A DNA stretch of 27,883 bases from a virus: positions 1 to 27,883 of IMG/VR virus record IMGVR_UViG_3300037502_001542, one strand, 5' to 3'. The position numbers and the translations under genes were made by a program. Positions 1-27,883 of this stretch are shown here, one piece after another. The notes beneath the pieces are model-generated. The model had not been told where the DNA came from and ran no database searches. It worked only from the letters and a program-made list of their open reading frames with translations. Position 1 is the stretch's first letter. Each line of letters begins with the position of its first letter.

Positions 1-73
1 GAAAACCATCTTCAGTTTCTAATGTATCTAGTCCTTCTCTTTCTTTAATATATTGAGAATATAAACTAGACAT
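1..73 (-). CDS. Partial gene at left edge, N-terminus only (possibly GNAT acetyltransferase)
   Basis: An ATG at 73 opens a frame that runs off the window at position 1 without a stop. It gives 24 residues beginning MSSLYSQYIKEREGLDTLE. It starts 3 nt after the TAA of the upstream gene, so it is very probably the next gene of the same transcript. The YIKEREG...L(E)TEDGF pattern resembles the N-terminus of small GNAT-type acetyltransferases I recall from podophage genomes. The catalytic part is outside the window, so this is only a guess. Real-gene status is likely; function is uncertain. Confidence 0.55.
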   Translation of the reverse strand, partial: MSSLYSQYIKEREGLDTLETEDGF

Positions 74-76
74 TTA

Positions 77-2086
77 TTACTCTATATTCTTTTTAGGTTC
101 ACCATATCCTGCAGTATTTGGAACTGTATTATTAGTTCTACCAAACTCTGTAGACAACTTAGCTAACAATTCACTTAACTGACTTCTAGTTAAGTCTGTT
201 CCTGCTTTTGCATCTGCAGGTCTACTAAATGCTAAATCTGTAGCTTCTCTACCTGCCAATGCTGATAATGCTGCATATCTAGCTCTATCTGCTTCACTAG
301 CTACACTTTCTCTAGTTAAATCTCTACCTGTAGTATAGTCTTCAAACCCATACCCAGTAGCTTGTTTCAATCTTTCGCTTAATGTTTTAGGAAGATTTGT
401 TCTTTGATTTTCTAACTGTTTGTTTATAGAGTTAATATAATCGTTAAATTGTTGACTTGAAATATATTTTCCACCAACTCCATATGCATTATATAGTTTA
501 TTTATCATATCTTGTTGAGAAGTTCCAAGATTTTTTAAAGTATCTTCGTCTTCTCCTTTAAACGTATTTTCTAGTATTTGTTTTACTCTCCAATCCCAAT
601 CATGCTCATTCAACGCAATACGATTTAATCCTTGTCCTGTCTTAATAAATTCTTGTATTTTCTGTTCTCTCATAGAATCTAATTCTTGCTGACTTGGATT
701 TTTTTTACCTGATTGTTGAGCTTGTATTCTTAATTCTTGATCTATACTTTGGTTGAAGGTACTGCCTCTGGTTGCTCTAGCTTGATCTATAAGTCTTTGG
801 CGAATATTTTCCCCACCATAAAAATTTTCTAGTTCCTGTAATTGTTTTTGTTCTTCAGTTAAAAATGGATTAAGATTTTCTTGTAATTGAGCAGCTCTTT
901 CTGCAGCTCTTTGTGCTCTTAATTGATCTACAGCAGAAATAACTCCTGTCTGACCTGTTTCGGCAGCAGTTTGTAATCCTTGAGCAAACGCTTTATTCTC
1001 TTGTAATAGTCTAGCTAATTCGCTTGAACCAAATTGCTTAGTACCTTTTATCTGTTCACCAAGACCTTGTTGAATACCTTTAGTAGTTTCTAATACTTGC
1101 GGCAATCCTTGTCTTTGTAATAGTAAACTATCTAAAGTAGAACTACCTTGACCATACTGTCTGTTCTTACCAAAAGTCTCTCTAAGTTGTCCTGCTCTAC
1201 CTTCAAAGGATTTTAATGCTTCAGCTTGAGCAGCAAGTTGTTGTTGCTTAACTTGTTCTGCAGCTAGGTTCATATCTTGTACATCTTTAAATGTTTTTTG
1301 ACCTGTAGCTAATTCTCTAAATTTAGCAACTTCTTGTTCAGATATTTCATAAGGAATCCTTTCAAGTCTTTGTTGATCAATTCCATATTTTTGATATAGA
1401 TTACTTAGAGCTTCATTATTTCTTTGTCTTTCTTCTGGAGTCGTTGCTCTCCATGAAGTACTTCTTAATTGTTGTCTTTCATTTTGGAAAGCATCGTATC
1501 TATCTTTTAAAGTATTTTTTAAATAATCTTGTACTGGATCTACTTGAGGAGATTGATTTAAATTAAGTTGAGTATCTCCTCTAGATGTTCTTTCTTCTTC
1601 AACAACTGGAGCTGTATTAGTTTGTGGTTGTACTTTTTCAATATAATTAGGATTATTTATTTTTGATTGAGGAGCTATTAACTTATTAAGTGTAGCTTGA
1701 GCAGCTTGAGCAGCTTGTGCTCTTTGTGCTTCTTGTTGACCTATTTGTGCTTGATATTGAGCTTTCTGTTGTTCTAATGCTTTACCAACTTGTTGTGCCT
1801 GTCTTTGCATGCCGCCAGTAAGTTGTTGACCAATTTTTTGACCTGCACCTTGACTAGCTTGTAAATAGTTTCTTAAATTAGTGAATTGACCTGAAGAAGG
1901 TTTCTTTACTGCAGGAGCTTGAGGAACATTTGCTCCAGGTTGACTACCTTCAATAGTAGCAGGTTGAGAAGCACCTCCAGCAGGAGCTTGCTGTTGTGGT
2001 TGATTTATAGGTTGTCCAGATGGTCCTAAGACTTGAGAGTTTTGTTGATTCTTTTCGTCTTCAGGATTTTGCTGTAAATATGCCAT
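77..2086 (-). CDS. Gln/Ala-rich virion protein, candidate internal (ejection) protein
   Basis: This 669-aa protein has no domain I can name. Residues 1-60 are Pro/Gln/Gly-rich and look disordered. A block near residues 66-75 (GQFTNLRNYL) is followed by a long Gln/Ala helical stretch to about residue 135. The remainder is helical, charged and rich in Q, with repeated amphipathic segments and no signal peptide or membrane span. The size, helical Q/A bias and position just after the nozzle and a small tail protein fit a podovirus internal virion protein that is ejected with the DNA. This is inference from context, as no transglycosylase motif is visible. The start is the ATG at 2086, with GAGGT about 10 nt upstream. 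A promoter-like element lies at 2101-2119. It could also be a tail-associated scaffold or fibre-adaptor protein. Confidence 0.85.
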   Translation of the reverse strand: MAYLQQNPEDEKNQQNSQVLGPSGQPINQPQQQAPAGGASQPATIEGSQPGANVPQAPAVKKPSSGQFTNLRNYLQASQGAGQKIGQQLTGGMQRQAQQVGKALEQQKAQYQAQIGQQEAQRAQAAQAAQATLNKLIAPQSKINNPNYIEKVQPQTNTAPVVEEERTSRGDTQLNLNQSPQVDPVQDYLKNTLKDRYDAFQNERQQLRSTSWRATTPEERQRNNEALSNLYQKYGIDQQRLERIPYEISEQEVAKFRELATGQKTFKDVQDMNLAAEQVKQQQLAAQAEALKSFEGRAGQLRETFGKNRQYGQGSSTLDSLLLQRQGLPQVLETTKGIQQGLGEQIKGTKQFGSSELARLLQENKAFAQGLQTAAETGQTGVISAVDQLRAQRAAERAAQLQENLNPFLTEEQKQLQELENFYGGENIRQRLIDQARATRGSTFNQSIDQELRIQAQQSGKKNPSQQELDSMREQKIQEFIKTGQGLNRIALNEHDWDWRVKQILENTFKGEDEDTLKNLGTSQQDMINKLYNAYGVGGKYISSQQFNDYINSINKQLENQRTNLPKTLSERLKQATGYGFEDYTTGRDLTRESVASEADRARYAALSALAGREATDLAFSRPADAKAGTDLTRSQLSELLAKLSTEFGRTNNTVPNTAGYGEPKKNIE

Positions 2087-2100
2087 TTCTTGTACTACCT

Positions 2101-2119
2101 CGATATAAGTAGTTGTTAA
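2101..2119 (-). promoter_or_regulatory. Phage promoter-like element 1
   Basis: The minus strand reads TTAACAACTACTTATATCG. It begins immediately after the TAA of the 135-aa gene and lies about 15 nt before the start of the 669-aa gene. It shares a 15-nt core with elements at 7745-7762 and 24767-24784, but has ATCG where those have AGG. ACTAC in the element is mirrored by GTAGT downstream, as in the other copies. Confidence 0.6.
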
Positions 2120-2527
2120 TTAATATACAATTACTGTGAGTCTATATTGATTATTCGCTTGTAACCCGAGTACATTAGATACTGTTATAATGTTATTACC
2201 TTTGGGTACATAGTTTACAAAGGGAGCTTGTACAGGGTAAACACTTGAATTTGTTAGATTTTGTGCTCTAATTACCTGTATTCCTGAAGGATTAGTTTTA
2301 CCAACATTCACATCTGCACCTTTAAGTGGCTTCCCATTAGCATCCACAGTTATATCAAATTGTATCATTTTTTGAGACAAGTTGTCAAAGTCTATGTTGC
2401 CATTGACTATATCCACTGTATCGCTCATAAACTCATTTAAAACGAATCCTAGCCTAGATATTAGGTTCTGATACTGAGGCTCAAAATCCTCTGTTATAAT
2501 GCGTTTTACATTGGTTAAACGAGGCAT
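2120..2527 (-). CDS. Small tail/virion protein of unknown function, 135 aa
   Basis: The protein has two parts: a helical N-terminal half (to about residue 60, with the pattern FEPQYQNLISRLGFVLNEF) and a beta-rich C-terminal half ending RLTVIVY. Proteins of this plan, a helix with 'NG.....NL' followed by a small beta domain, are common next to the nozzle in podovirus tail modules. Their exact role is not known to me. The ATG at 2527 lies 7 nt after the nozzle stop, with a GGTAGG-type ribosome binding site overlapping the junction, so the two genes are co-transcribed and probably translationally coupled. Function is unassigned. Confidence 0.82.
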   Translation of the reverse strand: MPRLTNVKRIITEDFEPQYQNLISRLGFVLNEFMSDTVDIVNGNIDFDNLSQKMIQFDITVDANGKPLKGADVNVGKTNPSGIQVIRAQNLTNSSVYPVQAPFVNYVPKGNNIITVSNVLGLQANNQYRLTVIVY

Positions 2528-2534
2528 CTGCTAC

Positions 2535-5500
2535 CTACCTATAGGCTCTACTAGAGATCGCTCTAACGACCGCAGAAACGCCTAAAATACGCCATTTCTC
2601 TCTAGCATTGTTATGATTGAACTTTATTGTTAAATATCTACATCTTTGCTTTTCTAAGGGTACTACTGTTCTAAATGGAGCGTCATTACCATCCCCACCC
2701 CAATAGAAGTTATCATCTCCAAACTCGCCATATCCCCAATAACCCACTCCTTTACTTAAAAAAGGTATAGCTACTAAACTTTGTGAAAGATCTGAAGAAA
2801 AGGATAATGTACCACTATAGAAGTTGTTTTGGTCAAACATTATAGAAGACTCTCTGATCTGTTTTAGACCTGAAGGATCTCCAAAATGTAACGGTTGCCA
2901 TTGTATAACTGACTTAATAGATTTATATATTTGAACACTACCTTCTATTAAAGGAATGGTGTAATTTAAAGTTATAATATTTTTAGTATAATCTATTGTA
3001 GTTATTATAGCTTCATAAGGAACTATGTCTTCATGATTGTTATAATTCTTTAATAATGTATCACAAGCAATATTATTTAACTGATCAATCATTGTATTAA
3101 ATTGATCTTGTAATGTAGACCATGTTGATGAGAATGATACTGAAGTTACTGTACCACTAGCGTCATCTGCAACAAGTTTAGTATTTAATTGATTTAACTT
3201 TGTAGTGATGTTATCACCATAATTCATCTTTAGAGTAGATTCATAGTCATCATCGTCTAGACCTTTATCTAAGTCTAGTTTACGAAGAAGTCTATTATAT
3301 TGGGCTATAGTTATATATTGATCTTGATATATTACATCACCAATTTCTAGTTCTGTAGCATTTGATATTCTAACTTCTGTTCCATTTACTGCATTAGCAC
3401 CGATTAATAGTTGGAAGTTTCTATCAGCAAAATCTGTTCTATCGTTATTCTTTCTTTCTTGAAGCATTACATTTCTATTATGAGTACCAATATATAACTT
3501 ATCATCATTAGTTGCTACGATACCACACGTTGCTCCAACTGTCCATTTAGTCCAAGTTCTCTCGAACGTATTAAATCTATAACACTGAGTAGCTACTGTA
3601 TCTGTTTTTAAAGTAGGAAGCCATAATAAATATGCTCTATCGCTTTCATATGTTGCACCAAAAGAAGTTAGCTTATAATCAAACTTAACATTTGCAACAT
3701 CTAGTATAAGGTTCTCTATGTCTCTAGAAATAATAGAAACACCTGTCTCCGTTATTGTAACAACACCTTGAGTACTTAACGCATATATTTGGTTATTTAA
3801 TACTGCAGCACTATCAGGAGCAGTTACTGTAGTAGAGTTATCTAATAATCTTACGCTAAATTGTCCCGAATTACCTGATAGTATATAAACACCATCAGTC
3901 TTCATAACAAATAGATTATCTCTAAGTGCTACGATTCTTTGTATAGGTTCATCTTTTGGACCAATGTCAACATAGTTAACTAGAGGTACAGTTTCGGGTT
4001 GATTAGTTTTAGAAAAATATACTCTATTAGGAGATACTAAGTTATCAGATACTTCTGAAGTAACGAAGTAGAAGGAATTTGTTGCAGGACTATCTTCTGC
4101 AGTAATATTTTGAGGTATTGTAAAAGAATTTGCATCTACTACTGTAATTGAATATTTACCATATATTGCAGGAGTTGTATTAGGAATACTAACAAATACA
4201 CTAGCACCTGTAGATAGTCCATGAGCAGCTTTAGTTATTTTAGCAGGACTGTTAATACCTACAGAAAATTCTACATCAGATATAGTTTCAGTATTTGGTA
4301 AACTAGGACTAAATCTTTGAGTTATAGCAAAGTCGTTTACTGCAATATAGAAAGGTTTATCTTCTAGTGATTTATTCTCTAAAAGTATTTGTCCAGGAAG
4401 ATCATTTTCTCCAGATAAGTATGTAGCTATAACAGGACTTTGTAAGTCCTGATTTATTACATATATTAAAGATCTAGCAGTTTCTTCTATTGCTTGAGCT
4501 GCAGAAGCAAAACCTGATAATAATACTTCGTAAGATGCTGCATTTTCTCCAGTACCTTGAGTTATTGATAATGCCCATCCTGTCCCAATATCTGTAGAAG
4601 GAGAGCTAGTACCTGTGTCTGCATCTTCACTTGGACCATTATTTGTATTAGTTACTGTAACAACATTTGATAATATTGCTAAGTCAAAATCTTCAAACTC
4701 TATTAGTGTATCGTATAGTCTTTGTGCAATTTGTGCAGCAGTAGCACCTGTTAAATCAGTTAAGTCTACTCTAATACTTAATCTTCCTGCTAGTTCAGGA
4801 TCTACAGCACTACCTTTATCAAAGTATATTGTATATTTTCTTTCGTCATTAGCACTTGCTAGTTTTATGTAACTATTGTTAGCATTTGTTTCTAAAGTAT
4901 TTGCATAACTATCACAAGTAATTTCTGTAATTTCAGGAGTACCTACAAAAGTATATTCTCTAGAAATATCATCATTACCTAAAATAAATTTAGAGCTTCC
5001 TGAAACAAAGTCAGAAAGACCTAATAATGAAGTTTGTAATCTGTGAGAGCTTTTAGTATTTGCATAAAATAATGCATTTCTAAATATCTCTACATCTTTA
5101 GCTATAGGAGGTCTCTCATTTGCCTGAAGAATACCTTCACCTGATATAGGGTTAGTATAAAGATTAGCTCCATTGTTTCTAAATGTTTCAGGAGTTATAT
5201 CTTCTACTATAATATATCCATTGGATATGTCTGTATCAGTAACTGCTTCTTCATATACAAGTCTCATTTCATCACCTGGATCTAGATCACTTATAAGTAA
5301 TCCTTCAACTAGTGTTGTAACTTGTGTTCTATATACTTGGTAGAAGAAGTTTGTTGTAATACCTGATGGTATAGCAAAGTCAATTTCTGCATTAGAATTT
5401 TGACCTTCAGCAACATTACCATTTAGTGTAGTGGCAATTGTAGCACCTGCAATTGAAGCAGATATGTTTGTAACATCTCCACCTTCTTTAGCAGTTATTG

Positions 5501-6380
5501 TAACTACGTTTGCTAATATTTCTACATCAAATTCTGAAGTTGCATTTAATATTGAGCTTGCGATTTGTGCAGCATATTGATTGTTACTTGTTAATCCATT
5601 AACTTTTACTTCTATTAAAGTCTTACCGACAACTGCAGCATCTACAGGAGCACTATCCGATCCTGACAAATTAAACCATATAGCGTAATCAACAGTATTA
5701 CTACTTAATAGAATATAATGTGCATTGGTTATTGATCCAAAAGCACTTACTGTTATTGTAGATTTTTCGTATGTATATACTGTAGAACTAGTATTAGTTA
5801 GAACATATCTAGAACTAGGATAACCGTATAATAAGTTATTGTTAGCGTCTTTATATCCAAATAATACTCTATATGCTACTTTAGATTGTGGAGGTAAGAA
5901 ACCTGCTACATCAGGAACGATCTTAGCAGTTATATCAATAGCCTTGGGTACACCTGCATCCAGTATATACCCTGCGGCTGTTGAAAAGGAGGAGGAGCTT
6001 TGTGCGGATATCTTTTTGATTCCAGCACTGGTAGTGAAGTACATATTACCATTTGCTTCTTGAGATTTGATTCTTAATCCTGTCTCAAGTTCCATATAAG
6101 ATCCTGAGAAATCGGAGAAAGTACCAGATCCATTATCAAATTGTAATTTGTCATTAAAGTGTCTTATTAGACGATCTTTATATTCGAATATTTGTTTAAT
6201 TCTATCTGAGCTTAGAGGTAGAACGCTTCCGTAATCATTTAGTCCTCTGCGTTGAGTAATAACTCCACGTTCGTCTATATTGACATTTTCTGCAAGTTTT
6301 AAAGCACCATCACCAGCACTTAATTCATTGAGATAGGTTCTAAGACCTAATGCCTGTATTACGTTAGCTCTTTGAGACAT
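2535..6380 (-). CDS. Tail nozzle / tail tubular protein B-like (T7 gp12 type)
   Basis: This 1281-aa protein should form the tail nozzle through which DNA exits. The N-terminus has the family signature: an LNEL..GDGAL.LAENV.ID..GV...R.GL pattern at residues 17-46, then an EYKDRLI strand at 66-72. The C-terminal half carries the usual propeller-like segments: ALRDNLFVMKTDGVYILSG (818-836), LNNQIYALSTQGVV (861-874), SDRAYLLWLP (913-922), YRFNTFERTWTKW (934-946) and a VMLQERKNNDRTD motif (971-983). It is longer than T7 gp12 (about 800 aa). The excess is largely two copies of a beta domain at about 208-312 and 486-600, plus further beta inserts to about 760. The start ATG overlaps the stop of the adaptor-like gene by one base (TAATG), which indicates translational coupling. 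Confidence 0.88.
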   Translation of the reverse strand: MSQRANVIQALGLRTYLNELSAGDGALKLAENVNIDERGVITQRRGLNDYGSVLPLSSDRIKQIFEYKDRLIRHFNDKLQFDNGSGTFSDFSGSYMELETGLRIKSQEANGNMYFTTSAGIKKISAQSSSSFSTAAGYILDAGVPKAIDITAKIVPDVAGFLPPQSKVAYRVLFGYKDANNNLLYGYPSSRYVLTNTSSTVYTYEKSTITVSAFGSITNAHYILLSSNTVDYAIWFNLSGSDSAPVDAAVVGKTLIEVKVNGLTSNNQYAAQIASSILNATSEFDVEILANVVTITAKEGGDVTNISASIAGATIATTLNGNVAEGQNSNAEIDFAIPSGITTNFFYQVYRTQVTTLVEGLLISDLDPGDEMRLVYEEAVTDTDISNGYIIVEDITPETFRNNGANLYTNPISGEGILQANERPPIAKDVEIFRNALFYANTKSSHRLQTSLLGLSDFVSGSSKFILGNDDISREYTFVGTPEITEITCDSYANTLETNANNSYIKLASANDERKYTIYFDKGSAVDPELAGRLSIRVDLTDLTGATAAQIAQRLYDTLIEFEDFDLAILSNVVTVTNTNNGPSEDADTGTSSPSTDIGTGWALSITQGTGENAASYEVLLSGFASAAQAIEETARSLIYVINQDLQSPVIATYLSGENDLPGQILLENKSLEDKPFYIAVNDFAITQRFSPSLPNTETISDVEFSVGINSPAKITKAAHGLSTGASVFVSIPNTTPAIYGKYSITVVDANSFTIPQNITAEDSPATNSFYFVTSEVSDNLVSPNRVYFSKTNQPETVPLVNYVDIGPKDEPIQRIVALRDNLFVMKTDGVYILSGNSGQFSVRLLDNSTTVTAPDSAAVLNNQIYALSTQGVVTITETGVSIISRDIENLILDVANVKFDYKLTSFGATYESDRAYLLWLPTLKTDTVATQCYRFNTFERTWTKWTVGATCGIVATNDDKLYIGTHNRNVMLQERKNNDRTDFADRNFQLLIGANAVNGTEVRISNATELEIGDVIYQDQYITIAQYNRLLRKLDLDKGLDDDDYESTLKMNYGDNITTKLNQLNTKLVADDASGTVTSVSFSSTWSTLQDQFNTMIDQLNNIACDTLLKNYNNHEDIVPYEAIITTIDYTKNIITLNYTIPLIEGSVQIYKSIKSVIQWQPLHFGDPSGLKQIRESSIMFDQNNFYSGTLSFSSDLSQSLVAIPFLSKGVGYWGYGEFGDDNFYWGGDGNDAPFRTVVPLEKQRCRYLTIKFNHNNAREKWRILGVSAVVRAISSRAYR

Positions 6381-7336
6381 TAAAATATCCCTCTACGTCT
6401 TCTATATCGAAGAAGTGTGCTTGTTTCTTGTAAAGCAGAGTATCTAGGTTTAATTTTTTGAGGAGAACCTTCAACTCTGTCATCAATTAAATTATTTACA
6501 GAAGATTCCATTTGTTGTAACTTAGCTTTCGCATTTGCTAGACCTTCAGTATCACCCATTGCTTCTAGGATGTGTACTGCAGCTCTTTGTGCTAATAATG
6601 GATGCATTTCTGTAGGAACATTTGGAACAGGAGTTTGTTCACTAATGCAAAGATAATCTCCTACCATTAGTTCTTCAGGTATGTCGGTTGTATTAAAAGT
6701 AATAGTCTTAGTATTACTACTAACTGAAGTTGGAGTTTTATCAAACGCATGTATTTTATTTGGACTTCTATACGCAACGAAATCCATTTTATTTAAATTT
6801 GCAAAAGCTACAGGAAATGTATCTAAAGTAATAACTCCTGTACTTGTATTTATATTAGCAATTTTTGCAGTATACTTCTCTAATACCAAAGAGTTTGGTC
6901 TTAAATAGTAATACATTCTTAATTTCTCACCACTTAGTTGAGAGTCAACAAGTACTACATAATTGTTTTCTACATAAAAGACATTTCTGTCTGATGCTAA
7001 TAAACCATTCTTATAATCACTTAATTGATCTAAAGCAATTCTAGATAACTCATAGTGATTACCTTCTGAAGTAACAATAGCTAATTCTCTGAGCTTATTG
7101 CCTACAGCTCTATATGGAATAGGGTATTTAGATTTACCTGACTCAAATTCCAAATCCTCGTAATTCACGAGATATTCTTCATGTAGAGTCATTAAGGTAG
7201 AGAGAAGACCTGCGTCTATCTCTTCATTTAGAATCTCTAAGATGTCTTCGTCAGTGTAAACAGAGGTATCCGTTGGGATCATTGCCCTCTTGCGAACAGA
7301 TTCGACCAACTTAGAAGCGGTCAATATTCTGCTCAT
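6380..7336 (-). CDS. Head-tail adaptor-like protein (T7 gp11 / tail tubular A position)
   Basis: The 318-aa product begins with helices typical of podovirus adaptors: TASKLVESVRKRAMIP, then YTDEDILEILNEEIDAGLLS at about residues 27-46. A beta-rich middle follows, and then a helical C-terminal stretch (HPLLAQRAAVHILEAMGDTEGL near 245-266) with a coiled segment and a basic tail RYRRRRGIF. In T7-like tails this protein links the portal to the nozzle. It sits immediately upstream of the nozzle gene and overlaps it by one base, matching the T7 order gp11-gp12. The assignment rests on position and fold pattern; sequence identity to a named protein was not tested. Confidence 0.75.
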   Translation of the reverse strand: MSRILTASKLVESVRKRAMIPTDTSVYTDEDILEILNEEIDAGLLSTLMTLHEEYLVNYEDLEFESGKSKYPIPYRAVGNKLRELAIVTSEGNHYELSRIALDQLSDYKNGLLASDRNVFYVENNYVVLVDSQLSGEKLRMYYYLRPNSLVLEKYTAKIANINTSTGVITLDTFPVAFANLNKMDFVAYRSPNKIHAFDKTPTSVSSNTKTITFNTTDIPEELMVGDYLCISEQTPVPNVPTEMHPLLAQRAAVHILEAMGDTEGLANAKAKLQQMESSVNNLIDDRVEGSPQKIKPRYSALQETSTLLRYRRRRGIF

Positions 7337-7339
7337 ATA

Positions 7340-7717
7340 TTACTCTTTCGACGCTAATTGTTTTTTTAGGTCTGCTAATTGCATTTTAAGTGATTCAATA
7401 GACTCTTCTTCTTCAGGCATTTCTTCTGAAGATTCATCTTCCATTTCTTCACATTCTGGACAACCTTTATCTTCGCATGATTCGCAACCATATTCAGATT
7501 CTTCAGACATTTCTGGAGATTCTGATTTCTTCTGCATAATTTCTTCAGCTTTAGAAAGACCTTTTTCAAGACCTTCTTTACTATCAGAAGCTACAGTTAC
7601 TTTCATAAGTTTCTTGCCTAGCATATCTTTAAGATCGCCACGACCTTCACCCATCATACTTTTCATTTCTTCTTTTAGGCTTTTAAGCATAGCCTTTTTT
7701 GCCATCATTTTGTCCAT
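7340..7717 (-). CDS. Acidic 125-aa protein with paired CxxC motif, unknown function
   Basis: The N-terminus is Met/Lys-rich and helical, and is followed by a short segment KVTVASDSKEGLEKGLSKAEEIM. The middle is strongly acidic and contains CESCEDKGCPEC (C-x2-C-x4-C-x2-C), a plausible zinc-binding knuckle. The end is an amphipathic helix (SLKMQLADLKKQLASKE). It is the first gene after a terminator (7828-7849) and a promoter-like element (7745-7762), with a good AAGGAG site 7 nt before the ATG. It therefore leads the neck/tail operon. It has no known role that I recognise; small acidic proteins here could be assembly chaperones or decoration factors. Confidence 0.8.
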   Translation of the reverse strand: MDKMMAKKAMLKSLKEEMKSMMGEGRGDLKDMLGKKLMKVTVASDSKEGLEKGLSKAEEIMQKKSESPEMSEESEYGCESCEDKGCPECEEMEDESSEEMPEEEESIESLKMQLADLKKQLASKE

Positions 7718-7744
7718 TTTTAGACTCCTTAAGTCACTTAACTA

Positions 7745-7762
7745 CCTATAAGTAGTTGTTAA
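7745..7762 (-). promoter_or_regulatory. Phage promoter-like element 2
   Basis: The minus strand reads TTAACAACTACTTATAGG, identical over 18 nt to element 4 before the capsid gene. It lies between the terminator after the spike gene and the ATG of the 125-aa gene. AACTAC and the downstream GTAGTT form a perfect 6-bp inverted repeat around TTATAG. The 15-nt core ACAACTACTTATAGG matches the aligned T7 class III promoter core ACGACTCACTATAGG at 11 of 15 positions. Confidence 0.72.
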
Positions 7763-7827
7763 ATCGTTAATATCTATATAAAATTAATACTTTAATGACC
7801 AATTCTGATCTCATAAAGTATTATTAA

Positions 7828-7849
7828 GGGGAGAAAGTTACTTCTCCCC
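7828..7849 (-). terminator. Probable terminator after the spike gene
   Basis: An 8-bp perfect stem (GGGGAGAA / TTCTCCCC) with a 6-nt loop lies just past the stop of the 592-aa spike. On the minus strand it is followed by TTAATAATACTTT, a moderate T-rich tract. It separates the spike gene from promoter-like element 2. Confidence 0.6.
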
Positions 7850-7865
7850 CTATAATTTCAATTAC

Positions 7866-9644
7866 TTACTGAAGTACAAAGTCAAAAGATTCTGCCGATT
7901 CAATATCGCTTCTTTTTAAAACCAATAAACTTCTATTTGGAGTAGATATTATTAGTTTATGTAATTGGAATTCATCACCAGAAAGCATACCACTTTTTAG
8001 TTTAACTGACTTTTCCGCATCAAAATCTCTAAAAGAAGAAACTAATCTTTGAGCACTAGATACTTTTTTAAATATAAAAGATACTAATTTCCAATTTGTA
8101 TCATCTGAAAAAATAAGATCTTGAGCAACTTTTGGTAACTCTTTTACTAAATCTTTAGACATTATTACTTCAATTGGTTGATTTTGTGCAGATTGTGTAA
8201 CACTTACTAATACTTCTAGTATATTTGAATTGTTTCCAATAATTTGCAACCCTATTCCATATTCGCCAGAAGCATTAACTTGCTCTAATGTAATTTCCGA
8301 CCAATACAGTGCTCCATCTACTCCTGTAGGAGCATTTGTTGACGATGAAGTATGTGCTAATATACAAACCCAATATTTAGAAGAGTTAAATATCATTGCA
8401 CCCAAAGATACTGATGCACCTGAACTCCAGTTAGGTAGTATATAAAATCCTGCATTTGGAAATTCAGAATTTAAATTAATGTTTTCAGAAACTACAGAAT
8501 TTAATCCTCTTACTCTTAAACAATAACTTAATGTTCCAAACTCTCCTTCAAAAGTATTTCCAGAGATTGTAGATCCTACAACATCACAAGTTACTGCAGT
8601 ATTATAAGATATACCACCGCCAGTAAGACCGTTTACAATATTGTTTGTAAATGTAACTGGAGCGTTATTTCCTGGTTGAAATACAACAAGTTGTCTTGCT
8701 ACGTTAGGAATATTAAATTGAATATTAGTAAAAGTTACAGTTTGTGTTGTGCCTACTCCAGATAAAAGAGTTTTATTTAATGTTAAAATATTTCCGTTAA
8801 TAGCACTAACTGTAGTAGATGCTTGAACAAATCCTGTAACTGCTAAAATTGGAGATCCAACTTTAACATCCACTAAATATTCTGAAGAAGGAAGTTCTAT
8901 AGTAGTTTCGCTTAATATACTGCAAGAAAGAGCTAATGATGAAAAAGCATGAACTTGAGCAGGAAGAGCACCAACAAATGTTTGACCATTAATTGTACAT
9001 CCGCTTACTGTACCTCCACCTGGACCTGTATTATCACACATTATAGCAGAATCGCCTCTAGCTTCTACTTCACAATCTTGAACTAGATAATTAGCCGCTG
9101 CTGTAGCTCCTAATCCTGCTGCTCTAAAATAAATTGCACCTGAATCTATTGCAGCCCTAGTAACTAAAGCTTGAATAGCAGATACTTTAACATTTTTTAA
9201 AGAGTTTCCATTTCCTCTCCATCTAACTGCTGCATCTATTGATGCCATAGATACGGAAACATTTGTTCTAGCTGCAGTTGTTGCTGCAGAAATTGTAAAT
9301 GATGTAGCTCCTATAGAAACAATTCTAGTGTTAGTTGCTAATCCACTTGCCGAAACAATATGACCAGCTTTTAAACCTTCTGTACCGGCAGGGACAGAAA
9401 TTGTAGTTGCGCCAAGAGTCCATGTACAACCTGCTTTAGAAAAAGAAGATTGTTGTTCTCCAACAATAAAAGTTTGATCTTTTCCTGCTCCTTGAATAGT
9501 AATACCATCTTTATAAAAATCAATATTTTCATTAAACGTTCCTGCTTCTACTTGAATAATATCTCCAGATGAAGCTAAAGGAATTGCTCCTTGGATTGTT
9601 TTACTATTTCCACTTCCATCTTTTTTTACATATAATGTAGCCAT
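7866..9644 (-). CDS. Beta-helix tail spike / fibre with chitin-binding-like insert
   Basis: This 592-aa protein begins ATLYVKKDGSGNSKTIQGAI, followed by SSGDIIQVEAGTFNENIDF. That is the usual entry to a right-handed parallel beta-helix (pectin-lyase-like) of tailspikes, and N-rich stacked turns continue to about residue 390. Near residues 400-450 the spacing W-SSG-V-LG---Y-W-C-AHTSS--P---YW resembles a small carbohydrate-binding module of the CBM5/12 type. The C-terminus is a separate domain that may trimerise or bind ligand. No catalytic residues can be assigned. The start ATG has a clear GAGGAG site. It follows a hairpin (9703-9724) and closes the fibre block, so it is likely a receptor-binding protein or depolymerase. 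Confidence 0.83.
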   Translation of the reverse strand: MATLYVKKDGSGNSKTIQGAIPLASSGDIIQVEAGTFNENIDFYKDGITIQGAGKDQTFIVGEQQSSFSKAGCTWTLGATTISVPAGTEGLKAGHIVSASGLATNTRIVSIGATSFTISAATTAARTNVSVSMASIDAAVRWRGNGNSLKNVKVSAIQALVTRAAIDSGAIYFRAAGLGATAAANYLVQDCEVEARGDSAIMCDNTGPGGGTVSGCTINGQTFVGALPAQVHAFSSLALSCSILSETTIELPSSEYLVDVKVGSPILAVTGFVQASTTVSAINGNILTLNKTLLSGVGTTQTVTFTNIQFNIPNVARQLVVFQPGNNAPVTFTNNIVNGLTGGGISYNTAVTCDVVGSTISGNTFEGEFGTLSYCLRVRGLNSVVSENINLNSEFPNAGFYILPNWSSGASVSLGAMIFNSSKYWVCILAHTSSSTNAPTGVDGALYWSEITLEQVNASGEYGIGLQIIGNNSNILEVLVSVTQSAQNQPIEVIMSKDLVKELPKVAQDLIFSDDTNWKLVSFIFKKVSSAQRLVSSFRDFDAEKSVKLKSGMLSGDEFQLHKLIISTPNRSLLVLKRSDIESAESFDFVLQ

Positions 9645-9699
9645 TTTTTCTCCTCGACTGTGTGCGTTTCAGTCATTGTTTACCGCACATAAAAGGTAA
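9645..9699 (-). promoter_or_regulatory. Leader of the spike gene with small inverted repeats
   Basis: Between the hairpin at 9703-9724 and the spike ATG lie two overlapping short inverted repeats on the minus strand: GTGCG/CGCAC, and GACTG/CAGTC directly before the GAGGAG ribosome site. No copy of the TTAACAACTAC promoter is present. It may be a translational control element or an unrecognised promoter. Confidence 0.3.
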
Positions 9700-9702
9700 A
9701 GA

Positions 9703-9724
9703 AAGAAGGGGAGTTACCCTTCTT
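9703..9724 (-). terminator. Terminator-like hairpin
   Basis: An 8-bp perfect stem (AAGAAGGG / CCCTTCTT) has a 6-nt loop and is followed on the minus strand by TCTTTACCTTTT. It lies after the 27-codon ORF and before the spike gene. The loop sequence resembles that of the hairpin at 7828-7849. It could also act on plus-strand transcripts, because a T-rich run follows in that direction. Confidence 0.5.
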
Positions 9725-9738
9725 CCCTTTTTTAATTT

Positions 9739-9822
9739 TTAAAGTTCTGGTAAAACTTCTACAGATTTTTCTTTATCGTCACTCGCTACCGGTTTAATTT
9801 CTGGTTTTGGTAAATTTTGCAT
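9739..9822 (-). CDS. Very small ORF, 27 aa, unknown
   Basis: This ORF encodes MQNLPKPEIKPVASDDKEK and eight further residues. The start ATG has a strong AGGAG site 6 nt upstream and begins 12 nt after the fibre stop. The ORF ends just before a terminator-like hairpin. Lysine/proline composition and size give no functional clue. The ribosome site and exact fit between gene and hairpin support translation. Confidence 0.45.
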   Translation of the reverse strand: MQNLPKPEIKPVASDDKEKSVEVLPEL

Positions 9823-9834
9823 TTTATGCTCCTA

Positions 9835-11934
9835 TTATTTTGCGTAAGTAAAGTGAATAACATCTCCAAGCTCTAATGCTTCTGGAGAAGGGACTAACAT
9901 TGGTGCTAAGAAAGTAATTCTAGAAACTCCACCAACTACACTAACCGAATAATCAAACCCTTCAATCATAGCTACTCTTCCAACAAACATAACAATAGAA
10001 TTAGATTTTGCTTCAAAAGCTAAATCTACATATTCATTAGATAAAATAGTTGCATCTACGGTTTTAGTTTCTTTATTAAACGTAATTTGAGGTATAGCTG
10101 CAATGGCACTATCTAATTGACCTTTGTTAATAGCATCTGAAGAACTTATACCATTTGCAAGATTTTTAATTTGTTTAGACGATACATCGATCTCTCTACC
10201 ATCAAGTTGAATTTTACCTCTAATACCCGTACCTGTGGTTTCTGCTGTAGCAAGCACAATTTCACCACCATTTACGTTATTTTGTAATCCAGCTCCATCA
10301 GTATAGATACCAATAGATTTACCTGAAGAATCAGGAGCGTAACTTGAAGGATAAGAAATTAAAAATAAGTCAGTACCTGTTGATGCGTGAACATAACCGA
10401 AGTTCCAAGTCCATTGTTTACCCCAATCTCCCATATTGTGCGAGTTAGTAGTCTTAGGAACAATCATTTGAGTAGTCATGTCGTGATTGATTGTCGGATT
10501 AAGAGCTATTAAGTTAGCACTATTTGAAATATTTGGTAATTGTTTACCTTGAGATACAAGGTCTACGTCTGCATAAACTGAAGGACCGTTAAGAACTAAT
10601 TGCTCTGAATTAAAGTGTCTTAAAAAAGAAGCACTTCTTCTGTTAAAATCATTAACTGAAGCATTTTGAGTAATAGTTCCAGAACAATAACCGCCAGTAG
10701 CTACGAATATAGTAGCCATTCCGCTATTAGGATGTTGGTTTAAAATAACGTTTGCATAACATACGTTATTAGTAAAAACACCTACGTTAATACCAGATAT
10801 GGTCAAGTTACCAAAAATAATACAAGCGTTAAACTGAGCTTGAGCTATAGCGTTATTGTAACCATACATATTAACAGTTGAACCAAAAACAACTTCATTA
10901 AAATACAACTTACCTGCTGCCGATTGGACGGTATTCCAATTAAAATCTGCTGCAGAAAGAAGTGTTAAATTACCAAATCCAGATCTATGATCAAAAGAAG
11001 AGTTAGCAGTAAAGCTAGAACCCATTGATACAGCTCCAGTAATTCTTACTGCTTCTTTTTGACCTTCACCAACAACAAATACGTTAGCTTTTAAAGCAAT
11101 TGCTTCTGAATAGTTACCAGCAGCTACTTTTACTAAGTAACGCTTAGAAGGACTAGAATCAGAAATTGCATTCATTGCTGCAGAAATTGTCAAAAATGGA
11201 CTATGCTGCTTTCCAGAGTTAGTGTCAAGACCGTTTTTAGCAACATGGATTATTTGATCATATCCAAAAGCTTCTAATGAATCTAATCTAGTATCTAGAG
11301 CAGAATCTGCAGAAGCTCTATCTAGTATTTCTTGATCTATTCTTAATCCAAGAGCAATGTCTGCTGATGACCTAGCAGATGCTTCAGAACTAATTTGACC
11401 TTCTAAACTAGATACTGCAGAAGCTAATTCTGCATCTGTAGCAAAAGTGTTGTTTAAATTATTTATTTGGGTTTGTAATGCACTATCGCCTGCTTGTCTA
11501 TCTAAAATTTCTTGATCTAAATCAGATCTAATTTCTTGAGCATATCCATCTAAATTGTCTAAATCAGAACGAATTTCTTGAGCATATCCATCTAAATCAT
11601 CTACTTGAGATTGTAGATCTTGTTCTGCAAGTTGTGCTCTAGATATTTCTGCATCAACTTTATCATCTACTGCACCAATTTGACCAGAAACAGTACTAGC
11701 AAAATTAGCATCTCCACCTAATGCATCACTTAATTCTTTTAAAGTATCAAGTACTGCTGGAGCAGAGTTTACTAAATCTGCAATTTTTTGATCAGCATAA
11801 CTTTTTGCTGAAGACAATGTTGTAGAATCCCCCGATTGTCTGTCTAAAATTTCTTGAGATAAGTTTGTCTCAAGTGAGTCTACTTGCCCTACTAAAATAG
11901 GGTCAATAAACTTCTTTTTAATTTGTTGTGCCAT
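9835..11934 (-). CDS. Tail fibre with coiled-coil stalk and beta-helix domain
   Basis: The 699-aa product starts at the ATG at 11934 (MAQQIKKKFIDPIL), because GGAGG sits 5 nt upstream; an in-frame ATG at 11955 has no such site. Residues about 20-220 are a stalk of heptad-like repeats of the form QEILDRQ.GDS..., including a 14-residue tandem repeat GYAQEIRSDLDNLD. From about residue 228 (DQIIHVAKNGLDTNSGKQHSPF.TI..AMNAI) a pectin-lyase-like beta-helix begins. The tail contains ISSSDAINKGQLD, typical of fibre shafts, and ends with GFDYSV...ITFLAPM...GDVIHFTYAK, a small terminal domain. It should be a trimeric receptor-binding fibre. It lies 23 nt after the Mtd-N-like gene. Confidence 0.85.
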   Translation of the reverse strand: MAQQIKKKFIDPILVGQVDSLETNLSQEILDRQSGDSTTLSSAKSYADQKIADLVNSAPAVLDTLKELSDALGGDANFASTVSGQIGAVDDKVDAEISRAQLAEQDLQSQVDDLDGYAQEIRSDLDNLDGYAQEIRSDLDQEILDRQAGDSALQTQINNLNNTFATDAELASAVSSLEGQISSEASARSSADIALGLRIDQEILDRASADSALDTRLDSLEAFGYDQIIHVAKNGLDTNSGKQHSPFLTISAAMNAISDSSPSKRYLVKVAAGNYSEAIALKANVFVVGEGQKEAVRITGAVSMGSSFTANSSFDHRSGFGNLTLLSAADFNWNTVQSAAGKLYFNEVVFGSTVNMYGYNNAIAQAQFNACIIFGNLTISGINVGVFTNNVCYANVILNQHPNSGMATIFVATGGYCSGTITQNASVNDFNRRSASFLRHFNSEQLVLNGPSVYADVDLVSQGKQLPNISNSANLIALNPTINHDMTTQMIVPKTTNSHNMGDWGKQWTWNFGYVHASTGTDLFLISYPSSYAPDSSGKSIGIYTDGAGLQNNVNGGEIVLATAETTGTGIRGKIQLDGREIDVSSKQIKNLANGISSSDAINKGQLDSAIAAIPQITFNKETKTVDATILSNEYVDLAFEAKSNSIVMFVGRVAMIEGFDYSVSVVGGVSRITFLAPMLVPSPEALELGDVIHFTYAK
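11531..11597. repeat. 42-bp tandem repeat in the fibre stalk
   Basis: Two copies of a 25-bp string starting at 11531 and 11573 are spaced 42 bp apart, with similar sequence between them. The unit encodes 14 residues (two heptads), so copy number could change the stalk length without a frameshift. Confidence 0.7.
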
Positions 11935-11957
11935 TTTTCCTCCAAAAATATACACTA

Positions 11958-12341
11958 TTAGTAGTGTATAATTAATTTATCTGTATTATCTAATATTCCG
12001 TCTAATCCTAAAGAATCCCAACTTAAAATATTTCCTGTTATAATATAATCTACTCCTAATAATTGCTCTGGACCACCAACAGGAACTACTGTTATAGCTT
12101 CAGGAACTAATGGAGTAAAATTTAATGTTACAAATTTGTTTGTTATATCTAGAGTTGTTAATTCTATGATTTGTTTTGGTATAGAGCTTTGTACTCCTTG
12201 TCCTATAGGAAATCCTCCTACAGTTATACCATCACCGCCATAGAATATATTTTGATTTAAATCATATACTATTTCGCTACTATCTAAAGTTATAGCTTCT
12301 CTTTGTATGGTGGTTATTTTAGGAACTTTAAGAACTGCCAT
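11958..12341 (-). CDS. Small fibre-associated protein with Mtd-N-like domain
   Basis: The 127-aa product begins AVLKVPKITTIQREAITLDSSEIVYDLNQNIFYGGDG. This matches the pattern of the Mtd-N / major tropism determinant N-terminal domain (R-x-T-x-x-QR-x-x-L...EI-Y-D......Y-GGDG), which anchors fibres and tail tips. The second half (PEAITVVPVGGPEQLLGVDY, then LSWDSLGLDGILDNTDKLIIHY) is a small beta domain that recurs at the ends of phage structural proteins; a related ending closes the 699-aa fibre. It is probably a fibre connector or short fibre. The start ATG directly follows the stop of the 57-aa gene. No reverse transcriptase or variable repeat is seen, so there is no sign of a diversity-generating system. 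Confidence 0.75.
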   Translation of the reverse strand: MAVLKVPKITTIQREAITLDSSEIVYDLNQNIFYGGDGITVGGFPIGQGVQSSIPKQIIELTTLDITNKFVTLNFTPLVPEAITVVPVGGPEQLLGVDYIITGNILSWDSLGLDGILDNTDKLIIHY

Positions 12342-12515
12342 TTAAACCTCAAATATCCTAGATCCTTGATCAATAACGGATGAATCGTTAGATCTGTCCC
12401 CCATATCTATTGCTAAATCGCCTTCCTCAAAATCTATTGTTGCTCCATCTTTTATTAAATCAGGAGATTGTGTCCAAATTAAATCTTCTATTAAAGGATC
12501 AAATTTCCAAGGCAT
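12342..12515 (-). CDS. Small protein, 57 aa, unknown
   Basis: This ORF encodes MPWKFDPLIEDLIWTQSPDL and ends DQGSRIFEV. Its ATG overlaps the TAA of the 285-aa gene by one base (TAATG), and its TAA abuts the ATG of the Mtd-N-like gene. Such tight packing is strong evidence for translation. It is acidic and has no recognisable domain. It may be a small structural or adaptor peptide of the fibre complex. Confidence 0.75.
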   Translation of the reverse strand: MPWKFDPLIEDLIWTQSPDLIKDGATIDFEEGDLAIDMGDRSNDSSVIDQGSRIFEV

Positions 12516-13372
12516 TAGACCCTCGTTCTTTCTACGTTTAAAATAATTCTTTTAGTAGAGTCTTGATATGTTACTAACATAGTCTGTACTAAATTCCCAT
12601 TTAATTTGTAGCTATATAATTCACTACTTTCACTTGGAAATGTTGTTTGTATTTCGTCCCAAATAACTGCAGTATCTAGTGTTTGGTTTTTCTCAAAAGA
12701 TCCTTTAAATATATCATAATAATAATTTTTTAATACCTGACCTTCAAATAAAGGATCAGAGCCTAAATACTTAATATCTACAGTTTTAACTAAGCTACTT
12801 GTACCCTGTTCATTAACTATTGTAAACCCTGAATTAAAATCTATCGAGTCTGTTGTCTCTCCAGTTTTATTTGCAGTTATTACAATTAATGCTCCACTTA
12901 CATTTGCAGTAAAATATTCTTTAAATTGATTAGAATTTAACATTAAACTTGTTGCTAAAGAAATTACTTGAGCATTATCGTTAGAATTTATACTGACCTT
13001 AATACCTGTTCCATCAGTAACTAAAGGATCAGCTCCTAAACCATCTACATCATACCAAACGTAGAATTTTTTAGAACTTCTTCCTTCATAGATTAAAAAA
13101 TATTTATTATTTAAACTTCCAGATATATCGGAAATAGTAGTGACTCTAGTTATTTGAGGTAATAAACCTACGTAATATTTTACTTGAGTAGGCAGATTTC
13201 CACTATAAGTAGCAGTTAAATAATCATAACTTTGCTTTACTATAGTAAGAGCATCTCTAGTTCTTAAGTAATGTCCAGGATACGAGTGCACATCTCTGAG
13301 CACCGCACCTGGATCTAATTGACTTAAACTTTCGATGTCTTCAATCCGATTATTATTCTTGTTCGATAACAT
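12515..13372 (-). CDS. Virion/tail structural protein, 285 aa, unknown
   Basis: The N-terminus (LDPGAVLRDVHSYPGHYLRT, then a helix) is unlike the rest. Residues about 75-185 hold a beta domain (KYFLIYEG...FYVWYDVDGLGADPLVTDGTGIKV...FTANVSGALIVITAN). The same pattern occurs twice in the nozzle protein, so it is probably a shared virion module. The C-terminus (YYYDIFKGSF...VIWDEIQTTFP...LVTYQDSTKRIILNVERTRV) is beta-rich. AGGA precedes the ATG. It lies between the free-standing endonuclease and the small fibre proteins. A structural role in the baseplate or fibre hub is inferred from composition and context. Confidence 0.78.
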   Translation of the reverse strand: MLSNKNNNRIEDIESLSQLDPGAVLRDVHSYPGHYLRTRDALTIVKQSYDYLTATYSGNLPTQVKYYVGLLPQITRVTTISDISGSLNNKYFLIYEGRSSKKFYVWYDVDGLGADPLVTDGTGIKVSINSNDNAQVISLATSLMLNSNQFKEYFTANVSGALIVITANKTGETTDSIDFNSGFTIVNEQGTSSLVKTVDIKYLGSDPLFEGQVLKNYYYDIFKGSFEKNQTLDTAVIWDEIQTTFPSESSELYSYKLNGNLVQTMLVTYQDSTKRIILNVERTRV

Positions 13373-13394
13373 TCAAAATCCTATGAATGGTTTA

Positions 13395-14168
13395 TTATTC
13401 TAAATATTTCCAACGCTTACCCATACTAGTTGTTCCTTGTCGAGCAGCTTTGTGTATATTACCTTTACTATATTTTTGTTTTGCTTCAGAAACTGAGTTA
13501 AATACTTCTCCAGTTTCTATACACATTACTTTTTTAGCAGCAAAATGATCTCCACCAACTCCAGCATGTGTATTCCCTAAGTGGTTTAATCCTATTTTTT
13601 TCTTATGCTCGTCAGACAATTTTTTACCATAATTCGGACCTTTTCCGTAACTATGATGAGAACTTCCAACATATTTCCCTATTCTATTTAGTCTAGCTTG
13701 TTGTTTTTGTTCTTCGGTTAATGTTGACCAAAGATTAGAACCTTTTCTTATTTTTCTTAATCTTTGTCCATTTTCTAAAGCTACTTTTTTCATTTTTTCT
13801 CTAAACTCTTTGTTTTCCCAAAGTTTCTTAGTTCTTTCAGAACTTACTTTCCTACTTCTTTCAGTAGCTTTGCTTACCAATCCTCCAGAAGCAAGATTAT
13901 ATCCTACTTCTGGATTCGTAGAGTTAAAGAATTTAATTAACATAATCTCAGTATTATTTAAACTTTCTAAGTCAAAACAATATGCTAGTTCTTCGAATAT
14001 AAAATTATCAAACCCATATTTTCTTATAGCGTTATATAAATGAACATTTTTATATCTAGAAGATTTAGAAGAGGCTTTATGACCTCTTCTTCTTACTGCC
14101 AAAGTGTTGGTAGTTATCCCAATATAAATCTTTCCATTAATGGAGTTTGTAATCCTATATACTATCAT
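13395..14168 (-). CDS. Free-standing GIY-YIG homing endonuclease (NUMOD3 + NUMOD1)
   Basis: The 257-aa protein makes site-specific cuts in DNA. Residues 1-90 form the GIY-YIG nuclease: VYRITNSINGKIYIGITTNTLAVRRRGHK, then YNAIRKYGFDNF, and a Glu in LNNTEIMLIKFFNS, where the catalytic Glu of the family is expected. Residues about 110-200 contain NUMOD3-type DNA-binding repeats (LTEEQKQQARLNRIGKY; LSDEHKKKIGLNHLGN). Residues about 210-257 are a NUMOD1-type helix-turn-helix (KVMCIETGEVFNSVSEAKQKY...IHKAARQGTTSMGKRWKYL). I start it at 14168, one base after the fibre stop. The open frame continues upstream to 14426, but that part overlaps the fibre gene in another frame and is not family-like. No intron core surrounds it, so it is free-standing. 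Confidence 0.9.
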   Translation of the reverse strand: MIVYRITNSINGKIYIGITTNTLAVRRRGHKASSKSSRYKNVHLYNAIRKYGFDNFIFEELAYCFDLESLNNTEIMLIKFFNSTNPEVGYNLASGGLVSKATERSRKVSSERTKKLWENKEFREKMKKVALENGQRLRKIRKGSNLWSTLTEEQKQQARLNRIGKYVGSSHHSYGKGPNYGKKLSDEHKKKIGLNHLGNTHAGVGGDHFAAKKVMCIETGEVFNSVSEAKQKYSKGNIHKAARQGTTSMGKRWKYLE

Positions 14169-14169
14169 A

Positions 14170-15948
14170 CTATACCGAAGTAGTTCTTGCCCTGAAGCGA
14201 ATAGTCCCACTAACGAACCCTGGGTACGATTGTGAAATATACTGGATAGCCCCACTGTTAGTAATACTGAAAACAATTCCACTATCGTCGCCAACAGATT
14301 CTTGAGACATATCCCAAGACGCACCTTTTTGTATTCCATAAAGAGAATAAGTTTCGAATAAATCAGCAGTAGCATCGATTTCAACTGTAGCAAGTACTTC
14401 AAATCCTCTAACTGTAGCATTGGCAAAAGCTAATCCTGTTACGTTTGCAGGAATTGCTTGATTATTAGATAAAGAAAAACTTGTTTCAGCAATATCACCA
14501 GCAGAACCTGCACCAGCAAGATCTACGATAGATTGTACAGATACTCTCTTAAGAGCATTACTATCAGAAGCATCAGCAACAAGTACTTGATCTCCAAGAG
14601 CAGCACTTACTGAAGAAGCATTCATTGGATCTATTACTAAACTTCTAGAAGCAGTAATATTTCCACCGCCACTTAGACCTGAGTTAGCATTAGTGTTAAT
14701 GTTTACTGAAGAGTGGTCGATGTGTTCATTAGCAACAAAGTTTTGTAATGAATCGTGATCTACACCAGCAGGTAATACTGCAGCAGTAATAGAAGGAGTA
14801 CCATCATTATATGTAAAGTCAATTGAAGCAGAATCTACTAAAATAGTACCAACTGCATCTTGAGCTCTTTCATCTGTAAAAAATAATTTAGAAGAACCTT
14901 CTGTAATATCATCAGAATCATCTACTACTTTGTCGAATACATCAGATCCTATAGAGATTTGTAAATCTTCATTTCCGCCATCGTTTAATGTAGATATTGC
15001 AATTTTACCAGAAGCTCCAACTATTTTTTCTTCTAAATATCCAGCAGTAGTGTCGTTTGCAGATACTTTTACATTGTAAGTAGCTCCGCCTCCGCCTTCA
15101 AGACTCATTAATCTATTACCAACTTCATCTAAAGTAGCTTCGATAGAAGAACCATCAGCTACTGTCCAATCGGTTGGATCTGTTTGAGTATAATTAATAT
15201 CTCCAGCATCTAATACAACTACTCCAACTTTGCTATTAACAGAATTTACTTCACTTGGAGAAATTTCAGTGTAAACAGTTCCTGACCATCTATATGTTTT
15301 TCCAGTATCTATTGCAACATATATTTTACCAGTTTCACCACTTACTGGAAAAGCCGCTAAGTTTGCATATTCTAAAACATCATCAACATAACTAGGCAAC
15401 TGACTAGATGGAACTTTTCCTGCTTCATCTAATGATGCATATCCATTAGCTAGACCTTTTTCTGATGTACTTTGTTTTGTATCTAATTGAGACTTATTAA
15501 CTGCGTCTCCAGCATCAGTACCATTTGCTAGACTTGTTAATTTAAAAGAACCCATTGACTGATTTGCAGTAAAAGCAACTGATCCATCTTTTTTAATTAC
15601 TGCACTGTCTAATGCTCTTGTATCAATATCAGATTGTAACTCGTTTAATGCGGCTTGAACATCTGTAGCAGCTAGGTTACCAGCAGGTACATTTGAAATT
15701 GCAGAAGCATCATGAGCATCTGAACTATCGTTAATGTGATTACTTAAATCTGTTGAACTAGCTTTATCATTCAATTGTGTTTGAATTGAACTAGATACTC
15801 CAGATAAATAACCTAATTCAGTATCTGTTACTGAAGAAGATTGTAATTCCTTATTAGCATCTAAGTAAGGAACTCTACTTGCTGTTTCTGCTGAAAGTCT
15901 TAATCCACTTTCCGCAATTACTAGATCTTTAAACTTTTTGTTAGCCAT
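14170..15948 (-). CDS. Tail fibre protein, 592 aa
   Basis: The N-terminus (MANKKFKDLVIAESGLRLS) is followed by shaft motifs common in phage fibres: TELGYLSGVSSSIQTQL near residue 43, LAATDVQAALNELQSDI near 93, and FKLTSLANGTDAGDAVNKSQLD near 134. A middle domain with GKIYVAIDTGKTYRW follows at about 207-221. The C-terminal 100 residues form a beta domain with FSLSNNQAIPANVTGLAF, ending SGTIRFRARTTSV. The protein should be a long trimeric fibre. It has an AGGAG-type site before the ATG, 12 nt after the preceding small gene. A homing endonuclease gene follows its stop by one base. Receptor specificity cannot be inferred. Confidence 0.85.
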   Translation of the reverse strand: MANKKFKDLVIAESGLRLSAETASRVPYLDANKELQSSSVTDTELGYLSGVSSSIQTQLNDKASSTDLSNHINDSSDAHDASAISNVPAGNLAATDVQAALNELQSDIDTRALDSAVIKKDGSVAFTANQSMGSFKLTSLANGTDAGDAVNKSQLDTKQSTSEKGLANGYASLDEAGKVPSSQLPSYVDDVLEYANLAAFPVSGETGKIYVAIDTGKTYRWSGTVYTEISPSEVNSVNSKVGVVVLDAGDINYTQTDPTDWTVADGSSIEATLDEVGNRLMSLEGGGGATYNVKVSANDTTAGYLEEKIVGASGKIAISTLNDGGNEDLQISIGSDVFDKVVDDSDDITEGSSKLFFTDERAQDAVGTILVDSASIDFTYNDGTPSITAAVLPAGVDHDSLQNFVANEHIDHSSVNINTNANSGLSGGGNITASRSLVIDPMNASSVSAALGDQVLVADASDSNALKRVSVQSIVDLAGAGSAGDIAETSFSLSNNQAIPANVTGLAFANATVRGFEVLATVEIDATADLFETYSLYGIQKGASWDMSQESVGDDSGIVFSITNSGAIQYISQSYPGFVSGTIRFRARTTSV

Positions 15949-15960
15949 TTTATTCTCCTA

Positions 15961-16347
15961 TTATTTTATTATTACTCTTCCAGCAAAGCGCGTGTCTGGA
16001 GAAGATGTTACTATTAATTTAATGTCGCCTGATCCATTTATTTCAATACCTGCACCTACTTCTTCGTAAGTACCTGCGTTGTTTTCATATACCTGTATCA
16101 TAGGAGTTAATCCTCTACTATGAGTTACTTCAGGAATGGATAGTTCATATTTATCTACATTTAATATCCATGATCCTATTAAGAAGTTACCAATATATGC
16201 AGCACCAACGGATACTGCCAATTCATCTATGGCATCTTGTACGTTAGTAGCTGTAAGTCCTGATCCACTGTTATCGTAGTTTAAATCAACGGCATCAGAA
16301 GCTCCTCCGCCAGAGTTGATTACCACTCGGGAATACGTATTGCTCAT
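15961..16347 (-). CDS. Small fibre-like protein, 128 aa
   Basis: The sequence has a Gly/Ser start (VVINSGGGASDAVDL), then YDNSGSGLTATNVQDAIDEL, a motif also found in the shafts of the 1048-aa and 592-aa fibres here, and a C-terminal beta domain ending FAGRVIIK. It is probably a short fibre or an adaptor that joins a fibre through the shared motif. Its ATG overlaps the TAA of the 117-aa gene by one base (TAATG). No enzymatic motif is visible. Confidence 0.75.
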   Translation of the reverse strand: MSNTYSRVVINSGGGASDAVDLNYDNSGSGLTATNVQDAIDELAVSVGAAYIGNFLIGSWILNVDKYELSIPEVTHSRGLTPMIQVYENNAGTYEEVGAGIEINGSGDIKLIVTSSPDTRFAGRVIIK

Positions 16348-16700
16348 TAGTGTCTCCTCTTACCGCTGTAAGAAATTTTACTAATATCTATACTGCCTGA
16401 AGTTACTTCTATTCTAACTCTTAAAAAGCTAGAACCTGTTCCTGCAATATCCCAAAAGTGATTACCACTTGCATCAGTAATTAATTGATCACTATCAGCA
16501 ACATCAAACCAAGTTTGGTTATCTGGAGATACTTGAAGAAACAAAGTCATGTTTACTGAGGCACCATTTTCATAAGAAAACAATACTCCAAACTCTGCTT
16601 CTCTATTATCAATATCTATTGAAGGACTTTCAAAGTTGGTATTTATTGTTTCTGGTCCAACTAATATATTCTTTTTTAAAAATGCGTCTAATACTGACAT
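16347..16700 (-). CDS. Small beta-rich virion protein, 117 aa, unknown
   Basis: After a short hydrophobic start (MSVLDAFLKKNILVGPETI) the product is beta-rich: FGVLFSYENGASVNMTLFLQVS, DNQTWFDVADSDQLIT, HFWDIAGTGSSFLRVRIEV. This jelly-roll-like pattern occurs in small phage structural or fibre-associated proteins. It starts directly after the small membrane protein gene and overlaps the next gene by one base. Function is unassigned. Confidence 0.72.
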   Translation of the reverse strand: MSVLDAFLKKNILVGPETINTNFESPSIDIDNREAEFGVLFSYENGASVNMTLFLQVSPDNQTWFDVADSDQLITDASGNHFWDIAGTGSSFLRVRIEVTSGSIDISKISYSGKRRH

Positions 16701-16982
16701 TTATTTGTTCCCCTTTTTCTCACTTATGGTTACCTTCCCTTTATTGGAAGCTATTCTATGTCCGAATGCCAATCCATAGCAAAGAGCTGCCCACTGAAAT
16801 GCTCCCTCTTTATCTACCTTAATATAGGGATGTAATTGCTCTATAAGGCTCATTACGACGAAGAAAGTACTAGCCACTACTAATGTGGTAGATAACGATG
16901 GTTCGCCTTTATAACGAACATATGGAATTAAAATTCCTTGCTCGTTACACCATGTTATAAACTCTTTAAGTTTCTCTTTCAT
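16701..16982 (-). CDS. Small membrane protein, holin candidate
   Basis: The 93-aa protein has a charged N-terminus. One clear membrane segment (about residues 30-45, LSTTLVVASTFFVVMSLIEQL) and a second, weaker one (about 61-77, AFQWAALCYGLAFGHRIA) are followed by a Lys-rich tail (SNKGKVTISEKKGNK). Two spans plus a basic tail in under 100 residues is the usual shape of a class II holin, which would open the host membrane for lysis. No endolysin is adjacent, and the neighbours are fibre genes. The holin call is therefore inference; any small phage membrane protein would fit. Confidence 0.6.
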   Translation of the reverse strand: MKEKLKEFITWCNEQGILIPYVRYKGEPSLSTTLVVASTFFVVMSLIEQLHPYIKVDKEGAFQWAALCYGLAFGHRIASNKGKVTISEKKGNK

Positions 16983-16986
16983 CTAT

Positions 16987-17496
16987 CTACTTTTTGAAGA
17001 ATTGTATCCACTCTTCAAACGTCATTACTTTATATATTTCAACACTGTTATCGTTATAGTGTTTAGGGAGATCTCTTAAGTACTGTCTATATTCCCTATA
17101 CATTTGTCTATTTTTACTAGACAATTGAGAGTCAGCTAACTGTGTCCAATCTGTCTCTTTTAGTACTTTCTCTCTATCTTCTCTTAAAGCTTCCCACATT
17201 AACTGTGTACGCTTTAGTCCTAAGTTATCTTCTATAAAGTGAAACAAAGGTTTAATCTTATAGTACTTTATCTCAACTTCTTCTTTCTTGCTGTTTAACT
17301 TAGTCTCTGTCTTTTCTTCTATAACAAGTTTCTTATATTCAGGAGTAAGGAATCTTTCTGCAATCCAACTTTCTTTCTTATCCCAAGCATCAAATTTACA
17401 ATGATAGTCTCGGTATAATTTTGCAGTTTCCTTATCTTCAAACTCTATTGTAGTAATTTCTCCTGTCTTTATTTCTTTTATCTTAATCCAGTACAT
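16987..17496 (-). CDS. Tail fibre assembly chaperone-type protein, 169 aa
   Basis: Near residues 120-150 the sequence ETDWTQLADSQLSSKNRQM continues into YREYRQYLRDLPKHY. This is the hallmark 'TDWTQL-DS-L-------YR-YRQ-LRD-P' signature of phage tail (fibre) assembly chaperones. The preceding 110 residues are charged and probably helical. Such chaperones help fibre trimers fold or attach and are usually encoded right after a fibre gene, as here (1048-aa fibre, then 134-aa protein, then this gene). The C-terminus (KVMTFEEWIQFFKK) is short and amphipathic. Confidence 0.8.
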   Translation of the reverse strand: MYWIKIKEIKTGEITTIEFEDKETAKLYRDYHCKFDAWDKKESWIAERFLTPEYKKLVIEEKTETKLNSKKEEVEIKYYKIKPLFHFIEDNLGLKRTQLMWEALREDREKVLKETDWTQLADSQLSSKNRQMYREYRQYLRDLPKHYNDNSVEIYKVMTFEEWIQFFKK

Positions 17497-17500
17497 ATCC

Positions 17501-17905
17501 TTATAATAGTAATCTAGCTGCAGCTCTTTGGTCTTTAATTTCTTGAGGATAGTCTACTCCAGTATCTGCTTTTCTTATCACCATCCAGTCTGTATCTGCA
17601 AGTAATTTTCTAGCAGCAGCTTGTGCAGCTTCTGTAGCAACTTGAGCACTTATATCTACAATCTCTGAAGTAAACTGTGCTCTAAGTCTTACCTTAGTTT
17701 GCTGCATTACTCCTTCAATTTCTTCCTCTATTACTTCAAGAACATCTTCTTGAGCATATTCAGATTCAATTGGAACTTCTCTTTCAGGTAATCTGTGAGG
17801 CTTACCGATTTGAGAGTTAAGCCATGATTGTGCTTCTTGTTGTGTAGAGAATGAAGCTGACCATGATAAGTTTTGAGATGAGTTTGCGATGTTAACTTTA
17901 AACAT
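17501..17905 (-). CDS. Fibre-associated protein with chaperone-like C-terminus, 134 aa
   Basis: The N-terminus (MFKVNIANSSQNLSWSASFSTQQEAQSWLNSQIGKPHRLPERE) is followed by an acidic helix (DVLEVIEEEIEGV). The C-terminal segment TDWMVIRKADTGVDYPQEIK continues DQRAAARLLL. It has the TDW-x-V-I-R-K-x-E/D-T-G---P-EI---R-AAR pattern found in small proteins next to fibres. It lies immediately after the 1048-aa fibre and before the 169-aa chaperone-type gene, so the two may act together on that fibre. Confidence 0.72.
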   Translation of the reverse strand: MFKVNIANSSQNLSWSASFSTQQEAQSWLNSQIGKPHRLPEREVPIESEYAQEDVLEVIEEEIEGVMQQTKVRLRAQFTSEIVDISAQVATEAAQAAARKLLADTDWMVIRKADTGVDYPQEIKDQRAAARLLL

Positions 17906-17906
17906 A

Positions 17907-20900
17907 TTAAGATACCTTTGTTATTGTCATTGTATTAAATGTTCCAGCAGTATCTAACCCTATTGCAACACCTGAAATTTGATAACCAACAACTCTAATA
18001 GTTTCACCTTGTAGTAAATCAAAACAATGAGAACCTGACATACCTATTACTAATGCTGCACCAGATGTTGCGTGAATAGAACTATAAACAACATTTTGAG
18101 CCACTGTACCTTTCTGCATAATAAGCCCAAAAGGCTCTGCTGCCGCCCAACCTGTATAACTAGATAAGGTTATAGTTGATGTTAGCAAGTATTTACCCGA
18201 CATTGGTGCTGTAAAATTTCCAGTACTTGTGTTATAAGCAGAATGACTATCATAAGTCCTATCTTCGAAAAGAATTACTGTTCCTGAACCACCATTTGCA
18301 ATTGTTTGACCTGCATTTGTACTATAACTACACCCCACAAACTCTGTAGGTGCTATGATGGCAGGATTATTAACTTTGAAAACAGTAAACCAGTTATCAG
18401 ATGCACCACCATTTAAAGTTGCAGCGACAGAAGATACGCCTCTAATATCTATTGTATCACCTTTGTTTGCGTAGAAGCATGAAGAAATTTCCATTCTAAA
18501 AGAAATAGAACTGCCATTCCCATATTTAGCATCAGCAGCCATTTCAGTTGTATTTTTATAAATATAAATTTGAATAGATTGTGCTGTTGTTAGTGTTATT
18601 GCATTAGGTCTGAATCCTGCATTAACAAAGTAAAAACCGCTTTCTGGACAAGTGAATTTACCTGTGGATGTACTATAGTTCCCAGTCGAGTCGTGTTCTA
18701 TTGTGGTGAAACCTATTACTGCACTTCCACTAAATACTGTAGTTGATGCAGTTGCTCTCATAGAAACAGCAGCACTCGTACTTATCTCACTCGCACTTAC
18801 ACCAGTTGACCAGCCTTGGATTGGTAGATTTGAAATTTTAATTTTAACTGTATCTGTAGCACCAAAAGTAATTGGATTAGCTTGTGTCACGTTTGAAATT
18901 GTTTTGTCACCATCATCAATGTTAATAGCTACGTTTGTTGTGCTGTTGTTAAAAGTTACAACACCTGAATAACTATCAACCCCTGCATCTCTAACAATTA
19001 CGTTTCCTAAAACAGGAGCAGCAATATTGCTAGAGTTTAATTTTGATGTGTCTATTGCTAACCCTGAAGGCAAATTAATGTTTAAATTCGCTGAAGTTGG
19101 AGCCCCTGATAATTCAATGTCAATGTCTAAGTCTAAGCTATCCCCTACTCTTCTCATTTTTCCAGTATATGTAGTATTGGTTACCCATGTCCCTGTAGGA
19201 GTCCATGATTGCCAATCACTTACAAAAGTTCCTGCGTTGCCTTGAGCTATTGGACCAACTTTTACATTATCTATTTTTAAATCCCAAGCAAGAGCAGAAT
19301 CTGTAGCTATATGTATAATGAATCTATAAGAAGTAGAGTTACTATTAGCTTGAAAATATCCTCTATATGTAGCTTGTCCACTATTTGCAAGAATGTCTCT
19401 TTGACTTGGTTCGATTAATCTAGCATTTGTTACATCGTATATGTACGCTCTAGCATGACCATCGGCATAGTTAGCAGTTACTGTATAATCAAACACAATT
19501 TCCTGCATTTTACCTTGGTCTGCATTGTCGATAGAGAAGTCATATGAAATACCTTCTCCTCTTTCATTACTAGCAGGTTTAGCTAATAATCCTGAAGCAG
19601 TATCTCTAAGTGGAGAAGACGTTGACCTAGTAAAAGTTATTGTAGCTCCAACACCTGTACCATCAACAGGAGTTTGTTGTACTGCATCTAAGTATGTACT
19701 CCAGCCTGTTGTATTTACTTCAAATCCTGGATTATCGATGTAGTTAATACCACCGCCAGAACCACTACCTACTTCAAGTAAGCTAGTACCATCATCGTAA
19801 TACAACTTCTTAGCGTCTGTTGCATAATAAACAGAAGCTTCTTCTTTTGTAAGAGCATTAATGTTTGCGAATGTGTCTTTAGATACTACGATTTTGCTTG
19901 TATTGCTTGCAGTACCTAAGTTAATATCTCCACCATTTATAGCAGGAGAAGTTAATGTTTTATTCGTTAAAGTCTGCGAATCAGTTGTGCCGACTACAGA
20001 ACCTGTAACGCCATGTACTCCAGAAGACGCACTTGTATGGGTTGTTAAATCTGTTGAACTTGCTTTAGCATTTAATTGAGTTTGAATATCACTTGTAACA
20101 TTTGCTAAATATTGGAACTCTGTATTATTTACAGATCCATCAGCAATGTTTGTAGCATCAATTGCTCCAGCATCTAACTTACTTTCAACTTCAGTTTCTA
20201 ACGCCTGTAGAGCTTGTTTAATTGTTTGGTTATCAGGAATTGTAGTACCTGTGAATGTTCCTAAGTTTGTTGCGTTTTCTGCAACACCTGAAAGAGTTAT
20301 AAGATCATTTGCATTTTGATCAACTTCTTCATGTGCTGTTTCTAAAGATTGTAATGCACTTTTTACTGTAGAGCTATCAGGAATAGTATTTCCTGTAAAT
20401 GTCCCTAAGTTTGTAGCATTTTCTGCTACTCCAGATAAAGTTATTAAATCATCAACATTTGCATCTATTTCAGATACAACAGAAGAAGCTGCTTTAGTTT
20501 CTACTGCAGTTTCTAAGGCTTGTAGAGCTTGTTTATTAGTTTGATTGTCTGGTATTGTAGAACCAGTAAAAGATCCCAAATTTACAGCATCTAAAGCTAC
20601 ACCAGAAAGTGTTACTAAATTATCTACATTTCCATCAACTTCGTCAATAGCTCCTTGTACTGTTGTTGCTAATAATCCTGAGCTTACATTGTTATATGAA
20701 ATTTCACTAGCTTCATTTACTCCAGCAACTGCATTATCAACATAAGTCTTAACAGCTAAAGCTGAAGGAAGCTGGGTATCAGAAGCTCCAGATAAAGAAG
20801 TGGAAGTGTTTAATACTCCAGACTTTAAGTTATCAGTCTCAATATTTGAGACAGTGTTATTATCTACATCAATTGTTTTTGAAGTTAGAGTTTCTGATTG

Positions 20901-21053
20901 ATCGGCACTTACGATTTTACGTTCAGCACCATCAAGATATACTTTTAACTTATCATCGGCACTATCAACTCTTACTTCACCTTCGATTGCTGCTGCGGTA
21001 GTTGTTGGGCGTAAAATCACACCCTTATCAAATTTTTTTGAAATCTTAGCCAT
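17907..21053 (-). CDS. Large tail fibre, 1048 aa, with CBM-like and two C1q-like domains
   Basis: Residues 1-45 (MAKISKKFDKGVILRPTTT...VRVDSADDKLKVYLDGAERKIV) look like a fibre attachment region. Three repeats of about 43 residues follow (142-184, 199-241, 247-289; core LITLSGVAENATNLGTFTG), then more shaft motifs to about residue 430. Residues about 435-600 resemble a CBM4/9-type jelly roll: INYIDNPGFEVNTTGWSTY at the start and AWDLKIDNVKVGP at the end. Residues about 605-745 are another beta domain (WQSWTPTGTW). Two C1q-like domains follow, about 765-893 (NYSTSTGKFTCPESGFYFVNA) and 905-1046 (AYNTSTGNFTAPMSGKYLLTS). C1q folds trimerise and bind ligands, so the tip probably contacts the receptor. 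Confidence 0.85.
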   Translation of the reverse strand: MAKISKKFDKGVILRPTTTAAAIEGEVRVDSADDKLKVYLDGAERKIVSADQSETLTSKTIDVDNNTVSNIETDNLKSGVLNTSTSLSGASDTQLPSALAVKTYVDNAVAGVNEASEISYNNVSSGLLATTVQGAIDEVDGNVDNLVTLSGVALDAVNLGSFTGSTIPDNQTNKQALQALETAVETKAASSVVSEIDANVDDLITLSGVAENATNLGTFTGNTIPDSSTVKSALQSLETAHEEVDQNANDLITLSGVAENATNLGTFTGTTIPDNQTIKQALQALETEVESKLDAGAIDATNIADGSVNNTEFQYLANVTSDIQTQLNAKASSTDLTTHTSASSGVHGVTGSVVGTTDSQTLTNKTLTSPAINGGDINLGTASNTSKIVVSKDTFANINALTKEEASVYYATDAKKLYYDDGTSLLEVGSGSGGGINYIDNPGFEVNTTGWSTYLDAVQQTPVDGTGVGATITFTRSTSSPLRDTASGLLAKPASNERGEGISYDFSIDNADQGKMQEIVFDYTVTANYADGHARAYIYDVTNARLIEPSQRDILANSGQATYRGYFQANSNSTSYRFIIHIATDSALAWDLKIDNVKVGPIAQGNAGTFVSDWQSWTPTGTWVTNTTYTGKMRRVGDSLDLDIDIELSGAPTSANLNINLPSGLAIDTSKLNSSNIAAPVLGNVIVRDAGVDSYSGVVTFNNSTTNVAINIDDGDKTISNVTQANPITFGATDTVKIKISNLPIQGWSTGVSASEISTSAAVSMRATASTTVFSGSAVIGFTTIEHDSTGNYSTSTGKFTCPESGFYFVNAGFRPNAITLTTAQSIQIYIYKNTTEMAADAKYGNGSSISFRMEISSCFYANKGDTIDIRGVSSVAATLNGGASDNWFTVFKVNNPAIIAPTEFVGCSYSTNAGQTIANGGSGTVILFEDRTYDSHSAYNTSTGNFTAPMSGKYLLTSTITLSSYTGWAAAEPFGLIMQKGTVAQNVVYSSIHATSGAALVIGMSGSHCFDLLQGETIRVVGYQISGVAIGLDTAGTFNTMTITKVS
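20187..20630. repeat. Threefold internal repeat in the 1048-aa fibre gene
   Basis: Three in-frame units encode a 43-residue motif (NVDDLITLSGVAENATNLG..., ending ALQALETEVE). They are offset by 57 and then 48 codons. Copies 2 and 3 are closer to each other than to copy 1. They likely form shaft segments. Confidence 0.8.
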
Positions 21054-21064
21054 GTATATCTCCG

Positions 21065-21529
21065 TTAGTCAGCTATAATAGCTTTACCTTTAAATTTAAT
21101 TACTATACTATCTGTATTTGCTTTATTACTTGCGTCATATGTAAATTGACCTGTGTTGTCAATATCTATACTAACACCTGTGTCATTACCACTAGACTCT
21201 ACACTGATACTGAATGTAGTACCATTATATGAGCCTAGAGCAACAAAAGCTTCTGCTTCTGTAGGAGTTGCATCTAAATATGTTCTTACTATAAGACCTT
21301 CAACAAGAACCTGTTGAACTACTGATGTATCAAAAGTTAATCCGCTTATATTACCAGAGCTTCCATTTGTTAAAAGAGCCTCTGTTAAGAGTATGTCTTC
21401 TGGACCTTGAACTGTGGCTAGAGCATCAGCAATTGCTTCTAGGTATGCTGTCGTTTCTTCACCCCATCCGCTATCCCCTTGTTCAGGGATTTCAAATGTT
21501 TGGTTACCTATCTGGAGGAGTTTTGCCAT
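21065..21529 (-). CDS. Virion protein, 154 aa, with marine-phage N-terminal motif
   Basis: The N-terminus (MAKLLQIGNQTFEIPEQGDSGWGEETTAYLEAIADALATVQGPEDI) is a segment I recall at the start of many fibre or structural proteins from aquatic phages; this was not searched. The remaining 100 residues form a beta sandwich-like domain ending DSIVIKFKGKAIIAD. It is the first gene after the capsid terminator, preceded by promoter-like element 3 and an AGGA ribosome site, and it leads the fibre block. A short fibre or fibre-anchor role is inferred. Confidence 0.78.
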   Translation of the reverse strand: MAKLLQIGNQTFEIPEQGDSGWGEETTAYLEAIADALATVQGPEDILLTEALLTNGSSGNISGLTFDTSVVQQVLVEGLIVRTYLDATPTEAEAFVALGSYNGTTFSISVESSGNDTGVSIDIDNTGQFTYDASNKANTDSIVIKFKGKAIIAD

Positions 21530-21552
21530 TTTCGTATCCTAATAAATTACTA

Positions 21553-21569
21553 CTAATAGTAGTTGTTAA
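21553..21569 (-). promoter_or_regulatory. Phage promoter-like element 3
   Basis: The minus strand reads TTAACAACTACTATTAG, then TAGT. It shares TTAACAACTACT with the other three copies but diverges where they have TATAG. ACTAC and GTAGT form an inverted repeat around TATTA. It sits between the capsid terminator and the 154-aa gene. Confidence 0.55.
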
Positions 21570-21585
21570 AATAACCCCTATAAAT

Positions 21586-21612
21586 AAAAAAGCCCCTGCA
21601 TTGCACAGGGGC
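21586..21612 (-). terminator. Strong Rho-independent terminator after the capsid gene
   Basis: On the minus strand a GC-rich 7-bp stem (GCCCCTG / CAGGGGC) with a 7-nt loop is followed directly by TTTTTTA. It lies 23 nt past the capsid stop. This is the clearest terminator in the window and would end the capsid transcript before the fibre block. Confidence 0.9.
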
Positions 21613-21635
21613 GTGAGGCGTATAGACTAAAAGAA

Positions 21636-22709
21636 TTAGTCTTTGATGTATCTTAGGATAGTGATTGCAGATGGTCTAGTAGTGAAAAGAGCTTGATCTG
21701 AATAACATCTCATTTCATAACCATTAGCATTTTCAAGAAGCTTAAAGAACTCGCCTTCGTATCCTGGTGGATCAAAAGTTACGTCTGTAGAACCAATTCT
21801 TACTAGATCTTTTTCACTGAACGCATAAGCGTATCCAGCTTTGATGTAAGAAGAAGCTACAATTTTGATCATACCATTTTGGCTGTAGAACTTTAATACT
21901 TTAGAACCTTCTTCTAACTGAGCAGAAGAATAAGAACTATCAATAGATCTCTTAGAAGCTAAATCAGAAAGTAAGTTACTCCAGCTTCTATTAGAAACCA
22001 TAAGAGTAATTTCTTCTTCAGCAAGACCTTTGTCTAACATAGGAGCAATTGCTTTTTCAGCAGCTTCAAATGTAAGAACCGCAGGGTTAGCAGAATCAGC
22101 ACCAACATTGATAATGTTACCTTGGAATAAAGGCTCATTAGAGTTATTAATTCCAAAAAGTGATGATTTAGTTTCAGCAATAGCGTGTAATCCTAATTGC
22201 TCTTTGTATTCTGGAGTTACACCAGCTACAACAGCACCGTGGAAAAATACTCTGTCTGTAGCGATAACGCCAGCAGCAGTTAAGTCTGTGTCTGTTACTA
22301 ATCTTTTGTTTTCAATATCAACAGATACGATTTTAACTGTATCTCTTAAAGTAGAAAGAGTAGCATCAAAAATATCAATTTCGTGACCAGTAGTACCTAA
22401 CCAAATTCCTGCTGCCCATTCAGAATCTTCGACATTCAATTGAACATTTCCTGCACCAGAAACAGATTTAACAATAGCTAAACCTTTCTGACCGTACAAC
22501 ATAGAACACTCAAGTCTGTGGTTAATAGACTTAAGCATATTTCCAACTAATAATTTAGTTCCTCTTTCAAAAGCATTTTTAGAAGAAACTGCTCTAGAAG
22601 CTGCGCCAACTGAAATTGCAGATCTAAGAACCATTTCATAACCTTTGATAGAAGCGTTCTTCATAGGGAAAGAAACGATCTGGTTTAGTTCGAAAGCTTC
22701 GCCTTCTGA
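21636..22709 (-). CDS. Major capsid protein, exon 5 (residues 70-426)
   Basis: This exon holds 84% of the capsid protein. It begins SEGEAFELNQIVSFPMKNASIKGYEMVLRSAISVGAASRA. The continuation (LVGNMLKSINHRLECSMLYGQKGLA) is the long-helix region of the family. The C-terminal part includes PEYKEQLGLHAI, the P-domain-like segment around TFEAAEKAIAPMLDKGLAEEEI, and the ending YEMRCYSDQALFTTRPSAITILRYIKD. The TTG at 22712, which could be taken as a start, overlaps the last base of intron 4 and has no good ribosome site. The segment is therefore an exon, not an independent gene. Confidence 0.93.
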   Translation of the reverse strand, partial: SEGEAFELNQIVSFPMKNASIKGYEMVLRSAISVGAASRAVSSKNAFERGTKLLVGNMLKSINHRLECSMLYGQKGLAIVKSVSGAGNVQLNVEDSEWAAGIWLGTTGHEIDIFDATLSTLRDTVKIVSVDIENKRLVTDTDLTAAGVIATDRVFFHGAVVAGVTPEYKEQLGLHAIAETKSSLFGINNSNEPLFQGNIINVGADSANPAVLTFEAAEKAIAPMLDKGLAEEEITLMVSNRSWSNLLSDLASKRSIDSSYSSAQLEEGSKVLKFYSQNGMIKIVASSYIKAGYAYAFSEKDLVRIGSTDVTFDPPGYEGEFFKLLENANGYEMRCYSDQALFTTRPSAITILRYIKD

Positions 22710-24592
22710 CAAGCGTATTAACGTAAAGGCTTTTTATCCCTTACTTCTGGAGATTTCTCTCATTGGTTATCGACTAGTCAATTCTAGTCCAGTTTAGCAT
22801 ATCTTTCAATCCTTTCTTTTAATAGACTAGGATCTGGACACTCGTGGAGAAATTATATTCTGTTATACAGGTTCATTCTCTATGCGTTGCACGTGGCAGG
22901 ACTTTTTAATTTCATGCCTTCCGTTCTGATTACCTTGTCTTTTTTTGACTTAAGGTTTCCCAGATTTTTTGTCCAATTTTTACTTTAGTATCTCTACTAA
23001 AGGGGGCTAAGAAGATCTTTACCGCCGTAAGTTACCGTAATTGTTATCGTAAAAGCTTTTTATCTCTTACTTCTTATAGTTTCCTATAAGGTCAGCATAT
23101 ATTTTGTACTTTTTTTATAAGTACCCGAAGACTCGTGGAGGGATCTTAATCCTGCCCTCTATGCGTTACAGATGTACTAATCCTTCAGTATCACCCTCGG
23201 TATTAGCTTGTGAATCGTATTTAGCAGTATAACCATTTACAGTCTTTCTCTTATTTTTTAAAACTAGAGCTAGATTTTTGGGATTTACTCCATATCTGAT
23301 ACAAGATCTTAGGGTTTCTAACTTTATAATTTTTCCAGTTTTTATTTCTGTTAAAATTATAGGTTTTCCGCCTAATGTTCTAGATATCATCACTCTTTGT
23401 TCTTCAGTTATTAATCTATTCTTTAACTTAGGATTCGGTTTACCTGACTTAGATTTACTTATTTTATCTCGTATTTCTTTAGTCATGTCTGTAATACCGC
23501 CTCCGCCAATAGTTAGATTGTAACCATTTTTTAGAGTGTCTAGCTTCTCAATCCATTGCCTTTCTTTTTCAAAAAGTTCTTCTTTTGTATTAGCACTGTC
23601 TATAATACTAAACTCAAAAGAATCTCTTCCGTACTTCTTTAGGGCAGTTTGGAAATAAGATTTTTCTCTGTTGGCTTTATTTATATGAGCAAATATTCTT
23701 TCTTCTAAAGTCTTTGTTGTAATACCAACATAGGTTTTGTTAGAAATTTTATTTACCGCTTTATAAACTATACCGTACATACTATTCCGTTAGCTTTCAC
23801 CGATTTACTTCGGTTTTTTTAACAAGGAGGCATAACTTAATTATGTCTACCACCTTCTACATTTGTTACTCTTGTTTTACAAGGGAAAGACCTCTTCGGA
23901 TCTTTCTCTTCAGCTTATCTCTTTTATACTGAAGTTCAGACTATCGCATCTACTTTCGTAGTTTTCTCATTTAGTCGTTCAGCGTGCTTTCGCTTCGCCC
24001 TTGTTGTCCTTATTTTAGCAGAGAAGGATTTCCAAGTCAATTAGAGAAAATTTTAATTGGACTAGAATCTCGTTAATCCAATAATTACCGGTTCATTAAA
24101 ATTTAAACCTAATTGCTTATCGCCTTTAGCGAATTTAACAAGGTTCAAAAATTTGTTTACCGCTGGAACTAGATCTTTGATCTTGTCCCCATAAACTTCT
24201 TTCATATTTCAAATACTTAGTCTCTCGTATTTGTTTGGACTATATCATAAGACATATTAACCATTATGTCTCTCCTGAGCTCTCCTATTTCTAGGCGATC
24301 CTTCATGGCTTTTCCAGCCTTCGGACTTCAGTCTCTGAACCTTCAGAAGGGTTATTCTTTCCCTTAAGCTTGGCTGCTGATTGCCCAATTGTTTAGACAG
24401 GGGTTCCAGCAATTCACAGGATTTATAGTTTCGATTTATGCTCTTATTCCGGGGTTATTCGAGCCTGCTTCTTCAAGCCTTTCACATTGGCATCAAAACT
24501 AGAGGGGACGCACCTCAAAACTTCCAAAAAGTTTAAAAGTTTCCATTCAAGCTTGCTTGTGTGCTAGCTTTACTTGCGTCAATAGTTGCCAT
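21636..24592 (-). CDS. Major capsid protein gene, split into five exons by four group I introns
   Basis: Exons on the minus strand: 24592-24536, 24202-24076, 23859-23852, 23035-23021, 22709-21636. Joined, they give 1281 nt and a 426-aa protein. It starts MATIDASKASTQASLNGNF, continues KEVYGDKIKDLVPAVNKFLN and NEPVIIG, and crosses the intron cluster as G-LEG-VTYGG-SEGEAFELN. That region matches the 'PVxxGxExGVTYGG' pattern of this capsid type as I recall it. The gene lies after the scaffold, as in T7-like phages, and should encode the HK97-fold shell subunit. Each splice site is backed by P1 and P10 guide pairings, and the frame closes only with these joins. GGAG lies 7 nt before the ATG. Exact junctions are inferred; exon 3 could instead start at 23868, which adds three residues. 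Confidence 0.88.
22710..23020 (-). ncRNA. Group I intron 4 in the capsid gene (311 nt, no ORF)
   Basis: P1 joins exon end GGCGGU with GCCCCC (23007-23002), with the U-G pair at the splice site and one internal C-C mismatch. P10 joins CUUCUUA (23014-23008) to UCAGAAG at the start of exon 5, 6 of 7 pairs. An 8-bp hairpin (CTTTAGTA/TACTAAAG, GAGA loop) follows P1. P3 is UGGACA/UGUCCA. P7 is GCAUA (22885-22881) with UAUGC (22801-22797) in a typical S context, AAGATATGC. The GAGAA...TTCTC stem after R fits P7.1 of subgroup IA. The last base is G. Confidence 0.87.
22722..22748. repeat. 27-bp repeat, copy in intron 4 end
   Basis: It is identical at 25 of 27 positions to 23048-23074 and sits at the same distance (12 nt) from the splice site in both introns. 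It marks introns 3 and 4 as relatives. Confidence 0.85.
23021..23035 (-). other. Capsid exon 4, 15 nt
   Basis: The bases GTAACTTACGGCGGT encode VTYGG. The first seven bases pair with the P10 strand of intron 3 (7 of 7, one G-U), and the last six pair with the guide of intron 4. The same 15 nt therefore serve both splicing reactions. Confidence 0.82.
23048..23074. repeat. 27-bp repeat, copy in intron 3 end
   Basis: Partner of 22722-22748 (25 of 27 identical). It lies just before the 3' splice site, probably in the P9 region. Confidence 0.85.
23166..23780 (-). CDS. Intron-encoded GIY-YIG homing endonuclease
   Basis: The 204-aa enzyme should cut intron-less capsid alleles and drive spread of intron 3. 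Residues 1-95 form the GIY-YIG domain (GIVYKAVNKISNKTYVGITTKTLEERIFAHI; QTALKKYGRDSFEF; a Glu near 71 in ELFEKERQWIEKL; then NGYNLTIGGGG). Residues about 100-140 resemble NUMOD3 repeats (IRDKISKSKSGKPNPKLKNR; ITEEQRVMISRTLGGKP). The tail (IILTEIKTGKIIKLETLRSCIRYGV...NLALVLKNKRKTVNGYTAKY) resembles NUMOD1. It is complete with no damage visible. No strong ribosome site precedes the ATG. The stop TAA is part of the ribozyme's P7 region, so gene and ribozyme overlap. It is distinct from the endonuclease at 13395-14168. Confidence 0.92.
   Translation of the reverse strand: MYGIVYKAVNKISNKTYVGITTKTLEERIFAHINKANREKSYFQTALKKYGRDSFEFSIIDSANTKEELFEKERQWIEKLDTLKNGYNLTIGGGGITDMTKEIRDKISKSKSGKPNPKLKNRLITEEQRVMISRTLGGKPIILTEIKTGKIIKLETLRSCIRYGVNPKNLALVLKNKRKTVNGYTAKYDSQANTEGDTEGLVHL
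23852..23859 (-). other. Capsid exon 3, 8 nt micro-exon
   Basis: The bases TAGAAGGT complete the codon TTA with the final T of exon 2 and add GAA GGT (L-E-G). Five bases (UAGAA) pair perfectly with UUCUA beside the intron 2 guide (P10), and GAAGGU pairs with the intron 3 guide (P1). A 17-nt alternative starting at 23868 keeps the frame but has only two P10 pairs. Confidence 0.72.
23860..24075 (-). ncRNA. Group I intron 2 in the capsid gene (216 nt, no ORF)
   Basis: P1 is a perfect 7-bp AUUGGAU/GUCCAAU (guide 24062-24056) with U-G at the splice site. P10 is UUCUA/UAGAA. A full core can be read: P3 TTTTCTC/GAGAAAA, P4 CTTG/CAAG, P5 TCCTT/AAGGA, R GAACGACTAA (23980-23971), P8 CTAC-GAAA-GTAG, S GATAGTCTGAAC (23945-23934), P9 CTTCAG/CTGAAG. 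It is compact, without P7.1, and so of a different subgroup from introns 3 and 4. Confidence 0.88.
24076..24202 (-). other. Capsid exon 2, 127 nt
   Basis: It encodes KEVYGDKIKDLVPAVNKFLN and on to NEPVIIG, then one base of the next codon. The sequence is a clear capsid N-arm, but the frame runs into TAG eight codons past VII if not spliced. The start follows the ATG at 24205-24203, which belongs to intron 1. Confidence 0.88.
24203..24535 (-). ncRNA. Group I intron 1 in the capsid gene (333 nt, no ORF)
   Basis: P1 joins exon end GAAACUUU with GAAGUUUU (guide from 24524), 8 bp with U-G at the splice site. P10 joins CUUUUU to AAGAAG of exon 2 (6 pairs, one mismatch at the junction). The classic core strings are present: GGGCAATCAGCAGCCAAGC (24386-24368), R GTTCAGAGAC (24340-24331) and S GATATAGTCC (24246-24237). 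Extra hairpins between R and S (GGCT/AGCC, CCTA-GAAA-TAGG) fit an IA2-like P7.1/P7.2. Confidence 0.9.
24536..24592 (-). other. Capsid exon 1, 57 nt
   Basis: It encodes MATIDASKASTQASLNGNF from the ATG at 24592 with GGAG 7 nt upstream. Without splicing the frame ends at TAA immediately after Phe19, at 24535-24533, the first bases of intron 1. Confidence 0.85.
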
Positions 24593-24766
24593 AATTTATC
24601 TCCAATTTTTATATTTTTATGGTTTAAAAGCTTGGGTTAATATTTCAAGTACTTTTATATCTTCCTGCCAGAGGTATCAAGGAATCCTTTCGGGTATCCA
24701 AGAGCCAGAAAATAGCACTGCCGATAACGTACTTTACTCTAGGACTACGAAGCTTTAAGACGTAGT
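24593..24766 (-). promoter_or_regulatory. Long 5' leader of the capsid mRNA
   Basis: If transcription begins at the GG of promoter element 4, the capsid message has a leader of about 175 nt, much longer than in front of other genes here. It begins with a perfect 8-bp hairpin (GGACTACG/CGTAGTCC, 24742-24768) at the very 5' end. Further on are CCGAAAGG and repeated GATACC and CTGGC strings. No known riboswitch is recognised. The end carries the capsid ribosome site. Confidence 0.5.
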
Positions 24767-24784
24767 CCTATAAGTAGTTGTTAA
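24767..24784 (-). promoter_or_regulatory. Phage promoter-like element 4 (capsid promoter)
   Basis: The minus strand reads TTAACAACTACTTATAGG, identical to element 2. It lies immediately after the scaffold stop and upstream of the capsid leader. The terminal GG begins an 8-bp hairpin, as would suit a transcript starting there. Confidence 0.75.
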
Positions 24785-24786
24785 AA

Positions 24787-25791
24787 TTAGAACATTCTCA
24801 TAAAATCTTCAAGTTTTTGCTTCTTTTTGTTCTCTTCTTTAGGACTCTCATTGGTCGTTTTAGGAGCAACATTAGAAACATTATTAACTGCCTTAGCTTG
24901 TTTAGCAGCAGCTAATCTCTTCTTTCTAAGTTTATCTATAGTCTTTTGACCAATAAACTCTTCTAGAAAGTCTTCGGGTAAATTAGCCAATAAGTCATTG
25001 ATTTCTGTTCTAAGTTCCTTTCTAACTGTAGGAATTACGTCTTCAGGAGTAACATCTTCAAAACCATTGTCTATAGCCCAAAGCATTGTATCAGCTATTC
25101 TATTAATGATCTTAGGAGAAGCAGAGATGTCTTTATGTGCATCTAATGCCTTGATGATATTTTCTTCAAGATCATGTGCTACTTCTTCTTCAAACTTCTG
25201 TCTAGCTAATTCTTTCTCTTTTTCTTCTTTTTGTTGTATTTGCTTTCTTAGAGCTTCAACTTCTTGCATATACTTGATTTTTTCATTCTCAAGTCTTTCT
25301 CTTTCTTTTTGCTCAGGAGACTTTTGCATCTCTTCAATTCTTTGCTGTATTCTAAGTTCTGCAAGTTCGTCAGGATTTAACCCTAGCTCTTCTAGTACAG
25401 ACCAAGGATCTTGCTTAAGTCTTCCAATTTCATTAGCAAATAGTTTCTTTAATTCGCTACTTTCTGCCATAGCTTCTCTTCCTGCCATAGCTAATTGTAG
25501 TTCTCTTTTTAACGATTCTTTATCGTTCCAATCAACTTCTTTCTTAATAATTTTACCATTGACCTTGAGCTCTAGCACTTCACGAAGTTGTTTAAGTTCT
25601 TGCTTACTAGCACCTGCATCTTTAGCTTGCTTAATTACTTTGTCTGCTTGTGCTTGTGTAATTTCTTTTTGTGGAGCAGCTTCTGAAGATGCTTCTTGCC
25701 CTTCTTCAACTACTTCTTCTGTAGATTCTTCTACTTGTGGTGATTCAACTTGTGCTTCAACAGGAGCACTACCTGCGTTTTGTTCTGACAT
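24787..25791 (-). CDS. Capsid scaffolding protein
   Basis: The 334-aa protein should act as an internal scaffold during procapsid assembly and leave before DNA packaging. Residues 1-50 are acidic and disordered-looking (VEESTEEVVEEGQEASSE). A long charged coiled coil runs through residues about 125-215 (IQQRIEEMQKSPEQKERERLENEKIKYMQEVEALRKQIQQKEEKEKELARQKF). The C-terminus is basic (LRKKRLAAAKQAKA...KEENKKKQKLEDFMRMF), where scaffolds usually bind the coat protein. It has no membrane or signal segment. Its position between the portal group and the capsid gene is diagnostic. AAGGAG lies 5 nt before the ATG. Confidence 0.9.
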   Translation of the reverse strand: MSEQNAGSAPVEAQVESPQVEESTEEVVEEGQEASSEAAPQKEITQAQADKVIKQAKDAGASKQELKQLREVLELKVNGKIIKKEVDWNDKESLKRELQLAMAGREAMAESSELKKLFANEIGRLKQDPWSVLEELGLNPDELAELRIQQRIEEMQKSPEQKERERLENEKIKYMQEVEALRKQIQQKEEKEKELARQKFEEEVAHDLEENIIKALDAHKDISASPKIINRIADTMLWAIDNGFEDVTPEDVIPTVRKELRTEINDLLANLPEDFLEEFIGQKTIDKLRKKRLAAAKQAKAVNNVSNVAPKTTNESPKEENKKKQKLEDFMRMF

Positions 25792-25824
25792 ACATTCTCC
25801 TTAAACCAGTTTGTATATGGTTAA

Positions 25825-26166
25825 TTACTCTGTCTCGACATGAGATGAGAGTTTGTTAATATGTTTCTTTTGTGTGTAGCCTTTTTCGCAACGACCAAAT
25901 GTTCTCATTCGAGACTCATTTGAGAAGTCCACACCAAGGCGTTCTAGGTGTTTTTTTGCTGTCCTTTTTAAGACGTTAAGGTTATTAATATTTTCTCCAC
26001 CAATTACTGTATTGGTTTTGGAGTTTTCATTTCTAATTCTAAATGTATAATTATTAAGATCTAATATTACAGAATATCTAGCACCTGTACTTTGTGATAC
26101 AAATACTCTATTAGATATTAAGACGTTTTCAACATCTGTTTCTATGTATCTGATTCTAGCAGACAT
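25825..26166 (-). CDS. Conserved-looking 113-aa protein between portal and scaffold, unknown
   Basis: The N-terminal half is beta-rich (RVFVSQSTGARYSVILDLNNYTFRIRNE). The second half is helical and basic (NNLNVLKRTAKKHLERLGVDF...RTFGRCEKGYTQKKHINKL). It reads like a small DNA- or virion-associated protein, but I know no function. It begins one base after the stop of the 57-aa gene, so portal, 57-aa protein and this gene form one tight unit. Confidence 0.8.
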   Translation of the reverse strand: MSARIRYIETDVENVLISNRVFVSQSTGARYSVILDLNNYTFRIRNENSKTNTVIGGENINNLNVLKRTAKKHLERLGVDFSNESRMRTFGRCEKGYTQKKHINKLSSHVETE

Positions 26167-26167
26167 A

Positions 26168-26341
26168 CTATTTTCCTAGTCTTTCCTTGAGTTTAGAAAA
26201 TTTATATTTCTTATTTTTTCTTACATCAGCTCTATTAAATTCTTTAGCTACTTCTTGATCTATACCAACTTTATCTGCAAACTCTTTATTATGAGCAGCG
26301 GCAGCCATAAACTTTTTTTGTTTTTTACTAACTGAAGGCAC
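26168..26341 (-). CDS. Small basic protein, DUF3008-like, 57 aa
   Basis: The start is the GTG at 26341, with GGAG 7 nt upstream and only 2 nt after the portal stop. The product is (M)PSVSKKQKKFMAAAAHNKEF, then ADKVGIDQEVAKEFNRADVR and a Lys-rich end. The pattern 'P-VS--Q--FM-AA----------I---VAKEF----' is that of DUF3008-type phage proteins, whose role is not known. It ends with TAG one base before the next ATG. It is probably co-translated with the portal. Confidence 0.8.
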   Translation of the reverse strand: MPSVSKKQKKFMAAAAHNKEFADKVGIDQEVAKEFNRADVRKNKKYKFSKLKERLGK

Positions 26342-26343
26342 TA

Positions 26344-27883
26344 TTATGCTCCTAATTGTTTAGACATTGCTGCCTGTGGAGTTTGTGGTAGTTCCTCGAA
26401 TGGAGCAGGTGGAGCTGCTGGAGCAGGTACTTGCATATTCTGAGTTAAATCCATTCCTGCTGCTTGAGGATTAGTCATAGGAGCAGAAGGAGCTTGTTCA
26501 GGTGTACCCATTTGTGGTTGTGCAGGCATAGGAGGAGCTAATGGTGGCAACTGTTGTTGAGCAGTTACTGCTAATAGTCCTGGATCTACATTTCTTAAAC
26601 TATCAATATGTTCTTGTATATGTGCTAATGTTCTACTTACTAAGTCAGCATCTTGTCTTAAAATAGGATCTGCAATTACTGCTTTATGTTCTCTAATATG
26701 TAAAGCATGATCGTCAGTCATTACTGATATAACAGGTTCACCTTTAAGTAATGCTTCATTTTCAGATTTAACAGTATCTAATTCATTCATCTCTCCTTCC
26801 ATAAGATAGTCAAGATTTCCTGTATTTAGTACCATTAAATACTTCTCAGGAGATTTAATTACTCCCATCTGTAAAAGATTCTCTGCGACCTGTGCTCTAC
26901 CTGCAGTACTACTCATAAGTGCGTTACCGACATCAACTACTACTCTTGAAATAGAATTAATATCTTCACTTTTAAACTCTTGCATTTTAGTAGTTTGACT
27001 AAGACCTGAGATAGCAATTACTCTAGGTACTTTAGCAAAGTCTTGAAGTAATTTAATAAGACCTGTACCTACGTCTTCTAGTAATTGTATGTATGATTGC
27101 TGTAGTCCTGAAATAAATTGTAGTGCTTGGGATTGAACTAAAGCTAAAGCGTTTCCTGATCTTAAAGAACTCTCAGGATTACCTCTTGCAACAGAGTTAA
27201 CTCCTGAAATAGTTTCCATAGTATTTTCTAGTTTTTGTAGAAAGTTAAATACTTCTGCAGGAGTACTAGTTAGATTAAGTGGTTTAGGATCTCCAGCTTG
27301 AGCATTATACTCAATGAAGTTTAAACCGCCCTGTAATTGATTTACTCTAATATCATTACCTCTAGGGTTAAGAATATTTTGCACACCAAAAGCATTCTGA
27401 TTTGTAAGAATTGTTGAATACAAACTATTTACTGCATCTTGCATTGGAAGTAAATCAAACATTGTGGTATATCCATAAGGAGTACCAATGACATCTGATG
27501 GAGCAATTCTATAAATAGGTAATTGTCTATAAGGCATTATTGTATCAACAAGAACACAGTCACTGTCGATATATAAAGTATAGTTGCCTTCAGGTAAAGA
27601 TTCAGTTCTTTTATGGAAAAACTCATATATAGGAATATCTACTGTCTCATCGTAAGGAGTAACAGTGGTACGTCTAGCACCTTCTGTATCTTTTGTAGGA
27701 GTAGCTAAGATCTTATCAGCAAACTCAGGATACTTTTTAGCTAGGTCATATTTATTAACAAAAGTTCTACATAAAACCCAATCATGAAGCTCAGGATTCT
27801 CTTTTGTACTGTCAAATACTACGTCTAATGGGGATAATACGTTAAATTCTACGTCTCCTTCATGTATCGGATATGGTTCTAAT
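26344..27883 (-). CDS. Portal protein, C-terminal 512 residues (N-terminus beyond window)
   Basis: The frame stays open to the right edge. The ATG at 27537 is internal, because residues upstream of it continue sensibly (FDSTKENPELHDWVLCRTFVNKYDLAKKYPEF; YEFFHKRTESLPEGNYTLYIDSD). The portal forms the dodecameric gate at one capsid vertex. Typical elements follow: RQLPIYRIAPSDVIGTPYGYTTMFDLLPMQDAVNSLYS (clip/stem approach), GVNSVARGNPESSLRSGNALALVQSQALQFISGLQ, and the helical HALHIREHKAVIADPILR...AHIQEHI segment. The last 80 residues are Pro/Ala/Gln-rich. It is followed by scaffold and capsid genes, as in other podoviruses. Confidence 0.92.
   Translation of the reverse strand, partial: LEPYPIHEGDVEFNVLSPLDVVFDSTKENPELHDWVLCRTFVNKYDLAKKYPEFADKILATPTKDTEGARRTTVTPYDETVDIPIYEFFHKRTESLPEGNYTLYIDSDCVLVDTIMPYRQLPIYRIAPSDVIGTPYGYTTMFDLLPMQDAVNSLYSTILTNQNAFGVQNILNPRGNDIRVNQLQGGLNFIEYNAQAGDPKPLNLTSTPAEVFNFLQKLENTMETISGVNSVARGNPESSLRSGNALALVQSQALQFISGLQQSYIQLLEDVGTGLIKLLQDFAKVPRVIAISGLSQTTKMQEFKSEDINSISRVVVDVGNALMSSTAGRAQVAENLLQMGVIKSPEKYLMVLNTGNLDYLMEGEMNELDTVKSENEALLKGEPVISVMTDDHALHIREHKAVIADPILRQDADLVSRTLAHIQEHIDSLRNVDPGLLAVTAQQQLPPLAPPMPAQPQMGTPEQAPSAPMTNPQAAGMDLTQNMQVPAPAAPPAPFEELPQTPQAAMSKQLGA

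Follow-up and report, generated by a model that had tools for sequence, protein, structure and literature searches.

The window analysed here (the whole stretch of 27,883 nucleotides, positions 1–27,883 of IMG/VR record IMGVR_UViG_3300037502_001542) is a 27.9 kb phage fragment, and early genes were accordingly inspected in its relatives. Its minus strand carries virion genes and, between them, copies of a short repeated motif, as follows:

2102–2119, minus strand: predicted late promoter, TATATC variant, before a 669-aa gene of the virion module (leader of about 18 nt)
6380–7336, minus strand: SU10-type adaptor gene (PF24175, E = 3e-7)
7745–7762, minus strand: predicted late promoter, exact motif copy, before a 125-aa gene and the SU10-like adaptor gene
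21552–21569, minus strand: predicted late promoter before the 154-aa gene next after the capsid gene (motif, and signal before the orthologues in 16/16 records)
21636–22712, minus strand: major capsid protein, last exon (phrog_14242, E = 1e-10)
24741–24769, minus strand: putative 5' hairpin AGGACTACG-N11-CGTAGTCCT in the capsid gene leader (inferred ATG at 24592), beginning exactly at motif position 16
24767–24784, minus strand: predicted late promoter ahead of the leader of the capsid gene (motif positions 18 to 1), with the start predicted at position 16 (24769)
24787–25791, minus strand: gene in the scaffold position, lying 5' of the capsid promoter (assigned by synteny and by blastp with G001/G003)
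26344–27882, minus strand: portal gene of the P22/SU10 type (PF16510, E = 1e-9), an open frame truncated by the contig end

The motif, TTAACAACTACTTATAGG, occurs in two exact copies (24767–24784 and 7745–7762) and in variants with two (2102–2119) and three (21552–21569) mismatches, all on the minus strand; the four lie between genes and point at virion genes encoded on the same strand. The first-pass annotation had reported the identical word before the capsid gene and a "neck operon" (the 125-aa gene and the SU10-like adaptor gene), had listed the two variants and had placed all four copies in gaps between genes, and we find each of these observations to be correct, the coordinates to within a base. 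At up to three mismatches, the window holds five matches against 0.09 expected, and no shuffle reached five. The fifth (13202–13219, three mismatches) falls within a 285-aa ORF; it is probably a chance match. Null models were shuffles, which leave some of the choices made during the analysis uncorrected, and gene starts were taken by a simple longest-ORF rule. The window combines a P22/SU10-type portal (PF16510) with an SU10-type adaptor (PF24175), as in virions of the SU10/phiEco32 type; its portal gave no tblastn match to phiEco32 itself. The capsid gene is split by group I introns (22712–24592, minus strand): a clear one at 24210–24507 (RF00028, E = 7e-15) was found by a local Rfam scan and missed by the scan of the whole window, and a weak one lies at 23921–24114 (E = 0.018). 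A GIY-YIG endonuclease ORF sits inside the interrupted gene (23166–23780), and another is found at 13395–14426.

Among 2.9 million viral contigs scanned, the exact 18-mer is present in only three others, which are relatives with the late gene order of the window; the motif is almost family-specific in this collection. A search with the portal profile recovered at least 80 loci of one phage family in IMG/VR, many of them on contigs of 79–85 kb; blastp matches of the window's virion proteins to two relatives, G001 and G003, are often at 30–45% identity. Fourteen long relatives (79–85 kb) were read whole, their completeness being judged from their similar lengths. In each of them the virion (late) module occupies one strand and the early module lies mainly on the opposite one, with genes for DNA polymerase A, DnaB, thymidylate synthase, ribonucleotide reductase and others. 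Several features of these early modules are recorded here in their own right. Ribonucleotide reductase genes are seemingly split by a LAGLIDADG intein (L122:13941–16748 and L146:586–3309, both plus strand; genomes G023 and G035), and a stand-alone PHB_acc_N (PhaR) DNA-binding domain of 80 aa (L013:15440–15682, plus strand; PF07879, E = 2e-12) has orthologues in seven genomes. A C-terminal tail like SxLLxELF/Y is the only feature that many of the small early ORFs (up to 90 aa) have in common; it is carried by 31/82 in G005 (0.2 expected), 13/53 in G033 and 7/52 in G001 and by none in several relatives (sites in the early modules of G005, L102–L106; G033, L152–L156; G001, L011–L015; and G036); the tail resembles a short binding motif used repeatedly within a lineage-specific gene expansion.

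A blind search for over-represented intergenic words, followed by inspection of the sites, showed that the signal extends across the family as a core, AACAA-N5-NNTAG, in which the other letters are lineage-specific. The version TTAACAACTACTTATAGR is shared by the window, G001, G002 and G003; others are TTAACAAATATATGTAGA (G005), TTTAACAACTTAATGTAGAG (G015), TTAACAAGTTACAATAGGA (G020), TTAACAAATAATTATAGAA (G023), TTAACAAGTATATATAGAG (G035) and AACACCCTTATATTACAGRG (G025 and G036), and the list is not exhaustive, as G007, G028 and G030 carry the signal too. It stands before the same late genes in 14/14 long relatives, whose virion proteins are often only 30–45% identical. By gene, it precedes the one next after the capsid gene in every one of the 16 records, the pre-adaptor gene in 11/12, the scaffold gene in 14/16 and the portal gene in 13/16, some of the scaffold and portal matches being to the core word only; an invariant TTAACAAATATA is found before the capsid gene in 12 further relatives. 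Since the bare core word also precedes 27–42% of early genes, the argument rests on the aligned architecture and not on the count alone. Intergenic sites of the signal number 110 on the late strand and 16 on the early strand. From its conservation before orthologous late genes and its near-confinement to the late strand, we conclude on sequence grounds that the repeats serve as late promoters in a family of phages of about 79–85 kb with a P22/SU10-type portal and an SU10-type adaptor.

The arrangement of the signal suggests where transcription would begin. The late promoters of G015 have a TACACA box at a constant position (7.9 bits; the highest null value among 500 shuffles was 3.6). With a start at motif position 16, this box would span −35 to −30, where a sigma factor has its −35 element, and the promoter would fit the geometry of the sigma70 family (a −35 and a −10 element separated by about 17 bp, start 6–7 nt after the −10). 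No −35-type box was found in the window clade or in any other lineage tested besides G015. At six sites, spread over five genomes, the following gene (in one case that of a GIY-YIG endonuclease) has its ATG exactly at position 16, and these genes would be leaderless if transcripts started there; six such starts are a small sample, and the TAG context of the promoter itself favours TATG. We infer that transcription starts within the downstream TAG, at its A or its G (position 16), which would place AACAACT at about −13 to −7, where a −10 element would be. The distance from TAG to AACAA is variable within G015 and longer in G025/G036. Reading TATAG as a sigma70 −10 element was considered and rejected, because the start would then fall downstream of Shine–Dalgarno sites and inside the genes with ATG at position 16.

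The leaders themselves agree with this placement. The capsid leader hairpin of the window folds at −13.2 kcal/mol (z −3.4), and the capsid leaders of L026, L029, L032, L034, L038–L040, L042, L043 and L045–L047, together with the scaffold leaders of G001 and G015, form a bulged hairpin with GCAAGC and GCCC (spacer N; N3–7 in the detailed set) and a covarying outer stem. In this set, 16 cells are changed on both sides, a value reached by 0/500 shuffles; no Rfam family was matched at the gathering threshold by the hairpin of the relatives. The hairpins support, but do not prove, that transcripts begin near the end of the motif. The conserved hairpin may control transcription or serve as a virion-protein operator.

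Early and late genes appear to use different signals. Sigma70-type promoters are enriched in the gaps of the early strand (54/326, about 11 in shuffles) and not in those of the late strand (9/199, about 5 in shuffles), a division into sigma70-type early and other late specificity that is also the scheme of phiEco32-type phages. Phages phiEco32 and 7-11 use the host sigma70 for early genes and another specificity for late ones (PMC8948821, PMC4331800). Three portal relatives, L162–L164 (contigs of 73–88 kb), are binned in Bacteroidota MAGs, at odds with the sigma70-type early promoters and the Shine–Dalgarno sites; a Bacteroidota host, suggested by these three bins, was not adopted because TAnnTTTG promoters are not enriched and Shine–Dalgarno sites are common.

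The explanation that we favour, at somewhat better than even odds, is that the late promoters are read by the host core polymerase carrying a phage-made late specificity factor of the sigma type, the arrangement used by phiEco32 and 7-11. The host sigma70-type holoenzyme would transcribe the early genes, which lie on the opposite strand; later, a phage-made sigma-type factor would give the host core a new specificity, and the redirected polymerase would open the DNA at AACAACT and initiate within the downstream TAG, at its A or G. The resulting virion mRNAs would have short Shine–Dalgarno leaders, hairpin leaders in the case of scaffold and capsid, or, in some relatives, no leader. That the motif drifts along with the phage lineages argues for a factor made by the phage. 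Against this reading, no sigma factor is recognizable in the window clade, the −35 box of the sigma-type geometry is found in one lineage only, and the six leaderless-looking starts are few. In 19 relatives, the phiEco32-type sigma (phrog_1740) gave no convincing match and the T4 gp55-type sigma (phrog_234) none, with the phiEco32, crAss and T4 controls detected; the sigma profiles PF04542 and TIGR02937 gave no or very weak matches in the relatives, G028 excepted, and a small home-made sigma profile matched nothing in the window clade. G028, the only relative with a sigma-like protein, encodes an ECF-like protein of 158 aa (TIGR02937, E = 3e-6), for which a single-sequence structural model, too weak to judge, gave no fold match. 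A weak match of phiEco32 gp36, G001_54439 (E = 0.015), was rejected because it resembles a lipoprotein and the other genomes yielded no counterpart. G025, G033 and G036, which carry a CCTTATA version of the motif, share a helix-turn-helix protein of 73–79 aa resembling sigma region 4, a link that may be only phylogenetic.

The failure to find a phage sigma is also what would be expected if the host core worked with an alternative sigma factor of the host, brought in by a phage activator, and the constancy of the AACAA core across lineages with little sharing of early genes would be explained by a host factor that different hosts have in common. The lineage-specific drift of the motif (AACAACTA, AACAAATA, AACAAGTA and AACACCCTTATA) speaks against it, and we know of no bacterial alternative sigma that recognizes AACAA at −10; we regard this explanation as unlikely, though it is the strongest competitor. 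The negative sigma searches would also suit a phage-encoded factor outside both the sigma and the T7-type polymerase classes, such as a remodeller. Of the early genes with no assigned function, those for a conserved coiled-coil/zinc-ribbon protein (13/14 genomes) and an "NNARN" protein of 150–180 aa (11/14) rank with the most widespread, and on that distribution they are candidates for the role. Zinc ribbons are common, however, and the predicted structure of the NNARN family is of low confidence (pTM 0.35) with no fold match. We consider a factor of this third kind rather improbable. That the repeats are elements other than promoters (processing, packaging or replication signals) preceding late genes by happenstance draws on the fact that their promoter role is read from sequence, but we give it next to no credence, given their bias to one strand, their place just 5' of Shine–Dalgarno sites and start codons, the hairpins that begin at the end of the motif and the conservation before orthologous genes.

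The first-pass annotation had taken the repeats for promoters of a phage single-subunit RNA polymerase of the T7 type. In the window clade the signal is indeed a contiguous 18-nt word with no −35 box, which T7-type promoters also lack, and it ends in TATAGG with short leaders downstream. The match claimed to the T7 class III promoter, 11 of 15 positions, is arithmetically correct, yet the window holds four matches of this quality, the best of them an unrelated sequence, and 12 Markov-shuffled windows hold 2–9; since shuffled windows give as many, the resemblance carries no weight. The upstream part of the motif agrees with four phage promoters at only 2–7 of 13 positions and departs from the −17 to +6 consensus of the T7/T3/SP6/K11 type. 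The predicted polymerase was sought in the relatives by profile, by motif pattern and by ORF size, and none was found. PF00940 is absent from all 36 relatives, 14 of them 79–85 kb long (the window itself being a fragment), with the T7 control detected at E = 1e-110. The largest early ORFs looked up encode a DNA polymerase, a helicase, ribonucleotide reductase (some with intein) and a HATPase protein. Two ORFs carry both the T7 B- and C-motif patterns, namely the DNA polymerase A homologue and an ORF of only 478 aa; the large unannotated late proteins (1,077–1,786 aa) matched no family and lack the combination of both patterns. A very distant virion polymerase among the late proteins is still just conceivable, but its expected targets would be the early genes and not the late ones. 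The −35 box of G015, a TAG spacing looser than a rigid T7-type promoter would have, and a start at the G of TATAG, which would strip the A from the ATG at position 16, are likewise at variance with a T7-type polymerase. Thus, what stands of the earlier proposal is a minus-strand promoter family with a phage-specific late specificity, conserved and nearly confined to the late strand; the likeness to T7, being at chance level, does not. That the repeats are T7-type promoters is not supported, and a single-subunit polymerase is, in our estimate, quite improbable as their reader.

Four known promoter systems come closest to the signal. In phiEco32, the middle and late promoters read by the sigma factor gp36 have the consensus tAATGTAtA, with the start 6–8 bp downstream (PMC8948821). 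As in phiEco32, the late genes of the window clade lie on one strand and are preceded by a single contiguous element that lacks a −35 box, and the early strand has host sigma70 promoters; the virion parts (SU10-type adaptor, P22/SU10-type portal) are related. It differs in the consensus, which is TTAACAACTA..TAG (in full, TTAACAACTACtTaTAG) and not tAATGTAtA, and in that no phrog_1740 sigma gene was found; the two families are only distantly related. The late promoters read by gp47, the sigma of phage 7-11, are bipartite, GTAAtg-(16)-aCTA (PMC8948821), as are those of G015 with TACACA at −35 to −30, but the boxes are others, the window clade has no upstream box and the sigma gene was not found in the relatives. 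With the T7 class III promoter, TAATACGACTCACTATAGGGAGA, the signal has in common the TATAGG end, the contiguous element and a hairpin leader on the capsid mRNA, while the upstream half is unrelated beyond chance, no T7-type polymerase was found in the 36 relatives and related promoters carry a −35 box. With the late promoters of T4 (TATAAATA, read with gp55), it shares the use of a single short −10-type element for all late genes, but the sequence is different and no gp55 homologue (phrog_234) was found in the 19 relatives.

These results carry a caution: in AT-rich DNA, a sequence ending in TATAGG is no evidence for a T7-type polymerase. They define a late transcription signal for a phage family represented by at least 80 loci in IMG/VR. 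Tentatively, and with less than even odds, this widespread, uncultured family of phages of about 80 kb may turn the RNA polymerase of its host to late promoters of the AACAA type by a specificity factor outside every described sigma or phage polymerase family, with the −35 box gained or lost within the family. The motif offers a simple reporter sequence for fishing out the missing transcription factor, and the lineages with and those without a −35 box form a natural series in which a change in the architecture of what would be sigma-type promoters can be followed.
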